From positions 1-48,585 of IMG/VR virus record IMGVR_UViG_3300044684_000035: 48,585 bases of DNA, one strand, 5' to 3'. Source of the stretch: a virus. A model generated the notes under the pieces. That model was not told the origin of the DNA. It searched no databases and saw only the letters and a program-made list of their open reading frames with translations. Both the position numbers and the translations under genes were made by a program. This document shows, in pieces, positions 1 through 48,585 of this stretch. How positions within the stretch are numbered: the first letter of the stretch is position 1; each line of letters begins with the position of its first letter.

Positions 1-127
1 ACGACTCTGGGAAGAAAGAATATAAAGGATGAGGTTGTTCTTTGTTAGGCAATTTTGCCAAGGAGTACATCGCTATGACTCCACTCTATACTACGATCTA
101 GATTAGGGGAGTAGTAATCGAGGATTC
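1..127. repeat. Left copy of 127-bp terminal direct repeat
   Basis: The first 127 bases are identical to bases 48459-48585. An exact, odd-length overlap of 127 is what a de Bruijn assembler leaves when it closes a circle with k=127, so I read this as an assembly overlap of a circular or circularly permuted genome. A genuine short terminal repeat as in T7-like phages cannot be excluded. The repeat lies inside the non-coding structured region, not at a gene boundary. Confidence 0.9.
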
Positions 128-306
128 TCGATCAAACGCTCCCCGTTAGTTTGTAAAGCACGACCTGTGTTACGCAGGAGACGACTGTATAGTCAGGCTC
201 CGCTCGGTTGTGGACCGGGCTGTAACACTGTCACCAGACACTAGAGCTGTATAGCCTAGGAGGGAGTTGTGACCCTCAACTGTGGCTCCCCTTCCAAAAG
301 GTCGAG

Positions 307-352
307 CCTACCCCATGTCATAGGTGTGATCGTATCAGATATGACATGTAGG
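307..352 (+). ncRNA. Long hairpin within the structured region
   Basis: CCTAC (307-311) pairs with GTAGG (348-352), and after a short bulge ATGTCATA (315-322) pairs with TATGACAT (340-347). An inner TGAT/ATCA stem (327-330/334-337) closes a three-base loop. About 13 outer pairs plus 4 inner ones make this the longest hairpin of the region. An alternative short hairpin (351-356/365-370) competes for its outermost bases. Confidence 0.6.
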
Positions 353-1035
353 TGGAGAGGAATGTCCACCAAGCCATCAGTCAACGTGGCACTTGTTGAC
401 CTTCTGGCCGATAAGGAACTCGGCAAGCTGTCTAGCGTTTGTGGAACGTAACCACTCCGAACGGTGGAGGACACTCCTGATTCGGGAGGCCGTTTGACTC
501 GGCGAATAAACAGACCGCATAGGAAGTACAGCGAAACCCAGACGTGGTTCTGGAACGAGATAAAGGATGCCTCCTCACGCGGGTATAGCCCGGTGACAGT
601 AATCGAAACGGATGTAATCTAGGATGGCCGAATAATCAGTACACTTCTGTACAGGGAGTTCGAGTCTCTCAAGCCTTAGGGCTCAGGGTGCTATGTACAC
701 GTAGAGGTGACTGCTGGATGTCAGGCAAGTAGGGTGCAACCTACTCATGGTGGGTCGATACCACCTCCGAAGAAGCAATCCCAGCAGATGAAAGTACGAG
801 CAAGTCCTTAAACCGGGTACTAGGAATGTACTCAAGATCAACCCTAGCTCCTTAAGCGTAAGATTGGCGGAGGAACCTCTGACATTCTTCCTCATAAAGT
901 TAGGATGTCCTGACCCAATCCTAGGCACTGATACCTTAGCTGTATTAGCGAGGTGTCTGGATGGACAGCAGGTGGGTAGAAACCGTGGTGTCTTCTAGCA
1001 AGCCCATCAGGACTACAGCCTGTATTACCTTACGA

Positions 1036-1065
1036 ACCTGTGAGCCAAACAGGTGGTGAACCTGT
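1036..1065 (+). ncRNA. Three-part alternating hairpin (switch-like)
   Basis: ACCTGT at 1036-1041, ACAGGT at 1049-1054 and ACCTGT at 1060-1065 let the middle segment pair perfectly with either neighbour. One hairpin has a 7-base loop, the other a 5-base loop, both with 6-bp stems; the two are mutually exclusive. The pairing is seen directly; a switching role is inference. Confidence 0.45.
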
Positions 1066-1607
1066 CCCTTAGGGTAAAGGCAAATCGATCGTAAGAAGCA
1101 ATCTACCGTTCCTCTTCCGTACACCGGGAGTCTCAAAGGATCACTAGATTGATTTCACACTCGGCTGTCTACCGAGCAGTGGACGAACGGCATCGTAAAC
1201 GTCGAAAACTAAAGCCGACAACTTAAAGTAGGTTAGGGAGATGTCCCACACGAAGGTGTAGTAAGCCTAACTTTTCACATCTGTTGAACTGGTCCTTACA
1301 TGACCACCGACGCGCAGGACATAGCGAGAGATAGTTGGTACTCACGTCACCCCCTGCCAGTCTGAACTGTGAAGTTGGCAGACCGAAATGAGTCCGAGAC
1401 TGAGAAAGGGATACACCCACAGTCGAAGTCGTAAACGAAATGTAACAGTTACTTAGTAGGCACCGGATCGGGTGTCGAAGTTGTAACTACATCAGCCAGA
1501 AGTTTATCTTCAGAAGCACGGAGGCAACATGAAGCAGAACAGGCACCCTCTTATCGTCCGTATCATCAACTTATTGATGAACCGGAGTATGCCACCTTAA
1601 TCAATTA

Positions 1608-1651
1608 GGGGCAGAGATAAGGGGTAGTACTTAAACAGTCTACCCCGCCCC
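1608..1651 (+). ncRNA. 12-bp interrupted hairpin at the 3' edge of the structured region
   Basis: GGGGC (1608-1612) pairs with GCCCC (1647-1651) and GGGGTAG (1621-1627) pairs with CTACCCC (1640-1646), with an 8-base bulge on the 5' side. No T-tract follows, so it is not a classical terminator. It lies 20 bp before the first gene of this arm and may mark the processed 3' end of the RNA or control translation of that gene. Confidence 0.5.
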
Positions 1652-1670
1652 AGAATATATGGAGACAACC

Positions 1671-1982
1671 ATGTACCAGAATTACCCCTTCTACGGATAC
1701 GGCCCTCCGATGATTGTTCCGGGTCAGCCTAACCAGCAACCTCTTACCCGTGAGGAATTCGAACGTGGTATGCGTTTCATCGAGAAGATGCGTGCTCGTG
1801 AAGCAAGAGATAAAGAACGCACTGAACGAAATAAACGGAAAGTGAAGCAGGACGAAGCTGACAGAGCTAGTGCAGCTTGGAAGCGCACCTTCAGCAGCCT
1901 TGAGTTGTATATCCTCGGCATCCTGTCGTATCCTTTCTGGGCACCGATCTACAAAATGTTTATGGCACATGTGGTGCAGTAA
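1671..1982 (+). CDS. Small membrane-anchored protein, unassigned
   Basis: I do not recognise this 103-residue protein. I take the ATG at 1671 because GGAG lies just upstream at 1661; an in-frame ATG at 1659 has no such site. The N-terminus is rich in Tyr, Pro and Gln. A highly charged, probably coiled-coil stretch (about residues 25-65, many Arg/Lys/Glu) follows, then a hydrophobic segment near the C-terminus (about 75-98) that could span the membrane. It is the first gene after the structured region and its stop overlaps the next start (TAATG), so it is probably translated together with the following genes. Function unknown. Confidence 0.7.
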   Translation: MYQNYPFYGYGPPMIVPGQPNQQPLTREEFERGMRFIEKMRAREARDKERTERNKRKVKQDEADRASAAWKRTFSSLELYILGILSYPFWAPIYKMFMAHVVQ

Positions 1983-2158
1983 TGTACGATCCAATCAAAG
2001 ACCGTGAATGGGTTGAGGAAAACCCCGGTAAGTTCGATGGAATCATTGAACGAAACAACAGAATTTGTCCCAAGGACATGGCTAGAATACATTGTCCTTA
2101 TAATCCCAATCTAGGTTGTGATTGCGGATACTGGAGGCCACGTGGCAATTCACGATAA
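1982..2158 (+). CDS. Small Cys-containing protein, unassigned
   Basis: A 58-codon frame starts with an ATG that shares one base with the previous stop. The C-terminal half has three cysteines besides Cys29, in the order C38, C46 and C48 (the last two as CDC), which might bind a metal. The 3' end overlaps the start of the phosphoesterase gene by 17 bp. The tight packing supports a real gene, but I recognise no family. Confidence 0.55.
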   Translation: MYDPIKDREWVEENPGKFDGIIERNNRICPKDMARIHCPYNPNLGCDCGYWRPRGNSR

Positions 2159-2663
2159 ATGGTTCATTTCCGATACCCACTTCGGACATGCTAACATACT
2201 TAAGTTTGTGGGCGATGACGGTAAACGTATCCGTCCGTTCGACAGTCTCGATGACATGCATGAAACCATTATCGACAACTGGAACAAGAACGTTAAAGAC
2301 AACGATTACGTCTACCACCTTGGTGACGTCACATTCCAGTACAACGGCATGTTCAACAACATCATGAGTCGCCTTAAAGGTAAGAAAAGATTGATCGTTG
2401 GAAACCACGACAAGATTTGGAACCCTGCCTTGATGCAGTGGTTTGAGAAAGTTGAGTTGTGGAAAGGCTTCCCAGAAGCTAATTTCACTGCCAGTCACTT
2501 CAAGCTGCTTAAGGGCAGCCAACGTGATGGCGAGTTTAATGTCCACGGACACACCCATCAGAATGTCGATCCTGATCCATTCTATTGGAATAGTTGTGTC
2601 GAAGTGCGTAACTACGCCCCAACTCATATCGACGAGATTGAGGCAGAACTGAAGAAACGTTGA
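2142..2663 (+). CDS. Calcineurin-like metallophosphoesterase
   Basis: This 173-residue protein has the whole two-metal phosphoesterase signature: SDTHFGH (residues 10-16), GDV (61-63), GNHD (87-90), a His at 119 and GHTH (136-139). Such small single-domain enzymes hydrolyse phosphoesters; phage members are usually called phosphoesterases and the natural substrate (nucleotide, nucleic acid or other) cannot be read from sequence. I chose the GTG at 2142 because GGAGG precedes it by five bases and it leaves a short leader before the first motif; an upstream GTG at 2118 is possible. The stop overlaps the next start. Confidence 0.85.
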   Translation: MAIHDKWFISDTHFGHANILKFVGDDGKRIRPFDSLDDMHETIIDNWNKNVKDNDYVYHLGDVTFQYNGMFNNIMSRLKGKKRLIVGNHDKIWNPALMQWFEKVELWKGFPEANFTASHFKLLKGSQRDGEFNVHGHTHQNVDPDPFYWNSCVEVRNYAPTHIDEIEAELKKR

Positions 2664-3532
2664 AGTCAATACACACCCTCATCAAAGACATCTATGAACT
2701 CGTAGGAGGGCCTAATGGAGTTCTTCTACCACCCGATATTGGGACTGATGTTCAGAGCGCTCTCCAAGCCTCCCTCGGCCCCCGTGAACCCCGACGGTCC
2801 CTCCGGCTCTCCGGTCTTGGACCTAAATGTCCGCGTGCGTTGTGGTACTCGATTAATCATCCTGAGCTGGAAGAGCAACTCCCAGCCCACGCTCGTATCA
2901 AGTACGCTTACGGACACATCATCGAACACCTCGTAATAGGTCTTGCTAAAGCAGCAGGGCATACCGTCGAAGGAGAGCAGGATGAAATCCATGTTGATGG
3001 CGTTCTGGGACACCGAGATTGTATCATTGACGGTTGTATCGTTGACGTCAAATCTGCTGCTTCCCGTAGCTTTCTCAAGTTTCGTCAAGGGACGATTGCT
3101 GAGGATGATCCTTTTGGTTATCTGGATCAGATTGACGCTTACGTTCTCGGATCAGTGGATGACCCTCGTGTTGTCGTAAAAGACCGAGGGTATCTACTCG
3201 CAGTAGATAAACAACTAGGACACCTAGCATTATATGAGCATAAAATACGACCCGGAAGAATTATCGAAAGAATTCAAACTTACAGAGAAATTGTTCAACA
3301 ACCTACTATGCCGGATTGCACTTGCGGGACTACCCCGGACGGTGAAGCTGGGAACATTATCCTTGATACAAGGGCTTCTTATAGCACTTACAAGCACTGT
3401 TGCTTTCCATCGCTCAGGACTTTTCTCTACTCGGATGGACCAAGATATTTCACAAGAGTAGCCAAGCGTCCCATGTATCGTGGGCAACCGATACCAGAAG
3501 TTGACAAACATGGAAAAATTGTATACAATTAG
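2660..3532 (+). CDS. Cas4/RecB-like PD-(D/E)XK exonuclease
   Basis: The 290-residue protein carries a PD-(D/E)XK nuclease core: a His/Glu pair in GHIIEH (85-90), Asp120 in GHRD, the IVDVKS motif with Asp129 and Lys131, and Gln157 in the YLDQIDAY motif of RecB-type nucleases. Cys57 near the N-terminus and Cys220, Cys222 and Cys247/248 near the C-terminus have the split spacing that holds a 4Fe-4S cluster in Cas4 and AddB. In podoviruses such a gene replaces the T7 gp6 exonuclease, degrading host DNA and acting in recombination. The start is a TTG overlapping the phosphoesterase stop (TTGA); no ATG lies nearby in frame. Fe-S binding is inferred from cysteine placement. Confidence 0.8.
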   Translation: MKSIHTLIKDIYELVGGPNGVLLPPDIGTDVQSALQASLGPREPRRSLRLSGLGPKCPRALWYSINHPELEEQLPAHARIKYAYGHIIEHLVIGLAKAAGHTVEGEQDEIHVDGVLGHRDCIIDGCIVDVKSAASRSFLKFRQGTIAEDDPFGYLDQIDAYVLGSVDDPRVVVKDRGYLLAVDKQLGHLALYEHKIRPGRIIERIQTYREIVQQPTMPDCTCGTTPDGEAGNIILDTRASYSTYKHCCFPSLRTFLYSDGPRYFTRVAKRPMYRGQPIPEVDKHGKIVYN

Positions 3533-3665
3533 GGATACTAAAAACTACAAGCGTTTCGCAATTCTCCAAAGACTTAATGAATTAAAGAAAGCTCTAAAGA
3601 GAAGTTGGACACAGGAACGCCAAGATGAATTTGATAATTTGAAGAAAGACTTAGATAATAAATAA
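3510..3665 (+). CDS. Small charged helical protein, unassigned
   Basis: The 51-residue frame starts at an ATG inside the 3' end of the exonuclease gene. It is rich in Lys, Glu, Asp, Arg and Leu and is probably one long helix or helical hairpin. No clear ribosome site is present and no family is recognised. It may be coupled to the exonuclease gene. Confidence 0.5.
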   Translation: MEKLYTIRDTKNYKRFAILQRLNELKKALKRSWTQERQDEFDNLKKDLDNK

Positions 3666-3765
3666 ACGGACTGAATACCATAGGGAGTTTAAAAGACGCC
3701 GAAGATTAGACCCAGAATTTAGGATTAAAGCTGCTTCTAATCAACGCAAGTATTATGCTAAAGAC

Positions 3766-4116
3766 GTGAATAAAAAAGAAAAAGCCTCTGTTTACCGACT
3801 AAAAACTAGGTATGGAATTACTCCCGAGCAGTATCAAATCTTGTTTGAAAAACAAGAAGGCAAATGTGCAGTTTGCAAACGACATCAGTCTGATTTAAAG
3901 TCTAAGTTGGTTATAGACCACGATCATAAAACTTCTGAAATACGTTCTCTTTTATGTGCTTACTGTAATCTTAGAGTAGTCGGTAAATTAAGAAAAGATA
4001 CTATACAAGCCGTATATGATTATCTGATGTCAGATTATTCAGGTTGGTTTGTTCCTAAAAGAAAAAGAAAGAATGTTAAGAGACGTAAACGAACCGTACT
4101 GGACAGAGGAGGATAG
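3766..4116 (+). CDS. Endonuclease VII-like HNH nuclease (start uncertain)
   Basis: From the GTG at 3766 this is a 116-residue protein of the recombination endonuclease VII type. It has a zinc site from Cys34, Cys37, Cys64 and Cys67 and the catalytic DHDH block (51-54) before the second Cys pair, then a short helix and a very basic tail. It could be a Holliday-junction resolvase or a homing-type mobile nuclease. The frame stays open upstream to a TAG at 3652 and codes for a basic stretch that looks like the N-terminus of the paralogue at 8951-9286, but no ATG, GTG or TTG occurs there. The true start is therefore unclear, and the gene may be 5' truncated. Confidence 0.75.
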   Translation: MNKKEKASVYRLKTRYGITPEQYQILFEKQEGKCAVCKRHQSDLKSKLVIDHDHKTSEIRSLLCAYCNLRVVGKLRKDTIQAVYDYLMSDYSGWFVPKRKRKNVKRRKRTVLDRGG

Positions 4117-4117
4117 A

Positions 4118-4240
4118 ATGTTCACCTTCGCTGAGTATCGTGAAACGCAGAGGTTCCATTTCGGTTTTGGTTTTGCTGCTGGTGCTTTCTCGGCACTCGT
4201 AGTTATTGCTCTAGCTTTGTGGGTTTTTCTCCCACTTTGA
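4118..4240 (+). CDS. Short single-pass membrane protein
   Basis: The ATG at 4118 has GGAGG five bases upstream. The 40-residue product starts with a polar segment and ends in a continuous hydrophobic stretch of Ala, Val, Ile, Leu, Phe and Trp (about residues 16-40), so it should sit in the inner membrane. Its stop overlaps the next gene (TTGA). Function unknown; small membrane proteins in early phage regions often act on the host envelope or on superinfecting phage. Confidence 0.65.
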   Translation: MFTFAEYRETQRFHFGFGFAAGAFSALVVIALALWVFLPL

Positions 4241-4386
4241 CAGACTACTCTGCACTACTGGAAGTTTATTCAATCGAGGAAATCCTCGAATTAAATGACG
4301 TCACCCCTGAAGAACTATTAATCTTTCTTCACGAAGAACGTTTCATCAAACTTCCTAAAACTAAAGCATTAGAATTTGAAGATTAA
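4237..4386 (+). CDS. Small acidic protein, unassigned
   Basis: The 49-codon frame starts with TTG overlapping the previous stop as TTGA. The product is acidic, with predicted helices and a TPEELLIFL segment around residues 24-32. I do not recognise a family. The codon-perfect overlap supports it. Confidence 0.55.
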   Translation: MTDYSALLEVYSIEEILELNDVTPEELLIFLHEERFIKLPKTKALEFED

Positions 4387-4454
4387 AAAGGTTAGAGGCT
4401 TACATCATAACGCCTCACCTGTAGCAGTCCTCCTAAAAGAATGGGAGAAGATTA

Positions 4455-4652
4455 ATGGCCGTCCGAGAACTCGAAACGTACATCAACGATCAGACTGTGA
4501 AGGATTTGATCACCCAGCATCTCATTGCGATGAAGGTGATCAGGTACAACGAAGAGGTCATTGACCTCGGAGTAAGTGAAGTTCAGGAAGATGGACTTCG
4601 GAAGCTTAACATCCGCTTCGATAAGGATGTTCAAACTATATTTCACCCATAA
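4455..4652 (+). CDS. Small protein, unassigned
   Basis: The 65-residue frame begins at an ATG with GGGAG about eight bases upstream. It looks like a small soluble alpha/beta protein, with two helices followed by alternating strands. Its TAA overlaps the next ATG (TAATG), so the two are probably translated together. No family is recognised. Confidence 0.65.
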   Translation: MAVRELETYINDQTVKDLITQHLIAMKVIRYNEEVIDLGVSEVQEDGLRKLNIRFDKDVQTIFHP

Positions 4653-4825
4653 TGTTATCAGAATCAATTATGTCACCTACGACTACTTACAGCATTAAGC
4701 CTGTCTCTAATGGTTATGTCTTCACCCGTGAAGATTACGAACAAGAGAAGGGCTGGTCTTCTGTTCAAATGGTCTTTAAGACCTATGACGAAGTCTTAGA
4801 ATACCTTACTAACAATAAATTTTAA
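4652..4825 (+). CDS. Small protein, unassigned
   Basis: The 57-residue frame starts with an ATG sharing one base with the upstream stop. It contains a TYSIKPVSNGYVF segment and a helical C-terminus; it appears soluble. A second ATG seven codons in is an alternative start. Function unknown. Confidence 0.6.
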   Translation: MLSESIMSPTTTYSIKPVSNGYVFTREDYEQEKGWSSVQMVFKTYDEVLEYLTNNKF

Positions 4826-4857
4826 TTAGAGCATTTCGCTCCAAGAAGGAAAGAAAA

Positions 4858-5013
4858 ATGAATGACACTGTTGAAAACACTGCTGAGCTGGTTCAGGTCG
4901 ACCCCACCGTCGCCCCCATCGTCCCCAGTGAAGGTGAAGCCGCACAGCCGGAGACCCCGGTCGTCTTCATCGCGGAAGACGCAGAAGCAGTTGCCGTCGC
5001 ACACGACGCCTGA
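4858..5013 (+). CDS. Small acidic Ala/Pro/Val-rich protein
   Basis: AGAAGGAAAG lies just before this ATG. The 51-residue product is strongly acidic and low in complexity (Ala, Val, Pro, Glu, Asp) and is likely disordered. Its GC-rich third positions differ from the AT-rich neighbours, which may mean high expression. No family is recognised; acidic, disordered phage proteins are sometimes DNA mimics or inhibitors, but nothing here proves that. Confidence 0.65.
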   Translation: MNDTVENTAELVQVDPTVAPIVPSEGEAAQPETPVVFIAEDAEAVAVAHDA

Positions 5014-5084
5014 GATAATTCATAACCTGTAGGAAAGGGACTATAAATTGAAAGCGTGATTTAGTCGAACACGCACCTACAGAA

Positions 5085-5114
5085 GGGGCCAGTGACATAA
5101 AGCTAGCTGGCCCC
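5085..5114 (+). promoter_or_regulatory. 8-bp GC-rich hairpin upstream of the 222-aa gene
   Basis: GGGGCCAG (5085-5092) and CTGGCCCC (5107-5114) form a perfect stem with a 14-base loop. No T-run follows, so it is not a simple terminator. It lies 17 bp before the ATG at 5132 and could protect or process the mRNA. Confidence 0.55.
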
Positions 5115-5131
5115 TGTATCTCCGAGAAATC

Positions 5132-5800
5132 ATGCTGTCTTATACTGAATACGAAAAGAAATTCCCGAGTGATTTCAATAAAACTCGGATAGCTAAATTG
5201 TACTACGAGTACATTACAACTGAGATGTCTATTGAAATGAAAACGACTACATTGAATTGGGCTATGCCCATTTGTGCATTTGAAGCGAAATGCGCTGCAC
5301 CCGCCTGCGAAGCTCCCAAGAAGAAGTTCGGAGCCAAGGTGTGTAACCAAGAAAAAGAAGTGGATAACACAATGACCACCTACAACGAAATCGAAGCTTC
5401 CCGCCGTTACCTCAACGACCGTGTTCAGTCGATCTTCTACGACAAGCGTGACGCCTTCGCGAAGCAGTTCAACATCAATGGCCGTTTGATTCCTTCTACT
5501 TACAAGGAGCTGATCGACGCCATCAAGAACGACAAGTACACCCTCGACACGAAGCGTACCTCTCAGATTGATTCGTGGGCTGAGGACGACGAGTTCTACG
5601 GTTCTCCGATCGATGGTATCACCTTCAAGCTCGACAACGCCCCTGATTGTGACGGCTATGACGCCGCTGTCAAGGCTGCTGAGAAGGCGAAGATTGCTGC
5701 CAAGGATGTCATCAACACCGGCTCTGCCGCTGATGGTCTCAAGGCTCTGCAGGACTTCGAGGCTTGGACGTATAGCCCTACGACGACTACTGTCCAGTAA
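5132..5800 (+). CDS. Unassigned 222-residue protein, last gene of the plus arm
   Basis: I do not recognise this protein. The first 75 or so residues are AT-rich in codon use and include several Cys (CAFEAKCAAPACE). From the internal ATG at 5371 onwards the codons become markedly GC-rich, and the product is a soluble, mostly helical protein ending in a Thr-rich tail. The change in composition suggests either a fusion or that the main product starts at 5371 (144 residues). A strong terminator follows. Confidence 0.65.
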   Translation: MLSYTEYEKKFPSDFNKTRIAKLYYEYITTEMSIEMKTTTLNWAMPICAFEAKCAAPACEAPKKKFGAKVCNQEKEVDNTMTTYNEIEASRRYLNDRVQSIFYDKRDAFAKQFNINGRLIPSTYKELIDAIKNDKYTLDTKRTSQIDSWAEDDEFYGSPIDGITFKLDNAPDCDGYDAAVKAAEKAKIAAKDVINTGSAADGLKALQDFEAWTYSPTTTTVQ

Positions 5801-5864
5801 TCGGATGGTCGTTCACTCTGTATAGACCAGAGTACATAACACTAACAATAGTCTAACAAAACTT

Positions 5865-5899
5865 AAGGCCCCTCGGATTTCTCCTTGGGGCCTTTTTTT
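5865..5899 (+). terminator. Rho-independent terminator at the convergence of the two arms
   Basis: AAGGCCCC (5865-5872) and GGGGCCTT (5887-5894) form an 8-bp stem with a 14-base loop, followed by seven T's. It ends the plus-strand arm. Read on the minus strand the same stem is followed by a weaker T-rich stretch, so it may also stop the late operon whose last gene ends at 5936. Confidence 0.92.
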
Positions 5900-5935
5900 G
5901 TGCCTTTTTTAGGCAATAAGTACTTAAATAGGTGC

Positions 5936-6478
5936 CTATTTTGAACCTGATAGGTTCAATTCGACATCTGGTTCGACACGATTGAAGTAATCCTTCAAAC
6001 CATCTTCTCCAAAGTTCTTAAGATTAGTTGGACCGGGTGTGAAGGTATCTTTACCATTGACGTTACCCCAATGCCCACCTTGCTCTCCATCTACACCGTT
6101 GTAGATAGATTCATCACTGAATGTAGGATGGTTTGGTTTCTTATACGTATCTGGGTAATGAACTCCGGGTGCATTAGGATTGACGTCAGGGTTGGCTTTG
6201 AAGTAACCACGCATGTCATAATCTTTATCTGCATCTTCTCCATACAAAGACTTGTATTTAGTTTCTTCTTCAGGAGTAAGTACAGTGTCGTACTTGACTT
6301 CTATACCCATACCTGAAGACGGATCAAGTTCTGCATTATCTAGTTGCCTGTTAGTAATCATATTATTAGGAGTAGTTTCCATCAACTCATCTCCTTGAAA
6401 TCTCTTAGGGTCCCATAAGACAGAGTTGTAATGGTGTTCATCCTCGAAGTGCATTCCTAAACTAGTACCGATCCCCAT
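5936..6478 (-). CDS. Virion-associated protein, unassigned
   Basis: This last gene of the late operon codes for about 180 residues. It is hydrophilic, acidic and rich in Asn, Asp, Pro, Tyr and Gly. It contains DYDMRGYF and, further on, PDTYKKPNHPTFSDES, a combination I recall from structural proteins of other tailed phages. A GTG one codon upstream of the ATG at 6478 is also possible. Position after the internal virion proteins suggests a particle component. The palindrome TTGAACCTGATAGGTTCAA lies in its last codons. Confidence 0.7.
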   Translation of the reverse strand: MGIGTSLGMHFEDEHHYNSVLWDPKRFQGDELMETTPNNMITNRQLDNAELDPSSGMGIEVKYDTVLTPEEETKYKSLYGEDADKDYDMRGYFKANPDVNPNAPGVHYPDTYKKPNHPTFSDESIYNGVDGEQGGHWGNVNGKDTFTPGPTNLKNFGEDGLKDYFNRVEPDVELNLSGSK

Positions 6479-6753
6479 CACCGATATCCCTTGTGTGGCG
6501 GTTGACGACGGCGATTGGCAGAGCGACTAACAGCCCGAACAGGAACGCGAGCGAGACTGCCAGTAGGATGATATCCGACATGGTCTAATTCCTTACCGTC
6601 ATGTTTATGAACGGTGCCTTTCTTAATAGCTTTGTAACGAGCTTTAGTACGTTGAGCACGACGTTCCTTCTGCATCGGAGACGATTCGTAGGCAGTCTCC
6701 TTTGCGTAGTTACGATCTGTACGTTTCTTATGTCCAGCAGGCCAGCGAGGCAT
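6478..6753 (-). CDS. Small very basic HNH-like protein
   Basis: The 91-residue product is rich in Arg, Lys and His. It has a GKELDHVGYHPTGSLARV-type segment followed by SRSANRRR, which resembles the degenerate HNH fold of small phage proteins (His-Asp-His, then an Asn-Arg motif). No zinc cysteines are present. It could be a small nuclease or a DNA-binding virion protein. Start and stop overlap both neighbours, so it is an integral part of the late operon. Confidence 0.6.
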   Translation of the reverse strand: MPRWPAGHKKRTDRNYAKETAYESSPMQKERRAQRTKARYKAIKKGTVHKHDGKELDHVGYHPTGSLARVPVRAVSRSANRRRQPPHKGYR

Positions 6754-8954
6754 TACTTCTGTCCTTGTTCCATGATATCTTTGAGTTTACCACGTCCTGC
6801 AGAAGCAGCGATGGCATCCATTAGTTTGGCAGGAAGACCTTCCCAATTATGTCCTAGATTGACTTGAGAGTTAATCATAAAGGACAGGAGTTGATTAGTA
6901 GCGTCTCCACCGAAACCTTTCTCAACTCTAGACATACCAGCAAGGGCGTTATTGATACGGCCGATAGTAGCTACTGCGTTGAAGATATACGGAGAAGTCC
7001 TGTCCGTCTCTGGAGAATTAGTTGTATAAGTTGCTGACGGATATGCACCACGGGGTTTGATTTCATTGCCATTCTTATCGATTAAGGTAATCGTAGGAAT
7101 GCCTTTACCACCACCGTCGTTGTATTTGATGTGGAGGTCGTCGTGTCCAGTAAGTTGATTGAGGTTCTGAAGGTCTTTGTAATAGAGATAACTGCCTGCT
7201 TCAGTCTCTACGGCATCTTTGTACATCTTACCAATACTAGGGTCTTTAGCACTAAGCTTAGCGATGTTACGAACCATGTCGTCTGAAGTAAGTTTATTCC
7301 AGATAGTCTGTCTACCGGGGAGAGGCTTACCGTCAGGAGTAGTACTGTCGTCTTTGAAGTTAGGAAGAATGCCTTGGCCTTCTTTACTGAAGAAGAACTT
7401 CACTGCATTGATCTTAGCTTGTTCAGGAGCTTCGTTACTTGTGATATCACTGACAAAGGTATCAATACCTGCACCGAGATACCGGGCTCTCATGGAGGAA
7501 GAGATTTTATTAATCTTCTCTAGGTTGAGAGCTTCACCTGCCATATCCTTGAATGTATAAGCAGGTCCTCCTGTCTTGGCATCAGTTTGTGCAGCACCTT
7601 GCTGACGACGGACGGTAAACAACGGACGGATGCTGTCATCGACACGGGCACGGAGAGCACTGTCTGTAATAGCTGCAGTCCAGTTAGGACCCATGCTTTC
7701 ATTGAGGACTTGGAATGTCTGGATGTCTTTACCGACTTCACTGCCGAAGATATCTGCACGACGACTACCAAGCATAGCAGAAGCCTGTTGTGCTCGGGCG
7801 AATGCAATGCCAGCTCCGTTGACACCACCGTTCATTAAAGCGTCATGGATTTGGTCGTAGTAAGCTCCGACTTGTTTCTTGATCTCTTGGACTTTAGTGG
7901 GAGTGATATCTGAGTTATATGAATACCACCGACCCGAACTATCTTGATGCCGTTCTGCAGCCTTGGCATCTAGTTGGGAGAAGACAACAGCCTTTTGGGC
8001 AAGTATCTTATTAGCGAAGAGACGCATAGTCTCGTCGTTGTACTTACCGGGATTGTTAGCTGCATCTTGGAGAAGATCGAGAGCTTTCTGAGGTTTGTCT
8101 ATCCCACTTACTGTAGTAAGGGTGGACATGTTGTTCTGGATAGCTGCACCGACTTCGTTACTCCAGTCTTCTTCACGAGTCTTAGCGTAGTCTTCTACCT
8201 TACCTTTGAAATCATTACGGAGAGCTTGGTTACGCTTAAGAGTGCTGTCAAGCATAGTTTGTTCAGAATACCACTGACGAAACTGAGGTAGGAAATTTTC
8301 GCCGTCTTGCTGGAGTTTCTGCACCATCTTGTCTGAGTTAGGATAACCTGACTTCATGGCGTCATCGACAGCTTTATCAATTACAGTACGTTTAGTAACC
8401 TGAGCACGGTTGATGTCCGTCATTAGGTTCTGGACATAGGCGTTAGCTGGGTTCATGCCAGTGATGGCAGAAACCTTCTGATCGATGTAGTCTACATATC
8501 CGGGATACTTAGCTCTCAGTGAAGTGACATCAGCCATAAGTCTCTGAGAGTAGTAGGTATCATTTATCTTACCGTTACTATAGGCAGCTTGGATGCTTCC
8601 TAGTTTATCGACACCTTGTACGACAGCAGGAGGTGGGTTGCTTGTAGGAGTAGAGTTGGCAGGTAAGACGTTGTTGTCGTTAGTGACGTTACTGAGCTGG
8701 GCATTACGGGCCATCTCTAGTGTACGTGTGAAGTCATTACGGCTTGCTTCTACAGTATCTCTGACATCCTTACCGATGACGTTCTTCATCGAGCTGTCAG
8801 CTACAGTAGTTGCACCTTCGATGGTATCTCCGATACCTTTGATGGCTAACGCAGTGCTTCTGTCTGCCATAGGTTCAGAGATAGGACGGGTTACATTCGT
8901 CCAGTTGGGCATCATGTCCTGCCCCGGAGCAGCAGTAGGATTAAAGACACTCAA
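6753..8954 (-). CDS. Internal virion protein (gp15-like by position)
   Basis: This 733-residue protein is mainly helical, rich in Ala, Asn, Asp, Lys and Gln, with no signal peptide or clear membrane segment. In T7-type phages the three proteins gp14, gp15 and gp16 form the inner core and are ejected to build a conduit through the envelope. By size and position this is the equivalent of gp15; I see no enzymatic motif. The start is a TTG overlapping the stop of the upstream HNH gene (TTGA). Its separation from the 1821-residue gene by an HNH gene suggests a mobile insertion. Confidence 0.7.
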   Translation of the reverse strand: MSVFNPTAAPGQDMMPNWTNVTRPISEPMADRSTALAIKGIGDTIEGATTVADSSMKNVIGKDVRDTVEASRNDFTRTLEMARNAQLSNVTNDNNVLPANSTPTSNPPPAVVQGVDKLGSIQAAYSNGKINDTYYSQRLMADVTSLRAKYPGYVDYIDQKVSAITGMNPANAYVQNLMTDINRAQVTKRTVIDKAVDDAMKSGYPNSDKMVQKLQQDGENFLPQFRQWYSEQTMLDSTLKRNQALRNDFKGKVEDYAKTREEDWSNEVGAAIQNNMSTLTTVSGIDKPQKALDLLQDAANNPGKYNDETMRLFANKILAQKAVVFSQLDAKAAERHQDSSGRWYSYNSDITPTKVQEIKKQVGAYYDQIHDALMNGGVNGAGIAFARAQQASAMLGSRRADIFGSEVGKDIQTFQVLNESMGPNWTAAITDSALRARVDDSIRPLFTVRRQQGAAQTDAKTGGPAYTFKDMAGEALNLEKINKISSSMRARYLGAGIDTFVSDITSNEAPEQAKINAVKFFFSKEGQGILPNFKDDSTTPDGKPLPGRQTIWNKLTSDDMVRNIAKLSAKDPSIGKMYKDAVETEAGSYLYYKDLQNLNQLTGHDDLHIKYNDGGGKGIPTITLIDKNGNEIKPRGAYPSATYTTNSPETDRTSPYIFNAVATIGRINNALAGMSRVEKGFGGDATNQLLSFMINSQVNLGHNWEGLPAKLMDAIAASAGRGKLKDIMEQGQK

Positions 8955-9286
8955 CGAAGTTCTCCTTCGAGATAATTAATTGCTTTCATAAGTTTTTCTT
9001 TTGTATCGCCGAGCATTCCCAAACCAACATTACAACTCATGCAGAGCAGGCCACGTACCTTGTCAGTTTCATGGCAATGGTCTATGTGGCAGTGATTGCC
9101 CCACAGACTTTCAAAAGGTTTGTTACACAAAGCACATTTGTTATCTTGTTTATCTAATATTTCAAAGAACTGTTCTTTAGTAATCCCATAGTTATTTAGA
9201 CGCACACGCCATTTATAAGCTTCAGGATTTTTCTTATAATACCCTCTCTGAGTCGAAAGATATCTCTCACGATCTTTGTAAGGCAT
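8951..9286 (-). CDS. Endonuclease VII-like HNH nuclease inserted in the virion operon
   Basis: The 111-residue protein has the same architecture as the one at 3766-4116: a basic N-terminus, a YGITKEQF segment, Cys51/Cys54, a HIDHCH catalytic block (67-72) and Cys82/Cys85, then a C-terminal helix. It belongs to the endonuclease VII-like HNH group. Lying exactly between two internal virion protein genes with 1-bp and 4-bp overlaps, it looks like a homing-type insertion in the late operon rather than a packaging resolvase, though either is possible. Confidence 0.85.
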   Translation of the reverse strand: MPYKDRERYLSTQRGYYKKNPEAYKWRVRLNNYGITKEQFFEILDKQDNKCALCNKPFESLWGNHCHIDHCHETDKVRGLLCMSCNVGLGMLGDTKEKLMKAINYLEGELR

Positions 9287-12200
9287 TATTGTTTGTCTTT
9301 CATATCAAGTTGTCTATGGTAGATGTCACGGCGTTGGTCACGTTTGTTGTAGTCACCCTTCAGCCAGACATTACGATCTGTGTTATCGATAGCTCTTTCG
9401 TAACCACGGTTACCAAGAGCGATAGCTGTATTGATTTCTTCAGGAGCCATACCGACTGCCTTGGCTCTAGCCATTGCATTTCGGAAGTAGGCATCACCTT
9501 GTTCGGGGTCGTTGTTCTCTTTGCTTTCGATACCTCGACGCCAGTCTTTGATGAAGTCTCTCAATGCAGACTTCTTAGCCTCAGTTTCACCCTTAAGCAT
9601 CTGGTTCTTGATGAACATGTCGTCTTGTTCTTGAGGAGACATACCTGTTAGACCAAGCAGTGTGGCGTGCAACGGAGAGACGTCAGTGACGTACTGTTCG
9701 TTGCTGTTAATCCACTTACCAGTCTGCATTGCTGTCCACCATTTAGCTGCGGTAGAGACGGAACTGATCTGTTTCAATGGTTCAACTAGATCGGCGGACC
9801 GTATTGTAAATCGATCATCAGTTTTATCGCCTCTAATCCACGATGCAGCGTATTGGCTAAAAGGATCAAGAGCAGAGTTGAGGAACTTAGCAGTAGTAGA
9901 TACACTAGCACCACCGACGGCTTGCCACCACGGAATATCTCCGCGCAGCGCCTGTTTAATATTTTGGAAGCCTTGCGAACCAAATCTATCTCCGACGTTA
10001 TCGAGTTTACCTGTAATCATCGCCATCTGCCATGCAGGCAGACCTTCGTTGATCATTGTAGAAAGCCACTTTTCACCGGGGATGTAACCGAGATCATCCA
10101 TGAAATGCTCACGGATGTTATCAGCAACTGGAGCACCAGTGACACCGATGGCGTTAGGCAGGCCGTAGAGTGCGGAGAACAAACTCACAATTCTAGCACG
10201 AGCTAACCACCGTTGTCCAGCAGTATCTGCCAACCGTTTGCCCCAGAATAGCTCTGCTAATTTGATCTGATAGGTCAGGAATTGCGTGCTAAGCGAGAAC
10301 ACACCGTGGTTGAGACCAGAGCTACTGGCTCTCGACATATTGACCGTAAGTAAGTCAGCCTTCTGCAGGATTTTGTTGCGCTCGACATTAGTGATGGCTT
10401 GAGTAGGATTAGCCTCGCGCCATTCACGGAAGGCAGTATACCAAGCCGTAATGCGTGTGCTTTCTTCACCAAGTCTGAATGGGTATTGACCAAGCTTCAA
10501 TCCTTTCTCGAAGTCGTTCATAATGAAACGAGTCTTGAGCTGGTTATTGATATTACTGTATTCACCTGCGACGTTCTGAAAGCCTGATTTCTGTAGTTCT
10601 CTACGAGCTTCCAGCCATTCCCCCGGACGGAACTTACTTCCGAAGGCGTTGAACTTACTGGCGTAGTTATCGAGAGAAGCCAATACAGCAGGTTTATCAG
10701 TGAAGCTGCCCCAAGCATGGAGAAGCATCCCAAACGTACCAGCGGTGCCGTGACGAGGTTCTAGAGCCCATATAAGAGCATGGGTCTGTGCCTGCACAAG
10801 AAACTGTGGGATGGCGAACAAACCTAGCTTGAAGTTGAACGTAACCGACCGCATGAATTGAACAGGGTCGGTGACGTGATGAAGCATCCAGATTGGAACT
10901 ATAGTCTTAGCTTTAGTAAATATCGATCTATTTTGTTCCGGGCCGTATGCTTCGTAGAACTTATCGGCTAACGACGAAGTAAAGTCGTGTACCCAAGTAT
11001 CGAACTTATTAGGAGTACCGACGAATTGATTAATCTTAAACCTATTGCTTTCGAGGTTCCAGATAGTAGACTTAGGAACACCAGCTCGGTATTTAGGATT
11101 TTGAAAATGGAAGAAAGGAGTACTGCGGAGTTCACTTTCTTCAGCGTCGATGTACTTACCTGCTTCACGGAGCCAATGTTCGACGGCACTGATCTTATAG
11201 TCGTCCATGAACGTACTCTGAATGACACGGTTGAGTGCTCTATTCATAGTCGTCAATGGATCAACCATTTCTGCAGGTTGATGTTGGTAGATAGGATTAC
11301 CTTCAGTACCGATGTCGTTAATAGTGGACAGCGATATCGAAGAATTACGTTCTTGGTTGTAATCTACCTTGAAATTATTAGCAGGGCCTGTCTTCGTGGC
11401 ATCACGGAAGGTTTCTCGGTACTTACCGTTCTCAAGAGGAATACGGTAGCGATTCTGAAGATCAGAAGACATCTGTACGATCTTCTTGTTCTTAGGAACA
11501 ACTACAATAGGCTCATGGAAGTTAAGCAACGGACGGGTAGGCTTACCAGTCTTAGGGTCTTTGCCTGCTTTATACCAACCTACGAAATCTTCGTACTTGA
11601 TACCAAGCTTAGCAACCATAGGTTTGATTTCATCCCAACGGCCTGCAGCCATCAAAGGATGTGTTTCATTCCATATCTTAGCGACGTCTTCGCCCATCTT
11701 GGCGTTCTTGATGGGCATAACAGTTTTATCTCCGACGTAGACATTCTCTAGTCCGGGGAGTTTGTTATTCAATCCGACGTTATGTTGAGCACGGACATCG
11801 GCTTGTTTCAACCAATGGTCGTAATCCCATTCGAAGTGGCCACCACCACGTCGGTTGACGTGATTGAATTCAATAGGTTTAGTTTCTGAACTTTCAGTGT
11901 AGACGTATTGGATAAGCTTTCCGTTAGCGACTTCGAATTCATTCTCAAGAGGCATATGGTCTTTGTCGTAGATACGAATGACCTTGCCTTCTCCGGAAGC
12001 AGTTTTAGCTCTGAGATCGTCTACGAGTTTGTCGTTGATATGCCCAAGCTTGTAGAGAGTTTCATCACCTTTGTTTTTACCCATGACGAGAATGTATTCC
12101 TCACCACCGGGGAACGTAGGTTCACGAATACCATCGAAGAAAGGAGTCTTGATTTTATCTCCAGTAGCTGGGTCAAGAACTGTAAGACTGTGCTGTTCGG

Positions 12201-14751
12201 TCCCAAGTCTAGCACGATAACGAAACTCACTGACTTCACGCATCATACGGTCACCTTCGACCAACTTAGCGAAATTGAAGTAAGCTTTAGTCTCTAGGTA
12301 AGAAGGATCACGCTTGAAATTACGGAGATAGAAGTCTTGGAGTTCGCCAGCAGTCTTGAAGAAGTAACCGGGTTCCTTAGTTTCAGGGTCAACCATACGC
12401 CGACTGTGGTCTAGCGTACGTTCGAATTCCTTAGCGATTTGTCGGGATTTAATCTTACCGAAGAAAGACTTAGGATAGACTACAAGTGGATTAAGTTTCT
12501 CACCTGTTACTTGATCTTCGCGGACACGTCCTGAAGCAACATCTTCCAAATCCTTCGCAAGATTGTGAGCCCATTTCTGGATATTACTTTGAGCATATGT
12601 AACAGCTTTTCTGTTTTCACTTTCAGCCTTACTGAGTGTGTCTTCTGAGTTACGAACCCAACCAAGCAATCCGTTGACAACCGACTTCGTTCCCGTAGCA
12701 CTGTTCATGCTAGAGACGTCAGGACCGTTCATCATGAGGTTACGGGTGAGATCATCAGTCTCCTTCAACGGAGACCACATCTCGATATGGAAGCCTAGTC
12801 CTTGCTGTTCGATAGCAGCTTGTTCAGGAGATAGCTTAGGCTCGAACTTACCAGTCTTGAGGTTGTAAGGAATATGGCCGGGAGTAGGATTAGGAGTAGA
12901 AAGGATTTCAGCTCCGTCATCTTTAAAGAAACGGACACCTTTATCAGTCTGCTTTACTTCACCAAGAGTAGATACACGTTCGCCATTATAAGGTTCGTGG
13001 TACTTGATCTTATTACCCTTGACTTCAACAGGGATCATTCCCGGTTGAGGTTCTTTACGTCCTTCAATGAAGACTTTGTTATCGGCATCAGTGAAGAGAC
13101 GAAGCTTATCTCCATCGATTTGTTCACCGTACTTACCGTCTTCTACGGCTTTACGTAGTGCGGTCTGTTCCTCAGGTGTGATAAACCAAGTCTTAGGTCC
13201 ATACATCTTAGGCTTGCTTAGAGCAGCCTCAGGGACGTAGACTTTATCAGGTGTAGCACCTTTGACAATAGGTTCAGCAATACCGAGTTGGTTGGCAAAT
13301 CCCTTAGCAGTCTCTACATCAGGGAATAACGTACCGTCGTAGTTACCGACACGACTCTTCCACCACCAAGTATTACTTACTGGTTCTTTTTCAAGATCAA
13401 TATCAAGAAGAGTATTAGCAGGACCACGGTAGTCAGCACGGTATTTATCCTTAAGTTTATCGATATTTTCTGGGTTGTTAATAATCCCCGGAAGACGTTC
13501 AGGACGGTTACTTGTAGAGAGTTCATTAAACAAAGCTTCGCCATCCCGTTCGATGTCATCTAACGTACGGGTTACAAGTTCACGGCTGAGATATGTACCG
13601 GGATTGGAGACAAACTTCTTTGCGTCCTCCCACCACGCAGACAGGAGGGTAGATTTAGCAAGCTCTAAGGGATTACCGTGTCCTTCTGCGGCAGCTTGAA
13701 TGGCATCATTGACCTTAGAGACAGCAGCAGCATGGGTGTCTCCTAGACCTTCAGCCACAGTAGTAGCATTTGCATCAGGATTACGTCCTACGGCATCTAC
13801 GAGGTCTCTAGTGGCCTTACGGGCTTGGTTTAATTTACCGGCCTTACCGAGTATCTTAGCTCCAACTTTACCTACGGCGAGGTAGTCAGGAACAGCCATT
13901 GCAGAGAAAGTATTATTGAGAGCAGTATCCCATGAATTCTGGGAAAGCATGCTCTTCAACCACATCCGTGCTAGTTGGGGGTTGTCTTTAGACAGATTGG
14001 CATATACTTTATCAACTGTAGCTTTAAACTCTTCGAGAGGCATCCTATACAATGTATAGTGTGCTTCGTCGAGATTACTACCTAAACCTAAACCAGCTAA
14101 AGCAGAACCTACTTGACCACGAAGCTTGACTTCGACATAAGGTTGGAAGAGGTTCTTAGCGAAGTCTGCCCCGTAACCTGCATAGGATTGTTGAGAGATA
14201 AGAGCTTCGGCATTCTCAAGTCTGTGACTTAGATAGAGGTTCTTAGTGAGTAGATCACTGCCGTCTTCTTGTGTCTGTTGAACTTGTTGAGGTGAGTCTA
14301 CGCTTGCCTGAGTCATCAAGTTGTCAAGCATAAATCCCTTAGCAGTATTAAGAGAAGAAAGGGTGTTCTGGGCGTAAGCTCTCTCAATGACTAAATCAGG
14401 GTCTGCAGGTTGATTTGCAGGATTGTAAGGGTTAAGGAACTTCTGGACTTCAGACTCTTCTAAAGGTCCGTTCTTAGTGGCAGCGAAGTTTTCAAGCTGC
14501 TTCTGCATCTCCATCTTACGATTGAAGTCTGCTTGAGTAGCAGCTTGTTTACGGATGAGGTTTTCATTCCCTGCTGCAAATTGTGCAGTAAGGTCTGGTA
14601 CAGATTGATTGACAAGTCCTGTCTGAACTGTTTTTACAGCACGACGGGTAGCTACGTCAGGAGGAAGCGGTACAGAACTGTCGTCAGCAGGAGGAAGATT
14701 TACTGCGTCATCTTCAGGAGTGACAGTAACTGTAGGAAGAGTTTCAACCAT
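9286..14751 (-). CDS. Very large internal virion protein (gp16-like by position)
   Basis: At 1821 residues this is the largest protein. It is mostly hydrophilic and helical, with an acidic Pro-rich start and several moderately hydrophobic stretches around residues 195-225 and 1335-1400. I see no lytic transglycosylase signature at the N-terminus, unlike T7 gp16. Size and place directly behind the gp14-like gene support a core or ejection protein that lines the DNA path through the cell envelope. It overlaps the upstream gene by 8 bp and the HNH gene by one base. Confidence 0.75.
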   Translation of the reverse strand: MVETLPTVTVTPEDDAVNLPPADDSSVPLPPDVATRRAVKTVQTGLVNQSVPDLTAQFAAGNENLIRKQAATQADFNRKMEMQKQLENFAATKNGPLEESEVQKFLNPYNPANQPADPDLVIERAYAQNTLSSLNTAKGFMLDNLMTQASVDSPQQVQQTQEDGSDLLTKNLYLSHRLENAEALISQQSYAGYGADFAKNLFQPYVEVKLRGQVGSALAGLGLGSNLDEAHYTLYRMPLEEFKATVDKVYANLSKDNPQLARMWLKSMLSQNSWDTALNNTFSAMAVPDYLAVGKVGAKILGKAGKLNQARKATRDLVDAVGRNPDANATTVAEGLGDTHAAAVSKVNDAIQAAAEGHGNPLELAKSTLLSAWWEDAKKFVSNPGTYLSRELVTRTLDDIERDGEALFNELSTSNRPERLPGIINNPENIDKLKDKYRADYRGPANTLLDIDLEKEPVSNTWWWKSRVGNYDGTLFPDVETAKGFANQLGIAEPIVKGATPDKVYVPEAALSKPKMYGPKTWFITPEEQTALRKAVEDGKYGEQIDGDKLRLFTDADNKVFIEGRKEPQPGMIPVEVKGNKIKYHEPYNGERVSTLGEVKQTDKGVRFFKDDGAEILSTPNPTPGHIPYNLKTGKFEPKLSPEQAAIEQQGLGFHIEMWSPLKETDDLTRNLMMNGPDVSSMNSATGTKSVVNGLLGWVRNSEDTLSKAESENRKAVTYAQSNIQKWAHNLAKDLEDVASGRVREDQVTGEKLNPLVVYPKSFFGKIKSRQIAKEFERTLDHSRRMVDPETKEPGYFFKTAGELQDFYLRNFKRDPSYLETKAYFNFAKLVEGDRMMREVSEFRYRARLGTEQHSLTVLDPATGDKIKTPFFDGIREPTFPGGEEYILVMGKNKGDETLYKLGHINDKLVDDLRAKTASGEGKVIRIYDKDHMPLENEFEVANGKLIQYVYTESSETKPIEFNHVNRRGGGHFEWDYDHWLKQADVRAQHNVGLNNKLPGLENVYVGDKTVMPIKNAKMGEDVAKIWNETHPLMAAGRWDEIKPMVAKLGIKYEDFVGWYKAGKDPKTGKPTRPLLNFHEPIVVVPKNKKIVQMSSDLQNRYRIPLENGKYRETFRDATKTGPANNFKVDYNQERNSSISLSTINDIGTEGNPIYQHQPAEMVDPLTTMNRALNRVIQSTFMDDYKISAVEHWLREAGKYIDAEESELRSTPFFHFQNPKYRAGVPKSTIWNLESNRFKINQFVGTPNKFDTWVHDFTSSLADKFYEAYGPEQNRSIFTKAKTIVPIWMLHHVTDPVQFMRSVTFNFKLGLFAIPQFLVQAQTHALIWALEPRHGTAGTFGMLLHAWGSFTDKPAVLASLDNYASKFNAFGSKFRPGEWLEARRELQKSGFQNVAGEYSNINNQLKTRFIMNDFEKGLKLGQYPFRLGEESTRITAWYTAFREWREANPTQAITNVERNKILQKADLLTVNMSRASSSGLNHGVFSLSTQFLTYQIKLAELFWGKRLADTAGQRWLARARIVSLFSALYGLPNAIGVTGAPVADNIREHFMDDLGYIPGEKWLSTMINEGLPAWQMAMITGKLDNVGDRFGSQGFQNIKQALRGDIPWWQAVGGASVSTTAKFLNSALDPFSQYAASWIRGDKTDDRFTIRSADLVEPLKQISSVSTAAKWWTAMQTGKWINSNEQYVTDVSPLHATLLGLTGMSPQEQDDMFIKNQMLKGETEAKKSALRDFIKDWRRGIESKENNDPEQGDAYFRNAMARAKAVGMAPEEINTAIALGNRGYERAIDNTDRNVWLKGDYNKRDQRRDIYHRQLDMKDKQ

Positions 14752-15313
14752 TGTAATTTAAAGGTCCGTAGTATGGATTGGAAGACTTACCGAAGCCACT
14801 GAAGAGATTAGCTCCTAAGTTGCCTATAGTTCCTCCAGACTTCATCAAAGCACCTCCAAGGCTCTGCCAAGCATTTGAAGTAGCTTCTTGACCCTTAAGA
14901 TCAGCCATCTTCATTCTGTCTTGAGAAATACCTTGGTTCTCTGTGTTTATATTACGTCCGATTGACAACGCTTGGTTAATGCCAAGAGCGTTGAAGTTAC
15001 CTTGGTTCTGAGTATCAGCTATACCCCCAAGCAGACCAGAGCCGAACTGAGACCCTTGGTTTACTGCTGAATTGATACCCATAGCGACAGCACGTTGGGT
15101 ATTCCTAAATGTCTGCAACAGAGATCGACGACCTTCTAGTTCCATCTGTTGGGTTTTTAGATCGTTAATATTCTGTTCATGCAAAGCTTCATCTTTACTG
15201 ACTTTAGCTTCTTCTTTGGCTGTATTGGAAGCACCGAAGGCTCCGAAGACTTGCATCCCCAAACCTACGGCACCGATACCTAATTCTATGGCGTCATCAA
15301 CACCGAACATCAT
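14744..15313 (-). CDS. Internal virion protein (gp14-like)
   Basis: The 189-residue product has a hydrophobic Gly/Ala/Val N-terminal stretch (about residues 9-30), a charged coiled-coil segment (33-75) and a Gly/Asn/Gln-rich C-terminal half. This is the usual pattern of the small ejection protein that forms an outer-membrane pore in T7-type phages. It follows the gp12-like gene, as in T7, and the two overlap by 4 bp. Confidence 0.7.
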   Translation of the reverse strand: MMFGVDDAIELGIGAVGLGMQVFGAFGASNTAKEEAKVSKDEALHEQNINDLKTQQMELEGRRSLLQTFRNTQRAVAMGINSAVNQGSQFGSGLLGGIADTQNQGNFNALGINQALSIGRNINTENQGISQDRMKMADLKGQEATSNAWQSLGGALMKSGGTIGNLGANLFSGFGKSSNPYYGPLNYNG

Positions 15314-17652
15314 ACACCTTGGTTAATATTTTCATAGACAGACCAACCCATGATGTCGAAGGGATATCCTGAAACTGATTGGACTTTAAATTGTAGAGTA
15401 ATACCCATGCCTCTTAGTTTATGTCGCTTGTAGACCATGTCGAAATTATCGTTCTTGATATTAACTGTTTCAGCAGTACTCCACCGTCCTGAGTTACGAT
15501 TGTTGGCGTAATCCCAGATACCTTGTATGGCATAGCTTAAATTACTAAAGCCTTTACTACGGCTGAACATATAGATATACGGAATCTGGAATCTCTTCTG
15601 ACCTTGGCCGTGAAGTTTATATCCAGTTACGAAATAACTGCTGTAATCAATACCTCCGGACAACGTAGTCCAGTCGACATAAGTACTTCCTTCTTGAGCG
15701 AATGTAATGCTTGCGTTAGTAGGTAGGTTATACGAACATCCATATTTAAACGCAGGATCAGGTGCATTAACCGAAGTAGGGTAGGTTACATAGTTGATTG
15801 TACTTATACGTTCGTTGTTATTTCCTTGAGAAAACGTATAAGGATAGAAACACTTATTGTAAGTGTTGAAGTTCAACGCTCTGTCATAACTATATCTAGT
15901 AGGGATACCGTTTTCATTAGTAGACCTGTAAATCCATTGGATTTGGTAGTTAACGGTATCATACGCACCCTTGGCATAAATTTTACTGCTAAGAGGGATT
16001 TCATTGAAGAAAGAAAGAATAGTTCCGACAGTAATAGGTTCTACAGTAAGCTGACCTGTTTGATTAGGTACGACTTGGTAGATACCTTCTTCATTCCAGA
16101 AATAAGGAAGACCTAAGACATCTACGAAAGATTTACTAGAGATGATTTTAATCTTACTGATCTGAGTTATAGTATAGTCGTTAGCTGCGAAACCAATTCC
16201 TTGACTACCTGTAATAAACCATACACCATTGGTAGCAAACACAAGTAAACCATTAGATATAGGCCATAACTTATGGATTTTACCGCTACCTGAGATAGTG
16301 ATTACACCGCCGTCAGTAGGAAGAATGCTATTTAAGTTTTCTGAAGAAGCGTCATTGGTTTGGTAACAACTACCGAAGTCACGCCCAGTTAATACTATCT
16401 GGCTGAAGTAGATATTCTCTGTCCATGAATAGAACAGAGCATCTCCTTGGGCAGCTTGGTTGGCATCTACTCCGGCATACCACACACGGCCTTGAAACCA
16501 AGCTCCCGTACGTGGTCGTGCAGTTGTCGATACGTCTGTTAGACCTGATATACCAGACGTAAGAGACCTTTGCTGATTAAAGGCATTTAGAATGAAATGT
16601 CCTTTAGGCGCAGGTCCAGTATTGATTGTGATATTACCGTTAGTTGTCGCAGGGTCAAACACTCCACTGGAATTCTTGAAATACCACCACACGTCTGCAT
16701 TGCTTGGGTAGTTACCCATAGCCGAGTTCCACGTCGTGATATATCCAGACGAGACTGGAGTAATTGTATAAGGACCTAGTTGAGAGTATTGGTCACCTGT
16801 ATTGATTGTCGTCATGTTAATAGTCAAGCTTGTGCCGACATATGACGTCACGTTACCACTACCTATAATAGAACCGGCAGGAAGAAGGTTTCCTCCGGGG
16901 AATCGGTCAAAAGTATTTCGTATTGTAACTTGTTGACCTGCAACAATTCCTGTAATACCGGAAGCTACAGAATAAACTTGAGAACCTGTGTTAAGTGCAG
17001 GAGCACTTCCTACTGAAGTAGCACTCCAAGGAGAACCACTAACCCAACCTTGGTTGACAAGATTGTATTGATGATCTGAGCTTAAACTTACAGGACGGTC
17101 GCTGACGTTAACACCGGCTTCGTTAACACCGATGAAGTCTCTAATCTTAACTTGGATAGAAGTCGAAGTTAAATTTCCGTTGTTATACGTGACATAAAAC
17201 GGATCACAGTTAGGATGGTAAACAAACAAATAACCATTGCCGTCTGCATACTCACATTCAACTGTATTATCAAAACCCGTGCTGCTTACAAACTGAGTAC
17301 AGTCAACCGTATTCAATGGATAAGAACTAAGACCGTGAATAGCGTCTACAGCATTTATTCGATAGAAATACAGCGTACCCCCGATTTGACGGACCATCAG
17401 CCTAGCCGTACTATCGCCACCGGGATTATTCCAGATATAGCTGCTTTGGGCATTGCTTGACACGTCAGCAGGAGTGCTGACATAACCTGTTTCTAAGTCA
17501 ACTCCAAAACGACGAGTTACGTCTCCAATGATTTCGAATTTTACATTATCACAATCAGTAGCTGCGTTCTCTGGAAAGTTAAGTCCAGTAGACTCAGTAA
17601 TCAGTCCTTTCGTGAAATTATTTTCGACAGAGGAGACGGTTTGGCTAGGCAT
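15310..17652 (-). CDS. Tail tubular protein B (gp12-like nozzle)
   Basis: The 780-residue protein starts with NNFTKGLITESTGLNFPENA, a start typical of gp12-like nozzle proteins, which form the distal tail tube of podoviruses. The body is rich in beta-type residues (Thr, Ser, Tyr, Gly, Asn) with many aromatic residues, consistent with a beta-propeller-like nozzle. It lies downstream of the gp11-like adaptor and upstream of the gp14-like gene, the expected order. Confidence 0.85.
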   Translation of the reverse strand: MPSQTVSSVENNFTKGLITESTGLNFPENAATDCDNVKFEIIGDVTRRFGVDLETGYVSTPADVSSNAQSSYIWNNPGGDSTARLMVRQIGGTLYFYRINAVDAIHGLSSYPLNTVDCTQFVSSTGFDNTVECEYADGNGYLFVYHPNCDPFYVTYNNGNLTSTSIQVKIRDFIGVNEAGVNVSDRPVSLSSDHQYNLVNQGWVSGSPWSATSVGSAPALNTGSQVYSVASGITGIVAGQQVTIRNTFDRFPGGNLLPAGSIIGSGNVTSYVGTSLTINMTTINTGDQYSQLGPYTITPVSSGYITTWNSAMGNYPSNADVWWYFKNSSGVFDPATTNGNITINTGPAPKGHFILNAFNQQRSLTSGISGLTDVSTTARPRTGAWFQGRVWYAGVDANQAAQGDALFYSWTENIYFSQIVLTGRDFGSCYQTNDASSENLNSILPTDGGVITISGSGKIHKLWPISNGLLVFATNGVWFITGSQGIGFAANDYTITQISKIKIISSKSFVDVLGLPYFWNEEGIYQVVPNQTGQLTVEPITVGTILSFFNEIPLSSKIYAKGAYDTVNYQIQWIYRSTNENGIPTRYSYDRALNFNTYNKCFYPYTFSQGNNNERISTINYVTYPTSVNAPDPAFKYGCSYNLPTNASITFAQEGSTYVDWTTLSGGIDYSSYFVTGYKLHGQGQKRFQIPYIYMFSRSKGFSNLSYAIQGIWDYANNRNSGRWSTAETVNIKNDNFDMVYKRHKLRGMGITLQFKVQSVSGYPFDIMGWSVYENINQGV

Positions 17653-17950
17653 TAGTAACTACTTCGGAGATTTCGACGTTACGAGTACGGAAGTAATCTT
17701 CTGCGTACTTCTGAAGTTTAGAAAAGCTAGTAAAGGTTTGGTCACGTAGTGCAGGAGGTAGTGCTCCCTTCTCGTACTTGAAGTACCAAAGGCAAGTCTC
17801 ACCATCCATAAGACCGTGTAGTTTATTACCACCGTCTTTGAACAACGTAGGGTCTAGTTGACCAGTAGAACCGACGGCGGTCTTGCCATCAATGAGTTTA
17901 AGATTAAAGACGCGGTCAGCGGCGTAAGTATTAGCAGTAGCGGAGATCAT
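17645..17950 (-). CDS. Small protein between the two tail tube genes
   Basis: I do not recognise this 101-residue protein. It is a compact alpha/beta protein with no membrane segment; the C-terminal half is helical (TSFSKLQKYAEDYF). It overlaps the adaptor gene by 4 bp and the nozzle gene by 8 bp. The position suggests a virion part or assembly factor. Confidence 0.65.
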   Translation of the reverse strand: MISATANTYAADRVFNLKLIDGKTAVGSTGQLDPTLFKDGGNKLHGLMDGETCLWYFKYEKGALPPALRDQTFTSFSKLQKYAEDYFRTRNVEISEVVTNA

Positions 17951-18849
17951 GATCTATCCCATCCTCTTAGTTTAAAATATTGAGGTTGTCCCCAACCTCC
18001 TCTGCCCCAACGTCCGTAGTTAGGAATGGCATCGAAGTAAGTAGGTTTGTTGACAACTGATTTGTTTTTCTGAACTTCAGACCAACCACGTTTTACTTCA
18101 CGGTCAGCGAGTTGATGTGGTTGTTGTTTGAGTTCGAAGAATGCAGCAAGCTTAGACTCGTTGAAAAGAAGAGGGAATTGCTCGTCATTCAGAGGTGGAA
18201 TGAAGCTATCCTGCATCAAGAACTGAGCAGTCTTGCGCCCCCAAGCCATTGTTTTAGTGGTCTGTAGGGTGGTGTCTACGGTGCTGTCATATGCATCGAA
18301 GACGACATATTTGTTATTAAGAATTGTACAATACTGAGGTGTCCGGTCTGTCTTGTAGTAGAAGGTATAGTTTTGACCTGTGACACCTTGGTTGTAATTA
18401 AAGCTTTTTACATTAGTTTCTTGAGGATTGAAATCCGTAACCATGTTAATGAAATCAAGATTACTGAGGATTTCTACGTCAAGGTATCCCGGAGGGATCA
18501 GACTTGGTACAGAATTACCAGATGAAGTAATATCTACATTAAGACTGTGGACAAAACCGTTAGAAGTACTTGTACCTACAGTGTCACTATCGAAATACTT
18601 AAGCCATTCGATGTGTTCGACGTCATCTGGGACGTACATCAAGACAGGTTTAGTAGGATCGGTTGAAGACTGTAATTGGACCAATCCTTCGAGATCACTA
18701 AGAGGAACTCTTGCGATAAGATCGAAGAATTTCTGCTTAATGATGTTAGCGACTTGTAGACTTTCTACAGTATCACCAATGGAATTGACTTCATCTGAAG
18801 ACATCGAACTAAGGATGTCTTGAGTCATTGAGAGAAGAGTTTGTCTCAT
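17947..18849 (-). CDS. Tail tubular protein A (gp11-like adaptor)
   Basis: The 300-residue protein begins with a helical region (ILSSMSSDEVNSIGDTVES, then IIKQKFFDLIARV) that matches the N-terminal helices of gp11-type head-to-tail adaptors. A beta-rich middle and a Gly/Trp/Arg-rich end follow. It would form the ring between portal and nozzle. It is immediately downstream of the lysis genes on the same transcript. Confidence 0.8.
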   Translation of the reverse strand: MRQTLLSMTQDILSSMSSDEVNSIGDTVESLQVANIIKQKFFDLIARVPLSDLEGLVQLQSSTDPTKPVLMYVPDDVEHIEWLKYFDSDTVGTSTSNGFVHSLNVDITSSGNSVPSLIPPGYLDVEILSNLDFINMVTDFNPQETNVKSFNYNQGVTGQNYTFYYKTDRTPQYCTILNNKYVVFDAYDSTVDTTLQTTKTMAWGRKTAQFLMQDSFIPPLNDEQFPLLFNESKLAAFFELKQQPHQLADREVKRGWSEVQKNKSVVNKPTYFDAIPNYGRWGRGGWGQPQYFKLRGWDRS

Positions 18850-19235
18850 TTACGTTGAGTCCAGTAAAGGTAAGCAGAACCGAAGAAGAAGGTTAGCAGA
18901 GCGAAGGGAAGAAGCTCCATAGACCCCATAAGAGGTTTAACACCCCAGACTAATTCAGGATGACGGATTTCAACCCAACGGTCCCATATAATGGTTCCGC
19001 AGTAGATACTTCCGGGAAACATAATGATGTCCCTGCAAACTCTTACCATGACGTCATTAACAAACAGGCTAACAAGCGAATTGCTAGCCTGCATTGTTTG
19101 TACACGTTCGTCAGAGTCAATCTTAGCAGTAGCTACTTTGGCATCAGACCTATTTTTAAAGATGGTTACAATTCCATCTACAATAGGACCGACTACCGGG
19201 ATAAAGGTTGCTACGCTAGACAGTAGACTAAGCAT
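18846..19235 (-). CDS. Putative holin with several membrane segments
   Basis: The 129-residue protein has a hydrophobic N-terminal segment (about 4-26), a charged loop, a central hydrophobic segment (about 72-88) and a strong C-terminal segment (about 102-125) ending in TQRK. This three-segment plan resembles 3TM holin-type proteins that let endolysin reach the peptidoglycan. It sits next to the endolysin gene. Which of the three small membrane proteins here is the real holin cannot be decided by sequence. Confidence 0.65.
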   Translation of the reverse strand: MLSLLSSVATFIPVVGPIVDGIVTIFKNRSDAKVATAKIDSDERVQTMQASNSLVSLFVNDVMVRVCRDIIMFPGSIYCGTIIWDRWVEIRHPELVWGVKPLMGSMELLPFALLTFFFGSAYLYWTQRK

Positions 19236-19497
19236 TATCGGTGTGACCGTGTGCCACGTAGGTAATCAAAGCCATTACAGCCAATCCCGTCGGGATGTAC
19301 CAAGGAACTGTCATCGTATTGAGGACGTCCTTGAACTGCTGTGAAGTCGTGACTGTATTTATTTCAGTTACGGCAGCAAGCAGTGCTGCACCTGAGCCTT
19401 GAAGACCAGCCCAGAGTTTAGTTTGCGACTGTTGCCACAGGCGCTGCCACCGGGGCAGGGGCTGGGGTGAAGAGGTTTTTAATCTTTTCGATTTCAT
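19228..19497 (-). CDS. Small membrane protein of the lysis cassette
   Basis: The 89-residue product starts with a basic stretch (KSKRLKTSS...) and has a hydrophobic C-terminal segment (PTGLAVMALITYVA, about 69-82) plus a weaker one near residues 31-45. It overlaps its upstream neighbour by 80 bp in another frame and the next gene by 8 bp. It could be a holin, antiholin or spanin component; no lipobox is visible. Confidence 0.55.
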   Translation of the reverse strand: MKSKRLKTSSPQPLPRWQRLWQQSQTKLWAGLQGSGAALLAAVTEINTVTTSQQFKDVLNTMTVPWYIPTGLAVMALITYVAHGHTDNA

Positions 19498-19618
19498 TTT
19501 TGATCGACGTTACATCGGCTTGGATGGAGGCCATATTCTGGCCACGGAGCCAATAGCCGAGACCAAGACCAGCGAGGACTTCGAACATGCCCCAGTTGAG
19601 GTTTGAGAGGATATCCAT
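19418..19618 (-). CDS. Small membrane/coiled-coil protein of the lysis cassette
   Basis: The 66-residue protein has a hydrophobic N-terminal stretch (about 10-25), a short coiled coil (33-48) and an Ala/Pro/Val-rich tail. Its last 80 bases overlap the next gene in another frame, an unusually long overlap for this genome. It follows the endolysin gene directly and might help lysis. Confidence 0.55.
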   Translation of the reverse strand: MDILSNLNWGMFEVLAGLGLGYWLRGQNMASIQADVTSIKNEIEKIKNLFTPAPAPVAAPVATVAN

Positions 19619-20256
19619 TAGTGTTTATTCCTGTAGAGGTGAACTATAGTTCCGATTAGCACTGCGGCTAGAATAGAACCGATTATAATTTCAGTTTGAT
19701 GTGTATGGAAGTACTGCGAAAGTGTTGCACCAATTCCGGTCGTAATTGTACCAGCAATTGGTCCACTTGTCGAGTCTTTCTTTGAAGCGGCGAGGTAATG
19801 ACTGTTCTTACGAAGACGGTCGACACGGTTATTCCAACCCTTCCTGAACTTCTCATCCTTAGGACGAGACGTAGCAAGATCGTTTAGGAAGTGTTTCATT
19901 TCATCGCAGATAGCGTCGATTAGCTGATCAGGGTCTTTAATAGAAGCAAACTTCTTGAGGTCTGCCTTAGGACGACCTATACCAGCAAGGACGCCATAAT
20001 TGAAACAAGCGTTATCAACACCAGCGGGAAGAGCATCACAACCAATAGCATCCCAGTATTTCGACTTGTAGATACTTTTGGCTTGGGCGACTGTGAGTGT
20101 TTTGACGTCATCTGGTGTAGCATCCTTCTTGATGTACATCCGGTAGTCTTTGATTGTAATACCTAGGTTAGTAGCCCCACCACTGTCACTGGGATCGTTT
20201 GTATAACCGCCTTCATCGATGAGAAGGTATTTAAAACATATATCGAAATTTTTCAT
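19618..20256 (-). CDS. Endolysin, GH108-type muramidase with C-terminal membrane anchor
   Basis: The 212-residue protein opens with the glycosyl hydrolase 108 signature: [18 protein letters not shown] with catalytic Glu15 followed by a LGIT segment. This family cleaves the glycan of peptidoglycan. The catalytic and accessory part ends around residue 165; a hydrophobic segment (about 188-206, [16 protein letters not shown]) and a short basic tail follow. Most GH108 endolysins are soluble, so a tail anchor is uncommon and implies membrane attachment until lysis, an idea akin to signal-arrest endolysins but at the other end. Confidence 0.88.
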
Positions 20257-21674
20257 GTGATTACAAATTCTGTGATTACGACGATACCGTTGCTTCCAGA
20301 ACCACCAGAGACGTTAGCAAGAGCACCTGCATAACATGTAGCCCCACTGCCACCACTTCCGTAGTTGTCACCGTTGTTGCCTGCGGCTGTAGATGAAGTG
20401 GACATCACTCCAAGGGCACCGCCTCCGAAGTAAGATTGTCCGCCATAGCCAGAATAACCTACTACGTTATTATTAGAGCAGTAGATACCATTACCACCAA
20501 CTTGTCCGGGGACTGTGAAGTCTCCAGTGCCTGCCGTCGTTGAATTACCTCCTAGGGGCATTACTACAGTGGCAGAACCGCCTGCACCACCTTTAGCGAC
20601 ACAGATAGTTCCGACTGAAGTATCACCACCAGAACCGCCTGTATTGGCACCTGCTGTACAAGTTCCACCAGTACCGATTGTAACGGCTTTAGAAGCGCCT
20701 ATGGTGGCCGCTGATGCGACTAAACGGGCATAGCCTCCAGACTGTCCACCACCTGCACCGATTGATGCAGTGGCGTTCCCTGCTGATCCTCCGCCTGCTC
20801 CACCGCCACCGACACATTCGATGATACAGTAGACCATACCGGCAGTAGGAGTGTAGGTTCCGTTAATTGTAAAGATTTGTTTATTGACTGAGAAAGTACG
20901 TGCGCCAGTAAGACCGTTGAGAGAAGCCAACGGAGCTGCCCATGTGGCATCGCCTCTCCACCAAGTAGATGAGGAAGCACCTGTGCCACTGCCGAGGTTA
21001 GTTACTGGAAGATTGCCTGTGACGCCTGTAGTAAGTGGAAGACCTGTGGCGTTAGTAAGAACACCACTTGCAGGAGTTCCTAAAGCAGGAGTAACCAATG
21101 TAGGACTGTTAAGAGTTGCTGTCGCAATAGTCGGCGATGTATCCATCACGAACTTAGTGCCAGTTCCTGTCTGAGAAGCTACTGAAGTCGTATTTCCTAT
21201 TGAAGTAATAGGGCCAACTAAGTTGGCGTTAGTCACGACAGTATTGGCAGAACCAACTGACAGTGAGGCAGCAGTTCCAGTCAAACCTGTACCCGGACCT
21301 ACGAAGTTACCGGAAGTAACTGTGGTGAACGTAGGGGTTCCAGTCCAGTCTACGGCGTAGTCTGTATTAGAAGATTTCTCTAGGATGTTATGAGTTGAAC
21401 CGCCTGCAGGAATGGTGGAGATAGTTCCACCAAGCTTCAGGGTATTGACGTCAGTAAGACGGACGGGTTCGAGAAGACTTAACGGTTGAGGGAGATTGAG
21501 AACACGGTTTGTGTTCATATCAATCGGACCACTCATTTGGTTAGGTGAAGTACCGTCCCTTGAGAGTGTGTTATCGAATGCCGAAGCAATGATATCGTTG
21601 TTTGCGTTAATAGTAGCTTGTGCAGAAGTCGTATCAACCAAGCTGCCTACATTTGAAAGAGTTACTTTAGACAT
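20253..21674 (-). CDS. Tail fibre with Gly-rich tip
   Basis: The 473-residue protein shares its first 75 residues with the tail spike encoded upstream ([37 protein letters not shown]), which is probably the particle-binding domain. The middle is a repetitive Thr/Ser/Gly/Asn-rich shaft, and the end (about 280-473) is very rich in glycine ([12 protein letters not shown] and further Gly-rich stretches), as in receptor-binding tips built of polyglycine helices. It probably recognises the host surface. Confidence 0.8.
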
Positions 21675-23869
21675 TAGTTACCTGTGAGAACTCGATTAGG
21701 AAGCCAGTTAGTAGTGCCGACGTTAGTCCATCCAGTAAGAAGATATTTACTACCGGCTGTTCCTGCTTCAGACGGAGCAGAGAGGTTCTGAACTTCATCA
21801 CCTGCAACACCACTCCAAGCTGGTTGAGCTGTTCCGATAGAACCGCCGAGAACTCGGTTAGCACTGTTGACGTTTCTGAAATTATTGTTCTTAACACTAG
21901 CCTGTGTGTTATTACCGCTGATGCAGTAATTACTTCCAGTCTTGTTGATGAAGGTACAATCGCTTAGAGAAACACTGATGGTGTTGTTATCAATTGTGAC
22001 ACCATAGCCGTTAGACGAATCTGACATATCGAAGATTTCACCTTTGATTGTCAGACGTTCATAATCCTGAAGGCTTTGTGCATTCAAAGCTACGCTGCTA
22101 ATCGGTCCAGAGTATTTGTTATTCTGGAAGACGATTTCTTTATTGACGTGAGCTAGAGCTATATCCACACATCGATAACTTGACACGAAGTTATTGTTAG
22201 TGACACGCAAACTACCGAGATAGAAACTAGGCTGTACAATCAGACAGATGCCATCGCTGTTAGTAGTAGAGACGTAATTACCTTGGACGATATATACACC
22301 CAAAGCCGTAGCTGGATTGATACCTGAGAGATAAATTCCGTAAGCACCTGTTATACCTGTTACGACTTCGATGTGATTATCGAATACTTCAGTACAAGTA
22401 CCTTTAGCTGAAGAGAAATTCAACTCAAGGCTTGTTACAGCAATACCACCCCAACAGTTAAGAACTCTGTTGTTATGAACTCTACAACGGTGTCCGTCAT
22501 TAAGAGCAATACCTGCACGAGGTAGGATTTGATCTGTACGGAACTGACCGATGACGGTATTTCCGAAGATGTTTAAATCATTAGCCGTGGCTGTGTAGAT
22601 ACCCGCAGATGGAGGATTAAGAATGTAGTTGTTACAAACTATACCATCCGTTGGGGCAGATGCATCATCGGCCGCAGCGATAGAGTCGTAGATAACGATG
22701 CCGTAGTTGTTGACATCTTGACCAGTAAACTGAGAATACCTACCGGGATTGCGGATAGTATTTCCTGCGATGCGGAAACCGACATGGCGGGAAAATAAAG
22801 CTACGCCAAAACAGACGTCATCGAAATCACCTGAGTTACCTTCGACTACAAGTCCGGTACTATACCCTGTGCTACCAGTGCCGAAAGAGCAAAACCAATA
22901 TTTCTGTTGATTTCGGTAATTGCTCCCAGTACCAAGACCTGAAGAAGTAATTAAGTTGTTAGTAATTCGGGTGTCTTTAAATCCACCGCTTCCGTTAATA
23001 CCAGAGAAAATCCAGTAGTTATCGGAGAAATCTGAGAAATGGCAACTATCGATTACGATACCTTGGAAGGTAGTGCTGGAAGAATTATAAATCTTGATAG
23101 CACCAATCTTAGCTGAAGAGTAATCTAAGTTGGTTGGGTAGTTACTCTTAAACCACACACGGCGGACTTGCCAGTTGTTATGCTCTGACATATCCAGAAC
23201 AGGATGTGCAGTAGTAGCTGTAGGCTGGAGAGTACAATCTACAATCTCGATATTATCTACACCAGTTAAGGTAGTAGTGATTGTATAAGTACCGTGGGCT
23301 CCAGTAAGAGTCTTACCTGAAGAGTTGTTTATGGCGTTCTGCCATGCAGTAGTGTCATCTGCAGTAGTACCTGCACCAAACCATTGGGCGTTTACTATAC
23401 TGCCAGATAGATCGAGGTTCCAATACGCCAAAGAGACGTCTTGAAATGCGCCGGGACCACCTACGACGCCACGGACATAAGGGGCGTTACAAGTAGGGCC
23501 TGCAGAACCAATCTTACCGATAACTAATCTAGTAATGAAAGCTGGGATGTTTGTAGCCTGTGCTGTACTTACTTGGTCGAAATAGACGACGTTACTAGCA
23601 CCGGCGTTGTAGATCACTGTCGTATTAAATGCTGCAGCATCGAATTCTTGTTTACGTACAGGATCAGTCGGAGAAGTAGCAGCCGGAAGATTTAAGATAT
23701 GATTACTATTCATATCAATACTGGCATTCATCTGATTAGGAGATGTACCATCTCGGCTGATTGTATTATCGAAGGCGTTTACAATAGTAGTGTTATTACT
23801 ATTCATAGCGTTAACCGCAGTCGTTTCATTCTGCAGATTAACGATGGGGGCTAACGTTATTTTAGACAT
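21674..23869 (-). CDS. Tail spike with predicted beta-helix (putative depolymerase)
   Basis: The 731-residue protein has the same N-terminal particle-binding segment as the tail fibre gene downstream. After about residue 160 it shows the repeating pattern of right-handed beta-helices ([39 protein letters not shown] and similar turns with Asn ladders), found in pectate lyase-like tail spikes. Such spikes often bind and cut capsule or O-antigen; catalytic residues cannot be told from sequence alone. Confidence 0.82.
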
Positions 23870-23910
23870 TTAAATCCTTAATGAGAAAGGGGAGACTAGC
23901 TCCCCGATCT

Positions 23911-24369
23911 TTAGCTGATCCGCTTGAGAACAACCGTAACAGTGCAGTTAGCCAAGCTGGTGAGAGTACCAGCGAGGATGACGTTAATGCGGGAACCAGC
24001 AGCGATGCTGGTAGGAGACGCAATAACTGTGCCGTTAACAGTCGTATTAGCAGTACCTGCGAGAGACATAGTACCAGTCAGTTGGTTCGTTCCCGAACCG
24101 ACAGCCTGAGTACCAGTTGCAACTTCGATCTGCATCGTACCACTAGTAGAAGCAGTACCGAAGACAACCGAAGCTCCTGCAACTTGGAAGACACCTCCGA
24201 GCGAACCGTTCACGTAAAGTGTGAAGGACGTCGAAGATGCACCGAGTTGGGTGACGTTTGCATACTCGTAAGCGGGAAGAAGAGTTCCCGTGCCTCCAAC
24301 TTGGGTAGAACCAACTTGAAGAGAGTTAGCAATGATGTCGTTGTTAGAGAGATCAAGTGTAATAGACAT
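23911..24369 (-). CDS. Putative head decoration or fibre protein
   Basis: The 152-residue product is almost all beta-forming and small residues (Thr, Ser, Gly, Val, Ala) with few charged residues, typical of capsid decoration or fibre proteins. It starts with SITLDLSNNDIIANS, reminiscent of the tail fibre N-termini. GC-rich codons suggest high expression like the capsid gene. A short gap (23870-23910) separates it from the tail spike gene. Confidence 0.6.
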   Translation of the reverse strand: MSITLDLSNNDIIANSLQVGSTQVGGTGTLLPAYEYANVTQLGASSTSFTLYVNGSLGGVFQVAGASVVFGTASTSGTMQIEVATGTQAVGSGTNQLTGTMSLAGTANTTVNGTVIASPTSIAAGSRINVILAGTLTSLANCTVTVVLKRIS

Positions 24370-24421
24370 AGTATCCTTTCTAGGATTGGGGCCAGACGGT
24401 TCCGCCCAGCCCCGTTATCCA

Positions 24422-24958
24422 TTACTGAGTGATCGTACCGACACCACGATAGTAAATACGAACCTTGACCAAGCCAGCGGTATAAGTACCGGAAGCGAGA
24501 GCAGTGATGTAGTTCTTGTGGGTCTGGTCACCAGAAGCACCACCGATGTAACCACCGGCGGAGGTGGAACCTGCGGTCATCGAGACTTGATCGCCAGCAG
24601 CGTTAGTGCTAGCGTTAACGAGGGCGTTAACGAAAGCCGTGTTGGAGATCGCGGTAGCGACCGGAGGAGTGTTAGACGACGTCAGGTAGCCAGTACCGAC
24701 ACTGAACGAAGTACCACCAGCAGAGGCGGTTTCGACGTCAACCACAACCTTCTCGACGAAAATCTGAGTCGAGTTGGGGAAGAACGTAGTGTAGGACTGA
24801 ACCTTAGGAGACGTAGTCAGAGTCGTGAGATCGATAGTGAGTTCGATGCAACGGGTTTCACCGTATGCAAGATAATCACCACCGACTTCAGGAGTGGCCT
24901 TAGAAGTGCCATACTGACGGAAACGACCATCAGGATCGAGCCAATTGCCAGAAACCAT
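24422..24958 (-). CDS. Putative capsid-associated structural protein
   Basis: The 178-residue protein is beta-rich and Thr/Ser/Gly/Ala-rich, with the same highly biased codons as the capsid gene directly upstream. It is a likely decoration or head-stabilising protein. No family is recognised with certainty. Confidence 0.62.
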   Translation of the reverse strand: MVSGNWLDPDGRFRQYGTSKATPEVGGDYLAYGETRCIELTIDLTTLTTSPKVQSYTTFFPNSTQIFVEKVVVDVETASAGGTSFSVGTGYLTSSNTPPVATAISNTAFVNALVNASTNAAGDQVSMTAGSTSAGGYIGGASGDQTHKNYITALASGTYTAGLVKVRIYYRGVGTITQ

Positions 24959-24973
24959 TGTGTTGTTCCTTTC

Positions 24974-25933
24974 TTAGGCAGGCACTGCGCTAAGCGCGGT
25001 CAGGATGATAACCATGTTCTCCGGACGGTAGAGCTTGAAGCCCCATTCGGCAATCGTGAGATACTCAGTCTGCTGGAGGTCTTTGTTGAACTCCGAGTAA
25101 ACCGTCGGCATCTGACGGAAGGCACCAATCCAAGGCGTAGTATCGCCCGGAGTGGCAGAGAAGAACATATTGGCGACACCGTTAGTGACGGAAACGGAGT
25201 TGATGGTCTCGGAAGCAATCGCCGGGAGGTAATTGCTGACGTAGATATCAAAACCGAAGACGTTGAAGCGGAATTTGAAGCCGCTGACGATACCGTCCTT
25301 GGTGACATCACCCCACATCGGCATAGGCGACAGGAGGTTGACGAGGTTCGCTTGAGTTGCCAGAGTGTAAGCAACCGAAGGATCAACGACCGCACAGAGG
25401 TTAGTCATGGGGACGTTGGCCTTCTGGAGGGCGTACTGGGCCTTCTGGAAGTCAGCGAGAGAGATAGTTTGACCAGTACCGGAAGCAACCCAACGATGGG
25501 AAGCGCCGTTAATGGCATTGAGGTTAGAGGCAGTCTGTCCAGCGTTCGCCTTGGCGAAGATGTTGGTCTCAACGGCTTCCATGAGCGCACGATGCTGACG
25601 GGGCACGAAGGCCGCGATCACATCCTGAGCATAGAACGAGTCACGCTTGAACTTTTCCGAGATGGCGTTAGCAGCGTACTTGTAGTTGTCAAACGAGAAC
25701 GTGAAGTTACCCGTATCGAACTGGTTGTACTTGATCGCCATATTTTCGTTGAAATCAGCGGTCTCAGCTTCACCAAGTGAAGGAATGTTCAGAGTGTAAC
25801 CGTCAGGGAAGTCAGTGATAAGCTTGACAAACTTCATAGCATTCAACTCATCGAGGAGGAGTTCCTTGAGCTGACGGCTCCAGAGGTTCGTCCTGATAAG
25901 ATTCTGCTGGGTCATGTCGGTAAAACCGGCCAT
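24974..25933 (-). CDS. Major capsid protein (HK97-like fold)
   Basis: This 319-residue protein follows the scaffold gene, as expected for the major capsid protein. It contains a helical start, a long loop rich in charged and aromatic residues (FTFSFDNYKYAANAISEKF, about 75-95), a central helix (ALMEAVETNIFAKANAG) and beta strands towards the end, consistent with the HK97 fold. Codon use is strongly biased, a sign of high expression. AAGGATATC lies upstream of its ATG. Confidence 0.88.
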   Translation of the reverse strand: MAGFTDMTQQNLIRTNLWSRQLKELLLDELNAMKFVKLITDFPDGYTLNIPSLGEAETADFNENMAIKYNQFDTGNFTFSFDNYKYAANAISEKFKRDSFYAQDVIAAFVPRQHRALMEAVETNIFAKANAGQTASNLNAINGASHRWVASGTGQTISLADFQKAQYALQKANVPMTNLCAVVDPSVAYTLATQANLVNLLSPMPMWGDVTKDGIVSGFKFRFNVFGFDIYVSNYLPAIASETINSVSVTNGVANMFFSATPGDTTPWIGAFRQMPTVYSEFNKDLQQTEYLTIAEWGFKLYRPENMVIILTALSAVPA

Positions 25934-25957
25934 GTGAAGATATCCTTAGGTTTAAAA

Positions 25958-26692
25958 TTAAACGTCGAAGAAATCCATGCCTAGGTTAAAGGCATCTTTC
26001 TCCATTTGTGATTGGATTTTGGAATCAAGATACAACTTAGGATTGGTCTTCTTAAGTTCTTGGTAGTAGCTCATAGTCCTCTTCTCAGTCTTAGGTGCGA
26101 AACTATTGTTTCGGACATCACTGCGAGGAGGAGCGACAAAACCTTCACCTTGCTTGTCGTTCAAACCAAGAACCCTGAAGAAGGCTTCTGGTGATTTCTT
26201 AGCAAGACTGTTGATTTCATCTTTAGAGAGACCAAGATTATTTGCTTGTTCCTGAAGAACGGAAGTGACGTTGTCACCAAATCGTTCTTGTAGTTTAGAC
26301 TGGACCTTATTGAAATTAGCGGTCTCGCGCCGTTGAGCTTCAGTTTCCTGAATTTTCTTCTGCACGAGTTCTTCGATTTTCATAAGATCGAGAGGCTCTG
26401 TTTTCACTTCGTTCGCTGGGGGTTGTGCTACTTGATCGTTTGTGGGTTTGTTCGAGTTCAGTCGGTCGAGATACTCGTCCCACTTAGCCTTAGCTGTGAG
26501 TTCGTCCTTAGCATCTGTGTACATCTTACGGATTTCAGCATTGTTTGCTTCAAGCGTTTTGATGTGGAGATCGCTGTGGGCTTTAGCCTCGATTAGTTCA
26601 GCGGGAGCGTCAGGAAACTTCGCCTGCCACTTCTTCTTGAAGTCTTCGAGGAGGTTGGGCTGGTCGTTGCCCTGTTCGAATAGATTGCTCAT
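25958..26692 (-). CDS. Capsid scaffolding protein
   Basis: The protein is 244 residues from the ATG at 26692, or 249 from a TTG at 26707. It is highly charged and helical, with coiled coils around residues 60-165 and a conserved-looking end (PEAFFRVLGL, then YYQELKKTNPKLYLDSK), the usual layout of podovirus scaffolds: an oligomerising body and a basic C-terminal helix-turn-helix that binds the capsid protein. It lies directly before the capsid gene. Confidence 0.82.
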   Translation of the reverse strand: MSNLFEQGNDQPNLLEDFKKKWQAKFPDAPAELIEAKAHSDLHIKTLEANNAEIRKMYTDAKDELTAKAKWDEYLDRLNSNKPTNDQVAQPPANEVKTEPLDLMKIEELVQKKIQETEAQRRETANFNKVQSKLQERFGDNVTSVLQEQANNLGLSKDEINSLAKKSPEAFFRVLGLNDKQGEGFVAPPRSDVRNNSFAPKTEKRTMSYYQELKKTNPKLYLDSKIQSQMEKDAFNLGMDFFDV

Positions 26693-26948
26693 TGTCCTTA
26701 TGGTCAAGGTTGATTAAAAATTGAATATGTTTAAGGCAGTCAACGTAACCGTTGTAATGTGCCTGTCGGTAATCCCAATTAGGAAGGGCATACACTTGGG
26801 TGTTGCGTTCCTTGTTGTGGATGTCATCTTCCTCGGATTTCAGTATTTCACCGAGACGCTCAAGGACTCCCCGAGCGCTTAAGATTTCTCTTTTGAACCG
26901 TTCCTTTTCCTCATCGGTCTTGAGGTGCAGGGTCCAGTTACGAATCAT
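26610..26948 (-). CDS. Helical protein upstream of scaffold, unassigned
   Basis: The 112-residue protein begins with IRNWTLHLK and is largely helical and charged. Its last 80 or so bases overlap the start of the scaffold gene in another frame. It has no known family that I recognise, but a small gene at this place is common between portal and scaffold in related phages. Confidence 0.65.
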   Translation of the reverse strand: MIRNWTLHLKTDEEKERFKREILSARGVLERLGEILKSEEDDIHNKERNTQVYALPNWDYRQAHYNGYVDCLKHIQFLINLDHKDNEQSIRTGQRPAQPPRRLQEEVAGEVS

Positions 26949-27190
26949 TATTTACCTCTTGCGAGGTAAGAAACAGAATTAGAGGCCATCGCTCCAGACT
27001 CCATCATGTCTTTAGCAGCCGAGCTTTTCATAAGACCTTTGAGTTTCTGAAGTCCTTCCGAGCGCTGAGCTTCAGTAGGAAGAATAGTGCCATCGTGTTC
27101 AGGTGCAGGCATGTTGTGGTCAGGATGGTCGTCTTCCTTCATAGAAGGGCGACCGTATGCCGTAATTGACATATTGGTAGGTTCAGTCAT
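26948..27190 (-). CDS. Small virion-operon protein, unassigned
   Basis: This 80-residue hydrophilic protein is rich in His, Asp, Pro and Met at the start, and helical and basic at the end (EGLQKLKGLMKSSAAKDM). It overlaps both neighbours by one base, as expected for a working operon member. No function can be assigned. Confidence 0.62.
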   Translation of the reverse strand: MTEPTNMSITAYGRPSMKEDDHPDHNMPAPEHDGTILPTEAQRSEGLQKLKGLMKSSAAKDMMESGAMASNSVSYLARGK

Positions 27191-27393
27191 TAGAATTCAT
27201 CCGGGCTTTCTGGACCTGCGTCGTCACCATCTACGGAGTCGACAAAGCCGATGACACGGCCATAGCCAGCCGGAGGCTTAGGAAGACCGGGTTCGTTGTA
27301 CTGACCTTCCATTGATTTAATTACCGTCACAGGACCATTAGGACCGAGTGCAATTGCATCCGACGGATCGAGGGGATTCTTAGTGTTTACCAT
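27190..27393 (-). CDS. Small Pro/Gly-rich protein after the portal gene
   Basis: The 67-residue product is acidic at its end and rich in Pro, Gly and Asp, probably disordered. It overlaps the portal stop by one base. It may be a virion or assembly component; no family is recognised. Confidence 0.6.
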   Translation of the reverse strand: MVNTKNPLDPSDAIALGPNGPVTVIKSMEGQYNEPGLPKPPAGYGRVIGFVDSVDGDDAGPESPDEF

Positions 27394-29270
27394 TATTGAG
27401 TTCCTAGTGTTCCTGCAGGCGTAGCCGACTGAGGAGGATTGCGTTGTAGCCCCATAGTACCTCCTGCAGGCTTAGGAGCCGCAGGTTGACCTGTCTGTGG
27501 GTTGACGTCGTAGTCTTCACCCAACCCAGAGGCCGTACCCATCTGCTGCATAAGCTGCTGCTGGAGGACGTTAATCTGAGCCTGTCCTTCTGCTTGTTCA
27601 GCAAGTTGGACCCAAGGCAGGACTATTTCGTAGTCGTTGAGATCGAATGTAGTTTCAAGTAATTTAGCAAGCTTAATACTTGAGAAATGCGGAGCTACTG
27701 TCTGCCAAAGCCCGCTGCCTGTAAGAGCCGTAAGGTTTTGGACAAGCTCTGCTTGCTCAGCAAAGTGACGAGCAGCGATGGGTTTAATACGCCCAACGCC
27801 TGTAATGTCTTCAACGCTGAGAGTCTCGAATGAAGCTGTCTTAAGTTCGTCATCAAATACACGGATTGTGATGGCATCAGAGAGGTTACGACGAGCCATT
27901 TCGAGCATAGCGTTAAGCAACGGCTCGATCATCTGCTCTTCGAATTGGTTGATTTTGTTCTGGAAGATACGCGCAGACGCATTCTCAAGACGTTGTACTT
28001 CGTACTTCGTCTTCTCACCGGGAGAACGGAAGCCCATAGCCTCTCCGGGAGCACCTGCCATCTTCTCCATCGTGTCGGAGTACATACCGATCTTTTGTTC
28101 ACCCTGAAGGATTGATACTTCAGGTTGAATTACTTCGACTTTGCCTTCGTCCGACGCAAAGATTTTCTCACCGGGTTGCCAAGTAAAATCCTCAACAAAT
28201 CCGGTAACCATTTGGACCGGGTAGGCGGCGAAGTCCCAAATATCTGCCCCAAGATTCTCAAGGTGATCAATACGGTACTGCATTCCGATAAGATTATCCA
28301 AGGGACCCATGCCCCAGAGGTTATCTTGCCGTTTCCGCCAAGGTACGTGATAAATAGGAGGTTTGCCGAAATAGCTTGGATTAGGCTGATTGCTAATAAG
28401 CTTATGACGGTCGACAACCATGATAACACGATTCTTTTGGAATTCTTGTGTATGATAATCATGCCAATCTCCGTAGTATGTCAAGACTTCACAGTAATCT
28501 GACTGGAGGTACGCCCTGAAAGACGAGAAACCGTCGACATTGAAAAGACGGTCTCGTTGAGACCAATCACCTTCAAATGTACGGGCGTGATAACGAATAT
28601 TTACAAGATAGTTATACAGCGTCTGATATGATTCTCGATTTTCATCGTTAGACATCCTGTCAAGCATTTCACGGAGTTCACCCATAGAAATGATTGAACG
28701 AATAAACTTCGGCGAAGACTGAAAGTTTTCCGCCGTCGGGTTCATAACCATATCAAGGGGAGAAATACGCCGAATACTAGGACCAATGTAACCAGACTGT
28801 GTCTTACCGGGTTGCTGAGCTCTATCGTCGGTCCACTCAACAGTAGCAAAACAATTGCCGAAGTCGATATAATCCAGAATGATTTTGTCGATTTCATGTT
28901 TGAATTGGGGTTGCTCGATACACCACGACATGTAATTCGTGATGGCATCTGCCTTATCTTTTGACCCAGAGCTTTGATCGCCGGGGTCCCAAACTAACCA
29001 TTTACGTTTCGGGAAGAGAGTTGCCGTATAGTTTGAATACAGATTGTCTCTAATCTGACATAGTTTTGGGATAGTAGTACGATTTTTCCAAGGATTGGTG
29101 ACGTTAGTTGTCGTAGATGTATCAGTAGCATAGACATACCGTCTAATTTCCTCTTTATCAACCTTCCAACTATTACGAAGCATATCCCATTGGATATATT
29201 TCTCAGTAAGACGGGTTGCAAGAAGATCGCTAGAAATTACATTCTCTAACTCTAATACTTTGCCGGTCAC
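27393..29270 (-). CDS. Portal protein (head-tail connector)
   Basis: The 625-residue protein shows the features of T7-type portals: an N-terminal region with WKNRTTIPKLCQIRDNLYSNY and LFPKRKWLVW, a central PPIYHVPWR and LWGMGPLDNLIG segment, a helical crown and stem region (EAMGFRSPGEKTKYEVQRLENASARIFQNKINQFEEQ-type, cut here into conserved-looking blocks), and a Gly/Pro/Gln-rich tail. It forms the dodecameric ring through which DNA enters and leaves, and follows the terminase gene directly. Confidence 0.88.
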   Translation of the reverse strand: MTGKVLELENVISSDLLATRLTEKYIQWDMLRNSWKVDKEEIRRYVYATDTSTTTNVTNPWKNRTTIPKLCQIRDNLYSNYTATLFPKRKWLVWDPGDQSSGSKDKADAITNYMSWCIEQPQFKHEIDKIILDYIDFGNCFATVEWTDDRAQQPGKTQSGYIGPSIRRISPLDMVMNPTAENFQSSPKFIRSIISMGELREMLDRMSNDENRESYQTLYNYLVNIRYHARTFEGDWSQRDRLFNVDGFSSFRAYLQSDYCEVLTYYGDWHDYHTQEFQKNRVIMVVDRHKLISNQPNPSYFGKPPIYHVPWRKRQDNLWGMGPLDNLIGMQYRIDHLENLGADIWDFAAYPVQMVTGFVEDFTWQPGEKIFASDEGKVEVIQPEVSILQGEQKIGMYSDTMEKMAGAPGEAMGFRSPGEKTKYEVQRLENASARIFQNKINQFEEQMIEPLLNAMLEMARRNLSDAITIRVFDDELKTASFETLSVEDITGVGRIKPIAARHFAEQAELVQNLTALTGSGLWQTVAPHFSSIKLAKLLETTFDLNDYEIVLPWVQLAEQAEGQAQINVLQQQLMQQMGTASGLGEDYDVNPQTGQPAAPKPAGGTMGLQRNPPQSATPAGTLGTQ

Positions 29271-30827
29271 TTAGGAGACTCCGCCAAAGCGTGCATGATA
29301 TTTCATTGGTGTTTCTTGATTGCGTCTAATTGAGAAAATATTCATAGGAGGGATAGCGAAATCGACAGCACTAGCGAGGGCGTCTTTGACGTCGTCATGG
29401 GCTGGATTTGTGTACATCAATTCTTCTTCGAGAACTTGGGTGTTACCTGACTGGTAGTGCCACATCTGACCGTTGGCATACTTAGGTTCGAGAACTGCCA
29501 TGATGCGTTCTTCTTTAGAACCTTGCCAACGTGTAGGACGAAATTCATCTACCGACAAAGAAAGACCATGTGGTCTGATGTAATTGTCTTTGAGGTCTTT
29601 AACGATGACTGATTGCGCAGTGCTGACTTCGCAACGAATCTTACGGAAACCCCATTTATTATATAGAGCTAGAATATGATTAAAATATTCAGATATTTTA
29701 TCTGTTTTAAATCTATCTATTTCAAGGATGTAGTAGTTATTCAAACCATCACAACCTAAAACCACAATAGATGTGTAATCAGATTTCTTGCTGGTTGTGT
29801 AAGCGAAGTCCACAGCGGCGACGACATTAATTCGCTCACGCTTGAAAAACCATGCGTGGTCCCGTCTGGCGAGGTAATTTGGATCATAGTACTGGAACAA
29901 CGATCGCTGGATAGGCGATGAGTCAATATCATGTGGGTCGTTGTAGTACTGGGCTCGGAAGTGGACTTTGTTGAGGTATTGGGCTCGCTTCTTAGCGAGT
30001 TCTTCTGCGTTAAATCCAAACCACTTGCCGTCTGGGCTCTGAGTGCGGGGCCATAGAAATTCCCCAGTACCATCGCCTGCAGTTTCGACTTGGTGTTCTT
30101 TACAATCGAAGAGAGGTGTTGAGTTAATCTTGTTACCGATTTCATCGTATTCATCAATCTCCATAGCAGCGAGATCGTTGTAGAGATCAAGCGGGTGATA
30201 TCTTGTACCGACAACCCATTCTTTCGCGTTTACAGTTTCAATCGAAGAAAGGAGCGAATATTGGTCTTTAACACGTTCACGGCCGTCTTCAGTGTATGCG
30301 TTACTTGTAACCACAACGTCGTCAAGAACAGCGATATCGCAATGAAGACCAACAATATTTGAAGTAAGACCTGCAGTAAAAATCGAAGGGTCTCGAATGG
30401 ACCATTCCGCTCTTTTTGGATGATCAATTGAGATTTCCCTTTCAGTCCATTTCTCTCGCTTCTGTTCTTCTTTGTTGACCATCTCTGGCCAATAAGTTCT
30501 GTACGCAGCACAAGTCAAAATATCTTTCATGAACTTAAGCTGCTTAGTAGCGAGGTTAGAAGTACTGGAGATGTACAGGACACGTAGCGTTGGGTCTCGT
30601 GTCAACTCCCATACAACTCTATATGCGATCAATGCTGATTTCATATGATCGCGAGGCAGAAGAAGTAATTGATGATTCTTCGCGTTAGAAGCTGTCCACC
30701 AACGAATTACTTCCCTGTGGATATTACCGAGATAACGTCTGGGATGGACAAGGTTGATGAACGCTTCAAGATCATTTTCTGCTTGAAGACGTTTCTTATC
30801 TTTCTCGGAAAGGTCTTTAACCTTCAC
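29271..30827 (-). CDS. Terminase large subunit
   Basis: The 518-residue protein has the packaging ATPase motifs: a Walker A variant LPRDHMKS (57-64), Walker B DIAVLDD (164-170) and a coupling motif GTRYHPLD (207-214). The RNase H-like nuclease follows with Asp339 (VDFAY), Asp349 (KKSDYT) and HDDVKDALA (476-484). This is the layout of T7 gp19-type terminases. The start is a GTG overlapping the stop of a 19-codon frame (TAGTG). I found no clear small terminase subunit; the small genes just upstream are candidates. Confidence 0.92.
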   Translation of the reverse strand: MKVKDLSEKDKKRLQAENDLEAFINLVHPRRYLGNIHREVIRWWTASNAKNHQLLLLPRDHMKSALIAYRVVWELTRDPTLRVLYISSTSNLATKQLKFMKDILTCAAYRTYWPEMVNKEEQKREKWTEREISIDHPKRAEWSIRDPSIFTAGLTSNIVGLHCDIAVLDDVVVTSNAYTEDGRERVKDQYSLLSSIETVNAKEWVVGTRYHPLDLYNDLAAMEIDEYDEIGNKINSTPLFDCKEHQVETAGDGTGEFLWPRTQSPDGKWFGFNAEELAKKRAQYLNKVHFRAQYYNDPHDIDSSPIQRSLFQYYDPNYLARRDHAWFFKRERINVVAAVDFAYTTSKKSDYTSIVVLGCDGLNNYYILEIDRFKTDKISEYFNHILALYNKWGFRKIRCEVSTAQSVIVKDLKDNYIRPHGLSLSVDEFRPTRWQGSKEERIMAVLEPKYANGQMWHYQSGNTQVLEEELMYTNPAHDDVKDALASAVDFAIPPMNIFSIRRNQETPMKYHARFGGVS

Positions 30828-30886
30828 TACCGAGGTTTACCCTGTCGGGAGAAAGAAGCTCCCATAAAACTATTACCAAAACTCAT
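30827..30886 (-). CDS. 19-codon frame between structural gene and terminase
   Basis: This micro-frame starts with an ATG overlapping the upstream stop (ATGA) and ends with TAG sharing one base with the terminase GTG. It encodes a short peptide with Ser, Phe, Gly and a basic end (RQGKPR). The exact fit on both sides favours translation, either as a real peptide or as a coupling device for terminase synthesis. Confidence 0.45.
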   Translation of the reverse strand: MSFGNSFMGASFSRQGKPR

Positions 30887-31188
30887 GGAGTAATTACGGC
30901 AACTTTGAATGACTGACCCTGAGGAACACCGAAGTATTCAGTCGTGTTAGCAGCCATACGTGCAGAAGTAGCACCGGCTGTAGGGTTAGTGCCGAAAGAG
31001 ATACCACAAACTGTATCCGTGAAGAGACGGACAAACTTAGTGGCTGCGTTTAGTGCGGAAGATTGTGCAGAAGAAGCACCAATAGCTACTGTTTGTTCAG
31101 CAATAGGTGGCTGAGCAGCCATTTGGAGATACGGTGCAGTATTGGAATTACCTGAGTTAGAAAGCTCAGTGATGTATAGTGTGGCCAT
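30883..31188 (-). CDS. Small Ala/Thr-rich protein, probably structural
   Basis: The 101-residue product is rich in Ala, Thr, Ser and Val, low in charge and mostly beta-forming, like small head decoration proteins. It lies before the terminase gene. Overlap with the following 19-codon frame is 4 bp. Function uncertain. Confidence 0.6.
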   Translation of the reverse strand: MATLYITELSNSGNSNTAPYLQMAAQPPIAEQTVAIGASSAQSSALNAATKFVRLFTDTVCGISFGTNPTAGATSARMAANTTEYFGVPQGQSFKVAVITP

Positions 31189-31445
31189 TATTTTTCTAGT
31201 TTAGCGAGAGCTACTGAGATTTGTTCAAAACGACGGAGGTTGTCTTCGTGACGTCGTTGGTCTTCATTTTCGTGGAGATCAAGCCAGTTGACAATTCGTT
31301 CGTTGACTTGACGGATTTCATTTCGGAGATCACTGAAGTTCTTAACCAACCATCTAGCGAATGCCATGTTGAGTGTGAAGATGATTGACAACACAGCAGC
31401 TACAATAGGTGCTATGGTAGGGTCGGTCATTTCTGCAAGTGTCAT
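31188..31445 (-). CDS. Membrane-anchored coiled-coil protein
   Basis: The 85-residue protein has a hydrophobic segment near the N-terminus (about 11-30, PIVAAVLSIIFTLNMAF) followed by a long charged coiled coil (about 35-84). This is the layout of type II inner-membrane proteins such as Rz-like spanin components, but the distance from the endolysin gene leaves the role open. Its ATG overlaps the upstream stop (ATGA). Confidence 0.6.
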   Translation of the reverse strand: MTLAEMTDPTIAPIVAAVLSIIFTLNMAFARWLVKNFSDLRNEIRQVNERIVNWLDLHENEDQRRHEDNLRRFEQISVALAKLEK

Positions 31446-31588
31446 CCCTTGACTTTCTTGAGCTTGGGATTCTTACGTTTAGCCGCTGCTGAAGCATTAC
31501 GAGAAGACTTAGCAAGAATAGCTCCTGCAGATTTCTTACTGATGCCTTCCTTTTTGGCTATCTTATTTTGAACTGATTTGAAGGACAT
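31442..31588 (-). CDS. Small very basic protein
   Basis: The 48-residue product is rich in Lys, Ala and Ser (KKEGISKKSAGAILAKSSRNAS...) and likely binds nucleic acid. It starts inside the 3' end of the upstream small gene and overlaps the next by 4 bp. Its place ahead of the terminase gene makes it a possible DNA-binding packaging or virion protein. Confidence 0.55.
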   Translation of the reverse strand: MSFKSVQNKIAKKEGISKKSAGAILAKSSRNASAAAKRKNPKLKKVKG

Positions 31589-31739
31589 TGGGTTTTACAA
31601 TAGGTTTATCCATTACGTCCTTTGCGTTGAGATACAGAGCACGTTCGGAAAGAATTGTTTGGAGAACAAGAATATCCCTAAGGTCCATTTTCTCAATGGC
31701 TTCTACGAAGGGAGGTTTCTTTTCGATAACTTTTGTCAA
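31563..31739 (-). CDS. First gene of the late operon, unassigned 58-aa protein
   Basis: The frame runs from a TTG at 31739 or, shorter, from an internal ATG. The product is helical with a basic start (TKVIEKKPP) and a Leu-rich middle (LRDILVLQTILSERALYL). It lies about 50 bp downstream of the sigma70-like promoter. No clear ribosome site precedes the TTG, so the start is uncertain. Confidence 0.45.
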   Translation of the reverse strand: MTKVIEKKPPFVEAIEKMDLRDILVLQTILSERALYLNAKDVMDKPIVKPNVLQISSK

Positions 31740-31789
31740 GGGAAATATTTAATTTAAGAAAAAGAATTTACTTGATTTTTCTAAAACAT

Positions 31790-31819
31790 ATTATACCATA
31801 TGTTACTTAAGGTTGTAAA
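31790..31819 (-). promoter_or_regulatory. Sigma70-like promoter of the late (minus) arm
   Basis: On the minus strand a TTTACA -35 (31819-31814) and a perfect TATAAT -10 (31795-31790) are 18 bp apart, with TG one base before the -10 (extended -10). It faces the late operon, whose first frame starts at 31739. The surrounding 127 bp are AT-rich and separate the two divergent arms. A weaker plus-strand candidate (TTGTAA at 31813, TACACT at 31834, 15 bp apart) could serve the other arm. Confidence 0.75.
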
Positions 31820-31866
31820 GATTTATTAAGAATTACACTAACCTAACTAAGGATAAACATACGATT

Positions 31867-32217
31867 ATGAGGTTACTCATATGTGGAAGTCGTAATTCGG
31901 ATAATTACGAAATACCGAAGTTCATTGAGAAAGTAAATGAAATTAATCCCAGTGTTATCATCTCCGGAGAGGCCAGAGGTTTTGATACTCTTGCAAAAAA
32001 TTATGCAAGGGTTTACGGAATTGCTTATGAAGGATACCCAGCAGACTGGAAGAAACACGGTAAAGCCGCAGGCCCCATCCGTAATAAGCAGATGTTGGAT
32101 GAAGGAAAACCAGACAAGGTTTTAGCTTTTCTTGCCCCTAATTCCCGAGGTACTAGAAATATGATTAGCCAAGCTGAGAAAGCAGGAATTCCTGTGGAGA
32201 TCGTAGATGCATCCTAG
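31867..32217 (+). CDS. SLOG-domain protein (YspA / DUF2493 type)
   Basis: The 116-residue protein shows the SLOG superfamily nucleotide-binding pattern: CGSRN at the start (6-10), SGEARGFDTLA (33-43), GPIRNKQML (69-77) and a final Rossmann-like strand. Cellular and phage members of this YspA-like group are thought to bind nucleotide-derived ligands, and relatives act in stress and anti-phage signalling; the ligand here is unknown. It is the first gene of the plus arm, right across the divergent promoter region, so it is probably made early. AAGGA lies upstream. Confidence 0.82.
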   Translation: MRLLICGSRNSDNYEIPKFIEKVNEINPSVIISGEARGFDTLAKNYARVYGIAYEGYPADWKKHGKAAGPIRNKQMLDEGKPDKVLAFLAPNSRGTRNMISQAEKAGIPVEIVDAS

Positions 32218-32231
32218 AATGCTTTTAAACA

Positions 32232-32310
32232 CCGTAGAAAAGGCACCTACGGGGCTCGCTGGTGCGTTATTTTGGGTGAGAGGTACATATACTCACAGTC
32301 ACCCCATTTT
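32232..32310 (+). promoter_or_regulatory. Two hairpins in the leader of the next small gene
   Basis: CCGTAG (32232-32237) pairs with CTACGG (32247-32252). GGGTGA (32274-32279) pairs with TCACCC (32299-32304) and is followed by CATTTTT. The second could work as a weak terminator or attenuator between the SLOG gene and the 46-aa gene. Confidence 0.45.
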
Positions 32311-32329
32311 TACAAAATAGAGGCTTAAA

Positions 32330-32470
32330 ATGGCTACTAACCGAATATTGAAGAAACCAATGAGAATTCATTGGAAAGTAGTTGCTGGAGATGAATTTTC
32401 TATCACTCCTATCCAGACTTACGACGTTTGTTTGACTACTGATGATTTACGGTTCTATCGGAGTTTGTGA
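32330..32470 (+). CDS. Small protein, unassigned
   Basis: The 46-residue frame has a basic N-terminus and an alpha/beta-looking body. Its TGA overlaps the next ATG (TGATG). It ends just before a pair of Cys-rich codons of the next gene; no family is recognised. Confidence 0.5.
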   Translation: MATNRILKKPMRIHWKVVAGDEFSITPIQTYDVCLTTDDLRFYRSL

Positions 32471-32598
32471 TGGCTAGGAAACGACTACCGAATAATTTAT
32501 GTTGGGATTGTCATTCCCCGGAGAATTATTTCAAGATTAGTAATACGTTGTTTTGTTGTTGGAAGTGTTGGAAGATTTACCAGACGGAAGAACCTTAA
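32470..32598 (+). CDS. Small zinc-ribbon-like protein
   Basis: The 42-residue product has CWDC (11-14) and CCWKC (29-33), two Cys pairs in the spacing of a zinc ribbon, in a basic peptide. Such mini zinc fingers in phages often bind nucleic acid or host transcription proteins. Start overlaps the previous stop. Confidence 0.6.
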   Translation: MARKRLPNNLCWDCHSPENYFKISNTLFCCWKCWKIYQTEEP

Positions 32599-32899
32599 AA
32601 ATTTTGTTACGTATTTTTGATGTGCTATTCATGCGCGCTTCGGACCCCCCAGACCCCCTTGGAGGGGGTTTCGGAAAAGGCGAATAGATGCAGAAGCATG
32701 CTTTTGTTTGAGTAGATTAGGTAAGTGGATTGCTGACTAACTCAGGTGATTTAGAAAGGTGAGGTAAAATACTTTGCTTGTAGACTTACGAGGTTATATA
32801 AGCATGACATATTACGTAAACATAAGACGTAATAACCTTTGTAACGTCTGTATATCGTAAGGATACATGCGTTATACCTAAGGTTGTATACTATAGGTT

Positions 32900-32918
32900 A
32901 TACGTACGAATACGTACG
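32900..32918. repeat. Tandem ATACGTACG repeat
   Basis: ATACGTACG occurs at 32900-32908 and again at 32910-32918, one base apart. Each contains the palindrome CGTACG, so a dimeric protein could bind both. It lies in the middle of the second non-coding region. Confidence 0.6.
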
Positions 32919-33313
32919 GGGCAACTCAGGTCATACATACCTGCCTGAAGATTAGGCACAGTCATAGGAATGCCTAAGACTTACTCACATAACTTATGAG
33001 ATGAAAATATAGGCAGTTATAGCTATAGCTCAAGAAATAGGCAATTGAGGATTATCCGAAAGATGATACCTAACTAACTCAGTAATCGATTAGCCTCTAG
33101 GATTGAATACAACGGCCGCTAAATAGGCATACAATGGAGGGTAGTTTAGCTACCCGATATCGTATCGCTTACCAGCGGCTTTCTGATTGAATAATCAGAT
33201 GTCCGAGCTATGACGTGATTGCATAGCTAATTGTTCCAATAACACACAATTGCCATGATTGATCTCGAAATGGTCACTATTCGGTTTGATTTAGGCCACA
33301 TGACCTGTTAGAC

Positions 33314-33345
33314 TGCCCTTACGGTCGAAAGATCGGGCTAAGGCA
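33314..33345 (+). ncRNA. GNRA-capped hairpin
   Basis: TGCC-TTA (33314-33321, one bulged C) pairs with TAAGGCA (33339-33345), and CGGTC (33322-33326) with GATCG (33331-33335) around a GAAA loop (33327-33330). GNRA loops are typical of functional RNAs, where they dock in tertiary contacts. The TAAGGC strand can alternatively pair with GCCTTA at 33376-33381. Confidence 0.55.
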
Positions 33346-33436
33346 CGGATACCCAAGCCAGCGAGCAATGGGTACGCCTTAGGGTTGTCTGACATCGTTA
33401 AACCGCTCTAGTCTCTCTGCTAGTCCCGCGTTGGAA

Positions 33437-33448
33437 ACCTGATAGGTC
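33437..33448 (+). promoter_or_regulatory. Palindromic motif ACCTGATAGGTC, copy 1
   Basis: The ACCT-GAT-AGGT core is nested in a GTTGG/CCAAC stem (33430-33434/33452-33456), giving a compact hairpin 15 bp before the ATG at 33471. The same 12-mer occurs at 34089 and 37963, also upstream of plus-arm genes. Confidence 0.55.
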
Positions 33449-33470
33449 ACGCCAACAATGGGGAACAACA

Positions 33471-33680
33471 ATGCAGACTGTTACAGCTACCGCGATTTAT
33501 CGTGGTAAGGTTGTCGCACACTCCGGACCTTTGGGCTGGCAAGGTGGCGACGATAGGGCACAATTGATTGCAGCATCCGGTCATGCCGTAGCTGTTGCAA
33601 TCGATGAAGCACGCAAGATTGGCTGGCACGCAAACGACGCTGACTTTTGGGTTAGGGTTGAGGTGCGCCATGTCGATTGA
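33471..33680 (+). CDS. Small protein, unassigned
   Basis: The 69-residue product is a small alpha/beta protein (TATAIYRGKVV, then an Ala-rich helix with HAVAVAIDEARKIGW). A GGGGAA site precedes the ATG. It overlaps the next gene by 11 bp. No family is recognised. Confidence 0.65.
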   Translation: MQTVTATAIYRGKVVAHSGPLGWQGGDDRAQLIAASGHAVAVAIDEARKIGWHANDADFWVRVEVRHVD

Positions 33681-33867
33681 TCTTGCACACACATTCGCAA
33701 CTGCGGCGCGCGAATGCGCCAATGAAGGCGACACACAGGGAGCGATTGCAGGAATGCAGTCGCTTTTGTGCATCAGAGACTTGCCGAAAGGTTATCGGCA
33801 GGACGCTGAAACGATTATGGAATTGCTTTTGCTGGATTTCTTTGCACCAGCGAAGGTGAAACCATGA
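33670..33867 (+). CDS. Small helical protein, unassigned
   Basis: The 65-residue frame starts at an ATG with GAGGTG upstream. The product is helical (HTFATAARECANEGD, with a TPR-like helical hairpin appearance) and soluble. It overlaps the next gene by 4 bp (ATGA). Function unknown. Confidence 0.62.
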   Translation: MSIDLAHTFATAARECANEGDTQGAIAGMQSLLCIRDLPKGYRQDAETIMELLLLDFFAPAKVKP

Positions 33868-34094
33868 CAATACCTAAAACTAAAATTCCTATTATCTTTT
33901 GGAGACCGAACAAGCGCTATGGGTTGCATAAAATGTGCAACACAAACGCTAGTTTGCTTGATGGGAATTACCTCAAAGGTAACAAGCCTCCTAACTATCC
34001 CGTTCCTGCAATCAATCGTTGTGCGTGGTGCGATAGCACCTCGCATACTGCATTTGGTCCGGGTGAATATTGCCCGGATCGAAAACAAACCTGA
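33864..34094 (+). CDS. Small Cys/His-containing protein
   Basis: The 76-residue product has a basic N-terminus and near the end CAWCDSTSHTAF...YC, a possible zinc site. Its stop codon lies in the second ACCTGATAGGTC copy. No family is recognised. Confidence 0.6.
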   Translation: MTIPKTKIPIIFWRPNKRYGLHKMCNTNASLLDGNYLKGNKPPNYPVPAINRCAWCDSTSHTAFGPGEYCPDRKQT

Positions 34095-34100
34095 TAGGTC
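34089..34100 (+). promoter_or_regulatory. Palindromic motif ACCTGATAGGTC, copy 2
   Basis: This copy overlaps the stop of the previous gene and lies 46 bp before the ATG of the 435-aa gene. It matches copies 1 and 3 exactly over 12 bases. Confidence 0.55.
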
Positions 34101-34146
34101 GCGCGGGACTAACACGGAGACTAGGGCACAACCACGGAGAAAGACT

Positions 34147-35454
34147 ATGCGTTCCAATATCATGTCTTCCGCTTCCATCGCCACTATCGTTGCTCTCGCA
34201 AAGAACAACGATGAAGGCACGGAACCTCAATTCGAAAATGACGTCGAAGGTATCCGCGACTTTTTCGAAAGCGAGGAAGGCCGGAACCGTACACTCAAGT
34301 TGAGTGATACGGTTTTGGATATGGTCGTTTCCAATTGTAAGAATTGGGACGACATGGAAGTAGAGGACAAGCTCAAGCTTTTGGAGCAAGCGGAAAGCGA
34401 AGCTTCCAAGGTTGGAATTGCCGACCCTGCAATCTCTGAGCTGGCAACCATCTTCAATGAAGATGACATGGCCAATGAAGAATTGCAGGCATGTCTCGAA
34501 GCCGTCAAAAAGTCCAAGACAACGGCAGTAGACATGTATGCCCAATTCCATCGTCTTTATACGTTGGAACAACTCAACTCTTTCCCCCGTCCGGGTTGGA
34601 CGGAGAAGGACGCAGAAGGAACCAACTATAAACCCGATATCGTGGAGACAAAGGATAAGGCGTCCGGCAATCCCGTAACAACGGTTTGGATGGATGATTT
34701 TATCTTCAGTCTCGCGAGGGGCAAAGACCTTTGGACAAAGCTTGACGAAGTAAAGAAAGAACTCAAGACTTCGGGTTCCGTTCCTCGCCTCGCCAAGCGT
34801 TCCAAGAAAGAACTCGAAGCAATGAAAAGCGAATTGAGTTCGCAATTCAATGCTTTGACCAACATGGTGAAAAAGGCAATCGACGTTCATCATTCCTTTG
34901 AAGCCGTGCAAAACCTTCCTCTTGTCCAAATCGAATGGATCACGGTTCCTGAAGATCAAGGAATTGCAATCCCTTCTCAGTTTGGAACCGGCAAGGTTGG
35001 CAAAGATGCAGTCTTTGTCAGCCGGGCACCTAAGCCGCTTTGGATTTACCCGAAAGGTAAGCCAAGCGACGGGAAAAACCTTTCGGTTGGTCAACTGATT
35101 GGTTTCAAAATCCCTGAAGCTATCGCCAACGGAGGAACGATGGCCGATCTTCTCAAGACACTTGAGAGAGGATCGGGCGACGGCAACGAAGGCGATGGGG
35201 ACGGTGCCGATTGGAGTGAGGAGGAGGCTTACGAAGGTCTTTCCAAAGTCGCTAACTTCTTCAGCAAGCGGGACAACATCGCAATGCTGAATAAGATTTT
35301 GGCGGACAAGAAACACGAAGACCGCAATGATTGGCTTGAGAATGTCGGAGAGATTTATTTCCGTATCAAGTCAGTCTACAATAAGTATCGGTCGGAGATT
35401 GAGGAAATCACCGGCGGAGATAGTGAAGCGAACGGCAAGCAAGCCGCAGCGTAA
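34147..35454 (+). CDS. Unassigned 435-residue protein
   Basis: I do not recognise this protein. From the ATG at 34147 (GGAG eight bases upstream) it reads as a hydrophilic, Lys/Glu-rich helical protein with a mixed middle (about 270-340: PLVQIEWITVPEDQG, PKPLWIYPKGK) and an acidic low-complexity stretch (GSGDGNEGDGDGADWSEEE, about 350-370) followed by helices and an Ala-rich end. No signal peptide or membrane segment. It stands alone between a motif copy and a strong terminator, so it is probably an independent and abundant transcript. Confidence 0.8.
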   Translation: MRSNIMSSASIATIVALAKNNDEGTEPQFENDVEGIRDFFESEEGRNRTLKLSDTVLDMVVSNCKNWDDMEVEDKLKLLEQAESEASKVGIADPAISELATIFNEDDMANEELQACLEAVKKSKTTAVDMYAQFHRLYTLEQLNSFPRPGWTEKDAEGTNYKPDIVETKDKASGNPVTTVWMDDFIFSLARGKDLWTKLDEVKKELKTSGSVPRLAKRSKKELEAMKSELSSQFNALTNMVKKAIDVHHSFEAVQNLPLVQIEWITVPEDQGIAIPSQFGTGKVGKDAVFVSRAPKPLWIYPKGKPSDGKNLSVGQLIGFKIPEAIANGGTMADLLKTLERGSGDGNEGDGDGADWSEEEAYEGLSKVANFFSKRDNIAMLNKILADKKHEDRNDWLENVGEIYFRIKSVYNKYRSEIEEITGGDSEANGKQAAA

Positions 35455-35471
35455 CGACTAACCTAACTCAA

Positions 35472-35500
35472 CCCCAGCCCTAACCCGGCTGGGGTTTTTT
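35472..35500 (+). terminator. Strong Rho-independent terminator
   Basis: CCCCAGCC (35472-35479) and GGCTGGGG (35487-35494) form a perfect 8-bp stem with a 7-base loop, directly followed by six T's. It ends the transcript of the 435-aa gene. Confidence 0.93.
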
Positions 35501-35526
35501 ATTGCCCGCGCCACATTTCGTTTTAT

Positions 35527-35642
35527 CCGATACCTGATTAACTCACATAATCATTCTGCTTCTCCGAAGTACACTTCGGTTTAACCGATGCCTGAGTTAA
35601 TCAACTATCCCTCCCGCCTTTCCGAAGCATGACTAACTCAAC
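35527..35642. repeat. 58-bp tandem repeat, two diverged copies
   Basis: CCGAT(A/G)CCTGA begins at 35527 and again at 35585, and TCCGAAG occurs at 35563 and 35621, so matching blocks recur with a period of exactly 58 bp. Each unit has a TAACTCA/TTAATCA-like core. The end of the second unit (TGACTAACTCA, 35630-35640) matches motifs at 32735 and 33070. Confidence 0.65.
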
Positions 35643-35664
35643 TATAATTCTCTTTATCAATTTC

Positions 35665-35685
35665 AATAGCTTCGCTATTTTTATT
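35665..35685 (+). terminator. Weak terminator-like hairpin
   Basis: AATAGC (35665-35670) and GCTATT (35674-35679) flank a three-base loop and are followed by a T-rich run. It is AT-rich and short, so its effect may be modest. The CTGATAGGTC motif starts at 35686, immediately after it. Confidence 0.5.
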
Positions 35686-35695
35686 CTGATAGGTC
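35686..35695 (+). promoter_or_regulatory. CTGATAGGTC motif between two transcription units
   Basis: This 10-base core match follows a terminator-like hairpin and precedes the third structured block. The layout resembles copy 3 at 37963, which also follows a terminator; this favours a role at the start of transcripts. Confidence 0.45.
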
Positions 35696-36203
35696 TTCAT
35701 GCACGTGCGTAACTGGTTTGTGACTAACTGAACTGTGAATACTATTGTTCATGACGATGTCAGCAACATACCTCTGTAACTGTATGTACTTGATTTGATT
35801 TAGGAATTTGGTTGTGGTAGTATTATGACAATGGAGAAAAGGAATTGAGATTTGCGGATGGCTTAGGCCAAGTCTCCAGTCCGTGGCAGTCTCAATGGAA
35901 GCCATAGGTTCCAATGAACCAAGGTAGTTGCTAGCACTCAAAGCCTAGCCACCCTAGGATGGGTATAAACCTCGGCAGGGGGGCGTTAACCACACGTCCG
36001 CCTGTCGTCATCCCTGTGCTCCTAAAGGCATAGGCGGCCATCATGACTGGCATATTCCATTTTGATTTTATCTACAGGTTCACGATTAGGAAAGGCGTGG
36101 AACCTCTGTAGTAATGTTCAGTGGATTTACTGGTTTGTGGTTTAGCCTATGTCTCTGGGAGCACAGGACTGTATGCCTGCAACGCAGAGCAATGGAGAGA
36201 ACT
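35696..36203 (+). ncRNA. Third structured non-coding region
   Basis: No gene is convincing here. Hairpins include GGTTC/GAACC (35907-35920), CCTAG/CTAGG (35944-35958), a CAGG-GGGCGT/ACGTCC-CCTG stem-loop (35976-36004) and a 10-bp stem CTACAGGTTC with GAACC-TC-TGTAG (36072-36081/36100-36111). The last one lies 92 bp before the next likely start. It may be an RNA gene or a long leader of the 95-aa gene. Confidence 0.42.
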
Positions 36204-36491
36204 ATGCTTAATTGGAAAACAATTGGCCAAGAGCGTGAATGGCCAAAGCCGTGTTGTTGTGTGTTTGTGGCACCGGGCAAGGAAATGGACAACAAAGATT
36301 GTCCTGTACACCCTTCAGGGATTTATACCTGCTGTGGCAGTGATGCTATGAGTCCTTGCACACAGAGGTGCACACAATATCGGCCACGCAGTTATACTCC
36401 TACATTACGTTTGGAATGTATCGGAGAACCTGCATTTGCAACACGATGGGCACCATGTGTGTGTGGCCATCCTGCGCAGTATCATGGCTGA
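36204..36491 (+). CDS. Cys-rich small protein, unassigned
   Basis: The ATG at 36204 has GGAGAG upstream. The 95-residue product has about a dozen cysteines (PCCCVF, DCPVH, YTCCG, PCTQRC, CVCGH) plus several His, so it probably binds two or more zinc ions. An in-frame ATG at 36114 is possible but lacks a ribosome site. No family is recognised. The stop overlaps the next ATG. Confidence 0.62.
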   Translation: MLNWKTIGQEREWPKPCCCVFVAPGKEMDNKDCPVHPSGIYTCCGSDAMSPCTQRCTQYRPRSYTPTLRLECIGEPAFATRWAPCVCGHPAQYHG

Positions 36492-36730
36492 TGATCAAAC
36501 GATCCATCAACGATCAAGAGGCTATCCTTTTACGTGCTGCGGCGAAAGGGTTGAATAGCTTCTTTGATACGATCAGAGGTGCGCATTTATTCGGTGCTGG
36601 CGCTAAAGCTGTAGCTTATCGAGATCATATCGTCGTCAAGACACGTGACGGCGAAACTTACATCCATACATCCACAGGTCTGCTGGGATACAAAGAATTT
36701 GAGGAGACTAGACGTGCTGACGAAAGTTGA
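36491..36730 (+). CDS. Small protein, unassigned
   Basis: The 79-residue frame starts at an ATG sharing one base with the previous TGA. It reads as a soluble alpha/beta protein with an Ala/Gly-rich middle (RGAHLFGAGAKAVAY). It overlaps the next gene by 17 bp. Function unknown. Confidence 0.6.
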   Translation: MIKRSINDQEAILLRAAAKGLNSFFDTIRGAHLFGAGAKAVAYRDHIVVKTRDGETYIHTSTGLLGYKEFEETRRADES

Positions 36731-36902
36731 TCGTTTGCCTGTTGTATTCACGCAGTACAACGACAAAGGCGACGTCATCATGCGTGAAGAACGAGTCATC
36801 GCGTTGTCGTCCATCATGGCTTCTGCATATGCCTACTGCATCATCAAACCTGATGCCGCAGTCCGGATGACTGTTGACATCGTTTTTCCTTTTAGGAGTT
36901 AG
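36714..36902 (+). CDS. Small protein, unassigned
   Basis: The 62-residue frame starts with a GTG that has GAGGAG seven bases upstream. It seems a beta-rich small protein. TAGGAG before the next gene lies in its last codons. No family is recognised. Confidence 0.58.
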   Translation: MLTKVDRLPVVFTQYNDKGDVIMREERVIALSSIMASAYAYCIIKPDAAVRMTVDIVFPFRS

Positions 36903-36904
36903 CG

Positions 36905-37090
36905 ATGATCGAATTTTTCATCTACGGCACAGATAGTACAGGAAAACGCTATCCCACTAAACGTGGGATGGGTGTGTGTATGACTGCCGAAGTCATCGCT
37001 TACCGAAAAGAATACCCTCCTGTAGTTCATGTCAATTTAGACATGGCTTTGGAGTGGGACGAAAACAGCGAACTTGCTAAAAGGAGCTAA
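36905..37090 (+). CDS. Small protein, unassigned
   Basis: AGGAG lies seven bases before this ATG. The 61-residue product is acidic at its end and looks like a small beta-strand protein. Its last codons contain the ribosome site (AAAGGAG) of the next gene. Function unknown. Confidence 0.62.
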   Translation: MIEFFIYGTDSTGKRYPTKRGMGVCMTAEVIAYRKEYPPVVHVNLDMALEWDENSELAKRS

Positions 37091-37091
37091 C

Positions 37092-37391
37092 ATGCGAATG
37101 CGCATCAGCGGCCAGCCGCGTGCAGCACATTGCTTGGGTTGCGGTACGACGTTTGAGAAAATGCATCTCAAGATGATTCACGTCAACACACAGAGATGTG
37201 GCGGAAGGTTCTTGCCTCTTGAAGAGCGTGCTTTGTACGACAAAGCTAAAGTTTGGTACGAAGAAATGCTTCGTGCTGAACGCGACAACGACGAAGTCAA
37301 TCGCCGTCGTTATTGGCGATTGCGTCAAGAGTGTCTATCCGCAGCTTACCAGCTTCGTAAGCTAAGGAGGGACTATGAGCAGGCTGCATAA
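37092..37391 (+). CDS. Small zinc-finger-like protein
   Basis: The ATG at 37092 has AAAGGAG upstream. The 99-residue product has C14-x2-C17, then His and C36 in an HCLGCGTTF...HVNTQRCGG arrangement, a possible CCHC zinc finger, followed by a long charged helix with many Arg and Glu. It may bind nucleic acid or a host protein. Confidence 0.65.
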   Translation: MRMRISGQPRAAHCLGCGTTFEKMHLKMIHVNTQRCGGRFLPLEERALYDKAKVWYEEMLRAERDNDEVNRRRYWRLRQECLSAAYQLRKLRRDYEQAA

Positions 37392-37605
37392 ACCTCAGAT
37401 CGGAGACAAGGTCAACGACCAAGAACGTTTCTCCGAAGGCAAGCAAGCCAACGGCTTTATCCGCAGAATTACCTATGCGGATGGTCCTGATGAAGTCATC
37501 GTTAAGTTCGATGATGGCATCGAGACATACGACTACGAAGATTTCCGCTACCGTTGGACTGACAGCTACGGTGGTGTTTTTATATTACCAACTCGGAGGG
37601 TGTGA
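37375..37605 (+). CDS. Small protein with a Tudor/SH3-like look, unassigned
   Basis: The 76-residue frame starts inside the 3' end of the previous gene, with GGAGG eight bases upstream. It reads as a small beta-barrel-like protein: QIGDKVNDQERF..., GFIRRITYADG, EVIVKFDDG, YDYEDFRYRW. This resembles small SH3-type folds, but I cannot name a family. Confidence 0.62.
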   Translation: MSRLHKPQIGDKVNDQERFSEGKQANGFIRRITYADGPDEVIVKFDDGIETYDYEDFRYRWTDSYGGVFILPTRRV

Positions 37606-37892
37606 TGTACCTCTGGCGCAGAAACTATCCACGAGGTAAGTATCAACCCGTGGTATGTATTCATGGCATATTTTATGTCGTGAAAGACGAGATTGTATTC
37701 AAGCATCGCTATGCTGAATGGGTTCTACCATCGAGTATGCAAAAGCATATTCCTTACAATCCTCGTCATCTTCCTGTAGTGATTGAGGAGAATGAATGCA
37801 ACACGCACTCACAACCTTCTCAGGTATCGTCGGAGTCATTGTCATGCTCTGGGGTATCGGGTTGGTCGTTACCACGGGTTTCTTTTACGTAG
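37605..37892 (+). CDS. Small basic protein with overlapping 3' end
   Basis: The 95-residue frame has GGAGG upstream of its ATG. The first 65 residues look like a compact alpha/beta protein; the last 30 are Ser/Cys-rich and overlap a hydrophobic gene in another frame. Either both frames are used or the C-terminus is a by-product of the overlap. Confidence 0.55.
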   Translation: MYLWRRNYPRGKYQPVVCIHGIFYVVKDEIVFKHRYAEWVLPSSMQKHIPYNPRHLPVVIEENECNTHSQPSQVSSESLSCSGVSGWSLPRVSFT

Positions 37893-37921
37893 CCCACAAA
37901 TACTTCTCAAGAATTGGTTAG
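37796..37921 (+). CDS. Short single-pass membrane protein
   Basis: The 41-residue product has one hydrophobic segment (about 8-30, Val/Ile/Leu/Gly-rich) and a basic end (HKYFSRIG). GAGGAG lies eight bases upstream. It overlaps 97 bp of the preceding frame. Its stop is the first base pair of the following terminator. Confidence 0.6.
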   Translation: MQHALTTFSGIVGVIVMLWGIGLVVTTGFFYVAHKYFSRIG

Positions 37922-37944
37922 GGGCTTCGGCCCCTTTCCTTTTG
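37920..37944 (+). terminator. Rho-independent terminator with TTCG loop
   Basis: AGGGGC and GCCCCT close a TTCG tetraloop (37926-37929), followed by TTTCCTTTT. The stem is short but very stable. It ends the block of small genes from 36204. Confidence 0.85.
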
Positions 37945-37962
37945 GTTTTCCCCTAAAACTCG

Positions 37963-37974
37963 ACCTGATAGGTC
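37963..37974 (+). promoter_or_regulatory. Palindromic motif ACCTGATAGGTC, copy 3
   Basis: The copy lies 19 bp after a terminator and 15 bp before the ATG at 37990. With a terminator directly upstream, the following genes need a promoter here, which makes this motif a strong candidate for a transcription start element. Confidence 0.6.
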
Positions 37975-37989
37975 CCACGGAGCTTGCAT

Positions 37990-38184
37990 ATGGCCACCCT
38001 TCTTGTTGAAATCGTAACACCTGAACTCGACGAAGGAACGACTTATCAACACAAAGTCGACACTGAGGCAGATACTATCGAAGCTGCTCTCAAGGCGAAC
38101 TATGCCATCATCGATGCAATCTTTACGTTGTACGGAAAGGAAGAGATTATTTCGTACACCGTAAGTGTCCTACAGGAAGAATAG
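37990..38184 (+). CDS. Small acidic protein, unassigned
   Basis: The ATG at 37990 has GGAG eight bases upstream. The 64-residue product is acidic with a strand-helix-strand pattern. It is the first gene after a terminator and the palindromic motif. No family is recognised. Confidence 0.62.
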   Translation: MATLLVEIVTPELDEGTTYQHKVDTEADTIEAALKANYAIIDAIFTLYGKEEIISYTVSVLQEE

Positions 38185-38239
38185 ATATCTAACCGGGCGG
38201 CGTAGAAGCGCAGCATACACCACAAAATCGGAGTTGTCA

Positions 38240-38500
38240 ATGACTGAATATCTTCCTCAGAAGAAATCCGTAAAGTATTTCTTCGGGTATTACGATCTCT
38301 TCGGACAGGCTGCTCCGATGATGTGGGCAGAAGAAGATGGCATTGTCGTCGGAGGCATACCTAAGATCATTGAGAGGTATGAAATCTCTGAAGATGAATT
38401 CCGTCCTGACGTCCACCTCAAAGATTTGTGCCAGAAGTACCCCATTCGGATCGATATGACCACTATCTTCCCGAAGGACACTGAAACCGATTTGACTTAA
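38240..38500 (+). CDS. Small protein, unassigned
   Basis: GGAG lies seven bases before the ATG. The 86-residue product is acidic and aromatic-rich (KYFFGYYDLFG, MMWAEEDG) and likely globular. An in-frame upstream start (38165) would add a basic leader but has no ribosome site. Function unknown. Confidence 0.62.
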   Translation: MTEYLPQKKSVKYFFGYYDLFGQAAPMMWAEEDGIVVGGIPKIIERYEISEDEFRPDVHLKDLCQKYPIRIDMTTIFPKDTETDLT

Positions 38501-38504
38501 GACT

Positions 38505-39098
38505 TTGTTCCTGCTACAGTATAAGGACAATGACAAATGGGAGATCGGTGTGGGCAACCGAAACATGCAGCAGAAGCTGCTCAAACTTAAACGTCGTGGA
38601 CGTTACGCGAGGTTCTCTGGACCTGATGCAAAGTTTGCAGTGCGTGTCGAACGTCGTGTCATCATGCTTGGTGATGACAAGACAGAAGTTAAGGAATTAC
38701 TTATTCCTGTAGGAAAGATATCTCTCAGTAAACAAGTAGTCAGTACAGGACGTGGTCCTAATCCTGAGCGTATGGCTGAGTATTACAGCCGGGTGACTTC
38801 TGAGAGTTTTGCAGTTCCATTAGCTGAGAAGAACTACGTACTAGAACAATACGAACATGTTCTAGCAGAAACTCCGCGTGAGAATAGGCTTAGACTAGAG
38901 TTCGACGATCTGGCAGGGTTTGTCGATCTATTCTGGGCAGGACGTAATTACTTCTTTGTGGAAGTAGATTATGTCGGACGTGTAATAAGAAGAAGCCGTG
39001 ATTATAACGGACGTGACATAGCGATGAGTCGCTATCGCAATAAGCGTATCAGTTGGTTGAGTTCACTCCCGCTTGATCCGCGTTTGTTGCCGAGGTAA
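38505..39098 (+). CDS. Unassigned 197-residue basic protein
   Basis: I do not recognise this protein. It is basic and beta-rich in its first half (RYARFSGPDAKFAVRVERRV) with a helical part and an Arg-rich end. TTG at 38505 is the first possible start; ATG at 38565 would give 177 residues. No good ribosome site marks either. Three consecutive hairpins follow the stop. Confidence 0.65.
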   Translation: MFLLQYKDNDKWEIGVGNRNMQQKLLKLKRRGRYARFSGPDAKFAVRVERRVIMLGDDKTEVKELLIPVGKISLSKQVVSTGRGPNPERMAEYYSRVTSESFAVPLAEKNYVLEQYEHVLAETPRENRLRLEFDDLAGFVDLFWAGRNYFFVEVDYVGRVIRRSRDYNGRDIAMSRYRNKRISWLSSLPLDPRLLPR

Positions 39099-39128
39099 TC
39101 CCACTGCTCCCCCGAGCACCTCGGCTTC

Positions 39129-39207
39129 CACGGTGGTGCGCGCTATCCCCAGCCACCGTGTAGACCCTAGGCGTCCTCCAACAGCCCCGGAGGATTGCCT
39201 AGGGTCT
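39129..39207 (+). terminator. Two strong consecutive hairpins after the 197-aa gene
   Basis: CACGGTGG (39129-39136) pairs with CCACCGTG (39153-39160). Right after it AGACCCTAGGC (39162-39172) pairs with GCCTAGGGTCT (39197-39207), enclosing a TCCTCC/GGAGGA stem (39174-39179/39189-39194), and TTTCCTTT follows. The second element is probably a terminator; the GGAGGA strand is occluded within it. Confidence 0.65.
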
Positions 39208-39223
39208 TTCCTTTAGTAAATCC

Positions 39224-39265
39224 CCCTTGAGTTCTAGGACTGCATCACCCTTGGGGGTATTTTTT
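39224..39265 (+). terminator. Further terminator-like stem with T-run
   Basis: Five C's near 39224 can pair with five G's near 39254, followed by TATTTTTTG. It is the third stem-loop in 140 bp. Together the cluster should stop transcription completely, or could be a small stable RNA. Confidence 0.5.
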
Positions 39266-39325
39266 GTACCTTTTTTATAGAACAAGTCTTTGTTTAGGTC
39301 ATTACCGACCACGGAGAACCCTAAG

Positions 39326-39778
39326 ATGGAGTTGCGATGGACTGATATCTTGATGTTCTATAACAAGTACGAGGTTGCCATCGATGTGGTAGTGGGTATC
39401 ACAGCGGTGTGCATTATCATCCTTTGTGTGGAAAAACTCCTTACAAAGGAAGCGGGTTGGTATTTTGCCACTCCGCGCAGGAGGGGCAGGATGTTTAGGA
39501 AACAACGATGGGAGTATGTCAAGAACTTAGTGACATACGACTTCACGGACCGTATCGAGGAACGTGTCTACCAAGGCGCTATGACTCGTAAAGAAGCTGC
39601 TGAAATCTATCGTATGATGAAGCAGATTCTGCCTGTCCGCGGTATGTTTCCTTCACCCGAACTCCTGAAAGAGAACATTAAGAAGAGGATGAAGTCAGGG
39701 GATCACAACCCTGTCCCGTTGCCGGACACCAGCCCGGTGGCAGAAACTAAGGGGATGAAGTTCGTCAAGGCTGGTTAG
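39326..39778 (+). CDS. Membrane-anchored protein, unassigned
   Basis: The ATG at 39326 has GGAGAA upstream. The 150-residue product has a short N-terminal part, a strong hydrophobic segment (about 20-38, VVVGITAVCIIILCV) and a long basic, helical cytoplasmic part rich in Arg and Lys, ending in a Pro/Ser-rich tail. It probably sits in the inner membrane. Function unknown. Confidence 0.68.
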   Translation: MELRWTDILMFYNKYEVAIDVVVGITAVCIIILCVEKLLTKEAGWYFATPRRRGRMFRKQRWEYVKNLVTYDFTDRIEERVYQGAMTRKEAAEIYRMMKQILPVRGMFPSPELLKENIKKRMKSGDHNPVPLPDTSPVAETKGMKFVKAG

Positions 39779-39839
39779 CATGACGACTAAATTCCGCACG
39801 ATTCAATCATACAGCTCTCGTAAACGGAGAAGGCTACCA

Positions 39840-41381
39840 ATGACGACTTCACCAATCATCGTTCGTCGCAATGGCAACCAATACATCGCGAACGATTACC
39901 TTGAACTTGTCCTTCAGACACATTCAGCAGCTTGGTCTGCTGCTCTCGTGTCGACAGACGGGGAGAAGAAGGAACTCATGATCGCCAAAGGTGACGGCGA
40001 TGGATTGAACCTTCAGCTCATTCAGGATACAATGAAGGCGTATCCTGCCGATGATATCACGTTCTGCTTCTACGCCTCCGATAAGGCGTTGAACATGGAC
40101 GATATCAACCCATTTCCGCTGTTGAAGAGCGGAGATGATGTCCAAGTAGTTGCTTTCGTATCCGGTGAATTTCCCGGGTTCGAGAAGCCGACGTCGTCGA
40201 AGTCGAGTGAATTCTTTTTCGCTCACGAATATCTCAAGCCGAAGCTCGAAGGAGTTTCCGAACTCGTCGACGGCGATCTTGAGAAGATTGTTTCTTTCAT
40301 TTCCAAACCGTCATTCAAGAGTGACGCCCTCAACAACGCCCCGTCGCATGGTGTCATCACACTGATGTGTGTCGACAACACGACGATCTCCTTTGCGAAG
40401 GCGGATGACTCCGCTGAATATCCGTGGGGTTGGACTTCCAGCAATCTCGGTTACGCCAAGGCGAAGCCTCAGGCGAAGAAGGAGGGCGAAGACAAACCCA
40501 AGAAGGGTATGTTTTCCGGGAAGTCCACGGTTCGTGAAAAGGTTGGTAGCAACGGACAAGCCCAGCCAAGTGCTCCCGAACCCCAGCCTGAAAAGTCTGA
40601 TGCTGTCACTGCGACAGCAGAAGGTTTGAAGGCGAATGCCTTGGCGAATTACACCGTCAAAAAAGGTGTGCTCCCGCCGGAGCATTTGAACCGGAAGGAA
40701 CGTGGCAAGTGGTACACCAACCGGATTGGTTACAAGCCGGATAAGTTCGACCAAGGTCGTGGTGTCCCGATCGATCTTTACGTCGATCCGAAGGGTCAGA
40801 TCATGACTCTCGCTGACGTCAAGAAACTCGGTATGGCCGCAGCCAAGCTTCCCGCTCGTTCGCTTCCGCCGCGTACGTCTGGTGACACCGAGACGGAGCA
40901 CATCCAGCACGGCCAGATGGACAACGCACCGCCCGCCGGTGAAGTCCATAAGGCTGAGCTTCTCCCGATCATGTCTCCTAAGTCGAGGCAGAAGCTTGAG
41001 GCATTCATCAAGGATGCCAAGAGCCAGAAGCGTATCGCCGAGAACGCTGCCATCATCGAAGACCCCAGCCATGTTCAGGAGATCGAGAAGAAGTTCGCTT
41101 CTTTGTCGACTCAGATGAAGTACGACGACATGACTGAGTTCTGTAAGTGGAACCTCGAAATGTTCCGCGATCTCACTCATGCCGAAGTCAACGGCAAGCC
41201 GAACGAGATGTACAATCCCGAAGCGGCGATGGTGATGCTGTTTACGTTCCGTAACATGGTGGCTGGCAACTACGCCAAGATCGCCAAGAACGTCGACACC
41301 CAGCAGACGACGCATCAGCTTGCGAAAGAGGAGCTTGCTCCTGCTCCGAAGAAGAAGGGTATGTTCGCCAAAGTCGCTTAA
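39840..41381 (+). CDS. Unassigned 513-residue early protein
   Basis: I do not recognise this protein. I chose the ATG at 39840 because GGAGAAGG precedes it; 39780 is an in-frame alternative adding 20 basic residues. Residues 1-150 look like an alpha/beta domain with an acidic character. A Lys/Pro/Glu-rich linker (about 205-265) contains KPKKGMFSGK, and the very C-terminus repeats this as KKKGMFAKVA. The rest is helical. The repeated short basic peptide at a linker and the end suggests a binding motif, for example for a partner protein. GC-rich codons suggest high expression. Confidence 0.78.
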   Translation: MTTSPIIVRRNGNQYIANDYLELVLQTHSAAWSAALVSTDGEKKELMIAKGDGDGLNLQLIQDTMKAYPADDITFCFYASDKALNMDDINPFPLLKSGDDVQVVAFVSGEFPGFEKPTSSKSSEFFFAHEYLKPKLEGVSELVDGDLEKIVSFISKPSFKSDALNNAPSHGVITLMCVDNTTISFAKADDSAEYPWGWTSSNLGYAKAKPQAKKEGEDKPKKGMFSGKSTVREKVGSNGQAQPSAPEPQPEKSDAVTATAEGLKANALANYTVKKGVLPPEHLNRKERGKWYTNRIGYKPDKFDQGRGVPIDLYVDPKGQIMTLADVKKLGMAAAKLPARSLPPRTSGDTETEHIQHGQMDNAPPAGEVHKAELLPIMSPKSRQKLEAFIKDAKSQKRIAENAAIIEDPSHVQEIEKKFASLSTQMKYDDMTEFCKWNLEMFRDLTHAEVNGKPNEMYNPEAAMVMLFTFRNMVAGNYAKIAKNVDTQQTTHQLAKEELAPAPKKKGMFAKVA

Positions 41382-41385
41382 GTTA

Positions 41386-41456
41386 GAGCGGTCCTCAATG
41401 CCCTGAGGATAGCTCGGAACGGCGGCGGAGGGCGGATCGATACTGCCGCCGTTCTT
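41386..41456 (+). terminator. Two hairpins between the 513-aa gene and the next gene
   Basis: GAGC (41386-41389) with GCTC (41412-41415) encloses TCCTCA/TGAGGA (41392-41397/41404-41409). AACGGCGGC (41418-41426) then pairs with GCCGCCGTT (41445-41453), followed only by CTTT. The poor T-run suggests partial termination or an mRNA-stability element. Confidence 0.5.
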
Positions 41457-41470
41457 TAACAGGAGGTTGT

Positions 41471-42133
41471 ATGCTTCAACGACTTAAACAATTGTTCACA
41501 TCTCCCCAAGAGGCTACAGCCAAATCTGTAGTTGATTGGGCAAACCAGAACGAACTCACTCCGGACATCTGGCAACTCGAACAATTCGAGTGGCAGCTCA
41601 TCTTTGTTCCGTATCCATTTGAGATGGATTTCGAGAGCAAGGAGAAGATGATCGAGAGTGTCAGACAGGGACAGCCTGTTCATCCGTCGTGCTATACCCA
41701 TCACCCGTATCATATGTTCGTCAAGGACTTGGGAAGACATTCGTATCCCATTCCGTTGCCGAAGGAGTTCGAGCCTTCGAACTTCCTCCGCTGGCCTGTC
41801 GAGGCAGCTCGTATGAAGGGTCAACTGTGGGCAATTCGTCCTCAGTTGTTTATTTCGCTTGACAAAGCGAAGCAGAATGGGGTACAGTTCCGACGCTCGC
41901 GGGTGAAGATCACCCTCCCTTGGAGGGAAGTCAAGTACGACAAGTCTTCTCCGCTGCCTCACATCACCGATGATTATATCGTCACCAAGTCAGCTTGGAT
42001 GTACGAAGGTGTGCCAGATTACTGGCGAGACCAAATCGGTGGCATCTTTACCTCATGCCAAGTCGAACACAGAAGCTTCGTAAATCCGAAGCAGTGGATC
42101 GACAAGTTTTACTCGTTTGAAAAGCCCAAGTAA
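41471..42133 (+). CDS. Unassigned 220-residue protein upstream of the primase-helicase
   Basis: AGGAGG lies directly upstream of this ATG. The protein starts with a basic amphipathic helix and is otherwise a globular alpha/beta protein rich in Pro, Phe and Trp. I recognise no family. It overlaps the primase-helicase start by 17 bp, so the two are probably co-translated and may work together in replication. Confidence 0.72.
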   Translation: MLQRLKQLFTSPQEATAKSVVDWANQNELTPDIWQLEQFEWQLIFVPYPFEMDFESKEKMIESVRQGQPVHPSCYTHHPYHMFVKDLGRHSYPIPLPKEFEPSNFLRWPVEAARMKGQLWAIRPQLFISLDKAKQNGVQFRRSRVKITLPWREVKYDKSSPLPHITDDYIVTKSAWMYEGVPDYWRDQIGGIFTSCQVEHRSFVNPKQWIDKFYSFEKPK

Positions 42134-43667
42134 GATAGTCGAGCAGCACATCCCGTGTCCCCATTGTACATCCTCCGACGCATATTGCGTGTACGATGAT
42201 GGACACGGGTATTGCTTTTCCTGTAACACATACACACCAAAGGAGGGTGGAGTTAGTGAAGACTACACCTATGAGTATTTAGCTCATAGAGGAATTAACA
42301 AAGACGTTTTTCAATTTTATGATACTAAGACTAAAATCGATAAAGATGGTAAACCTATTTCAGTTGGATTTACTTATCCCAATGGAGCAGTAAAAGTTAG
42401 GACGTTGCCTAAAGGTTTCCACTCAGTTGGAGACATGACAAAGGCAGGTCTCTTTGGTCGTAATAAGTTCGGCCCCGGCAGCCACAAGTCGGTAACCATT
42501 ACAGAAGGTGAACTCGATGCGCTTTCTCTATACCAAACTCTTCGCTCCCCTGTCGTCTCTGTGCGCTCTAGTGGTTCTGCTAAGCTGGACTGCTCAATCG
42601 ATCGATCCTTCCTTAACTCATTTGAACGCATTTACCTTGCGTTCGATGGAGATGAGCCGGGACGTCTGGCAGCGGCTGAAGTCGCAAAGTTGTTTGATTA
42701 CAACAAAGTGTACGACGTCCGCTTCCCCGGAGGCGATCGAAAAGACGCCAACGACTTCCTCCGAGCTGGCGAAGAGTCAGAACTAAGGAACATTTGGTAT
42801 AACGCCAAGAAGTTTCTTCCAGACAATCTTATATCGAGCTTGGCTGACTTCGAGAAAGAAATCATCAAGCCAGTCAAGCACGGTGTTCCTCTTCCATTTC
42901 CTACCCTCAACTCCATGACATATGGACTGAGGACGGGAGAAGTCTTCCTTATCACAGCTCAGACTGGTGTAGGAAAGACATCCGTAAGTCACGCATTCTT
43001 GTATAACCTACTGAAGGAGACGAATGATGCAGTCGGTGCGATCTTCCTTGAAGAGTCAAAGCAACGCTTACTTCAAGCGATGGCAGGAATTCACCTCAAG
43101 AAGCCAGTCCATCTTCCAGACAGCGGTTGTAGCAGCAGCGAGGTCGTGGCCGCTATCAAGCAGGTGGTGCCTTCCGATGATCGTTTGTACATCTACAATC
43201 ACTTTGGTTCTGACAGCCCAGACACTCTTCTTGACACTATTCGGTTTCTCGTTACTGCGCGTGGCTGTCGCTGGATTGTGTTTGACCTTATTTCTCTGGC
43301 CGTTACTGGTCTTGGCGGAGATCGAGAGAGAGAGGCACTTGAATACCTCTCAGCAAGGCTCGAAATCCTCACACAAGAACTAGACTTCGGTTTAGTCATG
43401 GTGAGCCACGAGAATGATTACGGTCAAACCCGTGGCTCACGTATGATTGCATATAACTGTCATACCCATTTAGCACTCACTAGAGACGTCAGTTCAGCAT
43501 CTGATAGGTCTCGTTTGACAACCCATTTGACACTAAAGAAGAACCGTCCGACGTCATTAACCGGACCGGCAGGTAAACTTTTGTTTGATCCTTTATCACA
43601 TACGCTGAGTGAAGACTTTGGTACTGAGTCTCCTGAAACCTTAGAGCAAATGGCTGAAGCAGCATGA
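42117..43667 (+). CDS. Primase-helicase (T7 gp4-like)
   Basis: The 516-residue protein joins a DNA primase and a ring helicase. A zinc-binding domain has Cys14, Cys17, Cys33 and Cys36 (Cys24 is extra). A TOPRIM fold follows with ITEGELDA (Glu130) and FDGDEPG (Asp177, Asp179). The RecA-like helicase has Walker A AQTGVGKTS (281-289, Lys287), an acidic VFDLISL Walker B and a late Arg-rich motif. It would unwind the fork and prime lagging-strand synthesis for the phage polymerase. The only suitable start is a TTG inside the previous gene. Confidence 0.92.
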   Translation: MKSPSKIVEQHIPCPHCTSSDAYCVYDDGHGYCFSCNTYTPKEGGVSEDYTYEYLAHRGINKDVFQFYDTKTKIDKDGKPISVGFTYPNGAVKVRTLPKGFHSVGDMTKAGLFGRNKFGPGSHKSVTITEGELDALSLYQTLRSPVVSVRSSGSAKLDCSIDRSFLNSFERIYLAFDGDEPGRLAAAEVAKLFDYNKVYDVRFPGGDRKDANDFLRAGEESELRNIWYNAKKFLPDNLISSLADFEKEIIKPVKHGVPLPFPTLNSMTYGLRTGEVFLITAQTGVGKTSVSHAFLYNLLKETNDAVGAIFLEESKQRLLQAMAGIHLKKPVHLPDSGCSSSEVVAAIKQVVPSDDRLYIYNHFGSDSPDTLLDTIRFLVTARGCRWIVFDLISLAVTGLGGDREREALEYLSARLEILTQELDFGLVMVSHENDYGQTRGSRMIAYNCHTHLALTRDVSSASDRSRLTTHLTLKKNRPTSLTGPAGKLLFDPLSHTLSEDFGTESPETLEQMAEAA

Positions 43668-43846
43668 ACCGCATTCTTGATCTTAACGAAGACGAGCGTG
43701 CCGAGTGTCTTAAAGCGTATTGTGAAGAATTTCTAGCTACAGCTAGAGGTGCAGGTGAAGAACTGTACCTCCGTATTAGACTTAAGTCCATTGGACTAGA
43801 CCGCGATGAAATTGATCTAGCGGTTTCTGACTTGAAGAGGCGATAA
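43664..43846 (+). CDS. Small acidic helical protein
   Basis: The 60-residue product is helical and acidic with a basic end (LKRR). It overlaps the helicase stop by 4 bp (ATGA) and the next ATG by one base. It may be a helicase or polymerase partner, but I recognise no family. Confidence 0.62.
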   Translation: MNRILDLNEDERAECLKAYCEEFLATARGAGEELYLRIRLKSIGLDRDEIDLAVSDLKRR

Positions 43847-44010
43847 TGGTTCTCAGAGGCGATAAGACTTCGTACTACGAGTTCCACGAAGCACTAGCTA
43901 TGCTGAAAGAAAAGAATAAACAAATGGGATCAACCCATGAGTCAGTACAAACCGGCCTTCGGGACAGCAATAGACGTCCTGTCGAAGCTCCTCGAAGGGA
44001 AGAAACCTAA
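43846..44010 (+). CDS. Small charged protein, unassigned
   Basis: The 54-residue frame starts at an ATG sharing one base with the previous TAA. It is hydrophilic with an Arg/Glu-rich end and overlaps the next gene by 74 bp in another frame. The long overlap lowers confidence that the full length matters. Confidence 0.45.
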   Translation: MVLRGDKTSYYEFHEALAMLKEKNKQMGSTHESVQTGLRDSNRRPVEAPRREET

Positions 44011-44131
44011 AGACGTAACCTACGAATTGGGGGTTTCATCTACTACTGTTTCTCAAGTAAAAGAGATGTTCCCCCTTTTCCTAGGATTGCCCAGAGAATA
44101 TAAACGTAAGGATGACCATGACCGCAGTTGA
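43937..44131 (+). CDS. Small helix-turn-helix protein
   Basis: The 64-residue product has a likely HTH: GKKPKDVTYELGVSSTTVSQV (about 21-41, key residues Val27, Leu31, Gly32, Thr37, Val38), a pattern typical of DNA-binding recognition helices. It could be a small regulator of phage transcription. It overlaps the next gene by 14 bp. Confidence 0.62.
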   Translation: MSQYKPAFGTAIDVLSKLLEGKKPKDVTYELGVSSTTVSQVKEMFPLFLGLPREYKRKDDHDRS

Positions 44132-44552
44132 AAACATAAATCCTGAGAAGGAACCTGTACCTGCATCATGGGTTCCTCGTGTCATCACTGGTGGCAATGG
44201 CAAAGGGCCTCCTGAAGGCCCTACGCCTCCTGTGACTAATTGGTTAATCCATTTGCCAGTAGATACCGTCTTTGTGGCACAGCCCCGTGGGTCTGCTGAA
44301 ATGAACCTTTATAACGTCCAATATGCTTCCGAAGAATGCTACCTCCTTGTGTGGCGTTTACCTGACGGTAAGTTGTTGGATATGTATTACAATCCCGAAG
44401 ACTTCTGTAAGATGATGAAATCGTACAAGGTGCTAGGAAGTCTTCCAATAAGCGAAGAAAAAAATGACAGTGATCGGACCGATCGATCAGCCGACGTGGT
44501 ACTGCATGAGGCAGTGCCGGGAGGCGATCAACTACCTCAAGACGAAGCGTGA
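44118..44552 (+). CDS. Unassigned 144-residue protein
   Basis: The ATG at 44118 has AAGGA five bases upstream. The product has a Pro/Gly-rich N-terminal segment (about 12-42), a beta-rich core (TVFVAQPRGS, YLLVWRLPDG) and an acidic tail. The tail overlaps the next gene in another frame for 89 bp. No family is recognised. Confidence 0.62.
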   Translation: MTAVENINPEKEPVPASWVPRVITGGNGKGPPEGPTPPVTNWLIHLPVDTVFVAQPRGSAEMNLYNVQYASEECYLLVWRLPDGKLLDMYYNPEDFCKMMKSYKVLGSLPISEEKNDSDRTDRSADVVLHEAVPGGDQLPQDEA

Positions 44553-44637
44553 TCCGAAGTATCAGTTTGAGATCGACGCTGAAAAAGACCTCTACAACGG
44601 CTTCATGGATGAAGTCTTGGGGAGGAAGGCTGCGTGA
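44464..44637 (+). CDS. Small protein, unassigned
   Basis: The 57-residue frame starts at an ATG after AGCGAAGAAAAAA. It has Cys and Trp near the start and a helical, charged rest. Its stop overlaps the next GTG (GTGA). It shares 89 bp with the previous frame. Confidence 0.55.
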   Translation: MTVIGPIDQPTWYCMRQCREAINYLKTKRDPKYQFEIDAEKDLYNGFMDEVLGRKAA

Positions 44638-44849
44638 CTGTTGAAGAGCTAATTGAAAAGCTCCAAGGTTATCCACCCACTATGCGCGTCCTCGGACGTG
44701 GCTATGAAAGTGGGTGGAATGACCTCTATAATGTTGAAGCTTTAAACGTTAATTATTATCCAGATAATCCTTGGTATGAAGGACAGTATCAAGACAACGA
44801 TTTAATGGGTAAATTTCAAAATAATATAGACGCAGTTTGTATTGACTAA
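44634..44849 (+). CDS. Small protein, unassigned
   Basis: The 71-residue frame starts with a GTG after GGAGG and begins TVEELIEKLQGYPPTMRVLG, a helix-strand start common in small phage proteins. The middle is Tyr/Asn-rich and acidic. It overlaps the DNA polymerase start by 8 bp. Confidence 0.65.
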   Translation: MTVEELIEKLQGYPPTMRVLGRGYESGWNDLYNVEALNVNYYPDNPWYEGQYQDNDLMGKFQNNIDAVCID

Positions 44850-46809
44850 ATACGTAATCGACATCGAAGCTAACGCTATTAATAACCCTGACCGTATATG
44901 GTTAGTGGTAATTAAAAACATTGACGACGGTAGTTACGAAAGTTTCTACGATCTCACTAAAAGAAAAGAAGAAAATGAAAGATTTGTTAGGTTTATTCAA
45001 CGATGGCGCGAAGAAGGCCATCTACTTGTCGGGCACAATATTCTTGGTTATGATTGGCCTGTCCTCTGTTCCCTCCTTGAACTGGATACCAAGGATGGTT
45101 TGGGCGATGTTATTGACACACTCATAGTCAGCAAGCTTGTTGACTATTCCCGTAAAGGCCATTCAATCGAAGATTATGGATTGGAGTTCGGTCATGAAAA
45201 GATTAAGTTCTCAGACTTCAGCAAATACTCTCCTGAAATGGAAACGTATTGTAAGAGAGATTGCGACATCTGTGAAAAGATTTATCAAAAGTACCGAAAA
45301 TACTTATCTAATCCTGCTCACGATAATTCTGTTGCTTTGGAGCACGAATTCCAACTCGTCGTCAACAGTCTTCATGATAACGGGTTTTATTTTAATTCTG
45401 ATAAAGCTAACAGGCTTTTGACGAAGGTTACTTCCGAATTAGCTGAGCTTGACAGTGAAATCCTCACTGCCTTTCCTCCGAGGCTTAAGCTAATTCGGGA
45501 GGTTACTCCAAAGGAAACGAAGTATGGAACGATCTCTCTCACTTCGGTACCTAAAGCGTTACGGTCTGATATTGCGTATATGTCAGTGGGGGCTCCTTTT
45601 AGTTACTGCGAGTGGATTGATTTCAATCCTTCTTCTCATAAGCAACTTCTGGGTGTCCTTAATGAGGCTGGGTGGAAACCAGTAGATAAAACCCAAACTC
45701 ATATCGAAACCGAGCGTAGTTACAATCAGCTTAAGAAAACACGGTCTACAGGACTTGACTCAGAGAGGAAGGTCCTGTATGATCGTCTCCAAGAATTAAG
45801 AATAACTGGTTGGAAAGTTAACGAAAATAACTTAGATACTTTACCCAGCAACGCTCCAAAGGCTGCGAGGTTGCTAGCAAGGCGCATCCTACTCGAAGCC
45901 CGTCGCAGAACCCTCACGGAATGGCTTGAGCTAGTCCGTGATGATGGACGTATTCATGGCAAGTTCTATGCCATAGGTGCATGGACGCATAGGATGGCCC
46001 ACCAAAATCCTAATACAGCAAACATACCCAACGAGTATGACACAGCCGGGAAGAAGAAACTCCTAGGTAAGGAGTTACGATCTCTTTGGTGTGCTCCGCG
46101 TAATCGTCTACTCGTTGGGTGTGATGCCGAAGGCATTCAGCTTAGAATATTTGCTCATTACATCAATGATCCAGAGTTCACTGACGCATTAGTCAAGGGG
46201 AAGAAGGATGACAAAACCGATCCACATTCGCTCAACCAACGAATTATTGGTAGTATTTGTAAATCTAGAGCCGCAGCCAAACGGTTTATCTATGCGCTGC
46301 TCCTCGGTGCAGGAAAAGCAAAGCTGGCTGAGATTTTGGGATCGACAGAATCAGAAGCAGAAGAAGCTCTTAGTCGTCTATTATCCCGTTACAGCGGATG
46401 GCAAATCCTCAAAGAGGAAGTTTTTCCAAGGGACGCGAAGCGTGGCTGGTTCGTTGGGTTGGATGGTCGTAAGGTCCGTATCCCCGGAGATACCGAAGGG
46501 TCTAGACGACATCTTGCGATGTCCGGATATTTACAATGTGGTGAAGCCGTTTGCATGAAGCTAGCTACACTCAAATGGGTGTGGAAGCTTAAGGAATACG
46601 ACGCCAAGCTGGTTAATTTCGTCCATGATGAATGGCAAGTCGAGTGTCCTAACGACGTCTCTAAGGCAATCGAGATCGGGAAGATGATGGCTCAATCGTT
46701 GGTTGATGTAGGAAACGATCTCAAACTCAATTGTCCTTTGGCTGGGAGTATCTGGAATGACGATCTCAAAGACTTCACCATCGGAACTAACTGGTCAGTC
46801 ACTCACTGA
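44842..46809 (+). CDS. DNA polymerase, family A with 3'-5' exonuclease
   Basis: The 655-residue enzyme has an exonuclease domain (VIDIEANAI with Asp7 and Glu9; GHNILGYDWPVL; a late YCKRDCDICEKIY block) and a polymerase domain with motif A CDAEGIQLRIFAH (Asp428), motif B RAAAKRFIYALLLGAG (Arg476, Lys480, Tyr484) and motif C VHDEWQVE (His595, Asp596). It replicates the genome with the primase-helicase. Tyr484 in the O-helix, where E. coli Pol I has Phe, is as in T7 polymerase. It starts with a TTG overlapping the previous gene. Confidence 0.95.
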   Translation: MTKYVIDIEANAINNPDRIWLVVIKNIDDGSYESFYDLTKRKEENERFVRFIQRWREEGHLLVGHNILGYDWPVLCSLLELDTKDGLGDVIDTLIVSKLVDYSRKGHSIEDYGLEFGHEKIKFSDFSKYSPEMETYCKRDCDICEKIYQKYRKYLSNPAHDNSVALEHEFQLVVNSLHDNGFYFNSDKANRLLTKVTSELAELDSEILTAFPPRLKLIREVTPKETKYGTISLTSVPKALRSDIAYMSVGAPFSYCEWIDFNPSSHKQLLGVLNEAGWKPVDKTQTHIETERSYNQLKKTRSTGLDSERKVLYDRLQELRITGWKVNENNLDTLPSNAPKAARLLARRILLEARRRTLTEWLELVRDDGRIHGKFYAIGAWTHRMAHQNPNTANIPNEYDTAGKKKLLGKELRSLWCAPRNRLLVGCDAEGIQLRIFAHYINDPEFTDALVKGKKDDKTDPHSLNQRIIGSICKSRAAAKRFIYALLLGAGKAKLAEILGSTESEAEEALSRLLSRYSGWQILKEEVFPRDAKRGWFVGLDGRKVRIPGDTEGSRRHLAMSGYLQCGEAVCMKLATLKWVWKLKEYDAKLVNFVHDEWQVECPNDVSKAIEIGKMMAQSLVDVGNDLKLNCPLAGSIWNDDLKDFTIGTNWSVTH

Positions 46810-47092
46810 CACCAAGATTAAAGTTTGGTCTCTTGGTTTGAGATTGTGGATGTGGAAGAACCAACCACAACTTCGTATACGTCAGTCGTATCCAGAACAT
46901 GAACTCGTTAACATCGAGTTTGAAGACATCAAGAATTATGCCATTCGGTATAATAAAGTTTACTGTGTTCCTGTCTGGACTGTTGACATGGACAAAATTG
47001 CGTACTATTATCTATTTACCAATGAAGGTTATTGGCTAGGTAGAATTACAACACTAAGGTATTTGGAAAGTGCAAGCGAAACTAAAATATAA
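46757..47092 (+). CDS. Unassigned 111-residue protein after the polymerase
   Basis: The ATG at 46757 lies within the polymerase 3' end and has GGGAG eight bases upstream. The product is aromatic-rich and beta-strand-like in its second half (AIRYNKVYCVPVWTVD, YYYLFTNEGYWLGR). Later starts are possible. No family is recognised. Confidence 0.55.
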   Translation: MTISKTSPSELTGQSLTDTKIKVWSLGLRLWMWKNQPQLRIRQSYPEHELVNIEFEDIKNYAIRYNKVYCVPVWTVDMDKIAYYYLFTNEGYWLGRITTLRYLESASETKI

Positions 47093-47237
47093 ACTCTACG
47101 GAGAGTTTTCTGACTACGAGTTCAATGAACTCACAGATTGGTTCAACAACGAGCTTAGGGATATTGCTCCCGCTGTTGTTGGGGCTAAGTCACTGAAGGT
47201 TACTATCGATTGGGAGCCTGCCAGTGACGACGTATAG
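47070..47237 (+). CDS. Small protein, unassigned
   Basis: The 55-residue frame starts with a GTG inside the previous gene. It has a strand-helix-strand pattern (AKLKYKLYGEF, ELTDWFNNEL, SLKVTIDWEP) of a small ferredoxin-like half. It overlaps the next frame by 14 bp. Function unknown. Confidence 0.52.
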   Translation: MQAKLKYKLYGEFSDYEFNELTDWFNNELRDIAPAVVGAKSLKVTIDWEPASDDV

Positions 47238-47379
47238 TGGAGCATACATCACCGAGACGTATTTTACAGTCGAAGCTGATGACGAAGAGCAAGCTGCTCA
47301 GTTTATTAAAGAAATGGGATTGGAAGAATATGATAATGCCAATCTCATGTACGTAGAAGACATTAAAGAGATTAAGTAA
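47224..47379 (+). CDS. Small acidic protein, unassigned
   Basis: The 51-residue frame starts with a GTG overlapping the previous gene. It is acidic with the same strand-helix-strand look (YFTVEADDEEQAAQFIKEMG) as the preceding small protein, so the pair may be related or form one complex. The next gene starts directly after its stop. Confidence 0.52.
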   Translation: MTTYSGAYITETYFTVEADDEEQAAQFIKEMGLEEYDNANLMYVEDIKEIK

Positions 47380-47877
47380 TTGTCAGGTATTAAGACACAA
47401 CTCGTTGACGTGGAAGGTAAGATCAAGTACATCCACGGAGTTAATTTGAATAAATATGGTAAATGGGCTATCACTGTTTACCCCACACCTAAGTCTTTGG
47501 ATATCATTCGTGATCTTCAGGCTGATGGTTTGAAGAACGTAATGAAGAAGGACGACGATGGCTATTACATCACCTTCAGCCGTGAACCAACCAAACTCAT
47601 GCGAGGAAAGGTTGTGGCATTCACAGCTCCTAAGATTGTCGATGCAGACGGAAAACTCATGGATGGCAACAAAGTCGGTTGGACATCCGATGCTATCGTC
47701 CGTCTCGAAGTCTACTCTCACCCTGTCCCCAACACTCAGAAGCGAGCTAAAGCCGCACGCTGGGACTCCCTTAAGGTCACTAACCTAGTTCCTTTCGAGG
47801 TAGATAAGTCGGATTGGAGTGAGGAAGAGAAAGAGAATATCAAAGACCTAGCTCAGAAGGAACCTGAACCGTGGTAA
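47380..47877 (+). CDS. Single-stranded DNA-binding protein (gp2.5-like)
   Basis: The 165-residue protein has the pattern of podovirus SSBs with an OB fold: WAITVYPTPKSLDIIRDL near residue 27, KKDDDGYYITFSR, a middle VDADGKL...GWTSDAIVRLEVY, then RAKAARWDSLKVTNLVPFE, and an acidic C-terminal tail ending EPEPW. The acidic tail with a terminal aromatic residue is the known protein-contact device of gp2.5. It would coat single-stranded DNA and connect polymerase and helicase. The start is a TTG directly after the previous stop. Confidence 0.82.
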   Translation: MSGIKTQLVDVEGKIKYIHGVNLNKYGKWAITVYPTPKSLDIIRDLQADGLKNVMKKDDDGYYITFSREPTKLMRGKVVAFTAPKIVDADGKLMDGNKVGWTSDAIVRLEVYSHPVPNTQKRAKAARWDSLKVTNLVPFEVDKSDWSEEEKENIKDLAQKEPEPW

Positions 47878-48029
47878 AAGCTTTGAATGCTATCGGTGAA
47901 GCAATCACTAACACGATTGCTACTGCTACTATTCTCTTCGGTGGAGTAGCTGCGTATATGTATTACGCAGGTTACATCACAGTGACTAACTTCACTAAGC
48001 ACATCACAGTTATTACTATTACTTACTAG
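47871..48029 (+). CDS. Short membrane protein at the end of the replication block
   Basis: The 52-residue frame starts with a GTG overlapping the SSB stop. A long hydrophobic run rich in Ile, Thr, Ala, Val and Tyr (about 12-50) can make one or two membrane passes. It is the last gene before the large non-coding region. Confidence 0.55.
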   Translation: MVKALNAIGEAITNTIATATILFGGVAAYMYYAGYITVTNFTKHITVITITY

Positions 48030-48230
48030 TCGTGGTGAGAGGTTTGCGGTAGGTGTACACTGCAAGCGTAACGTCGCTTCCCTCGATAGACTAACAGGAC
48101 TCCCGTACCCTGCCACAAAACCGGGACCATTTCTTGGATGTCTGAGACTGGCTAGTACCTAGTTTGGTCGATGTCGTAAGGCACAGATGCTGCTAAAGTA
48201 CGGACGAATTGCCCGTGACGTCCAGCCAAT

Positions 48231-48267
48231 CCTGACGTGTCCTTTACACCCCTTGGCCCACGTCAGG
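48231..48267 (+). ncRNA. 9-bp hairpin just upstream of the tRNA-like element
   Basis: CCTGACGTG (48231-48239) and CACGTCAGG (48259-48267) pair perfectly around a 19-base loop. It ends six bases before the tRNA-like acceptor stem and could be stacked on it. Confidence 0.55.
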
Positions 48268-48272
48268 TCACT

Positions 48273-48342
48273 GGGACGTAGCTCAACAGGTAGAGCAACG
48301 CAATGATAAAGCGGAGAAGTTGGTTCGAGTCCTTCCGTCCCT
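48273..48342 (+). tRNA. tRNA-Ile(GAU)-like element, degenerate
   Basis: The acceptor stem is GGGACG (48273-48278) with CGTCCC (48336-48341). TA follows as positions 8-9, then a perfect D arm GCTC/GAGC (48281-48284/48293-48296) with AACAGGTA loop. The anticodon loop ATGATAA has T33 and GAT as anticodon, but its stem has only three central pairs. The T loop is TTCGAGT (48324-48330), with two T-T mismatches in the T stem (GTTGG/CCTTC). No CCA is encoded, and T-rich sequence follows. It may be a decaying tRNA, or a tRNA mimic belonging to the neighbouring large RNA. Confidence 0.6.
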
Positions 48343-48458
48343 TTTTTATTAGTAGGAGCAGGAATCTACTGGCTTAGAAGAAACAGGTAACTGTAGATAT
48401 CGTCGAACCAGCACACTGCCACCGCCGCAACCCCTACCAGACGTTTAGGAAGACTTAA

Positions 48459-48585
48459 ACGACTCTGGGAAGAAAGAATATAAAGGATGAGGTTGTTCTT
48501 TGTTAGGCAATTTTGCCAAGGAGTACATCGCTATGACTCCACTCTATACTACGATCTAGATTAGGGGAGTAGTAATCGAGGATTC
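48459..48585. repeat. Right copy of 127-bp terminal direct repeat
   Basis: Identical to 1-127. It closes the sequence into a circle of 48,458 bp; annotation should count it only once. Confidence 0.9.

Follow-up and report, generated by a model that had tools for sequence, protein, structure and literature searches.

Large structured RNAs are rare, and GOLLD, ROOL and OLE are still poorly understood. GOLLD is a large, elaborate RNA of phages and prophages, about 800 nt long, and ROOL is a large, ornate phage-encoded RNA that is often found near tRNA islands. Both form nanocages and are located near tRNAs; GOLLD has been recovered in pull-downs with ribosomes, and the 659-nt ROOL env-120 has no identified protein partner (PMC12286853). 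OLE is a bacterial RNA of about 600 nt. The commonest gene directly downstream of ole is oapA, which encodes OapA, a membrane protein that carries OLE RNA to the membrane (PMC12265935). In E. coli, termination is impaired by a Pro-Pro at the C-terminus, with cleavage of the stop codon as a consequence (PMC3834316).

The stretch analyzed here, which we call the window, is the 48,585-nt IMG/VR virus record IMGVR_UViG_3300044684_000035 (positions 1 to 48,585; classed as a virus record). Like GOLLD and ROOL, the RNA that we describe in it is large, elaborate and phage-encoded, but it differs from GOLLD in its length (about 1.1-2.5 kb among members), in its downstream membrane protein and Pro-Pro-stop open reading frame (ORF), and in its presence throughout one phage clade; it has no sequence or structure match to GOLLD, and no Rfam match to ROOL. 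As in the OLE system, a membrane-protein gene lies directly 3' of a large RNA gene; however, this RNA is phage-borne, 2-4 times longer than OLE and without an Rfam match to it, and the protein, D, which we liken to OapA by gene position, has a single transmembrane (TM) helix, whereas OapA has four. The short ORF resembles E. coli YbeL-PP in its C-terminal Pro-Pro before the stop codon, but it belongs to a family of ORFs (11-33 codons) that lie between a giant RNA and a membrane protein, conserve only their last residues and have a putative stall. Finally, the combination of a tRNA-like part with a short reading frame recalls tmRNA, although this ORF has its own Shine-Dalgarno sequence and start codon and the RNA is several times longer; in the window, ARAGORN reports only a tRNA.

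The earlier note on this DNA had suggested a possible new class of RNA, and the Rfam comparison agrees. Using cmscan with Rfam release 15 at the gathering threshold, the window and its relatives matched only the tRNA family, RF00005. At permissive thresholds (E<=10 on window positions 1-1700 and 47850-48585, E<=1 on relatives), no large-RNA family was matched, including GOLLD, ROOL and OLE; these window segments were searched piecewise rather than joined, and the region is contiguous in the relatives. Thus, the RNA is not a recognizable GOLLD, ROOL, OLE, tmRNA, ribozyme or intron. No description of such an RNA was found in the literature searched, outside of which lie many subscription papers and preprints. 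Both the RNA class and the three-part module are new, while the broad kind, the giant ornate RNAs, has precedents.

A gene-poor interval in a T7-like phage and its clade

The window is the genome of a T7-like phage. It encodes a T7-like DNA polymerase, primase/helicase, terminase, head-tail adaptor and tail proteins, as well as an SSB-like protein (weak phrog_112 match), a phosphoesterase and a Cas4-domain exonuclease. Because the two ends share a 127-nt terminal repeat (1-127 = 48459-48585; circular length 48,458 nt), the region is continuous across the junction, as had been proposed, and because the equivalent interval of relatives sits inside a contig, the junction is not an artefact. The region is part of the rightward (replication) operon, with the polymerase and SSB-like genes before it and the exonuclease gene after it. 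Its 5' part (48030-48458, + strand), between gene C, which ends at 48029, and the junction, holds no supported ORF. The main part (1-1520, + strand) coincides with an interval that is syntenic and gene-poor clade-wide, and is matched by held-out covariance models and by collinear + strand profile matches to relatives. When compared with 75+ syntenic intervals of relatives, no ORF from 48030 through the junction to about 1520 had a homologue, and the sole ORF supported starts at 1659/1671 (gene D). The earlier note had described a roughly 2.1-kb region, gene-free from 48030 to about 1651. The absence of genes holds up to about 1520, but the 3' end contains a 23-codon ORF (1529-1600), and the RNA proper is corrected to about 1.95 kb (48030-48458 plus 1 to about 1520).

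Other features of the genome were recorded in passing. A 52-codon ORF for a small hydrophobic protein (47871-48029, + strand) lies between the SSB-like gene and the RNA, and relatives showed no counterpart. The rightward operon also has two ORFs, of 511 and 533 aa (33919-35454 and 39780-41381, + strand), with no Pfam or PHROG match, and no phage RNA polymerase was recognized when the large ORFs of the window were scanned. An ORF with an HNH-endonuclease-like pattern, seen by eye (CAVC..HDHKT..LLC..CN; 3766-4116, + strand), also follows the Cas4-type gene in many relatives. A hairpin with a T run that resembles an intrinsic terminator (5871-5890, + strand) lies near the end of the rightward operon and immediately precedes the structural genes, which have the opposite orientation.

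To survey the interval, we fetched 80 polymerase relatives and added more contigs via the neighboring nuclease gene, all of them drawn from a single virus collection; a script delimited the intervals and chose the gene D starts, and errors of a few codons are possible for some of these. In every sampled clade member the interval from the SSB-like gene to the Cas4-type gene is 1.5-4.8 kb and mostly gene-poor, with the qualification that some intervals hold small genes and that part of the lengths include the SSB-like gene itself, whereas it is only 60-840 nt in the six measurable outgroup relatives (L073, L075-L078, L080). A quick polymerase tree separates the 52 RNA-bearing rows from the rest by a branch with an SH-aLRT support of 100%, and no row on their side is without the region. 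The giant RNA is kept throughout this phage clade, without loss among the 52 rows. Its members are uncultured phages, and our reading of the source samples suggests that they are mostly from soil.

Neither the window nor one of the relatives, L009, showed DNA-level similarity to cultured phages, and relatives of the window polymerase among phage records had less than 60% identity, about 40% at best. Searches for closer relatives via the neighboring genes B and G found none, and when viral contigs were scanned by DNA pattern for two short RNA motifs, the matches were weak or at chance level, apart from those to relatives that were already known. A host assignment based on L241 was dropped: this was one distant match, with a 34%-identical polymerase, on a 49-kb contig in a Candidatus Dependentiae MAG. 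That contig is possibly from a phage and is not evidence for the host of this clade.

Covariation and the structure of the RNA

Hairpin density, which had been offered as evidence of structure, is at chance. In 200-nt windows of the + strand, compared with dinucleotide shuffles, the mean folding z was -1.27 inside the region and -1.33 in the rest of the genome. We therefore rejected single-sequence folding energy as evidence for structure; the region does not exceed the rest of the genome in stability, and a list of hairpins proves nothing by itself. The case for structure comes instead from covariation, the lack of which the earlier note had named beforehand as the outcome that would count against it. 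The non-coding interval of nine relatives (58-90% identical) was aligned, and columns 31-1200 were folded with RNAalifold, which yielded 263 pairs, 126 of them with a compensatory change; 74 of these had no sequence in which the pair was broken. Such clean compensatory pairs averaged 9.5 in 24 column-shuffled alignments (maximum 16), and a coding control, the polymerase gene from eight of the nine phages, had 4, against 4.8 in its own shuffles. Covariation is thus strong in the nine relatives, and together with two held-out covariance models that find the window (see below), it bears out the proposal of a giant ornate phage RNA. We used clean compensatory pairs in place of the RNAalifold energy z-score, with column shuffles rather than R-scape as controls, because the coding control also reaches an energy z of -5 with column shuffles; the z of -3 to -9 seen in two- and three-sequence groups is therefore not decisive alone. 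Clean pairs also exceeded shuffles in the other subgroups, narrowly in g12 (122 versus 100.6, maximum 115), with the exception of the most diverged pair, g10 (100 versus 97.7); tests on two or three sequences are weaker evidence. The folds covered spans of up to 300-500 nt, without pseudoknots.

The region thus combines a long, covariation-supported secondary structure with a lack of conserved long protein-coding sequence, which is what defines a large structured non-coding RNA. Its strand is indicated by two asymmetries. Among pairs predicted on both strands that covary by Watson-Crick changes, G-U cells number 94 and A-C cells 48, and a canonical tRNA T-arm hairpin, defined as a perfect 5-bp stem around TTCRANY, occurs 87 times on the + strand of 75 intervals but once on the - strand (0.85 expected). 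The region is therefore a giant structured RNA read from the + strand. The same asymmetries point to RNA rather than to a DNA-level element, such as a replication origin or a packaging site with structured single-stranded DNA. The region does adjoin the DNA polymerase gene and span the contig ends, the latter saying little since the junction position is set by assembly, and we consider a DNA element very improbable.

The window itself is diverged, with blastn finding only 76 nt of similarity, in L006. Profile matches to the group formed by L006, L016, L070 and L071 are nonetheless collinear and on the + strand, and the conserved domains hold one order across subgroups. At 196-218 (+ strand) the window has the hairpin GCTCGGT[TGTGG]ACCGGGC, and the same hairpin, with a changed stem, occurs in all four members of that group. 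A two-hairpin domain follows at 280-353 (+ strand), composed of GGCTC..[TTCCAAA]..GAGCC and CATGTCATA[GGTGTGATCGTATCAGA]TATGACATG. A model of this domain (R1) built from the same group, with the window left out, finds window positions 280-353 with 56.9 bits (E=9.5e-13); an R1 match at 17958-18009 was taken as chance (E=0.11). The 17-nt loop GGTGTGATCGTATCAGR is kept between members, while its 9-bp stem is replaced, being CATGTCATA/TATGACATG in the window, CAACGTACA/TGTACGTTG in L016 and TATGTTGCA/TGCAACATA in L004. Across eight sequences of the domain, 98.5% of cells are paired and 13 of 17 pairs are changed on both sides, a result seen in 0 of 500 shuffles; the covariation score is 0.84, versus 0.23 when shuffled and <=0.11 when slid.

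A core motif at 843-937 (+ strand) has the form CTTAAGCGTAAG-stem-..CTGA..-stem-CCtAGGCACTG, with the stem GATTGG/CCAATC. The corresponding model (R2), made from six other members of several subgroups with the window left out, finds window positions 843-937 with 36.8 bits (E=6e-5 over 1.27 Mb), and it also finds L091 and L020; the covariation score is 0.93, versus 0.28 when shuffled. The covariation counts (A4 and A6) were taken from alignments fitted to the models, and the model-building alignments show the same picture. The stretch that blastn matches to L006 (77.6% over 76 nt) is a conserved element at 1234-1306 (+ strand) with the hairpins GGGA[GATG]TCCC and ACAC[GAAG]GTGT, whose stems covary in L004, L006 and L016. 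In the window's RNA, direct support is limited to the two model domains, this element and one T-arm; the aligned support covers a small part of its 1.95 kb, and we infer the remainder from synteny and relatives.

The window's own T-arm is GGGAG[TTCGAGT]CTCTC (654-670, + strand). A perfect T-arm occurs in 54 of the 75 intervals, and all 87 + strand T-arms have the G53-C61 closing pair, which the pattern does not demand. In addition, the window contains the tRNA-like element that had been noticed earlier (48272-48343, + strand), followed by T6. ARAGORN reads it as tRNA-Ile (gat), and it scores 46 bits as a tRNA, yet its anticodon and T stems are mismatched, so that it lacks the intact cloverleaf of a functional tRNA and is better named tRNA-like. 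L019, L046, L061, L074, L115 and L132 also carry a tRNA-like D-arm motif, close to where the interval starts. In L046, L061 and L132, tRNA-like elements near the interval start have a paired acceptor (e.g., GAGGAC/GTCCTC in L061) and a D-arm, with an enlarged, unusual middle; such elements might mark the 5' end of the giant RNA for processing.

Two other readings of the region bear on these elements. If the region consisted of several separate smaller RNAs, including a tRNA, that lie side by side and are processed apart, the tRNA-like element and T6 at 48343 could end the first transcript, and the wide variation in length between members would fit. We regard this as quite unlikely, because the domains keep one order across subgroups and long-range closing helices are predicted in the nine-sequence alignment. 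Alternatively, the T-arms, the tRNA-like element and a programmed stall could serve to capture ribosomes, EF-Tu, RNase P or tRNA-modifying enzymes, for example in holding stalled ribosomes on the RNA particle or in redirecting translation during infection. The 87 T-arms with their uniform closing pair, and the tRNA-like elements in several members, speak for such engagement with translation. On the other hand, 21 of the 75 loci have no perfect T-arm by the strict rule, and since unrelated RNAs commonly use T-loops as tertiary-structure modules, the T-arms need not bind the partners of tRNA.

A Pro-Pro-stop micro-ORF and gene D

The 3' end of the region carries two features that were absent from the first reading and are added here. 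The first is the 23-codon micro-ORF at 1529-1600 (+ strand), which encodes MKQNRHPLIVRIINLLMNRSMPP* and is preceded by a strong GGAGG Shine-Dalgarno sequence at about 1520-1524. An ORF of 11-33 codons that has a Shine-Dalgarno sequence and ends in Pro-Pro-stop lies just 3' of the RNA in 65 of 68 loci, compared with 1.5 expected after shuffling, 1 of 68 control windows and 0 of 8 outgroups. The residue preceding Pro-Pro is Arg or Gln in 54 of the 65 micro-ORFs, and the stop codon is UAA in 64; the rest of the peptide is hypervariable. Because the first Pro is encoded by all four codons (24/19/11/11), selection acts on the amino acids and not on a nucleotide motif. For the same reason, a candidate role of the motif CCTCCTTAA as a mimic of the 16S rRNA 3' tail was rejected: the motif is the Pro-Pro-stop codons of the micro-ORF, and its synonymous third positions vary. 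A short ORF that follows a Shine-Dalgarno sequence, is conserved in its last residues alone and precedes a gene (D) has the sequence features of arrest and leader peptides, and the micro-ORF is likely a ribosome-arrest peptide.

The second feature is gene D (1671-1982, + strand; also open from 1659), which encodes a protein of about 103 aa with a charged middle and a single C-terminal TM helix. By a strict rule, a counterpart is found directly 3' of the RNA in 65 of 69 RNA-bearing intervals and in 0 of 8 outgroups; L070, L071 and L092 have a D-like protein just below that rule. The gene usually lies some 30-120 nt beyond the micro-ORF. The counterparts have 85-120 aa, or 71 aa in L004; their N-terminal part is charged and often rich in Pro and Tyr, and one TM helix lies at the C-terminus. 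The sequence of D is highly variable, and searches of Pfam and PHROG gave no match above the cut-off. In the window, the micro-ORF and gene D are separated by a G/C-rich hairpin (GGGGC..GGGGTAG/CTACCCC..GCCCC; 1609-1652, + strand), and similar G/C-rich hairpins are found there in many relatives.

The RNA, the Pro-Pro-stop ORF and gene D occur together or not at all. The outgroups are without all three; since these are distant and few (8), the joint absence may reflect a single evolutionary event. The anatomy of the locus, a giant RNA, then an [Arg/Gln]-Pro-Pro-stop micro-ORF, then the small single-TM protein D, is almost certainly as described. This strict co-occurrence argues that D and the micro-ORF belong with the RNA, contrary to the idea of an RNA-only assembly of the GOLLD or ROOL type, a homo-oligomeric cage or scaffold to which D and the micro-ORF would be mere neighbors. 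Size, phage location and the tRNA-like element do recall GOLLD and ROOL, but the lack of Rfam similarity adds to our view that this idea is improbable.

The downstream arrangement also suggests that the whole region could be a giant cis-acting leader, a 5' untranslated regulator of gene D in which the Pro-Pro-stop ORF acts as an arrest peptide and no function is exerted in trans. D is always next, and the window has no reported terminator-like site from the RNA to gene D, the RNA running straight into the micro-ORF, the hairpin and the ribosome-binding site of D. At 1-2.5 kb, however, such a regulator would be of extreme length, and it would not need the T-arm arrays, the tRNA-like elements or the many covarying domains that lie far upstream, as the micro-ORF and hairpin would suffice for that purpose. 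We think such a leader unlikely, if still worth serious consideration. The Pro-Pro-stop ORF likewise lends weight to the translation-engaging RNA described above, as does the recovery of GOLLD with ribosomes (PMC12286853), and that reading, too, we judge to be unlikely. Together with the leader, it is the main competitor of the mechanism that we propose next.

A proposed membrane-anchored particle

The reading that we prefer, tentatively and at somewhat less than even confidence, is that of a membrane-anchored RNP in which D is the anchor and a stall on the micro-ORF controls D and possibly the 3' end of the RNA. This proposal draws on analogy with OapA and OLE and with Pro-Pro-stop cleavage in E. 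coli. The RNA would be made as part of the rightward replication operon and would fold into a large particle. Ribosomes translating the micro-ORF would stall at Pro-Pro-stop, with one or both of two effects: the stall may expose or close the D ribosome-binding site across the intervening hairpin, and cleavage of the A-site stop codon in the stalled ribosome may create an RNA 3' end near 1600. D, with its charged N-terminal part facing the cytoplasm, would then bind the RNA and anchor it to the membrane, as OapA does OLE. The fuller picture is a clade-universal giant (1-2.5 kb) RNA machine with canonical T-arms, in which the stall sets the 3' end or the expression of the partner and which acts as a possibly ribosome-associated viral RNP, tethered to the host membrane by a dedicated single-TM protein; as a whole, it is possible but rather doubtful.

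The RNA adds a class that has no relatives in Rfam, is two- to fourfold longer than its precedents and has not been lost in a deep phage clade. Its two co-conserved partners, a likely ribosome-arrest peptide and a membrane protein, are direct handles on function, and with so many diverged natural variants, the secondary structure and the link between RNA and protein can both be tested directly. The finding raises the question of why a 50-kb phage devotes up to 5% of its genome to one RNA.
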